Assembly: GCA_036674765.1 (NCBI GenBank)
Contig: JARVKI010000003.1
Location: 558,001-622,000, forward strand
Source: Seiridium cupressi
Taxonomy: Eukaryota; Ascomycota; Sordariomycetes; Amphisphaeriales; Sporocadaceae
Direction: 5' to 3'
DNA length: 64,000 bases
The stretch's first letter is position 1. Each line of letters opens with the position of its first letter. The translations under genes were made by a program, and so were the position numbers. The notes under the pieces are model-generated. The model had not been told where the DNA came from and did not search any database. It saw only the letters and a list, made by a program, of their open reading frames with translations. Below, one piece after another: positions 1 through 64,000 of the stretch.

Positions 1-144
1 CCCGACGTGTACGTGGAGATATAAAGGAAACGTGTGTGCGCGTTTCTTTGCGCATGTGTCGGTATGATTATATTTGATCGTGTGCTTGTACGTGTCTGCT
101 GCTGTATGTGTATGGGTGTGATTTTGAGGGAGTCAATTACGTCA

Positions 145-2170
145 TTACCACTCCTCCACATCCTCAACCTTGATTAGCCGGTCGATAGCTTCCTTCTCCA
201 TGCCGGCACGGTGTCCCTCCATGACCTCGGCCAGGGCTAACGCGTGTTGCATGCCCATTGTCTTCCACACCACCTGCGCCACAGCATATGACCAGTCCCA
301 AAACTCGGTTGGGACGCCAGGAGCGCAGCCCGCAATCTTGAGATGCCAGAGAAGACCCGGAAGCCCTGCTGCGCCTGTTCCACCTTTGCCGACGGCTGCT
401 ATTCTCCGCGCCTGTGTGGCTGATAGTATAGGATGGTGCCAGTGAGACGGCGTGCTCGTGATGATGTCCTCAGCCATGCGTTGTGCTGTGCCATAGCAAT
501 CACCTGTTCGTGATGGGGAAACGACCGACGAGTACGAACGTGGGAAAGCCTTGCTCTTCTCCATGATCCGCTGAACCACAAGGATCCGGGTCCAACGTAA
601 GTGGTTCCAAAGCCGTGCCGCTTCGATGTCGATGTATCTGTGATATTTGCCCTTGAAGACCGCTTCTGGTGGGTAACCTTTAGGCGCAGTTTCTACTGTG
701 AAAGGGAGCGACACGTGTAATTGTTGTTCGAGCCTACTCAAAACAGCATCCATGTGTAGTAATTGGTAAAGAACGTCGTCGGTTTCGGGGTCTCCATCCA
801 GGAGCAGCGGGCTCTTAGAGAGGGTCAATATATGAAGAGTTCTGGCGATTGCCACCGCGAGATCGCAGGTACAGTGCTCTTCTGGTGGTAGTATGTGCCT
901 GACCATGGTAAGAACCTCGAAAAATTGTGCGGGTAGTGGTGCGTCTGTCACTTGGGACGGAATTAACTAGGCACATTAGTATTTCCCCCCCTGCTGCGGA
1001 TAGACGACAATTGGGGACGGGCGGTTGCTTACCAGGGAGTACATCAGTTGTAGTATAGCTCGAGCACCGAATATCGGCATTTGGGACTTTGGTACCACGT
1101 TCTTCAAGAGGGCGATAGCACCCAATATGTGAATGTTTGCCGTGCCAGTGGACAGTTTTGACCCCTTGCCTTGTACCACTTCGAACATGGCCAACGTGAC
1201 AACGGCACGAAGTGGCCCCATAACGGCAATCGCATCGGCTGGCCCGGTTGCTATGAGCTGGCTGGTTTGCTTCAAAGCTGTTGTATATTTCTGCCGGGCT
1301 AGCAAATTCATCTCTTCGTCTCCTCTCTTATGTGACAGTCCAGCGAGACCAACCGCAATCATGACGGACTGCATAGCCTGGGAACTGCCGCTGTAGACGG
1401 CCAAGTGTCTGTCAGCCGAGGGAGCATCGGGAGTCGTCATGAGATACTGCTCAATGAAGAACTGAAGACCCCGCTGCTCGACGGTAGGCTCGACCTTGGC
1501 TTGTATCTTGGGCGATAGCAACTCCATGTTCCTGCTCAACACGATCTCAGCCGGGGATGCTGGACTCTCAGTAATCGGGCTCCTGGTGTCATTTGTAGTT
1601 GCCGACGGCGACGAGGCCCATGACGCCGAGCTTGACGGCGCTGATGCCGACGCGGCGGATGGTGGAGTGGTTGCAGTCCCCCATTGAGCATGAGCCTTTT
1701 GGATGACTTTGCTGCTTTCATCCCGGAACATCAACGACAGCTGGTCCCGATATCCCGGGCATTTCTTGCCAACCCGAATGCATTGCGAGCACTCTGGCTT
1801 CACTTTGTCGCACTGTCATGAGATGGTCAGCGCATCCCACGCATGCGCCAGATGTCTAAGGCAGGGGGGTCGTATAGTCCACAGCCAAGTGCATGCGTCC
1901 CGCACTTTGTCCTGCGATAACCGACACCGACTTGCTAGCCTGACCGTACAGAGTCGGCAGAGTGGAGCGTGGTGTATACACTTGCAAGGCATCGGATGAG
2001 GCCAGTGCAGTGTTGGCATGAGCATGGAGAAGGGGCAGGGAATGGCGACTTACTTTGATTCGCCGTTGGCGGCAGTTTTGGCATCCTGTGCAAATCTAGT
2101 GAGTTTCCAGCATCGGGTTGGACTTTGCCAACGGGGACGAACCTTGCGATGCTTTCCCACAGTAGACCAT
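145..2170 (-). CDS. Zn(II)2Cys6 transcription factor
   Basis: Fungal binuclear zinc-cluster transcription factor, expected to be nuclear and to bind DNA. I read four exons: 2170-2143, 2085-2054, 1812-1033 and 966-145, giving 553 residues. The cluster is complete only after splicing: C11-x2-C14-x6-C21-x6-C28-x2-C31-x6-C38, spread over the first three exons, starting MVYCGKASQGC. The donors are GTTCGT, GTAAGT and GTAAGC, and the last intron has a clear TACTAAT branch site before TAG. A Ser/Ala-rich linker follows the cluster. The remaining 400 or so residues resemble the regulatory region common in this family (Fungal_trans_2/DUF3468 type). No target can be named; the nearest gene is the RTA1-like gene, 2.5 kb away. 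The domain call is strong; the two short 5' exons are inferred from splice signals and the zinc-cluster pattern. Confidence 0.85.
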
Positions 2171-4645
2171 CCTTTCAGCGGTGCTTGCTATGCAGAGATC
2201 TACAGTGCCTCAAATAGCAGTGAGACTAGGCTAACTCCGAGGCGAATAGGATACCAAGTCAGGCATGAAGCTCGTGTGATGACTCGTGCGCATTGCCAGG
2301 TCTCTCCACCAGGGTCGGTCGCAATTGCTGTACGGTAGCCGAAGATGGAAAGCAATTCGCAGAGGTCGTGGAGTTGAAACACCAGGAAAAGTCGACCATG
2401 CTGCGAAGAAGACCGGCTCTTGGTTAGCTGCTGCTTAGCTCCTGGTCGAGGTTTAGGTTCAGGTGCCAGCTCAGCACACGCACAGCCAGTCACGCGAATC
2501 GGCTTGTATAGTGCTGCGCAGGAGGCGCAACAGAAGGAAACTGAGACCAGGGTTGGTTACAAACTGCCGGCGAGGAAGAAGACGCGTGCTGGAGGTCGAT
2601 CGCTTGCCAGATCGCCGACAAACGGGAATATCCAGAGGCGTTAGACTGATGCGGAGTTTCACCAAGCAGACAAATGACTGTAGACCCTCAGAATCCCCCA
2701 GGGCTGGAGGCTAGTGCTAGGGGCTGACCTAGAGGCTACCGTACCGAGAGACTAGGTTACCTGGCTAACCATGGACGCCAGGGGAGAGATTATGGATGAT
2801 GGGAGTCGGGGATCATCGGTCCTTAGCACTAGAAGGCGAGGGGCAACTGACATATCCTATGTATGTAACTGGTAATAAGATTGAAGCCTCCGTACAGTGG
2901 GTAAAAGGGGAACCTCCTGTGCCTGCTGTACCTGGGCAATCAACCACAGCAAAATGATATTAGCCGGTGCGCGCGGTACAAAGTACTTGGTTTGAGTACG
3001 GGCGCAAGTCCGAAGCCTGCACATGTAAAAGCCCACGACCGGGTCCTTGGGAGTACCCGCTGGGTCCTCCTGAGCAGCGTGTATATGTATGCAATGTGCT
3101 CAAGAGTCGCAACCCCTTAAGTATCAGCGTCTGTGCGGCTATGTACAGGAGCAATGCAGTCATCACCAGCACGCGGGCAGCCAGTCTTTTGAGCTTCGCT
3201 CCACAGCGCCATAAGAATTCCACAGCTGTTGTCGATCCAATACGAAAAGACGACTAGCTTGGACGGGTGAGAGGCCGTGTATCTTGTATCTTGTAGGTCA
3301 CTTCATCTGCGACCAACACTTGTAGGAGCAATTGCTGTCCGCTGCCCGTCCGCCTGGCGAACGCTGCTAATAATGTCGGTGTTGCATGCACATACGTACA
3401 TGTATGGAGTCAGATCTGAACTACATCGGCACGATGCTACAATCGTCATCGTAAATCGTTGAAGCCCCAACCAAGCCAACCCTGCCGGCGTGAGGACTTG
3501 GACTGGAGCCGTGCCTTTGGGCCAAAACGGGCCCCAGGGGCTTCTGTTGCCGCAGATTAAAACCAACGCGCCTGGCGAATCGAATGTCGGACTGCATCGA
3601 CATGTCCCCTTGTCGACGGGGTCGGGCGTTTCTCTCCATCTACCAGGCTGCCCCCCGGTCTTGCTCCTCACTGCGGGCGGCCTGCGACGGTAGATCTTCC
3701 TGTCAGACATGGTGTATGGGAATGCAGAAGCAACTGTTTTCTCTTCTGCTTCTTTGCTTCATCAGGAAGGCTCCGACACCTAATCTATCCACCCAAATGA
3801 TCAGTCGTTTCCCATCGTCGAGCTTCCTCGTGGGGACTGTTCCGAGTGACACCCACTCGAGCATCTATTCGAGCTATACTGTCAACAGGGGGGCCCTCGT
3901 GATCCTGGCAAGCTGCGGGCTTCATAGAGACGAATCTATCCGACTCCGACAGTCCATGGCTGTCAAGAGCAGCGCTGTGACGCCAACTGACAGCTCCGAG
4001 ACCCTAGTCATGCGGCAATCCCTGCGACATTGGGTGGTCGTCTGTCAACTATTGACGACACGAAGCATTTGGTGACACCAACGTGCACCGAATATGTGAA
4101 AGTTGTCCAATTGACAATGCCTTCCAAACGTAGCGTGTCTCGAGTCTTTGTCAATGAAGTCATTGGGCTGATCACAATCATTAGGCATATCCAATGTGTC
4201 CGTTGCCGCGATGCGGATAGTACGAGCAGTTTTGCCCACGGGAACACAGTAACTACTAGTACTTCCTCCTCGCGGCTCTGGAGAAAAGCGCTCAGGCGAT
4301 CCATTTCACTACCTCTTTTTTTCGGTCACGGAATTAGTGGCATTGGATTGCTCGAATTATCTAGGCCGTAATCCCTAACGTTCCCCATCTATGTCCATGT
4401 ACGCATCCTTCTCGTCAACCCTCCGATGGTACAGGAGGTCCCTCGACTTTTGCATGCACCGTCCCGCGGATTTTCCCTGCATACACTACCATATGTAGAG
4501 ATTACAGTATCCAGGCAGCGTTGCAGCCACCGACAAAGGCCGTCGACCCTATCTGAACCCCGCGAAAAATACCGGCGTGGAAGTACAGAATGCCTCGGCT
4601 TGGAAGAGGGCCGGATTCTTCAAAGTATACTAATCAAGTATGATC
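2171..4645. other. gene-free stretch
   Basis: This 2.5 kb lies between the zinc-cluster gene and the 3' end of the RTA1-like gene. The open frames are short, overlap on both strands, and show no recognisable domain or splice pattern. It presumably includes the promoter of the zinc-cluster gene at its left end. I see no repeat or RNA gene in it. Confidence 0.5.
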
Positions 4646-5930
4646 CTAGAGACCCCTATTGGGCAATGAAACCGCCTCGTCCCGAATCTTGGGTGCGCGC
4701 AAACCCATATGCGGAAGGTAAGACCCTGGAAAGAAGACATTGTATATTACAACGACCAAGGCGATTGGCAACGCGTCAGAAACATACATACTAGGACTTC
4801 TATGAGCATCAACTCGCTTTTCGGGAATAAGACTGATATACTTACAACCACTCATACGTCGAGACATAGCCGCCTTTACCCTCGGCGAATTCGGTCATTC
4901 TGTATACAGACCGGATCTAGTCGTTGATTGTTAAGAAATTGTTGCATCGGAAAGGAGGATCATGACCAACCAAAATCAGCGCACAAGATGTATTCACAGC
5001 GAATAGTATCCTCTTCCAGTGAGGATTGAATCTCCGCGATGAGTCTTGCAGCGTTACCGTCTTATCGCCCTCCGTTTGCAGAATCTTCGACTCCAACTCG
5101 CTGGCGAATTGCTTAGAGATGACGTGGAAGCGGGCCGCGACAATCGAAAAGACGCCGAATCCAGCTAACTGAACAGCAACTCCGGTCATCGCAATGTCCT
5201 TTCCCCTGTTGACCTTGTCCTGGGCGTTCTCGTCTGTAGGTTGCGTTCCGACGACTATTGCGGCGCCAGCTCCTTGAAGAATAAGGGCAATGAGATCGCA
5301 GCCAACAAATATGGGCGTTGCCCAACGAGCTTGATCATATGTATCAGAGGTATGTTTGAGGTCTCGAAGAGCGGCAAACTCACCAGGGACCCAGAGCAGT
5401 TTAACTGTTCGAGCTCTTGCGGGGATGACGTGGATGACGATTCTGCCGAACACAACGTAGATGATTCCCGCCATGAAGACGGGCGCCAGGATTATGCAAA
5501 GGTACTGCGCGATATAGAGGCCTCGACTCGTCACATCGGCGGCGGACTTGATTCTTACGCCAAAGCCAAAGCAATCCACTGAAAACTGTTAGCTACGAAG
5601 CCGAGGAAGATATGGATCTTGGCGCAAAACCGTACGAGCTATTGCAAAAACCATCACCAGCCATACCCAAGAACGTTTGCGGACGGTCTGGATAAGAGCA
5701 TAGATAGCGTTCGCGCCGAATACCGCACACTACAGCACTTAGGGGTTAGTGGTCCCTCCTTCAAGTTTGATTGCCAAACTATAGGAAGATGAGTGCAACC
5801 TTCACCCAAGGGGCAAGTGGTGGCTCGAGAAACACGTCGTAAAGGGCATGGAACAACACCAGAAGTTACTTACTGCCACCGCAGCGGCTGCCACTTGAGG
5901 ATCATAGGCGTAGAACGACTTGGTCGTCAT
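4646..5930 (-). CDS. RTA1-like seven-transmembrane protein
   Basis: Member of the fungal RTA1/RSB1 (lipid-translocating exporter-like) family of seven-helix membrane proteins, linked in yeast to sterol-drug resistance and sphingoid-base export. Five exons: 5930-5874, 5729-5636, 5578-4971, 4916-4846 and 4790-4646, giving 324 residues, usual for the family. Seen: N-terminus MTTKSFYAYDPQ, the family block FGFGVR, helices around YIAQYLCIILAPVFMAGIIY and LIALILQGAGAAIVVG, and the C-terminal block with SDALPIALVVVIYNVFFPG. All junctions keep frame. Exon 2 uses a GTACGG donor, and the family alignment across it (IALDCFGFGVR) supports it. Intron 1 is an introner-like copy, listed separately. The substrate cannot be told from sequence. 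Confidence 0.9.
5730..5873 (-). repeat. Introner-like intron E (RTA1 intron 1)
   Basis: 144-nt spliceosomal intron between exons 1 and 2 of the RTA1-like gene, phase 0. Its first 31 nt match the sugar-porter intron 5 (52549-52579) at 25 positions, and five of the six differences are transitions. Its last 50 nt match the Git1-like intron 1 around a shared CTAACCCC branch region. A 6-bp hairpin (AGTTTG/CAAACT) lies just upstream of the branch site. It therefore ties the two halves of the intron family together. Confidence 0.75.
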
Positions 5931-7644
5931 TGCAGCTTGGAAGACAACAAAAAATCTTTTCTTGTAGAATGCGTTTGTAAAGGACGAAAAAAAGTAATAT
6001 GAATCTGCCGTAAGGTAATGCAAGATTCAAGCTCGTTGTTCAAGTTGCCCGTTCTCTCTATATAATATAGCCACGACAGGAAACCACCACTGTATTGGCG
6101 GCGCAGTTGTGCGTACATGGCTCAATGCCTCCTAGTTTACGAGACTCTGAGGCTGAGGCCACAAGAACGGTCTCCTTGAACCACCGATATGCCGATAACA
6201 CCTGTTCGGGCGACCCGATCATTTCACTACGAGTTGTCGACAAGAGATACAGCCGCACCACCAATGGTTGTAGTTTGCTATATCGACGAGTGCGTAGCCA
6301 ATCACAAGCCAAGCGCTCTCGTACAGCCCAGCACTTTCGTACACTAGACCTCTTTCGGACAGAGTAAGCAGTCTCACGGCGTGCTTTAAGACCCCGTGGG
6401 GACCGCATCCCTGGCTCTTCCTTTGACTTCTGGTATACAACTTTTTGCCCTTGGAGCCTCGGCGGTCGAGGGTTACGAAGAGGGGCCGTCTTGATTAGGT
6501 GTAGATTACGATTTGCACCTGCAACAAGTTCGCTTTCCATGTTGGTGGAGAAGCAGTTAGTCCTACTAGGGGCCTGCTCTCGCATTCGTTTAGGTTGGTC
6601 CAGTTGTGGTTAGCTTTCACTCATCTGTACCTTGTAGATTGAGTCACCATCTTCAGATGATATACCCATGCTGCTTATGTGGACAACAGGCCAAGGCTGA
6701 GGAAAATTCAGCCAAGTCAAGATAGTTTAAAAGTAAGCTGCCCAGGGTTGAAAATGATGAACGGGGTGAAGCGCAAGTTGTCAGACGTTACTAAGACAAC
6801 CTCACCGAGCTAGGTTATTTAGGGTATTCGCTCTAGAAAGAAATCAAGGCCATCCAAATATGGATCATATTGATGAGCCGCTCCAAGTGGCCGCTGTTGA
6901 GGAGAGGAGAGCTGGACCACAACAGCTGGGATGTGGTATGGGACCTCTTGAATAATCTGGCAGCACGGTCTGTATAATGTTACTTGAGGTCATGGTGAAG
7001 ACAACGGACTGGGTGTGGTGATAACAGCTGCAGGACAAAGAATGCACGAAGATCGTGCTTGGAAGTCTCCACGTAATCAATCATGCCGCTTCATCCGAGA
7101 CAATGGGTCAAACCTGCCTTGTAAATCATATCAAACGTGTTGGACATTCAGGGCCTTGTCGAGATGCGTGCTTGAAAAGGAGTCTTGTGAGTTGTAGGCC
7201 TCGGACATGGGGAGCTTGTGTGGAGCCCGGCAGCAAGCCAGACGATAGAGGATAAGCTTATCGGCCAGTCGACATAGACGCTTGGCCTGTGCTTTCGCTC
7301 CGGTCAGGCTGCAACCGCCGCATTCCACAAAGGCGACGACCATCGCGGAGTGCGACCGCGCACCTTACAACCATCGAATACGCATCCCCAGAAGCCTTCC
7401 CCATCGGATCGATCGCCGGCGCATACAGCCACCGTATATAGAAGCAGCAGAAGAAGTCCATATATCGACGGTGTTGCTCTCTCCTAGCAGTTGCACGGCG
7501 CGACACGTCATCGAAGATCTCGCTCCACCCAGCGCGAGACCACTTGCGGCTTGCTGTGCTCACGGTATCGCGACAACCATCAGGGGAGCAGCTGCAGACA
7601 ACTCCGCATGACGCGCCTTTAAGCGCGTCCTCTGCCGACTCAGG
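5931..7644. other. intergenic stretch, possible coding relic
   Basis: Divergent spacer between the RTA1-like gene and Sgf73. On the minus strand around 6100-6440 two frames contain stretches that look protein-like (for example SPEQVLSAYRWFKETVL), but no single frame or splice pattern joins them and I recognise no family. It may be a decayed gene or chance. The rest, including about 7.26-7.64 kb just before Sgf73, shows only short overlapping frames and presumably holds both promoters. Confidence 0.35.
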
Positions 7645-9174
<1,530 letters not shown>

Positions 9175-9447
9175 GACGTTACGGCGGAGAAGGAAGGTAT
9201 TACACTCACGAGCCCGAGTCCAGCGCATACGGAAACCGAACTTGTCCCCACAACACCGGTCAGACAACCAGTTCCCGAGCCTTCAACGACGTCGGTCATG
9301 AAGGAGCCGTCAAAGGCACACTCTGCGATGAAGGACGAGAAACGCCCAGCGAATGTGACTTGTGGATCACCTGGCCAGACGCCGCGCAGAAAGCGCGGTC
9401 GGCCCAGGAAACACCGACACGCGCCCAACCAGGGGAACCGGGGGTGA
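9175..9447 (+). other. In-frame open extension of Sgf73 with AT-hook
   Basis: Directly after the TAG at 9172-9174 the same frame stays open for 90 codons to a TGA at 9445-9447. The extension is Pro/Ser/Thr/Lys-rich, like the disordered tail before the stop, and contains RRKRGRPRKHR, a textbook AT-hook core (RGRP). A 150-nt intron (GTGAGC donor at 9074, CTCAC branch-like site, CCAG acceptor ending at 9223) would remove the stop and keep frame, giving an alternative longer protein. A real recent stop, intron retention or a sequence error are all possible. Confidence 0.5.
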
Positions 9448-10862
9448 GCATCGGCGTTTGAATTGTTATTATATAGAAGTCGATCCAGTCCAGAAGACGT
9501 GATTGAGAGGGTAAGAGCCATTGGCTGGCATGGTGTTTTTGTTGCATTTCAGGTTTCAAGGATTCAAGGACGGCGATGGCGTTCAGGTCTCAGGCAAGAG
9601 TGACATACGGCAGGGGGGAATGTCGGACAGAGGACCATTTCCCTCGTGTATTGGTTTAAGTGTTCAAGTTATACTGCTGCATGACGACTGCACATCGTTT
9701 TTTCCAGATTTGGCTTTTCAGAAGCATGATACCACCTGATCAATGAATCGAACAAGATTTTGGAAGGACAACTCCAATGAAGAATGAGTCAGAGACATGT
9801 GCCTCAGTGTAATTGAAGCTGCCGATTCGGGAGCGCCCAATTGATTGATCCTGCATGAGTGTTTGCGCAGCGAGACTCCCGCCGAGCTTGGGTCCGCAGC
9901 ATGACTGACAGGCCGACTCTTGACGTGTCGAGGCCTAACATAACGAGGCGAGGCGACCTGCATGAACTGGGCCCACGGCTGGCGACGTGGAACTCGCGAA
10001 TCGGCGCGGCTTGGAGGAGGTGGGTTCCTATAGGTGGTGCCCGGGGCCGCTACCTCCAGGGGTGCATTGTGTAATGAATTTCCAGGCCGTGGATTTCGGA
10101 GGATTTGCCCGCGTGTCTTGACTGCGGCCCTGAGCAATGCCCAATGATGGCAGACAGCGAACGGTCTTTCGAGGTTCTATCCCGAGCGCTTTAGCCATGC
10201 ATCACTATCGTCGCTGCTGGATTGGCGTCTAATCGACCCAAACTGGTCGTAGCGGGGGCGCGTCTCTCGCCGGCAATGACGTCGATCAGGGTCGAGGCTA
10301 ACCTCGGCCTGGACGGCGACTGTTGCGATGGCTTCCAACCTGCCCAACCGCTGGTAGGGACATCCTGAGTTGTCCATCTTGACCGACTCGCTTCCAATTG
10401 CAAGGCTCCAGATATTCGAAACCTTTCGAGGGGCCATCATTAGATCGCCACCTTGCTCGGCTCCCGTCCTGCTCCATCTGCCTGACCGCTCCCGGCCAAT
10501 AGACTAGAGGCCCAGCCGACCTGGATGCTCGACTGGAGGCGACATATTGGATATCCACCACGGCCTGACCACGCAGCTCCGTGAGCACGCCGATTAGCTG
10601 TCCAGTCCGTTCACGCGAGGACCAGAACACGTCGTGACAATCCAAACAAGACTGCTTGCACAGTACGCACAGTAAACAAAGCAGCACGCACTCTGCACGT
10701 GCAACCGCCCGTAGCTGCCACCGAGACCAGCCTCTAACATATGTGCCCAATATACCCACTCGCCTACTTACCTCGTTCCACTCTCGCAGACCGCAGGATC
10801 CCTTCACTTTCTCATATAAGTCAATTGCTTGCAGCCCCGGCGAGTCGCCCTCTCTTTCCGCC
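9448..10862. other. gene-free stretch
   Basis: 3' flank of Sgf73 and upstream region of the carrier gene. The frames seen on the minus strand (for example 10298-10870) run across the carrier start codon and show no domain. Nothing else stands out. Confidence 0.5.
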
Positions 10863-12508
10863 ATGACCAATTCAACTCATACCTCCACGGACGGAATACT
10901 CCCTGCACTACACCACGCTCTCTCTGGGTCGGCCGGCGCCTTGATATCAACATGCGCAACCTATCCGTTATCTCTAGTAATTACCCGTCTACAAGTTCAG
11001 GTAAGCTGCTGCTGACTTCAGCTTTCATCCTGCTCTGTCCCATCTATACATGCCCAATCCTGGGAGGCACAGAGCACTCTGTGCTCTCACTTACACGAGG
11101 ACCACCCACATGACCCACAAACCACTTACACCAACTTTCACCGCTTGTCCCTGCATACTTGAAGAAGAAGAAGTGGATTGCTAATAAGATACGTGGTCCG
11201 CAGCGCCAACTAGCTCGTACCGGTCATCTCGCCGCAGCCGACGAGTACACCGGCATCGTCGACGCCTTTTCGAGGATCTGGCGGGATGGAGATCCGAATG
11301 CCGGCGGTGCGGCAACGCCACGGAGCATCGCAGCACTCTATACTGGCCTGACGACCGAGTCAGCCAAGTCTGTCTTGGACTCTTTTCTATTCTTTTTGTT
11401 CTATGAGTTCTTCCGGTCCCGGTCTCACCTGCGTGGCTCCTCCCACAAGCGCAACGGGGCGCTTGGCGTGCTTGAGGGATTGGCCATAGGCATCGCTGCT
11501 GGCGCTTGCTCGAGGGCTTTCACGACCCCCATTGCGAATGTGGTCACGCGGAAGCAGACCGGGGCTATGTTGGGGGAAGGGGAGGCGGATGTCCAACAAC
11601 TGGGTGTGAGAGAGATTGTCAACAGTATCTTACGCGAGAAGGGTATCAAGGGTCTTTGGTCCGGGTACTCTGCTACATTGGTCCTCACGCTCAACCCGGG
11701 CATCACTTTCTTCCTACAAGACTTCTTGAAACGAAGTCTGCTAGGTGAAGATAAGTGGGATGACCCCGGTGCAGCATTGACGTTCCTTTTGGCAGCAAGT
11801 AGCAAAGCCATCGCCAGCACAATCACCTATCCTTTCCAGATTGCCAAGGCTCGCCTCCAATCCGGGGTGCCCGTCGAGACGGAACACCAACGAGAGGAGG
11901 ATGATAAGCCTAAGGTGGAGGGGGGATTAGCTCATGACTCGCATGATTTCGATGACACGGCATCACAGGCCACGGAGCGTGCTGTCGACAGGGAAATCGA
12001 TGCAAAGCTTAATGCCACGCGCGCCGTCCACAAGTTTGCCCGGCAAAGTGTCTTCGGTACCATCGCACAGATTGTACGCACCGAGGGCGTCGGGTCACTT
12101 TATGACGGTATCCACGGCGAGCTGCTCAAGAGTTTCTTCAGTCATGGCACCACAATGCTTGCGAAAGGCGTCGTGCACAAGTTATTGTTCAAGCTCTACC
12201 TCGTCGTGGCCGGCGTGCTCCAGGAATTAGAAACCAGGAGGCGACAGAACAGCTTGGGGAAGCGTCAAGATCAGTCAATCTACGAAGGGGCAGAATACAG
12301 TGTGCCGAGGTCTTTGAGCTTTAGGAACCTGGAAGCTCATAACCGAGCGACTGAAGCCCAGGAGTCCAAACCTCGATCAAGTGCACCCAGTTTCTTCTCT
12401 CGCTTCACCTCGCCCGCCAACAAGGTAGTCACCAAAGCAACACACACGACCCCCAGCATCATTTTGAATTTCCAGGATAGGACACATAGAGGCCTCGACG
12501 ATGATTGA
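10863..12508 (+). CDS. Peroxisomal/mitochondrial carrier (PMP47/Ant1-like)
   Basis: Six-helix solute carrier of the mitochondrial carrier family; the overall form is closest to peroxisomal adenine-nucleotide carriers, which bring ATP into peroxisomes for fatty-acid activation. Two exons, 10863-11000 and 11204-12508, giving 480 residues. The three P-x-x-x-x-[KR] helix signatures appear as TYPLSLVITRLQ (exon 1), TTPIANVVTRKQ and TYPFQIAKARLQ, and the second repeat also has GLWSGYSATLVLTLNPGITFF. An acidic insert (EREEDDKPK region) interrupts the third repeat. The C-terminal 100 residues are extra and disordered, making the protein longer than the usual 300-350 residues. The 203-nt intron is long for this window; the join after LQVQ keeps frame. 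The substrate is inferred, not shown. Confidence 0.85.
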
Positions 12509-13898
12509 AGGAGAGGGAACCAAGAAAATGAGAATAAATACAAGAACATGGATAAGAATTCCAAGAAGAAAAACAAGGGCGATCGACCTCGGGGTGGCTT
12601 GTAATTTCTTTCTGTACACACATGCATTAGCAGGAGTTTGACTTGGGATCTCGAGCATAGCACATGAATTTATTTCACAGCCAATAGTGGATCACTAATT
12701 CCCACGTATAAGACCGACCTTTCCGTGCGTAAAGATTATAACGAGCAGCCTTAGTGGCGGCTTGGTAAGTGTAACCCCGAAATAAGGATATAACATAGAA
12801 ACATAATTTAGGTTTGTGATATAGAATAATAAAAACCCCTGTTGAATATGTAATACAAAGTATTGGCCATGATGCGTACAGCATTAATGTCTTGCCAAAG
12901 CTAGAACAATGAACAAGGGGGAGCAAGCGAGAACTGAAATCGGCCCAAAAGTGTAAGGAACTGCTTCAATTGTAAGTACCTTTACTCACTCAAAGGCACC
13001 TAATACGCGAATATGTTACGGCCAAGACAATAACACTTGATCGATACGATTTTGTTTGAGGTAACTACAGAGACCACGATTCGGTAGTCGCACTATAGAG
13101 AGTCTCCTAATCATTTCGTGGCTTATTGGTCCTCGAGCATTCCTTAGCTGAGCGTAGTTCCGAAGAAAGGGGTAGAAAGGCGTTTCTGCACTGCCACTAG
13201 TTCGCAGGTTTCCCCCCCCCCTGGTTGCAGAAATGATGCACTTTTAAAGCAGTCTATATCATAGATCTGAGAAACTAATGGGAAAAAGATGAAGATAACG
13301 TGAAGATGATACAACATTCCTCACGGGAAGAAGAGCAAAAAAAGTGGTTTGAAAATTGGGTTTGGTTGGCATTTTCCGATTCCCTTGATCGAACCAGTGT
13401 CCTATTTCCGTTTCTGGTTTGCAGTACTCGCTCGACCACCGGACCAGGTGTGGTGAGGTCCTAGTACCTTGACGGAGAAAGCGCTGATTTAGAGCTATGA
13501 GGTTAACTACGGCGGTACGACAATTATGCGGGGCGGTATTGGAGGCCTATGCACTCGTGGCAGAGCAAGAAATTGTCGAAGGCGGCGGAACGTAGGCGCC
13601 GACTGATATCGTGACTAAGATGTGGCAGTTTGTGGCAGTTTTGGACTCAGCACGCTGTGGGACAGTACCACAACCACTGCCTGTGCAGAACAGTACACGG
13701 CGCGTCAGCTTCATCTATGCCAGCTCCTGCACGGTCGGCTTGGGAGGCATACGATGCGTATCTACCGTCGTGACGACCGACTATATCCGCATGGAAGGCA
13801 TGGCATACTTCCTGTGACATGACATGCATGGGACCTAATCACCCACCTTGCATTCAGCTCCAGGCTCTCCGTGTCCGTCAAGCGGAATTCCCTTGTGT
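12509..13898. other. gene-free convergent spacer
   Basis: Lies between the 3' ends of the carrier (+) and the NOSIP-like gene (-). AT-richer than its surroundings, with a C-tract near 13.21 kb. A degraded tRNA-like sequence near 13.38-13.44 kb was considered and rejected. No gene is supported. Confidence 0.5.
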
Positions 13899-14987
13899 TC
13901 AACATTGAAATGCGACTCCCAGTTTCTGGACTTGGTTGACTCCGCCGGCCGAAAAGCCCGTGCCTTCACTGCGTAACTCCACAAGACCAGGCTTGATCTT
14001 CTCCTTTTCCTTCTTCTTTGCCTTCGCGCCCTTCTCCTTCGTGGGCCTGTCGACGAGATCCGTGTCGCAAACATAGCATCTCAGGCCTTCCGGATCAAAC
14101 TCATCGGCATGAGGGTCGTGGTGTCCGGGGTGCGGCCGCATGAACTTGTCCACACAGCTCCGACATATCACATGTCCGCAGGGCTTGGCGAGCATGGCCT
14201 TGGATGCATTGCTCAGGACCTTCTTGCAGGACGGGCAGATCCGCTGTTTCCGCCGGGTCTTCTCATCCTCGTCTTCGGTAAAGTGCACGGTAACCAAAGT
14301 TGCCATGGAGTACGCATGGGGGTCGTTCTCTTGCGACGCTGGGCATGTCGGTGCAGTCTTTGCCTTCTTAACCACGTCGTGCAGTGCTTCCTTCGTGTTT
14401 GAAGACGGCGTGATGGAAGGGGTCCAAAAAGACGGTAGTTTAGGCTTGGCCGCCGTTTCGTCGTCAAGGGCCTTGCGTGCCTTGGCCCTCTCGTCCGCCG
14501 CTATACGTCGCAGCTCTTCATCGTCCATCTCGAACTTCCTCTTCGCAGGTCGCGTCGTCCCGTTTTCCAAGGCTGTGCTGTTTGACGGGCTGGGCTCTGC
14601 GCCTTTCCTCCCGTTTATTGCGGCAGAAGACCCAACGCCGCTGAGCGTTTTCTCGAACTCTCTGATCTCGCGCTCTCTTGCCTCGACATCTCTTCTGTCT
14701 GCCTCATCCTCTTTCTCTTTGGCTTCCAGCTCCCGTACCTTCTCTAGTCTTTTGATCTCCTTCTTTTGGGCGAGGATGTTGGATAGAGCACATTCTCGGC
14801 AAAAGACATCGCCATGTGTGCATGAGACTGCATCTTCAGCAGGCTCAAGGCAAAGCCTGCATGCCGAGAAGGGCAGCATGGACTCCCGGCTCAGACGCGC
14901 CGAGGTTGCACCCCAAGCCTTCTTTGCCTGCTCGCGCTCGTGCGACGTGAAGACGGCACGCGAGGTGTTGCGCTTGCTGTGCGACAT
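13899..14987 (-). CDS. NOSIP-like RING E3 ubiquitin ligase
   Basis: Homologue of nitric-oxide-synthase-interacting protein, a RING/U-box-type E3 ligase family that is also found in spliceosomes. It is an intact single exon of 362 residues, start [19 protein letters not shown], which is the conserved N-terminus of the family. The first zinc half-motif is [24 protein letters not shown] (residues about 43-66), followed by a long charged coiled coil ([20 protein letters not shown]) and a second RING-like module with [15 protein letters not shown] and CYVC near residues 270-325. The family is usually 300-330 residues; this copy has a longer Lys-rich linker near the end. It is divergent from tafazzin with about 515 nt between start codons. 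Confidence 0.9.
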
Positions 14988-15502
14988 CCTGACGTCTCGG
15001 AGCGAGGGGACAGCAGATTTTGGGAGATGGCGGTTCCAAGTCAGAATCGGGAATATCGCGAAGTAGGCGATCGGTCTTTGCTGGAGGGTGCCTTCTTTCT
15101 TTTCTGCTCTTTTGTTTCCTTTGCAGTTGTGAGTGGAGGTCGAAATTGCAAGAGTCCCGCCAGGACGAAGTCGCCAACGGCCCGTGTTCAGAGGTCTGGC
15201 GTGCGGAAATGCAGTGTTCTGGTTGGTGGGGTTAGGCGACTACAGGCGCCCCAGGAACAGACAGCGGCCTAGGAACCTGATCCTGGTTCTGGTTCACAAA
15301 GCTGGAAGAAAAAAACGTTGAGCTTTCCATCAAGTCGCGCCTCGCCTCGAAAACAGGTCAGCCTGTGGCGTCGTCGCTCGTTTTGATCATTTTGCATGGG
15401 TCTGGCCGGGTATGCATGAGTTCGTGTATCAATAGCACTGCGTTTGTCTCTTCCCTTCAATAGATAGATGGAGTGAGTTGCCGCCTCTCACCCGTTACAG
15501 CC
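14988..15502. promoter_or_regulatory. Divergent promoter region NOSIP-like / tafazzin
   Basis: 515 nt between two divergent start codons. It must hold both 5' leaders and promoters. No clear TATA element was found; a pyrimidine-rich stretch lies around 15.08-15.13 kb. Confidence 0.45.
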
Positions 15503-16832
15503 ATGGCCAACGACGATGTCCAGGATCAAGTGAGGGCGCCGTTGCAGCACCCGAGTCTGCCATGGCGTGCGTCATCGGCAATGATCACAGGCCTCACGGG
15601 CATGCTCTGCCGTGGATTTCTCTACGGTTTCAACAACGTCGAGGTCAATGGTTTGCAGAGATTTCTAAAAGTACTGGACGAGAGGGAAGATGTAGACAAG
15701 CGCGAGAGGGGCCTCTTGACAGGTATACACATCTACTTGAACTCTCCTCCAAAATCCACAACATCAATTACTGACTCGCTGTGCCAGTATGCAACCACGT
15801 CAGTGTGTATGTCACATGATGCTTTTGAGTATACACTTCGAGACTTACCCATGTCTTCAGAATAGATGACCCTATGGTGTGGGGAGTGCTGCCGGCACGC
15901 TATACCTTCAACCCAACCAATCTGAGATGGGGCCTGGGGGCTCACGACATATGCTTCAAGAACAAGTCCGCTCTTCCTTTTCCTTTTCGCCTCTCCCAGA
16001 AAACTCGCCTTGTACTCATTCTTTCCGTAGAGCCCTGTCAACCTTCTTCAGCCTAGGCCAGGTTTTGCCGACGCATCGTCTCCTGTATTCACAACATGGT
16101 GGCGCTTTCCAGCCCACAATACCGCAAGCAATCCGGCTGCTCTCAGCCCAGCCCTTCACAGGCGCTCAGCCGGGCTCTCCTCCGCCGCACTCGTCATCCA
16201 TTCCTGACGTACCAGACCCATTCACTACTGGTGGTCTCAATTACACCACCACTGGCACCGACTCCTTTGTCGCGCCCTCGGCATATGCGCAAAATCGCCT
16301 AGCCTGGGTGCATGTCTTCCCGGAAGGTTGCATTCATCAGTCTTCGGCATTGTCGCTGCGCTACTTCAAATGGGGCATGTCGCGGCTAATCCTCGAGTCG
16401 GACCCAATGCCCGACGTCTTACCAATGTTCATCGATGGCACGCAGCACATGATGTCCGAGGAGAGGACGTTCCCCCGTTTCTTACCCAGGATCAACAAGA
16501 CCTTCCGCGTCTCGTTTGGCGAGCTCGTAGACACTGAGCGCACCTTTGGGGATCTCCGCCGAAGATGGCAGGAACTAGTCCAGAAGGAGACGAAAAAGGG
16601 TAGATTATTGGTCATGGGCGAGCTGAGCGACGAGCTCAAGTTTGGCCGTGAGGCCATCGAGCTGAGGATCGAAGTTGCGAAGCGAGTAAGGGCTGAGATC
16701 GACAGGCTGAGGGTGAGTCAGGGATATCCCGAGGATGATCCAAAACTGGCTCTTGCCGAGACCTGGGCCAAAGAGCCGCCGGAAAAGGCATTCAAAAGCA
16801 ACGTTGATGGTGGTTTGGTGAGAAAGGAGTGA
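15503..16832 (+). CDS. taz1: Tafazzin, cardiolipin-remodelling transacylase
   Basis: Phospholipid-lysophospholipid transacylase that remodels cardiolipin on mitochondrial membranes. Four exons: 15503-15722, 15788-15806, 15861-15965 and 16031-16832, giving 381 residues. The catalytic HX4D is H77-x4-D82, in the string VCNHVSVIDDPMVWG. Other family marks are RWGLGAHDICF, TFFSLGQVLPTHR and the FPEG motif at 211-214. Exon 2 is only 19 nt and holds the codons around the catalytic His. Intron 3 uses a weak GTCCGC donor; the join AHDICFKNKALSTFFSLGQ fits the family. An insert of about 50 residues rich in Pro/Ser/Thr (about 160-200) precedes FPEG. Confidence 0.93.
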
Positions 16833-17257
16833 TGAAGAGCAGGGCGAAGCCAAAAGAGCGTGCCCGTTTGTAAAGATAGACTTACCTAGCGCTTTCATCC
16901 AAAAGCGGCGGATAATACAGAGGTATAATACTACACTTAACGTTAATCCCCGACCAACAAGGAGCCGATTGACTTGCATGATCCGAGTCTGGCAATAAAC
17001 TTCTCATCCCCCCAACTCGAGAAGTGCGGTTGGGCTCAACACGGGATAGTCTGTAAGTAGGTGAGGTGCTTGGAAGACCCGGAGGAACTACTCTATCGGC
17101 GATAAGGAAACCCTCCCCCCACCAAGCCAAGTAACCCGCCATACTCCAGACGCGACCTCAAACGCGTCTCTCAACTTTCTTACGCCAGGTCATGTCTCAT
17201 CGACATTGCCGCAGAAATCTGATGTGATCCCTCAAAACCACCATACATACAACCAAT
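16833..17257. promoter_or_regulatory. Tafazzin-Nnf1 intergenic region
   Basis: 425 nt between two genes on the same strand, expected to hold the tafazzin terminator and the Nnf1 promoter. No motif stands out. Confidence 0.4.
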
Positions 17258-18043
17258 ATGTCTGAACCGGAGCCCGCGACCGAGCAGCAGCAGGCCGCGC
17301 CGGCCTCTCCCCCCCTTCCCGCAAAGCATACGCCCGTGGCGCCCGGCCCCCGCGCGGCGCGTTTCCAGAAGGTCCTCGACGACAGCCTGTCGCACACGCT
17401 CGGCAAGATCAGCTGGGAGAACTTTGCGTCGTGCTTCCCGACCATCGCGGCGCAGGCGCCGGGGACGCTCAGGGCGGTGCAGAGGCAGATGGTGGACCGG
17501 CTGGGCTCGCTGTGCCGGAAGGAGTTTGAGTCCATCGTGCAGAACCGCAACGTCGTCGCCAAGCTAAACGAGCTCGAGAGCTTGGTCAGCCAGGCCGAAC
17601 AGAGGAGGGATGAGGCCGGTTTGGCGGATGCCGACGAGGCGCCCGTGCCGTGAGTCTTGCCCCCCCCCCCATCTCTTTTCCCTGCGCTGGCAGGCGGCCA
17701 GTGAGCGAGGGAGCATGCTGCGGATTGGGAATGGCGTTGCTGACCAGGAAACCACGTCAATAGGCCACATCTGCTATCCGCCGACGCAGTGCTCGCAGCG
17801 CACCTGGGGCCGCAACTCGCGCAGCAGCAGTCGCAGCTCAATGCGAAACTGCAGACGACGCAGGCGCACAACGCGAAGCTCTTCGCCGACATACAGAGGC
17901 AGCGTGCCGAGCTGGAAGCACTCCTGTCGCTGCTCGAGAAACTGTTTGCGGATATCGATGGCGCCAACAAAGCCATGGACGGCATTGTGGACACTCTCGC
18001 GAAAGAGACTCAGTCCGTCGAGGTCGAAATGTCGGGCTCTTGA
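17258..18043 (+). CDS. nnf1: Kinetochore protein Nnf1 (PMF1-like)
   Basis: Subunit of the MIS12/MIND complex that joins the inner kinetochore to the microtubule-binding KMN network. Two exons, 17258-17649 and 17764-18043, giving 223 residues, the usual size. Seen: a Pro/Ala-rich start, then RAARFQKVLDDSLSHTLGKISWENFASCFP, the conserved helical head, and PGTLRAVQRQMVDRLGSLCRKEFE. The rest is coiled coil (QQQSQLNAKLQTTQAHNAKLFADIQ; LEKLFADIDGANKAMDGIV). The first intron starts GTGAGT followed by a run of ten C. The join at APVPPHLLSADAVLAAHLGPQ fits the family. Confidence 0.88.
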
Positions 18044-19025
18044 AGTAACCGCTGGGAAGGACATTATTCAAGTAAGAGATGTCCTATCCCTGGGCCATGA
18101 TGATACAGTTACGAAGGTCACCGTAGCTCAAAATGTCTTGTTGATATCATCAACCCTTTGACGCGGCAACAGTGTGACTGGTGTTTACATGGGATCAAAG
18201 CTGACATACCCATAGAGCTTGGTTTCCGAGAGGCCATGAATCACCTTCTCGGGCATGTTCCGCAGAGAAAACCGACGTCGAGTGTTCGGCCACAGGAGCA
18301 GTAAAGCCAGCCGTGATAATCTTCAACACCTAGGTTAACCCTCCCCTCAATAGCACCTTGCGAGACGGTCGTGATGCTACGCGTCAATGGCTGCGAATAT
18401 TGCGTACGACATTGAATCAGTTTCGCGTATTTTGGAGGCACTGTCGATCCATAGCGACGGCGGCGTCAAGCCCAGTACCAAGGCAGCTGGTGCGAGTGAG
18501 CAAGTATGCCCAGGCAGTTATCTTGCCGGTCTCTCTCGCGCTCTCGCAGATGAGGACAGACAATTTGAGAGTCTGCGCGGCTTAATGTGGCCGTACATGA
18601 TTGTAGGACGACATGAGCCCAGAGGGTTCGAAGACGGAACCCAAATTAGAGGCAATCATGTTAATTATATAGACAGACGACCAAGCTCATGATATCCGAG
18701 GAATACGGAATCACAGAGTTATACCGATATCCGAATACCCATCCTCAAATGCATCTAAACCCCATAGTATTGTATGCAAATGCTCCCTTACTTCCATTCT
18801 CTCCGATGCTGCGACGTGCTATAGACAAGGTGTCGTAAGAGCTATGGTTTCGTGCCCATTCCAAACCCAACCATCATGCAGGCCAAATGTTTTGATGCGT
18901 CCATATATGCAAATTAACAAAGAAGATGTCCACCATGAATTTATCAACTTCCTCAGGTCCCAGATGTTTGTGCCGTCAAACCCATACGATGGCACTGTTC
19001 TAGGGCTGCGTACTTGCGGGATCAA
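18044..19025. other. intergenic stretch with one small open frame
   Basis: 3' flank of Nnf1 and of the PH-domain gene (convergent). Apart from the small frame at 18387-18692, listed separately, only short overlapping frames are present. Confidence 0.45.
18387..18692 (+). CDS. Small hypothetical protein
   Basis: A 101-codon frame beginning MAANIAYDIESVSRILEAL, with normal-looking composition (ALADEDRQFESLRGLMWPY). No family is recognised and no splice partner is evident. The first 70 residues look more protein-like than the rest, so the last part may be intronic or the whole frame may be chance. It lies between two convergent genes, where real genes are less likely. Confidence 0.3.
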   Translation: MAANIAYDIESVSRILEALSIHSDGGVKPSTKAAGASEQVCPGSYLAGLSRALADEDRQFESLRGLMWPYMIVGRHEPRGFEDGTQIRGNHVNYIDRRPSS

Positions 19026-20426
19026 TTAGATCCTCACATTCTCACTTCTCCATACTTGCCACGGCCCAACGACCTCGTGGTCAAAGTACCCAGGTGGCAA
19101 TACTCTGATCATCCGACCAGTAGTCCAGTCCACAAACCATTTTTTGCCCTTGGCTATTACGTAGTTCGACTTCCTGGGACTCCTGAACAGCAGCACGGCA
19201 TAGCATAGCTTGGCATAGACCATATCGTGTGCAGCTGTCCATTCGTGTCTCGGCCGCCATTTGCCAGTCTCTGGATTGAGGGACTCGTTGGGATAGGATG
19301 TCGTCGAGAGGCGGCTCGGTAATGGCTCGGACGAGGGTCCCGGCTGGGCAGGAATATGCGGCGCAAAAGAACGTGTAGAAGGACGGGAAAAGTTGGGAAT
19401 GCTGGTCGAAGGCACTCCTGACGCGCCTCTCGAGGCTTCTCCTGCCGCCGATGGACTTGAGTTTGCATTTGTCTGGCTTTGTCTAGGCCCCCTCTGGCTT
19501 GTTTGCCGTATCGGCACCCTTGGTGTGACAGCCGAATGGTGTATTACGGGTGCTGGCCTGGGGACGTCGGATGCTCTACTGTTCTGCCGTGTAAGCCCGC
19601 CGCTCATAGCAGTGGCTCCCCCGCGGAAATACTGCAGGCGCGCTCCCCGCGGTATACTTTGATCTCTGGGAAAGTCCCGCTCGTCGATCGCTGGCGCAAT
19701 GTTTATGGCTGCGAATAAGGCGTCCAGCCACCGCACAAAGGTCTCCAGCTCGATGCAAGAGAGTAGAAACTGGTCTGTTTCTGCTCGCACCCGGATGACG
19801 TATCTTCGCCTGTTGCTCGAGGTCAGAACGCTGTGAATTTCCTGCACCATCAGGAAGCTGCTCCGGCACTCCCGTCGGGTAGTAGGCGGCACCGAAATGT
19901 GACAATAGACCTACTTTTCATAATCTGCTGCGATACCCACGTCCGCATGCAGTAGTGTGTACGTCTTCTCTAGAGTGCCCTTCTGAATCCATGGCGGATT
20001 GTCCGCGAAGACCTCGGCCCCCGTTCTGCTCGACCTGCTCAAGCCCCAGTCTTTTTTTATGGAATAAATGCTTAGTTTCGTCCCTTCTAGCTGGACGAAC
20101 ATGGCGCGCCAGTTCCTAGCTGGCGCCCGCTTGATCGTGTCCACGATCTCCATCTTCATGTTGAAAACACCTTCGAGCTGGACGTCGCACGTATACTGCG
20201 GTAGAGGCTCTTCCGCGGCTATCACCACAAGATCACCCTCCTTGTCGTATCCAAAGAGCGGCGGAGAATATTCTGGTGGGGACGAGAGGCGCCGGTGCGT
20301 CGGAATGGTCATGACCTCCTGGTAGAAGTAGTCCTCCTCCATTGACACGCGGCGCCGCAGCGGCGACGCCGCGGATGGTCTGGGTGTCGAGACATCGTGT
20401 TCCTCCCACGCGGCTGCAGGTGCCAT
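19026..20426 (-). CDS. PH-domain protein of unknown role
   Basis: Fungal protein with a pleckstrin-homology domain, probably binding membranes or phosphoinositides at the cell cortex. I read two exons, 20426-19915 and 19857-19026, giving 447 residues. The PH fold spans the junction: NMKMEIVDTIKRAPARNWRAMF with KLSIYSIKKDW before it, and RRRYVIRVRAETDQFLLSC with ELETFVRWLDALFAAI after it. The second half is a Ser/Pro/Arg-rich disordered stretch, then a conserved C-terminal block (WRPRHEWTAAHDMVYAKLCY, GKKWFVDWTTGRMIRVLPPG) typical of a group of fungal PH proteins. The exact acceptor may be 3 nt further upstream. The start MAPAAAWEEHDV is the first Met in frame; an upstream exon is possible, because the frame stays open before it. 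Confidence 0.8.
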
Positions 20427-22754
20427 AGACACGAAGTCTCCTCGAGTATTATCACAAGAGCCCAGACCTTGGCGACCAGACCATCGAAGTCGTGCTTGGG
20501 GCTTGGTATGTGAGGCAACGAAGGCACGGTGTCCGGCAGAGACTGATGACAAAAGAGAATCGCACGTCCAGCGTTATTTCCAACCAATCCGCATAGTGCA
20601 GCTGATAGGCAAGCAGTGTGCAGCAGGAGCGACAGGGTAGGGCTCTAGTTGTACGGGCCTGAGAGGGATGCAAAGGGGTGACACTGATCAAGCGCCGAGA
20701 GAAGGACCAAGAGATTGGGGAAGATAGAGATGGGAATGAAGGCGAAGAAAGCCACCACGGCCACGGGAAGCCGGGGAATGCGGCCAACTTCTCCAGGCTG
20801 CTTCTGCTCCGTATAGGCGTGGACGGGTCAGAACAGGGATTGCGAATGTGTTATGCGTTGAGCCCTGCCGAGAGGTGTCGATCGTGTCGAGACCAAGCCT
20901 TTCCGTGCGTTCGATAGACCTTCTAGTGCGGAAGAGTCCTGCTAAGTCCAGCGGGCGTCTGGCTGAAGATCGGCGAACCCTTGACCATCAATCGTACATA
21001 CAGGCTTCCCTCACTAATCCCGAGGCTCAGGGGCGGCCCAGAGAGGCTTCTGTCTGCCGAACCTACCACGCCGGCGCCGCTAACCCTTCCAAGGTAGGTG
21101 GTAACATTATGGGTCTGTCTGCAGCGCAGTAAGCCCTCAATAACGGGCTCGCGTTGGATGAACAGACTGCAGCTGGCTGCATACCCGTGCATGGTGCAAT
21201 TACTCAATACATGGTGCGGGTGCAGAAGCGGTTTGCTTCAATGACAGCGGTTGTCGTTGGGTTGGCCGGGGATTAGCCCCTAGTCCTTGCCGTACCTTTG
21301 GCTGGCAGCGATCGCGTGGGGACGCTGCTGTCCTGCATGACACGGCGCTCGAAGTTGTGCAACTTATAGAAGGTCCTTGGTGGGCAGCCGTCGTCGCTTC
21401 CGGGGGGTTGCTTGTGTGCCGTGTGCCGTCGTGCCCTTTGCGCTGGGGCGGGGATTAGGGAAGCCGGCCTCTCGCGCCATCTATTGGTGGACGCGCATTG
21501 CGTGCTCAATTACAATAGTTGGACTCGATTTCGTAATGGAAATTCCATTGTGGAAGGTGACATTGTTGGTGGCTGCGAGATCTGAGATGTGGGATGACGA
21601 ACAGGCTGCCAGAATGCTTCCATACGAATTCCTTGAGCGTGGCATGACGGCAGAGAAGTGTGTGACAATCGGCCCTTTGATTACCTCCTGGTGAACGCGG
21701 CGGGGAGGTCAAACGAGACGAAATGAAACGAACCGAATTTAGAAAGACCAGACGGAAACCTCGCCGGGCCTATGATTGCTGTTTGATACGGCTCACGTGT
21801 CTCTCGGTCCGCATGATCGACTACAACGTACTTTTTTGACATACACATATATGCTTTGGCCACGATGAAATGATGAGCAAGCGTGCGTAGCCTGGCCCAA
21901 AGGCGCCTTCCCCTAGGCCTAGTTATTCATCGGTCATGCCCATTTAGACTTCCGACTTCAGGCTGGACAGGCCAATCGCACAAAATGGTGTATATACGTA
22001 GCCCTTACTGGTCACACGGGAAATAATGGATTGGTGGTTTTTTTTTTTCTTCTTTTCTTTTTCATTTAGAGAGTTGGATCCGTGAACCCAAATATGCTCT
22101 TCGCACTGCGTATGGCTTTGGCTTCTGATGGCCGTGCCATGCGCTGTAATTCAACACTCGTGGTACCAAGTAGGATCTCGACCAGCCTCAAAAATGTTTC
22201 AACACGTGCCTCACGAGGCAGCTTGTATCACGGTCTCAGTAGATCAAAAGAATGCATCTATAGTGACTTTCATCAAGTTCGTTGATAGCATTACACTAAT
22301 ACAAATTGGACGCTGAACACTGCTCCAGTATTGTACATCTTCCATCCTTGGTTTTGACCACGTTTCATCGTATCGCTCCTTCCATGCAAAATGATCCCTA
22401 GGTATCGACTTTTTTTTCCCCCAGCCGCCGAGCAATGTACAAATCCCCATGATGCTAGCTTTTTAGCAGAACATGACCGACGCAATGCAAATTTGCACAA
22501 TTGTGACGACCATAACCACAACCATAGCAACCAAAGGCACTCAAAGGAGTGTATCTATCATGGGTAAAACACAAGCACCAATACCAAAATGAGCCAGTCT
22601 GCCCCCGCCCTTATATGGTGGACAAAAATTGATAGGCTCGTCACCATCGGGCGACTGGCCGACCTGTTTGCTCGAGATATGCTGCGCGACCATGTCTTCG
22701 CACTTCCGTGGAACAAGACGCCGAGCCTCGCCAGACCAACCCGAACCAACCAGC
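20427..22754. other. gene-free stretch
   Basis: 2.3 kb between the 5' end of the PH-domain gene and the 3' end of the G3BP-like gene. Only short frames without domains are seen. A T-rich tract lies at about 22.04-22.07 kb. It likely holds the PH-gene promoter and the long 3' UTR of the G3BP-like gene. Confidence 0.45.
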
Positions 22755-24582
22755 CTAAGCGGCAGCTTGGGCACCGCCTCTGCTGCCACCACGGACTCCA
22801 CCTCTGCCACGGTTTTGTCCACCAAAGTTGCCCCTGCCACCTTGGCCTCCAGCTCGGCCTCCGTCGAAACCACCACGTCCTCCGCGGTTGGCCAGGTTTC
22901 CTCGTCCCGGACCAAAGTTACCGCCGCCGAAACCCTGGGACTTGGCTCGTCGAGGCTCGACAGTAATGTTCTCGCCGTTGACAACATGAGGGTTAGCAGC
23001 AATGGCAGCCTGGTAGCCAGCAGGGGTTGCGAATTCAACGAACGCACAGCTCTGCATTTCTTGGTGAGTATTATTCCTCCAAAATAAAAAGTACAAATGA
23101 AAGCAAAAGGGTGAGGAGGGGGGTTCTAGTGCCCCCCTAAAAAGTCACGTACCTTGGTTCTGTTAATATCAAGATACACCACCTCGCCATACTGTGTCAA
23201 TGCTGTTTTCAAGTCATCGTGTTGCACCTTTTCGGTTACGTACTTCACATAACCCAGGACGCCGTCCTTCTCCGCTGGTGGGCCTGAAATGGACTGAGGT
23301 CGGTTATGTTTTTTTGAGTCACTGCCAGCTGTTTGCCACTCATCTTTGGCGCCCGTGGAAGTTGCTGAAGTCTCAGACTGGGTAGGGGCGGCAGCCGCCG
23401 CAGGCTTTGCAGCGGCCGGAGCAGGCTGGGCTGCTTGCTTTGGCTGAGCAGGTGGGGTGGCGGTCTTGGGCAGGGGGACAACAGGTCGAGGAGGGCCAGC
23501 AGCGGCAGCGGCTCGGCTTGCCCAGGTCATTGGTTTGGGGGGCTGAGCGGGAGCTGTAGGTTGAGGAGCAGCGGGCTGCTGGCGAGAAACAACGGGAGTT
23601 GGGCTTGGGTCTGTAGGCTTCTCCACCTCCTTGGTATCCTCCTCCTCGAGCTGTCGAGCTGTCTCCTCCGGATCAGCAGAAGGGGTGGCCTCGGTGGGAG
23701 CAGAAGTCTCTGACTCAGGCGCCGTTGCGGGCTCTGGAGCAATCTCAGCAGCGTCATCGCCGTTCACAGAGGGGGTATCCTTGGTGGCGACCTCCTCGAG
23801 CTTTTCGTCAATGGCACCAGCGTCGAGAGACGAGGTGGCTGGTGCGGCCTCGTCTGTAACCGACTCTTCCTTGACCTCGGGTTCTTCCTGGACCTCAGCA
23901 GGAGCGGGAGCAGCAACCTCGACAGCAGCTTCCTGGGTAGCGATGTTGCTCTGGTCCTCTTCCGTCTCCTCATCGAGATAGCGGAGGATGTCGTTCAGGA
24001 CGAAGTAGCCAGACGGCTGCTTGGCTAGAACGAATGTCTGGACGAACTTCTTGGGGTCATCGCCAGCCTTGTTAGATGTCTCGCCGATTACCTGGATGAC
24101 GATGTTGTCGAAAGAAGTCTGGGAGTCGACGTTGGAGATGCGGACCTTGCTGCAGCTGTTGGAGAGGTCGAGGGACTTGATTCGGTCTTGGATGTTCTGC
24201 AACGCATATGTTAGGCTGTCTTCTATTGTGGAATAAAGTGGAAGATCCACGTACCTGTCTTCCCACCGAAACATCGGCAACCTCAGCTTCCTGGCCGTAC
24301 ACGAACTGCGATCGCTTGCTGTAGAAGAGCTACGAAATATCAGTAGCTGTCTTTCTCGTTTTCTTTAGTGGCAGCTCAAACATACGTGAAGCTTCTCCGG
24401 TGTCTTGCTCAGTGTAGTATAATATTGCTCGACGAAGAACCAGGCGACTTCATCCTTGCCGAGGTTGCTCTGGGGTCCGCCCGATTGCTCGGGAGCGGTG
24501 GTTGCACCTGCGGTAGGTCAGAATCTCCCGCGACTTCGGGACTGGGTGGAATCGAGCCGGGCGTACCGTTTGTGCTAGCCAT
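22755..24582 (-). CDS. G3BP-like protein: NTF2, RRM and RGG domains
   Basis: RNA-binding protein of the G3BP/Nxt3/Bre5-like group, associated with stress granules and with ubiquitin-protease cofactors. Five exons: 24582-24567, 24507-24386, 24329-24255, 24196-23153 and 23051-22755, giving 517 residues. An NTF2-like domain lies at about residues 20-145 (VAWFFVEQYYTTLSKTPEKL, FYSKRSQFVYGQE, TFVLAKQPSGYFVLNDILRY). A long acidic and Pro/Ala-rich linker follows, then an RRM (LGYVKYVTEKVQHDDLKTAL, GEVVYLDINRTK, CAFVEFATPAGYQAAIAA) split by the last intron. The tail is rich in Gly, Arg, Asn and Phe (RGG type, ending AQAAA). The first exon codes only MASTNG; its GTACGC donor and CTGAC branch are clear. 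Confidence 0.92.
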
Positions 24583-26510
24583 TGTTGCTTGTGATTACTA
24601 AGTGGAGAGAAGAGAGGAAAACCGGGATGATCTTGCGATCGTATACTAGAGTCACTACGGCGACTGAGCTTTCGAGAAGGGATTCGAAAACAAGTGCTGA
24701 AACTGAATCGCGTGTGAGCTATGCCGGCAATGGTAGGGGTACTGCGGCGCCGAAGATTCGAGCTCCTTACCTTTTCGGAACCAAAATCACCAGCAAACGC
24801 CGAGAATAAAGTCGCGTGGAAGAATGATTGGATGCAGATCCGCTACAATGGAAACGAAATCAAGAGACCCGAAGCCTGGACGGTGATTTGAGAGGGACGA
24901 ATTGTCTGAGAATGGGGATAGTCGTGCGGATGGAGTTGGTTGTGGTGAGGAAAAGGTTGTGATGGTGGTGATGCGGGATGGCCAAAGTTGGGAGTGAGTG
25001 GACTCGGCCTCTACACTAGGGTAGGTGTTAGTTGAAGAATGGAGTTTAGGCGCAAAAGTCAGTCCCAGCAACGAACGCGTCCTGACTAGGCGCATCAGGA
25101 AAGGTGCTTCTTGCGGGAATGGGCCACCGATGAAGGACGTACAATTGACAATAGAAACGTGTCTGGCAACGAGACGGAGTCTAGTCTTTTTAAAGGGTTC
25201 GTCAGCGAGGCAGGAGCTTTGCAGAGACTGGAATGTCGAGATGGAAGTCGTGCCCGTTGTTCCTTTCGGCGTCCAGATCAGAAAAGAAAAAAAAAAAAAA
25301 AAAAAAATCGCCATGGCTACATCCTTGCAAAATCGTTCATGGACCCAAGAGCTCTGGGCAGCCGCAGACCCGGGGGCGCTCGGAGAAACATCGGATCTCT
25401 TCAACGGCAACCTTAATCTAGAGCCGCGCTGAGCCCGGGCCAGGCAGGTATTCCTTTTGGTAGCACCATCGTGACTATATGGTCTTATAGGTTCCAACGT
25501 ACGCTTGTTGTGCCATGTCCACGAGACACGCAATACGACGAGCTCCCATGATAAATATCGTCATTGCAGAGGAGTTCCTTTGCGCGCATCGGCCCCGATA
25601 ATGAGGGAAATGGTCTGGCTATAGTAACTGGGGACAACTGATTCAGCAAAAGGGCCGTGAATGATCACATATATTCAAGGGCGAAAGTCTTACTACGACT
25701 GTAGCAGATGTATCAATGCGTATGTTTTTCGCCTTCTTCCCCTCACTATGAATGTAACCTGGCTTGCCTTGACATCATTGCTATTCAGCCAAGTCAGTTA
25801 GTTCATTATTGGGAAGCCTCAAAATCTTGACTGGCTGAACGATTAAAGGCGGGCTTCAAGTCAGCAAGAGGCAGCATTCAGCGTGGTAGATATGAGCTCT
25901 ATTTACAGCTGAGCCTTTTCATGACCCTTCTGTAAATACAGGCAAGGAAGGCAACTACAGCAGTGATCATTATGATACTTGTCCAATGCGAGGAAGATAC
26001 TCTTGTCTGGAGTTCAATAGCTCATTTTAATATTGTGCCGTCCAGACAAACCTCATAGTGCCTCTTCTTGCTTGTGTGTTATCTCATCGTTACATTAATG
26101 GCAAGACCACTTCATGTCGACACTATCAGTCAAGATTTCCTACCACTCGTCACAACTGCGTCTATTTCTTTCGGTTTCTCAAAATTTTGATCTTCCCATT
26201 CCCTAGCCCCATATTTACAACACAAAACAACTTCCGTGAGAAGTGCAACATCGATCTCAGCTGAGCGCTGTCTCCTATCGTCATTCCAATACATTCTTTC
26301 GTTATGTTGTGTGCCTGACACTCTGCAATTAGTGCAAGGAATCAGGACACATCCGATCGAGCCCATTTTGCTCCTATTCTCTACCACACCATCATTAGAT
26401 CTTCATGCTTGCATGCAAATACCCTGTCAGGAAACACCAGGAACGCCGACCCATGAGTCTCATGTCATCTTTCCACCAAAATGCTCGCTTGCACGGGATG
26501 AAATCATTGT
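24583..26510. other. gene-free stretch with G3BP-like leader
   Basis: 1.9 kb upstream of the G3BP-like gene and downstream of the cytochrome b561-like gene. A minus-strand frame of about 250 codons (25533-24787) has low-complexity Phe and Ser/Thr runs and is judged to be leader sequence. Nothing else is supported. Confidence 0.5.
25287..25307. repeat. A21 homopolymer tract
   Basis: Twenty-one A in a row, preceded by GAAAAG. Read on the minus strand it is a T21 tract about 700 nt upstream of the G3BP-like start codon. Poly(dA:dT) tracts are commonly nucleosome-depleting promoter elements; no target-site duplication or element body was seen that would make it a retroposon tail. Confidence 0.6.
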
Positions 26511-29090
26511 TTAGCTGAACTCCACAGTACCAGTGGCCGGTCTTTGGTCTCTCCTCTCCAGTCTTCTTCTCCGTCGCCGCTCTGCTGCTGAAATGCCTCC
26601 GTCCGTGCCCGTTGGTCCACTCGGCGAGGGACTCAGCGCGCTGTGTTCACCATAGCTGCCAGGGCTTCCGACGCTAGAGACAGTATGGTTTCCATGCATT
26701 GGTATCATTGGCGCAGCTGAAGGTCCTGCAGGAGGTCCTGAATAATATGCCGAGTCTTTTGCCGGTCTTCTTCCGCCAGCGAATGCAGGGGCCGGTGGGG
26801 ATAGGGTTTCTGAGCCCAGTTCATCCCCTGTCCTTCTGGCGCTCGAGTCCCGGCGATATCGACGGCGGCGTGCGCTTCCCCCTATGTCGGACCCACTAAT
26901 ACTGCTGGCGGAATTGGATCTGCGCCTTCGCTGGTGCTCGCGCGCTGCCTCTTCCTCCGTTAGACGTCGTAGTGTTATGTTGCGGTCCCGGTCGTCATGA
27001 TACTTGACCTTGACGCTCACGGGCTGACTAGGGGCACGCGAGTGGCTTTGGTCCCGACGATGACGATCGACCTCGGTCTCGGCGGCGAGCACACTAGCCG
27101 AGGCTGCGGCAGCAGCGGCAGCGGACTCCCCGGCACGTCTTCGTCGGGACGAGTGGCGGCGATGAGGATGACCGCCAGCTGACATATAGCTTTCGCTGCC
27201 CGAGCTAGATCGGTGAAGTATGCCATGGGGATCACTGGGAATAGGAGGCATGTCTACGGGTGTTATGACAGTATCATGATGTGTGACTGATTCTCCGGCG
27301 ACGGGTCTGATTGGCACGGGACCGTGTCCCGCCGGTCCAAGCGGAGGCATTGGCGGACCTGCAGAACTGGCGCCTGCAGGCCGTGGTTCGACTGAGGAGA
27401 ATTCAGAGTCGCCCGTCATAGTCGTGATCGTTCCTGCAGGCCTGGATGGTCGGCGCCCTGATGGCCTCCTAGGTGATCCGTAGCCGTCCCCAGTAAGTCT
27501 TGAGCCGTGGCGTCCATCGCGTCTCTCATCTTCGTACTGCAGGCGTTCGTCTTCTGCTCTCCTGTCCTTCCGACCCTTCATCTTAGCCGCAAGCCAGCCC
27601 AGCCCCAGCCCAGCAAGAATGCCCTTGCCTGCTCCACTCTTCTCCCTTTCCTCTCTTGCTCTCCTGGACGGACTTACATACGATGAGTAGTCGGAGCTGA
27701 AGACGCTGTCAAGTCTGGACTCTGTAGGTCGTCGATGGTGTGATGGTCTTGGTGTTATTGGTCTAGTAGGGCGCGGCTCAGCAGCGCTTAGTGCTGCAGC
27801 TGCAGCAACTGGTCCACCGTGTCTACCATCCCCTCTTATATCCGTCATGGAGTCTGTAAACTCGCTTTCGGTGTATTGAGACTCAGCGGGGCGCTTCAGT
27901 CTACTTCGTCTGTCAGATTTGCTAGGTGTCTCTGTTGCGACTGCAGAATATTCCTCGTCACGATATCGACGTGTCTCTCTCTTGTCGATTTGTCTCTTGG
28001 CGAAGGCACCAGCTCCAAGCAGCCCTGCAACACCCAAGAGTTTGTTCATGAAACCTCCGTTCTTAGGTGGCTCGGTGCACTCAGAGTATCCGACTTTTTC
28101 GAGGTAGCTGGGAGATCCACGTCTAGATGACAGAACCTCAGGCGGTCTGCTTCCGCTTCGGACATGGGATCGACTGCGGCTGCGGCTCCGGCTTCGTTCT
28201 CTCTCCTTTCTGTTTTTCCGCCCATTCCACAAGGCCGCAATGCCGGCGCCAGCCGCCAATGGACCTAACCAGCCACGGCCACGATGCTCCTCTCTCCTTT
28301 CAGACACGGAAATTTCAGTATCCCCCGGGACGGATCTACCTCCATGAACGTAGACATCATCGCGGTGCTTCTCGCGCCTCCAACTGAGGATGAAATAGAG
28401 CAGTAGCAAAAACCCCATCCAGATGGCATATAGAATAAACGTCCATTTTGGTGACCCATACAGGGTAAGTCCAAGTGGGACTTGAGCTATGCCGAGAAGA
28501 GCAATTGCCCTTCCATTCCATTGATGAATCATGACTCTTAGTGACCGCTTTCTGATATGTCGAATGAAACGGCCTCCGATGGCTTGCAGCAAGATCAGGG
28601 TGTAGATGGCAACTCCAATGCCATGATGAGGGTTGGTCAAGCTTCGTTTCGGGCCGACTGCGAAGAACCCTAATATAAAAACGACGGTCGTTAAACCCAC
28701 GGCCAGAATTTGCAAGTAAGCGTGATATTTGACAGCGCGTCCTGGTGGTCCCCGGTGAAATCTGGCCATCATGACCGCAAGGGGAATGATGAACAAGAAA
28801 ACAATTGCCGCCAGAACCCCATGGCCGGTGATCAGCTGGTGATATTGTGTCAACGTCGAGAACCGATTTCCCATGCCTAACTTTACGTATTAGTTGCTGG
28901 GCCTCGCACGTGAATTTGACTCGAGGTATGGTCGCTTACCGTTATACTGCATAGTCTCGAAAGGCAAGCCCATGAGGTTCGGCAAAAGGAAGTCATTCTT
29001 GGTGAAATCCCATGTCCCATCTCCCACTACTAGATTGTCTGATGAGTAGGATACTGCCCCGGGCGCCGACAGCGCATCGGTCGGCGCCAT
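26511..29090 (-). CDS. Cytochrome b561-domain membrane protein with long disordered tail
   Basis: Two exons, 29090-28940 and 28876-26511, giving 838 residues. The N-terminal half has about five hydrophobic helices (GVLAAIVFLFIIPLAVMMA, LQILAVGLTTVVFILGFFAV, IGVAIYTLILLQAIGG, ALLGIAQVPLGLTLYG, FILYAIWMGFLLLLYFILSW) with His residues spaced as in b561 domains (TGHG, KYHAYL, NPHHG, MIHQW), which bind two hemes and move electrons across membranes. No DOMON domain or clear signal peptide is visible. From about residue 260 the protein is Ser/Arg/Pro/Gly-rich, with RSRSRSRS runs, an Ala8-type stretch and several basic patches, so more than half is disordered cytosolic tail. The electron donor and acceptor are unknown. 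Confidence 0.85.
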
Positions 29091-29864
29091 GGCGGCGACG
29101 ATGCTGTGCTAGCGACAGCACGATAGCAGATTATGCCCGTTCGGAGGAATGCGCGGTGACGTCCGAATCGCAGTCGCCGGAATGATAATGTCGCAGGTCT
29201 TGTTGCTAGAAGTTGGGGTTCTGTCGCTAAGTACTCCCTTCGTAGTACATCTAGTTTCTCGGGTACCAAAGGTGGGGTATGTACGGAGTGGTGTCGTCGA
29301 GTTGAAGCTTGCTACGTGTCTGGGCAATGCGGTGAGACCCAGCCAGAATGCCAACTCTTCAATCCCACGAGAAAGGGTATCTACTTCGGAAGCTTGGTGT
29401 TGAAGGAAAGACATATGCAGCAGAGGAAACATTCATCGGGTGGGGCTTTGCCTGTCACCCAGCCGCAACCTTAGGTTTGCAAGGATGTCGTACCTGAGGT
29501 CATTGTTGACCGTGGGCTGCAGTCCCGTTGCGCTGGGTGACGGCCGGGGGGTTGAGCGGCCCCATAGTAACGGTTACCAGATTTAGGTGCATTGTAAGCC
29601 AGGTTCTGAGATCACTAGTCAAGTTACAGTGCCTCAACGCTCAGCTGCCTGCGCCTGTCAGCGGGCAGCCTAACCAAATGCCGGGCCACGTGGGTTCCGA
29701 CCGATACTGGGGTTTCAACATTCTTCGATTCCGTGATCCAGTCCCTCGAACATACTGCATCCAATGATCCCCAGATATAGCAACTTTCAGCGCTCGTTCA
29801 GCCATGTGCCACTCGCACCGACATTCCAGCTCTCATTTTACATAGCCTTATCGAGCTGCTCATT
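29091..29864. promoter_or_regulatory. Divergent promoter region b561-like / DUF1640
   Basis: 774 nt between divergent start codons. It contains the two 5' leaders. A G/C-rich patch lies at about 29.53-29.57 kb. No clear TATA box. Confidence 0.45.
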
Positions 29865-31102
29865 ATGTCGACAGCCCGCCTAACCTTCCTTTACCCCCAC
29901 CTCTTCAGGTCTATTCGACTCGGCGAGCCTGCCGTGGTACAAACAGCAAAGACCCGGTGTCGCAAACCCGTCACCCAACGCAGGCCCTGCGCTGCAACCT
30001 TTACAACGTCTGCGAGGTCGAAAGAAGCCGTTTTTGAGAGACATGGCAAGGCCGTCGAGCCCATTCCTGTGCCCCCCGGTGCTGTAAAATTGCCTCAGCC
30101 GGAGAATCCCAAGGCAGCCGAGGCCGAAACGCACCAGCGGAAAGATGCTGCTGCGGTAGAGGAAATAACAAATGAGGAAAACCCCGAGTCGCTCAAAGAA
30201 GAGGAGGATATCCAGTCAATTAGAAAGGCAACTCAGGGATCCGGGGCCGTCAAGGAATTCTCGCCCACTCCCCAGCAGAAGGCGGCAGAGGAAAAGATGC
30301 AGTCGAGTGGGCCTATGGATGCAGTGCTTCACATGCCGCCTCCTGGGGAGACTGCACACCCGCATATCGCCAAGCCGCCCTATGTGCACCATTTCGACAC
30401 GTACACGCTCGTCAAGCAGCTTGAGGGCGGCGGCTATTCCAAGGAACAGGCCATTACCATCATGAAGGCCGTCAGGGGTCTGTTGGCACAGAATCTAGAT
30501 ATTGCTCAGGAGGGTCTAGTCAGCAAGAGCGATGTGGACAATGAGACGTATCTCTTCAATGCTGCTTGTTCTGAGCTGAGCTCGGAAGTGGTGAACAACC
30601 AGAGGCAGGCGGACGAAGAGTCGCGCCAGAAGCGAACTTTTTTACAACATGAAGTTGATATTTTAACTCAGAAACTCAGTCAAGACCTGATGACGCTGAG
30701 GGACGACGTGAAAGGCATGTTCAACGATCGGAAGATGACGGTGAGGGAAGAGCAAAGGCGGATGGAAGGTGCCGTGAGTTATTCATCTTCCAAAATTCCA
30801 GAGCCGATTCTAACATGCAATAGATCCAACAAGTCAATCTCGACATCAGTGTCACATTGACCAGTGATGCAAAGTCCGAAATTGAAGGACTGCGCTGGGT
30901 ATTGATCCGGCGATCGGTGCTCGGCATCCTGTTCATGGCTGTCATGACCCTTGGCACAATCCGCTACGCCACCTATGTCAATCATGAGAAGAAGAGGGAG
31001 GCCGACGAGAAAGCTCGTGAGGCTGAACACATCAGAAGGAATACGGGCAGGGAAGATAACGCCCCTGCCCATGAGGCAGCAGAGATCCTTGCGGCGAATT
31101 GA
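29865..31102 (+). CDS. Mitochondrial DUF1640 (CCDC90/Fmp32-like) protein
   Basis: Inner-membrane coiled-coil protein of the DUF1640 family (yeast Fmp32, animal CCDC90/MCUR1), linked to respiratory-chain and proline metabolism in yeast and to calcium uptake in animals. Two exons, 29865-30773 and 30824-31102, giving 395 residues. Seen: an Arg-rich, acid-poor mitochondrial presequence (MSTARLTFLYPHLFRSIRLG), a disordered Glu/Pro/Gln stretch, then FDTYTLVKQLEGGGYSKEQA, the start of DUF1640, long coiled coils, and one C-terminal transmembrane helix (SVLGILFMAVMTLGTIRYAT) followed by a charged tail. The intron is short (50 nt) and keeps phase 0. Confidence 0.9.
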
Positions 31103-31440
31103 GAAGGGGGCTCGGGAGAATGGATATAGTGATACCCAATAGACACGGGAAGCGGAAAGAGCCACTTGACTGATAACACAATTACAATTTTATTTGTCTC
31201 AATGCAGGGGAATATGTTGATCTAAACGTGATCGTATAATGTTGGCCGATCATCTGCCAACCCAAAGCAACCCAAACGCCATGTCCATCCATATCCAAGT
31301 AGTCATTCCGCCGTAATCTTGTGCTGGGTCATATCCCTTTTCCTTGGGTCTTTAGAAGGTATATTTTGGCCCGCCTGCATAGTACCCAGTATTGAACAAT
31401 CTACTTGACTAGGCGATGTAAAGCTTTACCACAAGTCGCA
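31103..31440. terminator. Convergent 3' spacer DUF1640 / Cwc21
   Basis: 338 nt between two converging stop codons. It must contain both 3' UTRs and poly(A) sites. No specific signal is called. Confidence 0.4.
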
Positions 31441-32038
31441 TCAGTCCCGTGAGCGTCCACCACGATCATCGTCCTCTTTCTCGGCATCCCGCTCCAGCGC
31501 TTTCTTTAGCCGATCCTCCTGTCGCCTCCAGTGACTGCCTTCCTCGTAATCCTTGTTGATCTTGAGCGCTTTCCGTAACCTCTCGCTCTCCTTGATCTTG
31601 GCATCCGCCAATTCGTGCACTTGGTGCATCTTCAACCCTTTCTTGGGGCCCAGGTCCCTGTCACGGCCGCCCTTCTCCATCTTTTCTAGCAGTTCTTTCC
31701 GGAGTGTGTCACACTGTGCATCGATGTCGTCTTCGTCAACGCTGCGCTTCATGTAAGCCAAAGAGATTTCGTGACAACGGATGCAAGTTTCGGGGGGCGA
31801 GAACTCACCCCTCATCCTCGAGCCGATCCCGCAACTCGAATACTTTGACTTCAACCTCACGCTTCCGCTCGTGCTCTAGGATTCCCTTGTCGGGCTGCCT
31901 CTGCTTATGTCGCATGGAGTCGAAATCCTTGGGGTACGGGGCGGCACGGTCGCGCGGTCTCATATGTGCGAGGTTACGCTGGACGTAGCCAGACGTCCCT
32001 GAACCGCGGGGCGTCGAGAGACCTACGTTGTCCGACAT
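31441..32038 (-). CDS. cwc21: Pre-mRNA-splicing factor Cwc21
   Basis: Small spliceosomal protein near the 5' splice site; human SRRM2 carries the same domain. Two exons, 32038-31809 and 31741-31441, giving 176 residues. The N-terminus [20 protein letters not shown] followed by [10 protein letters not shown] is diagnostic of the family, and the cwf21 domain follows ([20 protein letters not shown] spliced to [17 protein letters not shown]). The C-terminal half is a charged Lys/Glu/Arg coiled region. The acceptor is the inner CGCAG, chosen because it keeps the frame and joins LEDEG to VDEDD as in homologues. Confidence 0.92.
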
Positions 32039-32544
32039 TGCAATTATTCGAAGGATATGCGTGCGAAATGGGTGGCTGTCCGAGCAAGAAAACGTGTAGA
32101 TGCGTCGCAAGGCAAGGCTATGGCGGTTGAGATGTATGCAGTCGTTTAATGATGCAGTTTGTAACGGCAGGTAACGGGACAGACGTATGGGTAACCGAAT
32201 ATTGGCGGTCTGAGGTGGCAGTACAATGCGAGGTGCTTAACTAGCTGGACAATGAAGGGCAGATACATGAGCAGGGGCCCTGCAGGGTGAATGTGAATGG
32301 TGGGATGGTGGGGTTTGAGTCAGAGCTTCGCGCATTTGCATTTTGCCCCGCGATGACTCGCCTTTTATATTGCGATACTGTTCACTTCTCAGACATGGTC
32401 TTATTTGGGAGAGCCACAAAGATTCAAGCTCAACCTCTAGGTACTCTGTCCCAGAATCGGTAATTTCACCTCCTCCACCTCGGACGCTCGACATTTCAGT
32501 GGCCACGCTGCGATTTCGCAGACCAAAACCTTGTACGGTTGAAA
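32039..32544. promoter_or_regulatory. Divergent promoter region Cwc21 / Cdc123
   Basis: 506 nt between divergent start codons of two RNA/translation-factor genes. No motif is called with confidence. Confidence 0.45.
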
Positions 32545-33832
32545 ATGCCCACTGTCACTAATACAAACCCTGCGACTGGCGGTGCATCAAAAGGCCCGGC
32601 ACCTGAGCTTCACTTTCCTCCCATCACAAGAGACCACATCCTCCACTGCTCATATGACTACTGGTTTCCAAAGTGCGCCTCTGGCTGTGTAGAACCCCGA
32701 CTTGATAACTAACATCTCAAACAGATATCGAGAGTCATGCATCAAGTCCAGGATAATTCCACTTACACCAGAGTTTGTGGAATATATCCGTGAGGATGGC
32801 ATCACTTTAGCGGATGAAGACGACGGGGATGATGATGAAGACGTGGAGTGGGAGGGCCCTACGACGGTGTCACGGGTCGAACCTGAGGAGGTTGATTCTG
32901 GTTCAGAGAGCGAGGACGAGACACCGGCAGCTCTGCCACCAAACAAGAGGTTTCCCGAACTACACCAAGCCATCAAGGACAAGATTGCTGAAGTTGGCGG
33001 TGAGACTGCGCCAAAGCTCAATTGGACCTCGCCCAAAGACGCAACTTGGATATCACCCCATCAAAACACTGTCAAGTGCACGACGCCGAACGACGTTTAC
33101 CTGCTCTTGAAGAGCTCGAATTTCATCACATACGATCTAGAGCACTCTTTTGAGGACTGCACGCCATTGCCGGGAGCAGCAGATCCGGCGCCGTTCAAGC
33201 CGGTGCTGGTGTTGCGATCATTCTTCAACCCACACACAGCCCTTGAATTTCGCTGTTTCGTGAAGCACAGGAACCTAGTCGGTATTTGCCAACGGGATCT
33301 GAAGCATTACGAATTCCTCATGGACTTGCGGCCTGCTATTGTGGCGAAAATCAGCCAATTCTTCAACCATAAACTACGTTACACATTTCCCGACGGAAAT
33401 TTCGCCTTTGATGTTTACATCCCCGAAGGTGAAGACCAGCCGTTGGGCCGCGTACGACTCATTGATATAAACGCTTGGGCACCCCACACGGACAGTCTGC
33501 TGTTTGGATGGGATGAGTTGAACGACTGGCAAGTTCCAGGTCCGATCATAGGCGTAGCGGGGGAGAGTGATGATGCCGGTATACAAACAGAGTCAGATGC
33601 AACCGAAGACGAAGATGACGACGATGAGGATATTGTTCCCGAGCTCAGGCTTGTCGAGAAGGATCATTCGGCTGCTTACAACCTTAGTTCTCCAGCCTAT
33701 TCCGCTCATAAGCTACCCAAAGATGTGGTGGATGCGAGCAATGCTGGCGAAGGCGGAATGAGAGAGTTTGCTCAGAAATGGAAGGAGATGGTTGAATATA
33801 GAGACCATCTTGCCCAGTGGGAAAAGGACTGA
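32545..33832 (+). CDS. cdc123: Cdc123, eIF2 assembly factor
   Basis: ATP-grasp-like chaperone of the D123 family that joins the subunits of translation initiation factor eIF2. Two exons, 32545-32672 and 32725-33832, giving 411 residues. Conserved blocks: HFPPITRDHILHCSYDYWFP at the start, SRIIPLTPEFVEYIREDGI, KLNWTSPKDATWI, FITYDLEHSFEDC, LVLRSFFNPHTALEFRCFVK and RLIDINAWAPHTDSLLF. An acidic loop (about residues 75-110) and another near 310-330 are variable. The first intron (52 nt) uses GTGCGC and joins YWFPK to YRESC in frame. Confidence 0.95.
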
Positions 33833-36168
33833 TACACAAACAGCGCGCAAAGCCGGTACTGGTATGCACACGCGCGTCCTGTACCGAATGCTTCAAATGG
33901 TCCGATGCTTTCAACATCGGCGTCAACCCGAGATAAATAAATTGACTTATACTGACTCTGGCTTGCCTGAGTGCTCCGCGTACGTGGGTTGTGCTAGCCC
34001 GGAGGCGCACCACAGTCGTGTATTATACGTGGTTGCGCCAATGAAAACAGTTTTTCTTCCCGACACAAAAGTGGCTCCTTCGTCGTGTTTAGCTGACTCG
34101 CATTATGGATCAACTTGGAATCTCGCTATATCAATCATTGGCTGCTCTGTATGTCTAGCGCTGGATCCTGCCAACGTGAATGCCTTCGGCTACTGCTGCC
34201 TCTATATTGCTCTGATACCTGGCAAGTAGGCTACCATTTTCGCAACCTTTAATGTTCATCGACCCAAGAACGAAAGCCTTCTGGCTTGGGAAGAGCAGGA
34301 TCGAGCGAGAAATTCGATTATAATGAGGGCGATTTCAAAAGACTTAAAAAGATAGACCTCGCTTCATTAAGTTTGAAGCAATATTTGGACATACCAACTG
34401 CCCCTAACTGTTGTATTCTGCTTAAATCGAGGACCATCCATGCTCGCTGATAATGTAGAATGTTATGAGAGGACTCACATTCGTGGAACGGGCAAATAGA
34501 AGCTTCCAAGTCAAGCTTGAGGAATGGCGATATAATTCCCGTCATTATAGACGATACACTGACCTGACCTGACCTAAAGTTTTCAGGTGTTCTCTAATGA
34601 GCTTTATCAGAATCTTTCTTTCGGAACATAATTACTTTGGTGTAAAGCTGGGGCTTCGATTAGGTGCAAAAGAGAAACGTGCATGTCATGACATCACTGT
34701 CTTTGTAGAAGTTATATGTCTGTCCAAACTTGGAAGTCTAATGACTGATTGAGATAAAGTACCAATAGGCAGGCTGTAATTACGATAAATGCCATGAGAG
34801 AAATGCAGATGAGACTACACTCCAATCTGTATAAGGTTTCCGCCCCTTGCTGAGGAGAACGCTCCCTCGAAGAGGGTCATTGACTACAGTCTGGTCGCGA
34901 TGGACATATTCCTAGCCATGTGATGCCTCACTATATCCTTGACTGTATCTCTAAATTGGACCTACTGCAGTGTTCCATGCAAAACCCACCAAGTTATTTC
35001 TTTCAGTATGAGGCCGGACATCTTTTAGGTAAATAGCGTACTTCAACCAGACCCATCGGTCTTCATTCTATCATGCGATAGGGCCAAATCGCAGATCGTC
35101 TAGACCATAGGGGTAGTTCCGACCAAACATAAGGCCAGGCGTCGACGTTGTCTCGAGAAGTGCGAGGGAGCCCCCAGCCCTCGAGTCCACGTTCCATTTT
35201 GCAGTGCAGTCGAAACACCCTGTGGAGGTAGTATATACGAGAACCAAGGTTTTCCAGCAACTTGCTACACATGTGTGCCTACCGTCATAGGCCAGCTGGG
35301 TTTTGGGCATTGTATTTGGGCCTCATAAAATACCAACTAGAGCTCTTAGCGGCTTATATGGTCTGGCCGGTGTATGGAAATGGTAATTTGAATTCCGGTC
35401 ATGAGCTGCGCTGCATAGCTAGTTCCTCAATAACACCTGAGGTAAGAAGAATTCGAGTCTCACACGTCGGCTTTTTGTAATTACATTCACCATGTCTTTA
35501 GTGGGAATCCATCGGATGGTTATTTCCGAGAGTATATACATAACTTGGTATGGGGAATGATAGTCTGTTAGAAACATGGAGCACAGGCGTTGGAGTTTAC
35601 TTGATGAGCGCTTTTGAGAACATTGAATTTTATCTGTATACACATCCATTCCCTTGGACATTTGCTGCCTCTCATCATCCTCTCTGCAGACCTGACTAGC
35701 ATCTGCTTTGGTATAAGTTGCAGGCGCACACCGGCTTCTACTGATTGACCATCGCCAACTATTCGCTCGAGTACACTTCACGTCGTCCCTGCCCATCGTC
35801 GTAGGCGACCGTATGGCACGAAAAAAAGGAAAATATAGAAAGAACCAAGGACTCCACAAACACATAATTAAACAAGATATGTAATCGCCATGACTTTAGA
35901 TGCAGTCCTCGCCCTTCCTTCGCCTTTCCACGTCCTGCGTCGATTTCCTTTCGGGTTGAACATGTGGTGATGGATGTGATAACGGGGTTTCGAAAATGTG
36001 TATTGTGAAGGGTCGAAACAAAGGGACGGAAGGAGATCGGTCGATTTCGGATTTTGGGACAGGATATCCGCCCAACTTCATTAGCCAGAGAGTGACATTA
36101 CTGGCAAGCCGTACTGTAAGTGGTGAAAAGGGGTATTCTTCGTAGCATCGCGTAACAATCAAATGAAA
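33833..36168. other. gene-free convergent spacer
   Basis: 2.3 kb between the 3' ends of Cdc123 (+) and the G-alpha gene (-). AT-richer than the coding blocks. Frames of up to about 150 codons occur on both strands but have no domain or coding look. A short GACCT repeat lies at about 34.56 kb. No RNA gene was recognised. Confidence 0.45.
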
Positions 36169-37413
36169 TCAGATGAGACCGCAGAGACGCAGGTTCTCTT
36201 GAATGATGATATCTAGTCCTTGTTTTAGTACATACGCCGCAAAGTTCGGATCGGGAAGGACTCACCATTGACAGCAGCCATGACGAAGCGGATTTGCGTC
36301 GTATCCGTGGCACATGTGAAATGTGTGTAGATTTGTTTTGTCTCGTGCTGGTTGAGGCTGACGAATCGGTTGAGGATGTAATCGCAGGCAGCAGCATAAT
36401 CATCACCGCCCTCGTAGTCGGGGAAGTAGTTCTTCATGGGGCTAACGGGCAACTTCTCCTTGAATCGATCAATCTTGTTCAAGAACAGGATGATGGAGGT
36501 CTTGATAAACCACCTTGAGTTACAGATGGAGTCGAATAGCGTCAAAGCCTCTTGCATACGGTTGACTGTCTCATCTTCAAACAGCAGCTGATCGTACTCG
36601 GAGATGGCAACCAAGAAAAGAATGGTGGTGACGTTCTCGAAGCAGTGAATCCACTTCTTTCGCTCAGACCGCTGACCACCGACGTCGAACATCCTGTAAG
36701 TCAGGTCGCCAATGATGAAAGTCGTCTCTGTGATACCGGTTGTCTTGACACGAGACCGCAGGACATCCTGATCATTAGGCATGTAATCGGGAGCGGCAAT
36801 CCTGGCAATGTTGTCGAAGTAGCTAAAGAAACAGTTGATTAGAATGGTGTGTGCTGGGTTCGGCGGCGTTCCAGACTTACTATCGGGCTGAGTCATTCAA
36901 TTGGTATTCACGCGATCGCTTGAAACACTCTTGGACACCTCGGTCCTTCCAGAGAGCCTCAATAGCATTGCCGACCTCAGGCGGTAACACATCACCCTCG
37001 ATCTGGGCGGGTTGCATGAAGATGGTCTGCACGTGGTACTCCATGCGCTGGTCCTCGAGCGGCAACTCCAGTGACTCCATAGCCTCAAGGATGACGCGCA
37101 TCGATTGTACCGTGTTGCTAAAGATGATCTCCTTGAACGATTCCCGCTCATCGCGCGAGTAGCCTCCCTCATGGATGAGTTTCATCTGCTTCAAGATGGT
37201 CGACTTTCCGGATTCACCAGCACCTAGTGGCTCGTCAGAGACTGGTCAACGCGTCGCTGACCTGTGGTGCAGCTGCCATGTTACGGTCTACTCACCCAGA
37301 AGAAGCATCTTGATCTCGTTTCGCTGCATCATCTTATCCCTCTTGAGCTGGTTCTCAATCTCCTCGTTGCGGGCCTTGCCCTCCTTCTCCTCTGTACTCA
37401 TTCCGCAACCCAT
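36169..37413 (-). CDS. G protein alpha subunit, fungal group I
   Basis: Heterotrimeric G-protein alpha subunit (Neurospora GNA-1, Aspergillus FadA class), a plasma-membrane GTPase acting on growth, cAMP and development. Four exons: 37413-37296, 37223-36881, 36822-36266 and 36212-36169, giving 353 residues, exactly the class length. Seen: N-myristoylation start [10 protein letters not shown] with Cys3 for palmitoylation, P-loop GAGESGKST at 40-48, catalytic R178 in [15 protein letters not shown] with Q204, and NKID. The C-terminus ends CGLI, whose Cys is the pertussis-toxin-type ADP-ribosylation site. The last exon codes only the final 14 residues. All catalytic residues are present, so it should be active. 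Confidence 0.97.
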
Positions 37414-40400
37414 TTTGACTGAATGCGATGCGGTTCGACTATAAGACGACTACCGGCTGACGGGGTGCGAGGACTGGGGCTGCGGGTCGGGCGATTTTGA
37501 TCTTTCAAACTGTTGTCTACAGGAGCAGGAAAAGGTTAGCGGACGGCGCCTCGGGTGAACGAAAAGGCTCTTGTCCAGAAGGAGTGAATCGATGGAAAGT
37601 GTGATTGAATAGTGGGCCCCGAACACGATGCGCGATGCAGCTCTGCTCGGCGCTGCCCTCTTGCACGGGTGTAATTGACGAGACCGGAGAATATGATGCT
37701 CGCAGAATTTGCCCGGTAGAGTTTCGAGGCCGAGAGGGGAAGTGTGGCCATCAGCGGCTCAGGATGGCTGGCTCACAGAGTGTGGAGGAGACGGGATGTT
37801 TGGTATTGGCAGGTGAAATAAGGTTCTTGGGGGGCGGAGGGATCTGAACTTACCGACTGGACGAAAGCAACAGTACGATGAATCAAGTCAAGAGAAGGTC
37901 GTGATAGGTGTCACGGTTGATGGGGTGCGCAGTGAATGCACGGATGGGCCGACGATGAGAAAAGAAAAAGGAAAAAAAGCTGGTTCCGATTGTTGATTGG
38001 AAATTGTGACAGGACGCCAGTCTCCTGAAGTGGAAAGGGAGGAAGAAGAACGACGCGGGAGATGGTGGCCGGCGGAGAGACTTGGATGGCACTGGGCGGC
38101 CCTGGCCTATTGGAGGGGCCTGTAAATACCTTGTACCTAGGCTGCCTTTAGCGCAGCAGCGCTGTGGCAGCAAAGGAAAAAAAAAAGGGTGCACAAGCCG
38201 ACCGGGGGGCGGGTCTGGCTGCTGGGTCCTTGCGCTTGTCTGGCTTGACCTGACTTTGACCTGGAGCCAGAGGGGAGCCAGAGGGGATCCAGAGGGGCGC
38301 CAGAGCACCAATTGGTGAATCAGGGTGCAGCATCAGCTCGCAGCAGCCGGGGGCAATTCATTACACCCAGCTGGCGCCAGACCGCAAGGGGCAAAGCACC
38401 TGCATCTTGCACACAAGTTCCCGAATTGCTTTCATTAGCGAGCGAGGCAAGCCTGCCTTTAGCGACGCATCGTGAGCATTACGGTGGAGGCCGTTGCTAT
38501 GAAGACCCAGTGTTGGGTAATGAGCATCTTGTGATGGCTTCAGACGGTGCTTCACTCGTCGCGAGCTAGAAGCACGCTTCTTCTGCCCTGGACATGCCGC
38601 AGGCCCGTCGCCTCGCGACGCCTGCACTTCCCCTATCCCAGAGCGCACTATTCGTCATTTAGCTTCCGGCTAACTGAGAAAGTAATAACGCGATCAGCAC
38701 GTCAAAAATGGACGGTGCGTCAACTTGTCACATCTCGATACGCATTCTTGGGGACCGCACTCTATTTGCTCTTGCTTTCGCCGGAAATAAGGTTTCTAGT
38801 CTAGACATGCAGTGCTTGGCCGTCTCGATCTGATCCTTTGGCCCAGTGTGCATTGTCGGGGGGGCCAGCAACTCACTCCAACATGGCCATCTGATGGTTT
38901 CCAGTCTGATTGCGTCGCCTGTTGATGCGGCAGTGCTGTATCGGGCTACACATGCCCACCACCATTTCAGTACAGGGAGGCATGATACGCGCAATGTGTA
39001 CATGACATGTACATGTAGCGTCAGGGTGACCCAGGCAGCCGATCAGGTACAATACAGTGACGGCCACACTGTACTCCATAGCTCATCTCGCAAAGGAGCC
39101 CAGATCCGTCTTCTATTGATTGATTTTGCCCTCCAACCTTCTAAGAGCACGGCCATTAACAGGCATGTCCACCATCGCCTCTCTACCGTCCCAAACGAAG
39201 CCCATGAACATACACACCCAACCCCATCAAACATTTCTTGCATTCTTACATATATACAAGTACGCGGGCTTGCCGACCCACTGACTGCATGTCGTGTGGC
39301 CCAGCTGCAGGCACGTTGCAGCAAATCCCCATTTTGTTCGAGATCGTACGAAACGTAAGCCGGAGTGCCCAGCTCTGGGTGTGCTCGGACCTTGCGGGAT
39401 TCCCAGTGCGAGCTGGGGTCTAAATATGGCACCTGGACTATCCACGCCATCCTTCATGCAGCACAATGCGAGGAACCGGGCATATCCTCCAGCAGCCCAC
39501 CGGCAGTATCAATGGCTGATTCGATGCAAAAAAGCAGTTTTCGTCCGACGGTTTGAGACATCACCGGCAGCTATTTGAACATTACCATCTCCAACATCAC
39601 ACAGAACCCGACAGTCTGGTGGTCAGCAAGCCTCCGGTTCTCCTTTTAGATCCTCCTCGCCGCAAGACAATAGCCTCCAAACGACATCCAGGCGCCCGTC
39701 AATCAGTCTGCCTTCCCCATACACTCCACACAAAGTCTGTGTGTGCAACCTGGGAAATGCGCCGACGATCGACAGTGAATGTAACAACGAAAATAAGCAA
39801 GCAATTCGAGGACACAAAACCCCAGCGAGGTTTGCAGTGGCAGTACTGAGTGCTCCCAGCGCCCGGCATATCCAGCAGTCAACAGCCCAGCTAAGCGATT
39901 GCTGCTTACTGTTTGTGACGCGAGAGCCCCAATAAAAGTTTGGTCGAAGTCGATATCCTGTATCTATCCCAGGCAAAACGTTCTAAACACACAGTCTGAT
40001 TTGTTCCATCCCTCACGATTATTTCACAGTATGTATCAACCATCACTGGTAGGCTAGAATCGGCCTTGCCTGGCCATGGGAGCCCTTGCGTCGAGAACAG
40101 CCATGTCTCCGACAGAGTCCTGAGCTTTTCTAATTGCCAATCCGACCACAAGCAACCTCAAACACAGTAGATCAAAGGTACAAAGAGCATCCGGTCAAAC
40201 AGCAAGAATCAACCCACCGCAGAAAACCTGTCAGCTGTCTTTCGACGGGCGAGTTGTTCCAAAGTCGAGGAAATAGCCCATCATCCCAACTTCTGAAACA
40301 TCTTCAAGATTACCCGGATTGATTCGATATGCAAACCCGGCTTTCCGACTCCACACGAGGTAGTGAAAATGTATACCCACTTTTCAAGATCTGCATCAGA

Positions 40401-41982
40401 TGAAGCAGACAATACTCCGTACCCCTGGCGCCATTCCTAAACCGACGGCAAATGCACAGGAACTGCTAGTCGTCTCCTCCAATAAGCTGCTGGCCTGGAG
40501 AAAGTATTTTAGCATCCATCCCTCTGATCAATAATTTCCCCATTATTGATACCGTTACCCCGGCGAATACAGGATTCTGTCGAGGGTACTGAAACGACTT
40601 CTCCAAACGATCGGCCTCTACGAAAGTCTTCTAGAAGCACTTCCGGCAGCGCCATGGATCATTACTGATGACTTGCCCGAACATGTTGACTTCGTCATCT
40701 CAACATGCTTGGTGTTCTTGTGAAAACCAACGCCAGTCAAGCACCTGGCATTTGAAGCTATCCCTAGCTAGCCTGGGAACTCATAAGCACCAGTGAGCTA
40801 GCGGCTGATCGGCTGCTGAGGGTTGGACAACGTTCAAAGCCCAAGAGGACGATGGCCCGCCTGCCACATGGCAAATCTGCATCCGTCTCTTCTTCATGTC
40901 AGGACCGATAGGTCCAAGCCGGATCGAGATACATTCATCTCCCAAGGGAGTTGCATGACAATCCAATCTACAGGAACGGCTAGAGAATGCCAAGACTTTT
41001 CCCGCATAGTAGTAGCATCGAAGGTCGGTGTACTTTGGCAGCTTTGGTGCTTTATTATCTCAAATTTCTGCCTATAGCCAATGTCTGTTGCCTTGCTTAT
41101 ACAGTTTTGCAAGAGCCTTACCGATGCTCGAGTTCAATTATACAGTATGCCACTCGGTATCTGGAGTTGAAGTGAACAGGCATACGACTTTGTCCTCTAG
41201 AAAATCATAACTCGGGATAGCCGTAGAGACTAGTTACGGTAGGTATCCTCTTATTCTACATAAGGCGGGCGGGCAATTAGCATGACAGCGCTTGGATGCT
41301 CTGAAAGATTTCGATAGTAGCCCCCCTTCCTCTATATAGGGTTCCAGAACCGAGAGTCTCTTTCTCTCCGTAACTCTAGTGTACAGAACGGCGAGGCCCT
41401 CGACGTGTTAATCAATCTACGATGGTCTCATGTAGGGCTTTCCCAGCACTGTTAAGTACCAGTATGCGCCGTTCAGCGCGCCGGAATCCCACCTTGCATG
41501 ACTCGGATTCTTCCAGAAAAAGGCAGATATGTAGATAGGCATGTCAGCTACCGGGGCTTCTGGCAGAGCCACGTGGGTTTAATTATGTAGCTTGCCTAAA
41601 TTTCAAATACCTTCTGCAACCATAATGGAAGAGTACCTTTGGAGCCCGCAAAGCAGCGGAATGCTGTCGTCTCATTTTGCTCAGACCAAGGAAGATTCAT
41701 ACGACCTAACTGGGTCGGGCTAGCCGCAGATCTACGTTTTCAAAATCTTGAGTCTCGTTCAGCTGGCTTGTTCTAGAAAAGCAGGGCCCAGACCATCGTA
41801 GCTCCCGAGCTCATACGCGTTGGCGGCCTGCGGAATCCTGTTCAAGTATCCCGCATGGCGACAATTCCCATTATTCGTGATTCCGCGGTAGTTCGTGCCC
41901 ACTGGTCTTGCGTCTCAATCATTACCACGTCAGCTCGGTTCGACTTCTTGTCAGTCACCTGCAGCCTCAGCGGATTATCACA
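37414..41982. other. 4.6-kb gene-free stretch
   Basis: Largest empty stretch of the window, upstream of both the G-alpha gene and the Smr-domain gene. The first kilobase probably holds a long G-alpha leader and promoter. No frame has a recognisable domain, and no tRNA or transposon terminal repeats were seen. The composition is not strikingly AT-rich, so it does not look like a heavily RIP-mutated relic. A long promoter, an unseen short multi-exon gene or a non-coding transcript all remain possible. Confidence 0.45.
38264..38307. repeat. 11-bp tandem repeat, four units
   Basis: Four consecutive units close to GAGCCAGAGGG (two perfect, the third GATCCAGAGGG, the fourth GCGCCAGAGCA). It lies about 850 nt upstream of the G-alpha start codon, so it may be within its promoter. 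The period is about one helical turn, which would place repeated sites on one DNA face. Confidence 0.75.
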
Positions 41983-43258
41983 ATGTCGCAGGCTATTCCA
42001 CTGACGCGCCTAGGCGGTAAAGGTACGCGCTGCCAACGCGCTTCCCCCTCCAATTCCCCCGTATCAGATGGGATGGGGAAAATAGCCCCTGACTCCCAAA
42101 CTGTGCCCGCCCAAGCGCATCATGCTCCACCCATATCGTAGCTGCTCATGATGCATGTGTTGGTGGTGTCAGCCATGCTGGATGACTTACACAATGTGGT
42201 ACTATTTAATGATATACTTCGACTGATTCCAATTGGCTGTCTATAGCCTTCAACCACAGTGCCAATAATGACGCCGAGGCTGAATACGACCGGCTGCGCG
42301 ACCTTGCGCGCGAGGAGGCCAAGAAGCGCGGTGCGTGCTTCGAGCGGGTATGTTATCACGGTCCGAAAGCCACGAGGATTCTTGGGGTTTACTATTCGCC
42401 ACGCTAGAAGCCCGTGAGACTTTCACTTTAGAAACATCAAGCTAACATGTCGCAACTAGTCCCACCAAGCCTATGAACGCGGAGATGGTGCCGAGGCGAA
42501 AGAGCTGAGCAATGAGGGCAAGCAACACGCGGCCAAGATGGACGAGTACAACAAGCAGGCCTCGGACTACATCTTCCGGGAGAACAACGCGCCCGGCCGC
42601 GTCGCCGATGACACCATCGACTTGCACGGCCAGTTCGTCGAGGAGGCTGAGGACATGTAAGCAACCTTCAGAGTTATTTCATGCCCCGTATAGCGTGTTT
42701 TGGGAGTTTACCGGCTCCTGATTCAGCGTTCCTGTTCTCGAAACATGGTCTACAACTCCCGACAGCTCGTCAAGTAGGTTAGAAGAAGCAAAGACTGACT
42801 CCAGATGTTGTAGTCTGGAACAACGCATCCGCTATGCTCAGCAGCAAGGCCAGACACACCTGCATGTCATTGTGGGCAAGGGCAACCACTCGGCCAACCA
42901 CGTCCAAAAGATCAAGCCGAGAGTGGAACAGGTGTGCCAGGAGCTGGGACTGCAGTACTCGACCGAGGAGAATGCCGGGCGGATGTATGTCAATCTCCAG
43001 GGTGGAAGCGCCACGCCGCCGCCGTTGACCGCACAGCCGCCCGCGCAACACGGCGGTTATTCGCATGGTGGTGGGCAACAGCAGCATCATGGAGGTCAAC
43101 AACACCATGGTGGACAGAGCCAGTACCCTGGCGGCCAGCAGCAGCAACAGCAACAACAGCAACAGCAGCAGCAACAACAACAGGATGGTGATATGGCCGA
43201 GAAGATCGTTACTACGTTGCTTAAGAAGCTAGAGAAGGCTTGCTGTGTAATGATGTAG
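41983..43258 (+). CDS. Smr-domain protein with DUF1771, polyQ and CaaX-like end
   Basis: Predicted RNA- or DNA-acting Smr (small MutS-related) domain protein. Four exons: 41983-42022, 42247-42347, 42460-42656 and 42814-43258, giving 260 residues. DUF1771 comes first (NDAEAEYDRLRDLAREEAKK, SHQAYERGDGAEAKELSNEG), then Smr with DTIDLHGQFVEEAE and LHVIVGKGNHS, the DLHG and GKG motifs of the nuclease-like fold. A Gly/His/Gln tail contains 16 Gln in a row and the protein ends KACCVMM, a CaaX-type prenylation box (CVMM). Exon 1 codes MSQAIPLTRLGGK; its donor could be GTAAAG or GTACGC (both phase 1), and the second was chosen. Intron 3 is an introner-like copy, listed separately. Confidence 0.88.
42657..42813 (+). 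repeat. Introner-like intron A (Smr intron 3)
   Basis: 157-nt intron, phase 2, splitting the Ile codon of the EEAEDILEQR block of the Smr domain. Its first 31 nt match sugar-porter intron 5 at 28 of 31 positions, all three differences being C/T. The similarity continues through a GCGTTCCTG block and an AACATGGTCT block to the end (TGTTGTAG), and the total lengths are 157 and 156 nt. The host genes are unrelated and 10 kb apart. Confidence 0.85.
43136..43183 (+). repeat. CAG/CAA repeat coding Gln16
   Basis: Sixteen glutamine codons in a row within the last exon of the Smr-domain gene, a mix of CAG and CAA, so not a pure triplet repeat. Length variation between strains would be expected. Confidence 0.9.
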
Positions 43259-43935
43259 AGAGAGCATCGCGTGTGAATAAAGCGGATGGCTTTTTTGGAT
43301 ACCAATTTGGAAAATACTTGGGCATAACTCGGAAGCTCATGTTTTCATGGATATACAGCTGCAATTGCATAATAGATCATTCCTAGATGATAATAGCAAG
43401 AGCCAATGGGCAAGGAGCACGAACCAGATGTCTTGTTTGGACATTGGGGCTATCGGGAATCATAATTCAGTACAGCATTTGCTTTTGACCTAGAGTGAAA
43501 CCAACGCCTATTAACAACACCGATGTGCCTATCCAGTTCCTAAACTGCGATTATAATGCCAATGAAGCAATGTCATCCCGTATAGGGACAAGACACATGA
43601 ACGACGTATTTTCACATTCGGCTCCTTCAAGTCTTCCGTGGTTTACCAATGTTGCCCGTCGTTCTCGATACATGCTCCTTGAATCGTGTAAGTGACAAAA
43701 TCATGGAATGATCATCCGAAATTGATATTCACCAGGGTACCTTGCCCGACCGCGCCTTTTGTTATCAATACCAGCGCTCTCCTAAGCAGCGTCGGGCTCT
43801 TCCACTAGTTTCCGGCGTCAGCTTGAATGGACTAGAATTTGAGTGGTGAGGACCACTCGTGGCTTCAAACGACGGAAAACACTCCGTCAAGACGGTAGGC
43901 ACACTTATGCATACGCTGGAGAAATAGAACAGGCT
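43259..43935. other. convergent spacer
   Basis: 677 nt between the 3' ends of the Smr gene (+) and the DUF3716 gene (-). No gene. The left end of the DUF3716 transcript may extend into it (see that entry). Confidence 0.45.
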
Positions 43936-45066
43936 TTACTTACTAATGGCTTCCGGTGGCGGCGGGTGTCCCTGAGCTTGTGCTTGAACTTGGGCATGCT
44001 CATGCACTTGTTCTTCATGAACAGTCTCTTCGTAGGCAACAATTTGGAAAGCCAGCTGCTTGGCAGCCGCCTCAATCATCAGCATATGACGGGTTCTCTT
44101 GTCAGCGGCTCTGATGTCAGCCATAGCACGCTCGATGGTGTACTTGACAACGGGATCCGCAGAAGCAGGTCCGGAGACGTAGTTAAAGCCACCCAGAGCC
44201 GCAGTGGGTATCGCCAAGTTGTTGAATGAACCATCGCCCATGACGGCTCCGGGATGAGCGGCGGGATTGCGGGTCTCTGCAAGCTCAAGCATCAGCCAGC
44301 TGTCGAAAGGCCGTGTGGTTTGGGTGGTTTCCTTACCGTGGAACGAGCATCGAGCACCGGACGCGTTGAACCAACAATTGGCACAGCTACCACACATCTG
44401 ACCATCCACAATGACACAGGTCGTCCACGGTCCATGGCCCTTGTGGCAATTCTTGCAAGGGACCGGTGCGGACTCGCCAGCAATATGAGCAAACAGAGCT
44501 TCGACATTGCTCCGTCGCTGCAAGTTCAATTGCTGCTCGGGCCGGCGCTGTTGCGCCAGGCGCATTCCGGGCTCGCGTGCCAGCCTCTTGGCCAACGCGC
44601 TCTCCACGATGACATTCTGGTAGCCCGACTGCATGGCCAGGCCCTCGGTGGTGTGGCCAACGTCCTCTGGCCCCTCATGCTGGCCCATTTGGTCGAAATC
44701 GGGGTGTTCATGCGGGTTGACGCCCATGGGGTTCGCGCCGCTGCTCGCTAGGATGCTGGCGGCTGTGCTCAAGTCCATCTGCTGCTGCTGAGCAGCAGTG
44801 TGCTGGGCAGCGGCGGCAGCGGCGGCCGCAGCAGCCTCGGGGTCGAAATCATTGTGGTGGTCGTGATGCTGCTGCTGGTCGAGCTCGTCCGGACCCCCGC
44901 CCAGGTCGTGGTCATGGTGGGCCTCGAGGTCGGGGTCTTGATTGGGGACGGTGTCCTGGAGGCCGACGCGACGCGCACCGGGACGGCGAGGCGTGGCGGC
45001 AGGTTTGGTCACCTTGGACGGTCGACCTCGCGGGGGTTGAATGATGCCTCCTCTGGCGGCCGACAT
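43936..45066 (-). CDS. DUF3716 protein with AT-hook-like start
   Basis: Fungal-specific protein with a Cys-rich DUF3716 module: CKNCHKGHGPWTTCV, then MCGSCANCWFN and RCSFHG, likely a zinc-binding fold, near residues 200-245. The N-terminus holds PPRGRPSKVTKP, close to an AT-hook, suggesting a chromatin role. Asp/His-rich, Ala10 and Gln-rich stretches follow. The frame is open for 376 residues, but a good 60-nt intron sits inside it (44336-44277, GTAAGG donor, CTGAT branch, GCAG acceptor); splicing would give 356 residues with CSFHETRNPAAHPG. The stop codon lies within GTAAGTAAAG, itself a strong donor, so the last exon may lie further on; one possible acceptor adds only a few residues. Confidence 0.8.
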   Translation of the reverse strand: MSAARGGIIQPPRGRPSKVTKPAATPRRPGARRVGLQDTVPNQDPDLEAHHDHDLGGGPDELDQQQHHDHHNDFDPEAAAAAAAAAAQHTAAQQQQMDLSTAASILASSGANPMGVNPHEHPDFDQMGQHEGPEDVGHTTEGLAMQSGYQNVIVESALAKRLAREPGMRLAQQRRPEQQLNLQRRSNVEALFAHIAGESAPVPCKNCHKGHGPWTTCVIVDGQMCGSCANCWFNASGARCSFHGKETTQTTRPFDSWLMLELAETRNPAAHPGAVMGDGSFNNLAIPTAALGGFNYVSGPASADPVVKYTIERAMADIRAADKRTRHMLMIEAAAKQLAFQIVAYEETVHEEQVHEHAQVQAQAQGHPPPPEAISK

Positions 45067-46090
45067 GGCGATGATGTTGTCGTCGGCTGTCTGGCAGTTG
45101 GATGGGAAGGCGCTGGAACTGATGCGAAAATCAGCTGTCGGCAGCTGCAGCGGTGACAGTTGTGCGAGGTTTGGTAGAGTTTTCCTCTGCTCGGTTTAGA
45201 GCCGGGAGCAGGAGCTGTGCTGAGCCCTGGATTACTTAAGGCACGCTAAGGCATGGGCCAGGGGACCACCGTGGTCTCTTTGACCCACCCCAACCCCCCG
45301 GGACCCCCACAGTTGTTGGGTTGAGCCAGACCAGGAGCGACTTGAAGCCACGTGAATTTGAGTTCAAGATCTAGATCAAATATAGCAAGAAATCTTCGTT
45401 TTCTCTCGACATGACATCTTCCCTTCCTTAGTATTGCGTCTATCAAGTCACATGCGATTATGTCGCCTTCGTAGTCTCCCTGGAAACAGTGACAAGTGCT
45501 TGTTGAAGGACTAATGAAGCCACTCCTCATGTGCCGAGTGGTCTGCTCATTCACGGAACTTTCTATATTGTGATCTAGTCATGGGAGAAAAGAAACACCA
45601 CGACCACTTGCAAGAAGATATCTATCTAAATGCGTGATTGCCTCCACTAACCCCCTCATGCTCACTCTAGCCTCCTTCTTTCCTTTTTTCCCCTTCTTTC
45701 TTCTTCTCTTTCATGTTTGACTGCAACACTGAGTCTAAGTCAGTAACCTACATAGTTAACAATCAAAACCAGCATTGCATTTTCACTACCCACTTTCTTC
45801 TTCTTCTCCCTATCACAATGGGAGGCAATCTTTTCGAGAGATCTCCTTAGCATGTTCAGCTAGTCGTTGGTTTGTACTATTTGAAAGCTTGAATAGGCGA
45901 GGTGTACCCCTAGATATCACATTAGACTCGTCTTAAATTACAAAAACCATAATAACAACGTTTAGGATCTATCTTTTTAAGTTTTCCGCCCAAATCTGTC
46001 ATTTTAATGCTTGATAGCATCGCTATCTACTGGGAGATTATCTCCGTAGAGTCCAACAACTGATTGACCAGCATAGCCAAGGTGACCACG
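45067..46090. other. gene-free stretch
   Basis: About 1 kb holding the DUF3716 promoter and the chitinase 3' flank. A marked pyrimidine-rich (CTT-rich) tract runs at about 45.66-45.81 kb. No gene. Confidence 0.5.
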
Positions 46091-47158
46091 TCATGTTGGC
46101 CTTGGCATGGCGTGCAGTGCTCGATATCCGGTGCGAACCAAGCTATCTGGTCCTTTGACGTCGCCCACTCCAGTCCAGTAAAATAGTCCGCCGAGTCCGA
46201 TCTGCCGCACATACTCTGCCTTTCTCTGGACAGTTGCGGGAATGTCAAAGCTGGCAAACCCTTTCCCTCCAGGCGATCTATCAACAAAGCTCGCCGCTCC
46301 GGAATGATGATCAACTGCCGCACATTGAATCCACTCGGGCGGCATCTCGTTATAATCCATCTCGTGCGCTTTCTGAAAAGGTTGACCGATTCCATATGCT
46401 CCTTCAAACGTCCTGGTATACACCGGAATTCCCAGGACAATTTTCCTGGCTGGAAATCCTCGTGACAGAATATAGTCGACGCCTTCATGGCAGGAGCTTC
46501 TCAGTTGGGGATAGATGTTCTCCAGTGGTCCGGGCGGTGGCAAGAGCTGGGCTTGGTGACCGCTGACGTCGGTCCAAGGACCATTAAAGTCGTATCCCAT
46601 TAGGTTTAAGTAGTCAAGTAGTTGGCCAGCTGCGGTAAGGTCGATATGCTTTAGACAATACTGTCCAACCGGGAGTGCAGTGCTGATCATAAACCATGGA
46701 GATGGAAGTGCCCTGCGCAGTTCGTAGAACATAGCCACATAATTCATACCATCGATTGGCGTTTCCGGATGCTCCCAATCGATGTCCACGCCATCCAACC
46801 CCCATTTTTCACAGAACTCCCGACAGCTCCTGGCAAAGGTAGAGCGCGTGGCCGGGTTGGCAGCCATTGCTGGGAATTCAGCGCTACCACCCCCACCGCC
46901 GATGGAGACCAGTGTCTTCAGCCCGGGGACTTGAGACTTGAGTTTGGCAAGTGCTGGGAGACACCCTTTTTCTCCATCTGTTGAGATGGTACAGTCGGCA
47001 TAATCATCTAGAAAACGCAGTGTGCCATCTTCGTTAACACGCACGAAGGCGTAGTAGACATGGGAGATAGCATCGAGTTGGAGAGATGACGGGGCATCGC
47101 CTTTGTATATGCGCCAGCAAGGATAATATACGCCGTTAACGAAACCGGAGTTTTCCAT
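46091..47158 (-). CDS. GH18 chitinase without signal peptide
   Basis: Glycoside hydrolase family 18 protein, expected to cut chitin or related N-acetylglucosamine polymers. Single exon, 355 residues, start MENSGFVNGVYYPCWRIYKG. The substrate-binding motif is LVSIGGGGGS (83-92) and the catalytic motif DGVDIDWEHP has D122, D125, D127 and the acid E129, all intact. Further family marks are YLNLMGYDFNGPW, IVLGIPVYTRTFEG and a C-terminal GLGGLFYWTGVGD. There is no N-terminal hydrophobic stretch, no chitin-binding module and no Ser/Thr linker, so an intracellular or non-classically secreted enzyme is likely, perhaps for wall turnover after lysis. It is close in form to other single-domain fungal chitinases. 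Confidence 0.93.
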   Translation of the reverse strand: MENSGFVNGVYYPCWRIYKGDAPSSLQLDAISHVYYAFVRVNEDGTLRFLDDYADCTISTDGEKGCLPALAKLKSQVPGLKTLVSIGGGGGSAEFPAMAANPATRSTFARSCREFCEKWGLDGVDIDWEHPETPIDGMNYVAMFYELRRALPSPWFMISTALPVGQYCLKHIDLTAAGQLLDYLNLMGYDFNGPWTDVSGHQAQLLPPPGPLENIYPQLRSSCHEGVDYILSRGFPARKIVLGIPVYTRTFEGAYGIGQPFQKAHEMDYNEMPPEWIQCAAVDHHSGAASFVDRSPGGKGFASFDIPATVQRKAEYVRQIGLGGLFYWTGVGDVKGPDSLVRTGYRALHAMPRPT

Positions 47159-48432
47159 AGTTGTGGCAGCGGTGAATTTGGAGCTGCCGAAGAGCAATTT
47201 GTGCTGAACTCGGGTCGTCTTATCGCAAGCTCAAGGTACAATATGACTTATAATACTGATCGGCCAAATTTTCAAGAGGATACTCAGAATCAGATTGCCT
47301 AGGTGATAGGAGAAAAACTATGATCTGGCGAAATGGTGTGACTCTAGGTGGAGTGAATGATTAGGAGCTGTCTGAGGGATGTGCTTTACGATTGAGTGTG
47401 CTTGAGGAAAGAAGTGATTCGACTGACAGCGAGTAGCATGGCAAACGGAAGGTGCCTCTCTACCAGCTTATTTCTTGTTGCGAATCCAAATCGTATTAAG
47501 TTTCGAGGGTTCCCGCCAAACACATTGACACAGCCACGGGCGGCGGCTTAGGTGCTCGTGGTCGGTGCCAGAAGACTGGACCTAGCGTGTTTCATGAGCA
47601 TATTGATACAGTGAGAGCGCTACTCCCACTGCGAAATTCAAACAGAACGCAGGGCATCGTTTCTCTAAGCAAGCACAGGTTTACTGCCATGAAGGCATAT
47701 GATGAAATGATTTCAGTGCATTACAAGTTCGCTGCGGCACTTCGTAGTTAGTAAGATGCACAGTTTCAAGAGAGGCAGCTTTAACTGTTTATGTATATGC
47801 ATGCTTGTATGTAGTACGCTAACTATTCGCAAGTGACTAGCACTAGGTTAGTGTTAACTATGCATGTAGGAAATGACTTGGTCTATTATCATACAGGCAT
47901 GCAGTTAGCAAGCAAAGTTTCCCCTTGGTTCTAATAGCGAGGTCGACATCCCGACCCTTGGTTACATGCAAAAGGGACCGAACACAAAACTTCATGCCAA
48001 CAAAGCCCATTCACTCTCCCGAATATCGCCATTGGTGGAATGACCGTGTTTGGTGCAGTCAAGCACACCGCGTCTGGATCCTTGGTCCGCGTAGTCTTTG
48101 TAGGATGATGAAATCGATCCCGACCTGCTGACTGCAACGATGATCATGTCGAATGTCTCGAGTGGCTCTCTGTTCCAACATTCATCACAAGGTGTGGGAT
48201 GAGAGGTATGGAAGACTGCTTGACTAAGGGATCAGCGAACATGCCATCGACACGACCTGAGTCGGCAAGTGACTAGGCCAGCTTCAAGCCAGGTGGGTTG
48301 CTCAGGACGCTCTGGCCTGGCTTGGAGCCCACACCCACGACGAGGACGCGGGCTCGGACTCGGGCTCGGGTTTGTGATGTATAGTTCAATGCAGAACTAA
48401 CTAAGGGAACTCCTTCGGCCACTGACTTTCGT
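47159..48432. other. gene-free stretch
   Basis: Chitinase promoter and spacer up to the dehydrogenase relic. It contains an inverted repeat (listed) and a short CTCGG-rich repeat at about 48.35-48.37 kb. No gene. Confidence 0.45.
48281..48328. repeat. 13-bp inverted repeat (hairpin)
   Basis: Left arm GCTTCAAGCCAGG (48281-48293) and right arm CCTGGCTTGGAGC (48316-48328) pair over all 13 positions with one G:T wobble, around a 22-nt loop. It could be an intrinsic hairpin, a protein site or a relic of a small element. It lies beside the decayed dehydrogenase gene. Confidence 0.7.
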
Positions 48433-49010
48433 AGTCAAGCCCTTGCGTTCCCTGATAGATTTTCCAACATCGACTTCGTCGAATGATATATCGATCCCCG
48501 AATCGACGTGTTGTATAGGAAGTCGCCCACAGGTCCTCTCGCTCTCGGTATTGAATAGAAGCTCGAGTGCTCTTTGGCCGATTTCCATGGTTTCTGCCAC
48601 ATCTTCTCGGTGTAAGCCCTCAGCAGTGGACAATCGCTATTGGCAAGGAGATAGCAACGATTGACCGGGATACAGTGCCAGCCAACACCCAGGCTGGGAG
48701 TATAGGGCATATACCGAAAGGCTTGGTAGCTGCAGCCCGACAGACTTCGTAAGGATCGATGTCATGGGGAATGCAGGCATTTGCCATCTCATTGGCATAT
48801 GCAATGCACATCATTCGTTGGCAACTCCCGTACAGCTTCATCCTCCGGCTTGGGCACGGGGGAAATTGTTTCACACACAAGAGCATACAGCCGGACGATG
48901 GCGTCAAGTGAACCGGGTACCACATCATCAAGTCCAGAAATAACATTCGGAATCTTGTGTACGACCGCTCTGTTTGCCCGGGATCGACTCTCTACAAATA
49001 AGCAGTATTG
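48433..49010 (-). pseudogene. Decayed nucleotide-sugar (UDP-ManNAc/UDP-Glc type) dehydrogenase
   Basis: Pieces of a UDP-sugar 6-dehydrogenase of the UDP-ManNAc type appear in order on the minus strand but in changing frames. They are RVDPG (preceded by a TAG where homologues have Glu), then KIPNVISGLDDVVPG at 48956-48831, then MKLYGSCQRMMCIAYANEM to CRAAATKPFG at 48841-48713, then MPYTPSLGVGWHCIPVNRCY at 48710-48570, then MEIGQRALELLFNTESERT in a third frame. At least four frame changes and one stop separate them. The N-terminal NAD-binding half is not recognisable and the active-site region is broken. It is a clear relic of a gene once complete, and cannot make the enzyme. Confidence 0.8.
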
Positions 49011-50666
49011 AGTTCGTATATGACTATACCGATAAATACGGTGACTTATCTCAGAAGACATTCCCGGGACTAAAACCCTCTCAATGCTTTCTCTGCTATA
49101 CGACGGCTTTTCGCTGTCCAAGACACCGGGAAGAGAGTTTTTCCTATGAAAATTCTACCCCTTTTTTTCGTGGCCGGAGCTGTCACCCAGATTCCATATC
49201 CTTGGACGAGAAATATTCATTTGCAACAATAATAACAACAACAAAGTCACCTCAGCAGCTTTTAGCGCCCTAGATGTACTGACAACTGTGAGCAATTGTA
49301 TAACAGAAATTATCACGAGCAAACCACACTATTGCATGCAGATCCCGGTCAGCGAAATACTGGGCGCTAGGATTACATTTTGGACACAAGTGGTCGGCAG
49401 AATCGTAATTGACCACAAGATGACTTGAATCCGTTTGGGGACCATGCCGCCCGGCGTAGCAGTTCTTCAGAGTCATCGAGATCATCAACCACTCGATTGG
49501 ATACTGTCCCAGACAACTCCCACCGAGAAGCAAGCCACCAAGTCGACCGACAGGGACGACAGCATATCACAAGCATACATACTCTAGAGGCGCTACTTCG
49601 AATTTCAATGGAAGCGACATCTCAACTGTTCTGGGGAGATCAGATGACTACTGCGATCGGCCCTCTCAAGCATGATCCGAAGGCTCAAGCGTAAATTTCC
49701 TGGCCGTTCCAATTTAGAGGACCCTCCGCCCTGGCCTGAACCACCTGTTTCGCCCAGGCACTTGAGCGGACCTTTTACAGAAAAAGGCAAATGCAAGGGT
49801 AAGGTTTCGCGGCTCTTGGTTCGCGGGAATGGCTACAGGGACCGCGTCCGTGCCGCCATGGATCTTTCACATGTCGGAGTCCCATTCATGTTATAGTAGC
49901 TTCAGGAACAGAAGCACAAACTGATCGCTGCCATCCATCAAGGTCGCGCAATGACAATGGCTGGTCCGGCCTGGGGCCATGCAACGTGAAGACCACGAAG
50001 TAGATGATGGCGCCATAGTCGTGGATCCTGGTTCCATACTCATGCCATCTCTCACATTGCAAACCTTGCCAAGTCCGCCACGAAAATAAATCGTTCCCTT
50101 TTGCAAATGCGGCTCCATCGTAAAAATATATGACGCAAGTGTCTCTGTCAAACTTTCGGGGTAGGGCTGTTGGCATCGGCCTGGTGATGAGAGGGGCCAC
50201 CCCACGAACCCCACACCCACAGTAATGAAACCCCAGACCTTCAGTGAGTGATTGGCGCGCATAAAGGAGTGATCGACACTCAACCTGCCCCAAACGATGA
50301 CAACATAGGCCTGGATGCCCCCGACGCGGTCAGCAGACCAACCACGTCGCTTCGACAGTGAAGCGGCTCAACTTTTCAACGGCTAGAGCTTCTCTGACTG
50401 CTGCTGGAAGCACATCGCTATGACTCGCTACCAGGGTTCGCGGTCCGGGATCGGCTTACTCCCGATAAATCATGCTGTTCATGCCAAGGCAAATGTTCAC
50501 GATGAGCTCGACTCGGGCCTGGCGGTGTCATGGGAGCCGAGTGAGCGGAACCTCCTCAGACCACATATACTTGAAAGCCCCGCCCTTTTGTGCCGGGTCT
50601 CCTCCTTGCCATAGTCACCAACGGAACTGAACACTCAAGAGGCACAGGCGTCCAGCGCGTTGCAGA
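49011..50666. other. intergenic stretch with unassigned frames
   Basis: 1.65 kb before the sugar porter. On the plus strand a frame at 49425-49694 starts MNPFGDHAARRSSSSESSRS and another at 49672-49896 holds RLKRKFPGRSNLEDPPPWPE; they overlap by 23 nt and together look like a disordered fungal protein, but no family or splice pattern is recognised. Long frames on the minus strand at 49886-50293 also lack any domain. Possibly a second decayed gene beside the dehydrogenase relic. Confidence 0.3.
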
Positions 50667-52816
50667 ATGGAGCGACTTCCAGGGTTCAATGTTGCCAACG
50701 TGCTAGAGAAGCGCCAGCTTCTCATAGCCATCAACTGTATTGCGGCCTTGTCCATCTTCTTCTTCGGCTATGACCAAGGAATGATGGGTGGCGTCAACAA
50801 CGCCAAGGACTACATCGACTTGATGGGGTTTGGTTATGTTGATCCAGTCACCCAGGAACCGATCGTCACGGACAGTCTATTGCAGGGCGGGATCGTGTCT
50901 GTATACTACCTCGGTACTTTATTCGGCTGCCTGTTTGGCGGGTGGATCGGAGATAAAATTGGGAGAGTTAAAACCATCGCAGTTGGAGCAGTATGGGCTA
51001 TCATCGGAGCATGTCTGCAGTGCTCGGCAATGAACCACAACTGGATGATCTGCGGTAAGCAAACCTTGAGACAGTGGAATATAGGCTCAGGAGTTGACAG
51101 TTCGTAGCTCGAGCGGTTAACGGTATCGGGACGGGCGTTCTCAACGCCATCGTGCCTGTTTGGGCCACTGAGACCGCTGAACACACCTCAAGAGGGCAGT
51201 TCATTGCTATTGAGTTCACACTTAACATTTTTGGTGTGGTCGTGGCGTATTGGCTGGAGTTCGGCTTGTCGTATGTTGACAACGGCAACTCTGCAGTGCG
51301 ATGGCGGTTCCCCATCGCCTTCCAGATCCTCCCGCTTCTAGTCCTCTTAGCCGCGGTGTGGTTTTTCCCAGAGTCGCCGCGTTGGCTAGTGAAAGCTGGA
51401 CGGGACGAAGAAGCCAGGTATATCTTGCGTCGTCTCCGCGGGTCGACCGGGGACGACGCTAAACGCGCTGAGCTTGAGTATCAGGACATTCGTAACATTG
51501 TGGAGCTGGAGTCCAAAGAGTCATCCAAAAACTCTTACTTTCACATGTTCTTCGGTATTGGTTCTGGCGAGTTGCATACGGCCCGCCGCGTTCAGCTCGT
51601 TATTTGGCTTCAGGTCATCCAAGAATGGGTGGGGATCGCTGGTGTTACGATTGTGCGTATATACTGGCGCTTCCTGTAAACTTGTGAGAAAACCGAGAGG
51701 CTGACATGTTTCTGTTGCGCAGTACGCCCCAACTATATTCCGTATCGCTGGATTCGATACAGTGAAAAGCCAGTGGATCAGTGGGCTAAATAATATCTTT
51801 TACATGTTCGCGACGTTGATTTGCGTCTTTACTCTAGACCGAATTGGGCGTCGGTGGACTTTGTATTGGGGAGCTGTTGGCCAAGGTGTTGCCATGTTTC
51901 TGGCTGGGGCTTTCTCGCGCCTAGGCCAAGAGGCCACGAGAGACGGCGATCTCGCTAAAGCCAACTCTTATGGAGCTGCCGCAGCTTCATTTGTGTTCAT
52001 ATTTACCTCGGTCTTCGGGGCCACATGGCTCACCGTACCTTGGCTATATCCGGGTGAGTACCTTCGAGTAGGCTTAGACTTGACCAGACTAACGAAATTC
52101 CAATAGCGGAGATATTTCCTTTACAAGTTCGAGCTAAAGGCAACGCCTGGGGAGTTTTTGGCTGGAGTATCGGCAACGGGTGGCTCACCTTGCTTTGTCC
52201 CGTTAGTAAGTGAATCTCGGTGTCATCCCATCCCTTTATTGTCTGTTTTAGGCGCAATCACTCTTTGATCGTGAACCATAAGCGATAATTCTCGATACTT
52301 CACCAAGCATGCTCGAAAACAGAGTCGCTGACACCCAGTGTAGTGTTCAATGCGATTGGAGAGAATACTCTGCACATATTCGGGGCGTGCAACATTCTCG
52401 CAATCCCGATCGTCTGGGCTTTCTATCCCGAGAGTAATCAAAGGACCTTGGAAGAAATGGATCTTTTGTTTGCTGCAGATACACCATGGGTTTGGGACGC
52501 TGAGAAAACATTTGAACGGCTCAAGTTGGAACAACCCGACCTGATTCAGTAAGTAACTTCCAGAGTTATTTCATGCCCCTTAAAGCCTGTGTTAGGAGTT
52601 GGTCATTCTTAGTTGAGCGTTCCTGCTCTTGGAACATGGTCTTCAGTTCCCGATACTTCGCCAAGCATAGCCGAAGAAAGGATCGCTAACCTTATGTGTT
52701 GTAGTGCTGCTAAGAAGGGGGAGAGGGTCGTTGACCCAGAGGTCGGAGTATTGGCACACCATGAGAATGGAGAAGTACCCATGCACGAGGAGCGTCTTGG
52801 AAAAGTCTCATCGTAG
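50667..52816 (+). CDS. MFS sugar porter
   Basis: Twelve-helix proton-coupled sugar transporter of the fungal sugar porter family, plasma membrane. Six exons: 50667-51054, 51108-51652, 51723-52053, 52107-52205, 52344-52548 and 52705-52816, giving 559 residues. Family motifs: FFFGYDQGMMGGV, GGWIGDKIGRVKT, FFPESPRWLVKAGR, LQVIQEWVGIAGVTIYAP, DRIGRRW, WLTVPWLYPAEIFPLQVRAK and YPESNQRTLEEMD. The C-terminal tail (DPEVGVLAHHENGE) is cytosolic. Every junction keeps frame. Introns 4 and 5 (138 and 156 nt) are related to each other and to introns in other genes, whereas introns 1-3 are ordinary short ones. The substrate cannot be assigned; hexose, xylose and lactose carriers all look like this. Confidence 0.93.
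52206..52343 (+). repeat. Introner-like intron C (sugar porter intron 4)
   Basis: 138-nt intron, phase 1. Its donor end aligns with intron 5 of the same gene (GTAAGTGAATCTCGG against GTAAGTAACTTCCAG, then YATYYCATSCC), and 52291-52310 matches 52649-52668 at 18 of 20 positions (CGATACTTC, CCAAGCAT). A GCTGAC branch site lies 19 nt before the acceptor AG. Confidence 0.8.
52549..52704 (+). repeat. Introner-like intron B (sugar porter intron 5)
   Basis: 156-nt intron, phase 2, with strong GTAAGT donor, GCTAAC branch site and GTTGTAG acceptor. It is the most central copy: it matches A at the 5' and 3' ends, C at the 3' block and E at the 5' block. Two small hairpins are visible, GTTCC/GGAAC (7-nt loop) and CTTCG/CGAAG (11-nt loop), the second just before the branch site. 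Confidence 0.85.
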
Positions 52817-53565
52817 ACGTATTACATCAATGCCACTGAACAGATCAGTTCAGATTTCGCGCACGGGGTATCCCCGTTCGACAACCTGGAACTTGAGGGC
52901 GAAGGGGGTTGAGGACGGATCGCCCTCGAGTCTGAGATATCCTAGACTATTGAAACTCTAAATTGGCGGTTACCCACGAGCTGTCTCAGACACGAAAGCT
53001 ATTGACCAGATATTGGTCTGTCCAAATGGAACTTTCCAGCATCCCAGTCATAAGTATTCTGTCCGTGGGTCTATTGGCTGAATTCCTGTGCTTAACCCAG
53101 TGCCGTTGGGTTGGTAAAGTTGTCGTGAGCATCCGCATGGCTATTTACTACAAGGTCGGTTAGTCATCAGAACACTAGGCTACGAGTTCATTCTGCCTTA
53201 CCTCGAAGCTTGATAATTCATTTGTATGCCGTGATGAACACTAAGAATAAAGGGTGCGCCTTTCTTGGATGTCTTTTGGTTAGGACGTATACATGCATAA
53301 CGTGGGCTTAATTAGGCTATTCTCGACATATCCTTGAAACGGGGTAGCCTGGACCCATGTCGCAACTTGCCGAGGTTCATTAAATACCGGCCATGTAGAC
53401 GCCCAGTATGTGATCACCCCCTGGATCAAATGCGCGAAGTCAAATGATTGCTCGATTATTATATTTGCCTTAGTGAGAGAATTGGGGGACGCCGAGAGCT
53501 TCTATAGTAAGATTCCGTCGTCAAGTTCTAGAATCTCATCGCCAAGACACAGAGGTCGTTATAAA
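52817..53565. other. intergenic region
   Basis: 749 nt between the sugar porter and the thioesterase-like gene on the same strand. No gene or repeat seen. ATAAA directly precedes the next start codon. Confidence 0.45.
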
Positions 53566-54561
53566 ATGGCTTCCTTCTCCCAAGTCCTGCAAGTCGAAGC
53601 GATTGATTCCCACTCATATCGCGCAAACCTCAGAGATGAGTGGAGCATTGGATCTGGTAAGAGAACTCGCTACTGAGACAGAGAAATAGCACTGATACGG
53701 AAAGTTCCCCATGGGGGCGTGGTCACTTCGGTTCTGCAGTCCGTCGCGCGGAAGCACTTCCTCACAACCCTGCAGTCTCAAAACCAGCCAGACTGCATCA
53801 CGCTTCACGTTGACTTTGTGCAACGGACGTCTGTCGGCCCTGCAGTTGTGAAGGTCCAGGACCTGAAGCTGGGCCGGCAGACGTCGACGGTGCAGCTCAC
53901 ACTTACGCAAGGAGGTCGCAATGAGGTCCTGGCGGTGCTTACGCATGCTAATATCGCACTCGAGTCGGGATTGAGTCTGCCTACAGCGTGGGCTCTCAAT
54001 CCTACTCCGCATCCCGCTGATTTAAACGCGCTCGCCAAGCACGGCACGGATGGAACCTGGGTACTGTGGAACTCGCCACGGCCGGATTTCAGGAAGGCCT
54101 CCTTGAATGTGAACATATATACTCCGAAGGGCGCAAGGGTGGACAGGGGGATCATGGAACAGTGGGTCAGGTTCAAGAACGGCGAACGCTTCACAAATAC
54201 ATGCTTGGGTTTACTGAGTGACATGTTTCCTCAGATGGCAGAGTCGTATACTGACGACCAGGAAGCATTGGAAAAAGCGAACATTTCGCAGAAGCAGTTG
54301 ACTATGCATTGGTATCCAACGCTGGCCTTGAATCTCGACATTAAGAAGCTTTTGCCAGAAGGAGGAGCCGAGTGGGTGTTTGTGAGAATTCAGTCAAAGG
54401 CCATTGCAAATGGGAGGAAGGACTTGGAGGTTATCATTATGGATGAGAAGGGCGAACTTGTCGCCTTGAGCCACCATGTGGCTATGATTCTCAGCTCGTC
54501 TAGAAATTTGGCGAAGAGGGGAGAAGGCAAGAAGAGCGGGAGCGATGGAAGCAAGCTATAA
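53566..54561 (+). CDS. Acyl-CoA thioesterase-like (hotdog fold) protein
   Basis: Member of the TesB/4HBT_3 thioesterase-like superfamily, which hydrolyses acyl-CoA or similar thioesters, cytosolic or peroxisomal. Two exons, 53566-53656 and 53705-54561, giving 315 residues. Seen: FSQVLQVEAIDSHSYRANLR with DEWSIGSVPHGGVV (first hotdog, with the conserved HGG), TLHVDFVQRTSVGPAVVKV, and the second hotdog with LTMHWYPTLALNLDIKKLLP and EWVFVRIQSKAIANGRKDLE, then DEKGELVALSHHVAMIL. No C-terminal peroxisomal tripeptide (it ends SKL-like: DGSKL), so the last three residues SKL are in fact a canonical PTS1 signal, pointing to the peroxisome. Confidence 0.88.
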
Positions 54562-55189
54562 CGCAGGCCATATCTGTGGTGCCATAACCTTATCGAAGAA
54601 GGTTCCGATCTATGAACAAGATACCAATACTAATCCAGGTATTTGCCGAACCGTCAGCAGCAGAGACAGGATACCCAGCGAAGAGAATGATTTTCGGTGG
54701 CGTTCCATTCATCGCCACACAGACGATGGTATAGTGAGGCATTCGGTAGCGACGCTGTAATACACAGTCGCAGTCTGCAGGACAGGTCTTGGCAATGCAT
54801 AATGCTTCAGAAGGGGCGCAGGAGTATAGATAGTCTTGGCGTAGCCCTGCCTGGCCAGTCCCCATAATCACAGCCCGCGAGGAGCGGAGCATTGGTCAAG
54901 TTGAAAACACTTAATTGATCCAATTAATCATATGCTTCCAATCAATGTTATTTTCCGGAGATATAGACGATAAGGACGAGATGTCTAACTCTGCAGAGTT
55001 TAGCATTACGCAGGCTATCCACTGTTCACCAGCTGCGGTTTCCACTTGGTTCAGGCTATAGTGGATTCATCGGTCCGAACGACTGCATCAGAGCGGAGGA
55101 CAGCGGAGGTTGACGAGATTTTTCTGCACGAGTATAAAAGACCTAGATATGAAGTCGGGGGTGTCGGGGCGCCTCCAGGAGCCCAAAGG
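54562..55189. promoter_or_regulatory. Thioesterase / Git1-like intergenic region
   Basis: 628 nt between two genes on the same strand, holding the promoter of the permease gene (TATA box listed). No other gene. Confidence 0.5.
55133..55140 (+). promoter_or_regulatory. TATA box of the Git1-like permease gene
   Basis: TATAAAAG lies 50 nt before the chosen start codon at 55190. A match this good at this distance suggests a short leader and excludes starts further upstream. Confidence 0.6.
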
Positions 55190-56901
55190 ATGCAGCGAGG
55201 AGCCATCATGTCAGTCAAGCAGGACCTACCGCCACAAATGGCCCCAGAGTCACGACCTGATGAAAAACGTGCACTTAATATGGAGGGAGTGTCTACCTCT
55301 CCAGACGAGAAAGCCGGGGATGGCTCCCTGGGACGAAGAGCCGGTAGCATTTTCACCATCGCAGGGAGTGCCATGGCCAATTTCTCGGATGGCTACCAGC
55401 AGAATCTTGCCTCGTCTACAAACGTAATCTTCAATCATTTAATTGGCACCGAAGCCTATACTTCAGCCAAACAGGTAAGCATTTGTGGTTAACCTCTTGC
55501 CTTTCTAAAAAGCTGTCTTGATGGTGGGAATTCCCTGGCCCGCGTGCCTTGCCCCTGGCTGTTTGCCAAGTATACACGAAGTAAAGACGTCTAACCCCCA
55601 AGTTCTGCATAGACAAGAATCTCAAACTCTTTACTCGTGGGTTCTGTTATTGGTATTGTGCTGTTTGGATATTTGGCGGATAAGTTCAGCCGTAAAGGGG
55701 GCAGTATGTTACATCTCATCCCTGCCACCGCTCATTGCTGATCGGAGAATTCAGTGCTCGTTACATCTGGACTGGTAGTCATTGGCAGTCTGATGTCGAC
55801 GCTTGCCTTCCAAGTGAACGGCGTAGATGCCATGATCTGGTATATGACCATTGCTCGCGGGACCGCTGGCGTCGGGGTTGGAGGAGAGTACCCGACGTCA
55901 GCCGCTGCCGCACTCGAGGGTTCACAGGAACATTTTGACTCCAATCGCGGGCCCATTCAGGTGCTTATTTCAACTCTGCAAGCAACCTCGGGCTCGGCTG
56001 TGTGCACTTTCGTCTATCTCATGGCTCTGATCGGCAGCGGGAATGACTTGATCATAGCATTCCACGCCATATATGCCATAGCCATTTTTCTGCCCATGTT
56101 CGTGGTGGTCATCCGGTGGCGCATGCAAGACGGGAAGTTATTTGCCCGTAGCAATTTCAAGAAGCGCTCCATACCGTGGCTGTTACTCCTCAGGCAGTAT
56201 TTCTGGCGCATTCTGGGTACTTCGGCGGCGTTCTTCCTCTACGATTTTGTCAACTTGTAAGTCGGCGGCCCCTCAGCGCTCCTGCACGATTGCGATGAAT
56301 TCCAAACTAACCGGGGGTTAGTCCAAACTCCATCATGTCATCAGTCATCATCGATTCTCTTGTCCCTGGCAAGAACGTCCGTCACGTGGCTTTGTGGCAG
56401 CTCTATCTCGCCCTAATGCCCATTCCTGGAGTTTTGATCGGCGCCTGGCTCGTGAATAAGATTGGGCGCCGCTGGACCGGAATCGTGGGACTGATGGGTG
56501 GCTATGTGATCATCGGCTTTATCATTGGCGGCTGCTACGAAAAGCTTACGCAAGATGCTCTGCCCGCATTTATCGTACTCTACGGCTTGCTTCAAGCGTT
56601 CGGACATCTCGGACCTGGTGCAACAATAGGCCTGATCTCGTGCGAGGCATTCCCGACAGCTGCCCGAGGAATGGGCTATGGTATAGCCGCCGGCTTCGGA
56701 AAGGCTGGGGCGGCGGTCGGCACTCAGGTCTTCACCCCCATCCGGGCGGCAGCAGGGCCGGCTTCGACATTTTATGTGGCTGGAGGTGTGGGCATCCTCA
56801 CTTCAGCTATTTACTACTTTCTGCCCGAGGGTAGCAGGACAGATCTAGAGCGGGCCGACGAAGACTTTGAGCGCTTGTTGGAAACACACGGATGCGAGTG
56901 A
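55190..56901 (+). CDS. Git1/phosphate-type MFS permease
   Basis: Twelve-helix symporter of the phosphate:H+ group, closest in form to glycerophosphoinositol permease Git1. Four exons: 55190-55474, 55613-55703, 55755-56256 and 56322-56901, giving 485 residues. Family marks: AMANFSDGYQQNLASSTNVI, GYLADKFSRKGG, TIARGTAGVGVGGEYPTSAA, FFLYDFVNFPNSIMSSVI and ALMPIPGVLIGAWLVNKIGR, GLLQAFGHLGPGATIGLI and FPTAARGMGYGIAAGFGKAG. The N-terminus is a charged 50-residue cytosolic stretch. A second Met at 55208 is an equally possible start. Intron 1 is introner-like. It probably takes up phosphate or glycerophosphodiesters; which one cannot be seen. Confidence 0.9.
55475..55612 (+). repeat. Introner-like intron D (Git1-like intron 1)
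   Basis: 138-nt intron, phase 0, the most diverged copy at its 5' end. Its 3' part aligns well with RTA1 intron E: GTTTGSCAA, then GAAG, then CTAACCCC, AAGT, CTG and TAG, in the same order and spacing. It also shares GCCAAG and CGAAG with intron B. The match spans the branch site but goes well beyond what splice consensus needs. Confidence 0.7.
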
Positions 56902-57438
56902 GACTGTGGTTCGAGAGGATTCGCACCCATGCGCGTCGAGCTCGTCATTAGTTAGTACGCTTAGCAGCAAAAGTACACTTAAAAAAAAGAACATGGTATG
57001 CGTGGTCCTAGTGACATTATATCAGCCAGATGGTGCCGGTTCCGCAGTTTATTTCCTAGCCCGTGCAGCTTGGCTTATAGAGCGGGCATCCTCTGAAATG
57101 TCATTGGTGATAGGTACGATATAGGTAAGCAGCGATCCCTGTGCTCCCCACAAATTGCCCCAACAGGCTGACTTGACGAATGCGACGTTCATATCCGAAT
57201 GGCGCAGCAAATTAAGTGCATAGCTGAATTACTAAATACCCAGCAGCTATGCTAGGATTGACGTAGACAGGCAAGACTAGTATACGGCACAGCCAAATGT
57301 ACAATACTATATAATGCCTCTGGGCGACTTGGCAACTTGGCAGATTGATACCTTCCATTGGGCTTCCTATCATACATTATAGCCTAGGTTCTCGGCCCGA
57401 ACAATCCCCTCACACAATCTATTGTCGGCGTATTCGAT
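56902..57438. promoter_or_regulatory. Permease / hydrolase intergenic region
   Basis: 537 nt between two genes on the same strand. It should contain the hydrolase promoter. An A8 run lies at about 56.98 kb. No gene. Confidence 0.45.
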
Positions 57439-58813
57439 ATGAAGTACAATAGTATATTGTTCCTTGTCGGCGCCCAGTTGAGTTTGCACTCGATGGCTGA
57501 GGTCCGTCTATGTTTTCTTTGTGGTCACCAATACTCCGAATGGCGCTGATAATCTTGTATAATAGGCTGCCTACAATGGTACCGAGAATAGCACTGTTCC
57601 GATGTATCCTATGAGCGAGGATGAAGAGTTCTCTTTCATCCTAACAGAAGCTCTCGCACTGGCCAATGGCGGAGGTGCTGCCACGAGCGAGGTCCTCCGC
57701 GCTGCAAGTCAGATCGTCCCTGGTGATGTCGACAGTTGGTATGAAGAATTCTACTGGCTAGCAGAGCAGATACATGGTCTGGCACTGCAGGCCAAAACTC
57801 CGACATCAAAGCGGGAGGCGTTCTTCCACGCGTCTTCTTATTACCGGCTCTCGAGTTTCTTTCTGACTAGCAATACGAGCGATTCTCGGCTGTACAGCAT
57901 CTGGGACTCGGTTCTCAGTGATTTCCACCAAGCCATCTCGTACCTACCAATACCCGGGGAGGTCTTCAGCGTCCAAGGCCCCAGCTATGAAGTCCCTGGA
58001 TATTTCTTCAAAGCCGCTAAGAGCAATTGCACCAAAGTCCCCACACTCGTTGTCGGCACTGGGTACGATGCGGCTCAGGAGGATAGTTGGCACAGCCTGG
58101 GCAAGGAGGTCCTCGATCGCGGCTGGAATCTTGTCACATACGAGGGTCCAGGGCAGCCGACCGTTCGAAGGCAGCAACAAATTGGGTTCACTCCGGAATG
58201 GTGGGACGTTGTGACTCCTATAGTGGACTGGCTGGCAACTCGTGGTGATGTCGACATGGACAACCTAGCCCTTGTCGGCCTCTCATTCGGCGGCCAGCTC
58301 GCACCACTCGCCGCTACGCGGGAGCACCGCTTCAAGGCCGTATTGTCGATGGACGGGCTCGTCGATATGCAGACGGCACTCCTGGGGCAGTTCGGCCAGC
58401 TGGCCACGATCTTCGCTTCCGGCAACTCTTCGTATTTCGACGCGGCGATGGCATATTCTCTTTCTCTCCCAGCTGCACCGACTTCTTTCAAATGGGTTGC
58501 TGGGCAGAGCCTGTGGGCTTTCAACACCACCTCGTATTACGACTGGCTCAAGCAGCTAGGTACATTTGCGCTCATGCAGGAGAAGGTGGATAATATCACG
58601 GCATACCCCTGGGTCGGCCGAGGAGAGAACGATGACGTGGTCGGAGGTCAGGAGGCAACGTTGGCCGGGTACTACAATGCAAGTGGCAATCACAATGCAT
58701 CATACTATGTCTTTCCGACGGACCTTGGTGCTGGCGAGCACTGCCAACTGGGCGCCGAGCCGTACTTGGCACAAATCGCATTTGACTGGCTCGATGGCAT
58801 CTTTTCGGCTTGA
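57439..58813 (+). CDS. Secreted alpha/beta hydrolase
   Basis: Serine hydrolase of the alpha/beta fold, of the fungal group related to 2,6-dihydroxypseudooxynicotine hydrolase/FrsA-like esterases. Two exons, 57439-57501 and 57566-58813, giving 436 residues. Exon 1 codes a signal peptide (MKYNSILFLVGAQLSLHSMA). Seen: an N-terminal helical cap domain, GYFFKAAKSNCTKVPTLVVG, YEGPGQ, the nucleophile elbow GLSFG (259-263) with Ser261, and a C-terminal GAGEHC with the likely catalytic His. Several N-glycosylation sequons fit secretion. The GTCCGT donor of the intron is weak, but the signal peptide and frame support it. Natural substrate unknown; these enzymes cleave C-C or ester bonds. Confidence 0.88.
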
Positions 58814-59483
58814 TCATGATTGACCACGGGGCTTTATGGGGAGCTGGTAGACCTAGAGGTCAGATTTCCTCACGGCAAATAGGGCTTTGGTATGCCCGAA
58901 AGAAAGTCATATTCCGTTTCCAGAGGAGATAGATCAAAGTTTTGCTCTAGGTAAGGGGCCTAATACAGCCATAACCACTACAGTTCTGCGAACACCATGA
59001 GCGATCCAAGGCGGATCGATATGGTGGAATAATATAGAAAAACTTCTCCGTTCCTGGCGAAGAATGTATCTGATAGAATAGAATGGGAGCACTGTGACCT
59101 CGGTAGGACAGCGCTAATAGGATTCGAACCTAACACAATACTTATCCTTCCGTTACGAGTCGGCACCGATACCATCTCCGACGCGCTTGCATGTAGCCGA
59201 CCGTTGTATGCGAGACGGCACCGGCTAGCTTTCGGCTACGGCCACTGTGCGGGATTACCAATAGTGGAGTTAGGGGATCCCTGTTCTTAGCAATCCAAAG
59301 ACTGGGCGTCGCATCACAGTACGGTGAATAGCGGAAACGCCGGCGAAGTCGAGTGGATAGCGGCTCCATACGCCCCGTTTCCCCCCCAGAGACCCCAAGA
59401 TTTGCGTGTTTACAACGGCCCTTCTTCGCGTTCGGAAGATGCTCAGTGTGTAAGTAAGTCTTTATGTATCGGACTGCCCACGC
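58814..59483. other. intergenic region with tRNA-like element
   Basis: 670 nt between the hydrolase and the DHA1-type transporter. Holds the tRNA-like element at 59109-59187 (listed) and, just beside it on the minus strand, a second copy-like stretch (GGTGCCGTCTCG near 59.21 kb against GGTGCCGACTCG near 59.16 kb). No protein gene. Confidence 0.5.
59109..59187 (-). repeat. tRNA-like element with Pol III B box
   Basis: On the minus strand, 79 nt start AGCGCGT and end TAGCGCT plus G, so the ends pair over five positions. A perfect B box (GGTTCGAATCC, 59120-59130) sits in a 4-bp T-arm, and an A-box-like stretch (TGGTATCGG) lies near the 5' end. A CTCGTAA loop would give a CGT (Thr) anticodon, but the anticodon stem and the inner acceptor pairs do not form. 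So it is probably not a working tRNA; a tRNA pseudogene or the head of a tRNA-derived SINE fits better. Confidence 0.4.
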
Positions 59484-61562
59484 ATGAGTATGAGTGACAA
59501 GACAGACGAAAAGCGCCGTTCGCGTCCATCCACGTCAGACTCGACGTTGGAGGACGAAGAAGAACGTGCACGACGCTCTCAAGACAGCCAGGATGTGATC
59601 GCCGGCGTACCCGACTCGAATCACGAGGATGTCGAGAAGACAATTCCTGGCCATGAGTTTGATATGGAATTGCAAGCCGTGAGTCGCCATGCTGCCTGCA
59701 AACGTCGAGGGACTATCTAACTAAGCCCAGGCCCATAAGGTCGAGACACGAGCGAGTGTCAAGAGCAAGGCCTCGCGTGTCTTGAGCCTCGTGAGCCGTC
59801 GCAGCAGGACAAATAGAGAAGGCCTACGCTACGAGCTGCTCCCAGTTACAGATCTGGACGAAGGTATAGTTGGTTGGGAGGGTCAGGATGATCCGGAAAT
59901 GCCCCTGAACTTCCCCGTGTGGAAGAAGTGGATGCTGGTCGGACTGCTGGCTGCAATCACTCTCTTGACACCGTTCGCCTCGTCAATTCTTTCTCCTGGA
60001 ATCTCCAAGCTGGACGAGGAGTTTGGCAATGATGTTACAATCGTCGGGTCAATGACGGTCAGTATCTACCTTCTGGGGTATGTGGTTGGGCCGCTCCTCC
60101 TGGCTCCTCTATCCGAGATATACGGCCGAAAGCCCGTTTTGGGTGCCTCGAACGTCTTCTTTTGCGTATGGCAGATAGGGTGTGCACTGGCACCCAACAT
60201 TGCTACCCTCATTGTCTTCCGCTTCTTTTCCGGTCTTGGTGGTGCCGGCTGTCTGGTGAGTCTAGAGGTACCTAGTTTCAATTACAACTATATTGACCCT
60301 TCTATGTAGACTCTGGGAGGCGGCGTCATCGGAGACATGTTTCAACCGGATCGAAGAGGATTTGCCATGGGCATCTGGACACTGGGGCCTTTATTTGGTA
60401 AGCCGGGCACTGTTCTCCTTTGTAGCATCAGGCTGACATATCAACTCAGGCCCCACCGTTGGGCCATTGGTCGGTGGCTTCGTTGCCGATACCATCGGTT
60501 GGCGTTGGGACTTCTGGATTGTCCTCATAATTGCTGTTATCATTACTGTCCTCATCGAATTCCTAAACAAGGAGACAAGTCACAGAAAACTGATCGACGT
60601 AAAAACCGCTCGCCTCAAGAAAGAGCTTGGCCGAGACGACCTGAGAAGCTGCTACGACAACAATCAACATCTGAGCGCAACTCGGACCATGGCTAACGGC
60701 CTCACAAGGCCACTCAAGATGCTCTTCCTATCGCCATTGGTTTTCTTCGTCTCGCTCTACATCGCCTTCGTCTATGGCGTACTATATCTACTTTTCACGA
60801 CAATACCGACGGTCTTCGAAGAGACATATGGCTTCGAGCTTAGACTGTAAGTAACAAAACCATACCGGTGAATTTGTCGTTGGTTCTTGCTTGATGTCAT
60901 GTCAAGTAAGGCGTGGGCTCTGGTATCCCGTTTTTTGGCTCGGTCAGGTATAGTGCCAATGACCGAGTCCTCACGCACAGTGGGAATGTTCTATTTGCCT
61001 GTTAAGGAGATGAAAAATACAAGCTAATATTAATTACTCTCATAGTACAGGTCTAGTGTACCTCGCAATAGGCGTAGGAAACCTAATCAGCTGGGCAATT
61101 GTCACGCTTTACTCAGACAAATCCGTCGTCCGACTAGCCAGAGCGAACGGTGGAGTTTTCGAACCTGAGATGAGGCTGAAGATAAGCATATCTTTTAGCA
61201 TGTTTCTGCCCGTTACGCTATTCTGGTATGGATGGTGTGCTTACTACAAGACACACTGGATCGCAACGGTTCTGTCATTGTTACCGTACGGCCTTGGTAC
61301 CGTGGGAATTTTCTTGCCCCTGACAACGTATATCGTTGACAGCTACCCAATGTATGCGGCATCTGCTATTGCTGCTACCACTGTACTCCGCAGCTTGTTT
61401 GGAGCTTTGTTGCCCTTGGCTGGCCCTCCCATGTATCAGTCTCTAGGCTTGGGCTGGGGGAACTCATTGCTTGGGTTCATCTGCGTGGCGATGATCCCAT
61501 TGCCGATTGTGTTCTACAAATTCGGATTAAGACTGAGGAAGGCACAAAGTTTCACTTTGTAG
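59484..61562 (+). CDS. MFS multidrug-type transporter (DHA1)
   Basis: Drug:H+ antiporter-1-type efflux pump of the MFS. Five exons: 59484-59678, 59731-60255, 60310-60397, 60450-60846 and 61046-61562, giving 573 residues. A charged 100-residue N-terminus precedes the helices. Family marks: DPEMPLNFPVWKKWMLVGLL, FASSILSPGISKL, LGYVVGPLLLAPLSEIYGRK, GGAGCLTLGGGVIGDMF, GIWTLGPLFGPTVGPLVGGF, GWRWDFWIVLI and YLAIGVGN and a PMYQSLGLGWGNSLLGF C-terminal block. Intron 4 is about 200 nt, unusually long for this gene; the chosen acceptor (CTCATAG) joins GFELRL to TGLVYLAIGVGN as in the family. Shorter splice choices there give stops or odd residues. Substrate unknown. Confidence 0.88.
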
Positions 61563-62319
61563 CATGGCTGGCACAGCTTCGTTGTGTATACTAATATGTC
61601 ATCTTGTGCATTAGAGGCTATGCTGTATGCCTTTTCATGACATGGCAGCAAGGAGCGGAGAGCCGTGACGAGCAGATTGTGGATGGGTTGAGGTTTTGTA
61701 GCGACCACCAATGGTGTTTATTGGATTTGTTTAGTAGGCATAGTGTAATTATACAATGGCGATATATGACATGTACCCTGGGGTATATGATCCACGTATT
61801 AAAAAATGTCGGTGGGTTTTGTCTTGAGTTCTGAGCTACGTGCTACGAGTCGGAAATATCCAGGGTCTTGTTAGTTCTTGATCGCCCATATCATCCAATA
61901 TACCTGCGGCTGGTGGTACAGTCAAAGAGCTTGAGGGCCGTCATGGGACCGCCATGCTGGTGCGGTCCATGCCGGAGCTTCAAATAATCAAGAGAACATA
62001 GAAGAGTGTGGCTAAGCAGAGAAAGCCCATCGAACAGAAACAGAGGCCAGAGAATATGACAAGTGACTGGATGTTGGAATATGTGAGGAATGAGTTTGGT
62101 GTCATTATCTGGGATAAGCACATGTACACAAATGCTTGGGACTTTGTTTTCACGGGGGATGAAAGATACACAAGCATCTGTTCTGGCGTTTTATTTCATT
62201 TTTCTTTTTTTTATATATTTATTATCTCATAAGTGGTTCTTTGGAATGTCTATAGTAGAACAATATAGGTAACAATTGTGCGTATGTGCATGAATTCTTA
62301 TCTGGAGGATGTGCTTTTC
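61563..62319. other. convergent spacer
   Basis: 757 nt between the 3' ends of the DHA1-type transporter (+) and the membrane protein (-). T-rich at about 62.19-62.23 kb. No gene. Confidence 0.45.
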
Positions 62320-63340
62320 TCAATCATCATACTGTGACAGCTTCCCTTCGTCTAATATCTCTTCGTCTGGTTTTTGGTTCCATCGCCAGTATCTCACTGA
62401 CCTTTTGGCGAATTCCAATATGGCAAGCCCCAGCAACAACATAGCAGTTGACTGACCGAAATCCCAGCGATCTTCTCTTTCAACTCCCTCGAGCAGCTTC
62501 TGGTTTGCTTCCCTTACTACGATCATGAAGTATAAGTGCACTACGAAGTGCAAGACTGCCAGAATGACCAGGGCAAACCTCAGCTTGGGTCCGGAAAAGA
62601 TAGCAAATATCATGGTAATCAGCAGCGAAAAGCCCGTGACCAAGACATAGATTATCTCTGTTCCGGGTTGTCCTGCACCGGGATCCACAGATCCCTTGGT
62701 TGCGTAGCAGTAACCCAAAGCCTCGGAATGATCATTCCACTGAAGCATATGCGACAGAGTTACAATGTTCAGGGCGAAGAAGAATGCCGCGTAAAGGTAT
62801 ATCGTCAGGTATTGAAGGGACAATCGCCGAGGGGATCTATTGAGTTGGGCCTGGCAGAACCTCGTCCAAACAAAAGCCACGATGCCGGAAACGCTACAGA
62901 CGGGCTATTAGTTGAACGTCGACAGTACTACGGAGGTGGAAGTCTTACCCGACAAAACTGACGGTATCAAATGCCAATCTCAGATGGTAGACCCCAACCT
63001 TATCCTGCTTGGTCCACACGGTGATCATGTATGCTATTCCCAACAGCATCTGCACATCGTTTCCGACCTGAAGCATACCGGAAAATATCTCCAATCTTTT
63101 CCTTCTTCGCTGGTACTCTGCTGTTCCTTCCACCAGGTCCAGGTCCAGGTGCCCATGCCTAGCGAGAAAGAAGACCCATAGAGTGATGAGCAGCGAGAGG
63201 AAAGCTTGCCCGGCGAAAGACACCATTACTCCAATACCTGCAATATCGGGGAGTGCTTCCCCTACCTTCTCACAGACATCATTCGGAGTTGTGATGCTCT
63301 CCACGCTGAGCGCCTCCTCTATAGTCGCGTCGAATGACAT
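62320..63340 (-). CDS. Multi-pass membrane protein, family not recognised
   Basis: Two exons, 63340-62949 and 62893-62320, giving 321 residues. About seven hydrophobic segments can be counted: GIGVMVSFAGQAFLSLLITL, DVQMLLGIAYMITVW, FVGVSGIVAFVWTRF, LTIYLYAAFFFALNIVTL, IIYVLVTGFSLLITMIFAIF, LRFALVILAVLHFVVHLYFM and STAMLLLGLAILEFA. Extracellular-looking segments carry an N-terminal Cys (NDVCEKVG) and GYCYATKGSVDPGAG, and the C-terminus is charged. This layout is seen in many fungal orphan membrane proteins that look receptor-like. I cannot name a function. Start chosen at the first ATG, MSFDATIEEAL. Confidence 0.8.
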
Positions 63341-64000
63341 GGTAATAGCACAGTGTAAACATAGAAATGCAAGCTCGGCCCCGGGTCCCAATGCGAGAAT
63401 CAGGGCGACAGTACCGCCTTAAGTAAAGGTGCTCAGGCATCTCAAGACTTTTGTTCTGCAAGCTCTCTCAAGCTCTACAGGCAGCCCGGGCCCCGGCGGA
63501 GAGTCAGTGCCAAGCCTGCGACACTTCCGTGCGTAAGGGGCCAGGACATGAAGATCTTCAGAACTCCATCATTCCCCAGGCATGCACAGCCTTGAGCTCT
63601 CGCGGGCCGGGCGGCATGGCATGGAGCCGTAACATATCAGCTGATACTGAAACCGGAGCTAGGAGAGGAATTCACGGGTAGCGCCTTGTAGAAAAGGCAT
63701 CATAAATTGTGATTCTCCCGTGCCGGACCACCGCACAGACATGAGACCACTGATTCACAATATCCACCAAGGATCGACATTGTAGATAAGACTTATCTGT
63801 GCCCAAAATTGTCGCCTTGTAGTTTTACGATGTTTTGGCCTTGGAGCTGCGCCACTGTAAAGACAGCTTCTCTTTAGATTCCTATCACTGCCTGATGCGC
63901 CATGGCCGGCGACATTCCATGTCCCATGTTTCGAAACGGGGCACTTGCCTGAGCAAGTGCAGGCATGAATATCTTCTCCGCACGAATCTCTGAATCCATA
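63341..64000. other. right-hand end, no gene seen
   Basis: 660 nt upstream of the membrane-protein gene. It should hold its promoter. No coding frame or repeat is supported. Confidence 0.45.

Follow-up and report, generated by a model that had tools for sequence, protein, structure and literature searches.

We describe here a family of introner-like elements in the fungus Seiridium cupressi, whose existence we regard as near certain and to which two introns, A and B, of the analysed stretch of 64,000 nucleotides (the window) belong. The best named protein hits of this DNA are from Seiridium cardinale, at 98% and 96%. The family consists of canonical introns of the U2 type, roughly 157 nt long, that are complete from one splice site to the other and lie sense-wise in coding sequence. 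Their most unusual feature, absent from the original prediction made for this DNA, is the CA|TG exonic target, which appears to be new in its sharpness and is unlike the AG/GY or random sites reported for other fungal families. As the mechanism we prefer an RNA-mediated, reverse-splicing-like insertion with target recognition, at a probability of about 0.55. As far as the literature searched shows, the Sporocadaceae join with this family the lineages known to carry introners.

Merged DNA and pattern searches of the genome located family copies at no fewer than 113 distinct sites spread over 68 contigs; the true number may be higher, as the underlying searches were limited in the mismatches allowed and the count was made among the matches listed. 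Reversed-pattern controls gave 0 matches, against 87 and 89 for the true patterns, and with B as a query the best 40 scored of 76 candidate places all had an E-value of ≤2.1e-15. Of 57 further listed places, 42 were read. Altogether 100 distinct matches were obtained, and 10 partial or old ones were dropped to give 90 full-length copies. In 89 of these 90 the intron begins with GT or GC and ends with AG, and the similarity spans from splice site to splice site; the single copy without AG was also dropped, so that target counts refer to 89 copies. In 86 of the 89 the final 30 nt contained a CTRAY branch-like motif. The flanks of the 89 copies showed no mutual similarity, bar two copies 20 nt apart in a single gene. 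The introner-like family which had originally been predicted from five introns is thus confirmed far beyond the window, in hosts unrelated by their flanks, and further copies, the lack of which was to count against it, proved numerous. The claim that introns had been gained recently by copying holds only in a relative sense: the two most similar of the 89 copies share 97.5% identity, and identity to the nearest neighbour has a median of 88.6%, so most copies are not fresh. No Rfam match was obtained for positions 42600-52800 of the window.

To place the individual introns we used a sequence profile of 157 model positions, made from 55 copies including A and B and excluding C and E. Intron A (42657-42813, plus strand, 157 nt, E-value 6.6e-40) is a young-type copy in an Smr-domain gene, and its junction, AT|TC, lies outside the usual target. 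Intron B (52549-52704, plus strand, 156 nt, E-value 2.9e-31) interrupts a sugar transporter gene at CA|TG, with the target half-sites read directly on the plus strand as CA at 52547-52548 and TG at 52705-52706. The same gene carries the degraded intron C (52206-52343, plus strand, 138 nt, E-value 2.9e-10) at TA|TG, and intron E, also degraded (5730-5873, minus strand, 144 nt, E-value 2e-9), is found at CA|TG in an RTA1-like gene, where direct reading on the minus strand, in gene sense, gives CA upstream at 5874-5875 and TG downstream at 5728-5729. C aligns to model positions 1-154 of 157 and E to positions 1-157, and in the shuffled-intron control proposed earlier both outscored 1000 of 1000 dinucleotide shuffles of their own sequence. 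Since 0 of 1000 shuffles scored as high, the likeness is more than chance, and C and E are best read as old family members; as a DNA query, E matched itself only.

The membership of intron D (about 55475-55612, plus strand, 138 nt, junction G|A), located in a Git1-like (Sugar_tr) gene, is doubtful. Only its 3' part (55548-55598) matched the profile, at model positions 96-146 and an E-value of 0.87, and its exon flanks misfit the family target; none of 1000 shuffles reached its score, yet 2 of 1000 random genomic 138-mers did. Agreements quoted in the original prediction were reproduced on recomputing (28/31 for A and B, 25/31 for B and E), and its grouping of five introns into one family stands for A, B, C and E and is uncertain for D. 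Its statement that the host genes are not homologous (Smr assigned by homologues, RTA1 and Sugar_tr by Pfam) fails in the strict sense for the host of D against that of B and C, both of the Pfam Sugar_tr superfamily.

The copies are predicted to be spliced introns on the basis of donor, CTRAY motif, acceptor and protein continuity. The coding score was higher in sense than in antisense for 76 of 89 copies, and joins in sense scored above frame-shifted joins for 57 of 89. An open frame across the junction (90 nt on each side) was found in sense for 68/89 and in antisense for 35/89, against 51.3 for shuffled flanks, which is a moderate signal. In the three hosts tested, the predicted splicing adds or removes no codons. 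All 120 listed homologues of the Smr host span the junction of A with no gap within 6 residues. For a GH5 host, 96 of 120 listed homologues align across the junction and 95 of these 96 have Trp there, encoded by TGG only. At the junction in a monooxygenase host Trp occurs in 33 of 120 homologues (F in 57, Y in 26, others in 4; a gap is nearby in 24 of 120); of the 12 relatives listed best, 11 have it. Being proteins, these homologues speak to the continuity of the exon at the junction and not to the date of intron arrival. They also rule out, for GH5 (Trp in 95/96) and Smr (120/120 gapless), that the TG represents bases added by the element.

The insertion target is strong and lies in the exons. 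It reads C at -2 and a base other than G at -1, followed by T at +1 and G or A at +2, the commonest form being CA|TG. This tetranucleotide marks 36 of the 89 copies, compared with 90 of 16546 flank 4-mers (0.54% of exon positions). T occupies +1 in 86 copies and G in 3, whereas +2 is G in 77 and A in 11; TG stands at +1 and +2 in 75 copies, and the 14 lacking it, among them intron A, include 10 with TA. G at -1, which usually aids donor recognition, was met in only 2/89. In a set of 76 candidate ordinary introns predicted by motif from this genome, TG followed 10, CA|TG surrounded 1 and G preceded 27. Variants of the target are unclustered on the copy tree, where the number of changes in the -1 base, TG and -2 C equals that for shuffled labels; it follows that the site is chosen afresh at each insertion and is not inherited from the donor, and microhomology with donor flanks is ruled out by the same test. 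No target-site duplication was detected, as flank repeats of 1-8 nt showed no excess over shuffled flanks in the 89 copies, and repeats of ≥5 nt near the junction numbered 1/89 with 1.16 expected. Neither a CATG target nor introners of Seiridium were found in print in the open-access literature searched.

A second regularity, noticed first and tested afterwards, is suggestive: the downstream exon tends to be complementary to the 3' end of the very intron inserted before it. Exon bases 3-10 nt past the insertion pair with the last bases of the intron at 4.55 of the 8 positions, compared with 3.52 for native sites matched in phase, an excess reached in 0 of 2000 resamples and persisting in every split tried. 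The natural register, which would set the terminal G of the intron at the bond to be opened, ranks 1/300 (2/300 with Watson-Crick pairs alone); the second-best register is unrelated and scores 1.04 against 1.18 for the best. At +5, +6 and +8 the excess is slight or absent. Codon phase as the source of the downstream bias was rejected, since the bias was kept in the phase-matched control, the phases of which come from a weak codon score. The pairing leaves the core of the target unexplained, since the intron base opposite +2 is U and yet G is favoured there over A (77:11).

Under the preferred RNA-mediated mechanism, the spliced intron RNA would recognise CATG-like sites on the coding strand, in part because its 3' end pairs there; this strand would be either a transcript or the single-stranded DNA of an R-loop. 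A reaction resembling reverse splicing would then insert the intron RNA, which would be copied into DNA, and cleanly splicing insertions would persist. A more specific version, which we put forward tentatively, is that of site-specific, RNA-guided introners: a CATG-like word on the coding strand would be recognised, the last ten bases of the intron would pair downstream, and its terminal 3' hydroxyl would be placed at the bond that is to open. This would share its logic with group II retrohoming, in which spliced intron RNA reverse-splices into a chosen site via base pairing, with the difference that the pairing here would be made by the intron 3' end and not by internal guide loops; unlike group II introns, the Seiridium copies are 157-nt spliceosomal introns without a reverse transcriptase. 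Against the RNA route, for reverse splicing as reported elsewhere AG|G-like sites are expected, and CA|TG is the opposite of these. The weak symmetry of the sequence, moreover, also allows a DNA transposon.

The latter alternative, rather unlikely in our estimation, would have a non-autonomous DNA transposon, the transposase or integrase of which reads imperfect inverted ends and cuts the palindromic CATG without duplication. Exact ends and a core target that is both sharp and palindromic do look enzyme-like, and the family consensus resembles its own reverse complement in 90 of 164 aligned columns, a value that 4 of 1000 shuffles attained, with intron A also matching the profile weakly on the wrong strand (E-value 0.031). 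The terminal stem comprises 10 pairs with mismatches, and 93% of its cells are paired (93-94% for the stems), while covariation in the stems was not convincingly above shuffles; folding z had a median of -1.2 and was below -2 in 16 of 89 copies. The inverted ends are thus imperfect, the target-site duplication is absent, and a palindromic target would permit both orientations and intergenic sites, whereas by coding score 76/89 copies lie sense-wise in genes.

Capture of intron RNA or cDNA during double-strand break repair, with CATG marking break locations or short homology to donor flanks, is less probable still. A break-repair model has been proposed for stwintrons of Xylariales in PMC12403724, and an origin from RNA and insertions that are single and seamless agree with it; donors mostly stand at xTG, which makes flanking homology conceivable. 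Such homology, however, predicts variants shared among related copies, of which the copy tree shows none, and random breaks would not yield CA|TG at 36/89 copies. Very improbable is selection on splicing, by which insertion would be random and survival confined to C-H|T-G exons. All surviving copies must splice, and negative selection on introners is reported in PMC9860276, but the motif-predicted ordinary introns are without such flanks, and G at -1, favourable to the donor, is avoided. That the copies are no introners at all, and a repeat landed in older introns or paralogous genes have introns in common, is scarcely credible even though many repeats reside in introns, given the bounding of the similarity by splice sites in 89/90 full copies and flanks that are alike only in one same-gene pair.

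Comparison with known systems was made by published description. The introner-like elements (ILEs) of Dothideomycetes, as described in PMC8469720 and PMC4457414, likewise occur as numerous canonical introns that are nearly identical although their genes are unrelated, exceed the usual intron length and are inserted seamlessly and without duplications. Some folding or symmetry is described for them; their insertion preference is given as AG/GY (PMC8469720), whereas the sites here are CA|TG with G at -1 in 2/89 and at +1 in 3/89. Sister stwintrons and cropped sister introns of Hypoxylaceae and Xylariaceae, from the same subclass Xylariomycetidae, are reported in PMC8469720 and PMC12403724 to be also inserted seamlessly and without duplications into the coding strand of coding exons, and to have reverse-complement symmetry, much clearer than that of the Seiridium family. 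Most of them, according to the same descriptions, are nested [D1,2] introns that begin with GGT and measure about 185-207 nt, while the Seiridium introns are single and of about 157 nt, with G before GT in 2/89, so that, judged on the GGT start, they are not of the [D1,2] stwintron type. Their sites are reported there as random and without exon bias, in contrast to the strong bias seen here. DNA-transposon introners of algae and other protists, as described in PMC9860276, are mobile introns with element-borne splice sites as well; target-site duplications occur in 49/130 of their families and in many a splice site is supplied by the target, while the Seiridium family is without duplication and has both splice sites inside the element. 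Ascomycete introner families are described as outliers without inverted repeats or duplications, their sites are called random or AG/GY-like, and either reverse splicing or the repair of breaks is held responsible for their spread.

The multiplication of introners in fungi is an unsettled question, and a large family with a sharp target that is not a proto-splice site, and without duplication, is a signature for which the competing mechanisms must account. If the RNA-guided version is true, spliceosomal introns would here be gained along a route that is guided by RNA and resembles retrohoming. The CA|TG signature offers a rare handle on the origin of new introns, testable on new insertions and in reporters.

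Introners are an established kind of element, and the original prediction had read five introns of the window as such a family. Further copies were sought throughout the genome (45.36 Mb in 228 contigs), of which the window is C3:558001-622000. With intron B (52549-52704, plus strand, in a sugar transporter gene) as DNA query, 76 candidate places were obtained, and the 40 that were scored all had E ≤ 2.1e-15, many of them full-length. Intron A (42657-42813, plus strand, in an Smr-domain gene), a young-type copy and a divergent copy gave 91, 96 and 76 candidate places, respectively (40 scored in each case). A 28-base pattern of the 5' end, allowing up to 3 mismatches, had 87 genome hits and a 31-base pattern of the 3' end had 89, while the reversed controls had 0. 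The merged search lists hold at least 113 distinct family places on 68 contigs, divided 59 to 54 between the strands; 10 are supported by the 3' pattern alone and 7 by the 5' pattern alone. This number is a lower bound, because each search was mismatch-limited or gave only the matches listed. That the predicted family exists is practically beyond doubt. The 54 unique flanking loci (168 kb) yielded another two copies, both degraded, which scales to about 570 genome-wide (95% range 69-2049), so that degraded copies likely outnumber the clear ones, wide as the range is.

Within the window, a sequence-only profile built from 55 copies, with introns C and E kept outside the model, detected A, B, C (52206-52343, plus strand; E 2.9e-10) and E (5730-5873, minus strand, in an RTA1-like gene; E 2e-9). 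Intron D (about 55475-55612, plus strand, in a Git1-like gene) reached E 0.87 only, its 3' part alone being aligned. Introns C, D and E each outscored 1000 shuffles of themselves, and the score of D was equalled by 2 of 1000 random genomic stretches. The proposed kinship of all five is therefore borne out for four, with D left in doubt. The sugar transporter gene (52206-52704) carries the old C and the younger B about 205 nt apart, and was therefore struck at least twice. Intron A also has a weak wrong-strand profile match (42663-42810, minus strand; E 0.031), which may be a sign of reverse-complement symmetry of the whole element.

For intron anatomy, 100 distinct matches were taken from the sequence fetched, of which 90 were full-length and 89, having proper ends, were analysed. 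They begin with GT (88) or GC (1) and end with TAG (86) or CAG (3), 86 carry a CTRAY branch-like motif within their final 30 nt, and 85 are 150-165 nt long. Identity reaches 97.5% in the most similar pair and has a median of 88.6% between nearest neighbours, and 86% of the length of the copy tree lies in terminal branches; judged from these values, the family is star-like and would have spread in several waves rather than in a single very fresh burst. Single copies deviate: L075 (1499-1656) is a GC-AG intron with the remaining element intact, and the 5' (model 1-55) and 3' (94-157) parts of L098 (G000:C12:26009-26365) match in different registers, as if the middle had been replaced or shortened. 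At L132 (G000:C66:230079-230612) one gene holds two family introns in the same orientation, separated by a 20-nt exon.

The exonic target, CA|TG with the bar at the insertion point, is a firm observation. Numbering exon bases upstream (-) and downstream (+) of the intron, C stands at -2 in 60/89 copies, A, T, C and G at -1 in 54, 20, 13 and 2, T at +1 in 86, and G or A at +2 in 77 or 11. TG follows the intron in 75/89 copies and full CA|TG surrounds 36, against a background in the same exon flanks of 0.54% for CATG (90 of 16546 4-mers) and about 7% for any TG. Ordinary introns were represented by 76 candidates, predicted from motif and open frame: 10 are followed by TG, 1 is surrounded by CA|TG, and at -1 the commonest base is G (27). 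Ten of the 14 copies lacking TG have TA; intron A has TC. CA|TG is similarly frequent in the younger (18/44) and older (18/45) halves, and the old members C and E lie at TA|TG and CA|TG. CATG, the target word, also occurs three times within the family consensus (A1) itself. On the copy tree, changes between A and non-A at -1 (28 vs 27.97 with shuffled labels), in TG (13 vs 13.2) and in C at -2 (24 vs 24.6) are as numerous as for shuffled labels; the parent's site is therefore not carried over, and each insertion chooses anew.

The copies lie sense-wise in their hosts: the coding score is higher in sense than in antisense for 76/89, and the joined exons stay open over 90 nt each side in 68/89 (antisense 35, shuffled flanks 51.3). 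No target-site duplication was found at the 89 copies. Homologues were fetched for three hosts, Smr (120), GH5 and monooxygenase (120). All 120 Smr homologues run across the intron A junction without a gap within 6 residues, and 95 of the 96 GH5 homologues aligning across the junction have Trp exactly there. As Trp has the single codon TGG, the TG after the GH5-host intron is old host sequence, and insertion added nothing. In the monooxygenase, 33/120 homologues, nearest relatives included, have Trp at the junction and 24/120 a gap near it. By its top named protein homologues, from Seiridium cardinale (GH5 98%, monooxygenase 96%), the fungus is placed in or beside Seiridium (Sporocadaceae, Xylariomycetidae).

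The 75 TG insertions were set against 735 native HTG sites in the same exons. Differences appear at +3, +4, +7, +9 and +10 (p 3e-3 to 2e-6), as well as at -2 and -9 (p 1.4e-3 for -9, uncorrected); the -9 difference is a purine bias accounted for by no explanation offered here. With the +1 base set opposite the intron's penultimate A and G-U allowed, a mean of 4.55 pairs is formed over the 8 positions from +3 to +10. Native sites matched for phase reach 3.52 (sd 0.15; 82 copies with assigned phase), and 0 of 2000 native-site resamples attain the value of the insertions. This register ranks first of 300 over both intron strands (excess 1.18; runner-up, an unrelated register, 1.04) and second with Watson-Crick pairs only. 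An excess of about one pair appears whether the copies belong to the young or the old half, whether or not they are A-type, and whether they lie at CA|TG or elsewhere. We regard pairing of the downstream exon with the intron's own last bases as suggestive: the pattern was spotted before being tested, +2 favours G whereas pairing alone would favour A, and +5, +6 and +8 contribute little or nothing. That such pairing acts in insertion we consider rather unlikely.

The preferred reading, with a probability of roughly 0.55, is that insertion is RNA-mediated and involves recognition of the target. Its main rival is a transposase that moves the element and leaves no duplication; weak self-symmetry of the element, as high in 4 of 1000 shuffles, is compatible with it, while the lack of duplications, the sense-wise placement and the complete intron ends together favour a spliced RNA intermediate. 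Identity with [D1,2] stwintrons is rejected by the flanks, G standing at -1 in just 2/89 copies. Gozashti and colleagues describe ascomycete introner families as outliers with neither inverted repeats nor duplications. Fekete and colleagues report 288 stwintrons of Xylariales whose sites look random and show no exon bias, noting also the AG/GY preference seen by van der Burgt and colleagues. The stwintrons and the families of van der Burgt and colleagues share seamless insertion with the present family, which differs in preferring CA|TG over random sites or AG/GY. The open-access literature searched yielded no report of a CATG target for introns or of introners in Seiridium.

In RNA-mediated insertion, the spliced intron RNA would serve as the intermediate, with its 3' end on the coding strand adjoining the bond to be opened. 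It would reverse-splice into a transcript, or into the single coding strand of an R-loop, a model cited in PMC8469720, which the suggested pairing geometry would fit. The sharp CATG is unlike spliceosome choice at proto-splice sites (AG|G), so that an extra recognition step is needed, one which would read the CATG word.
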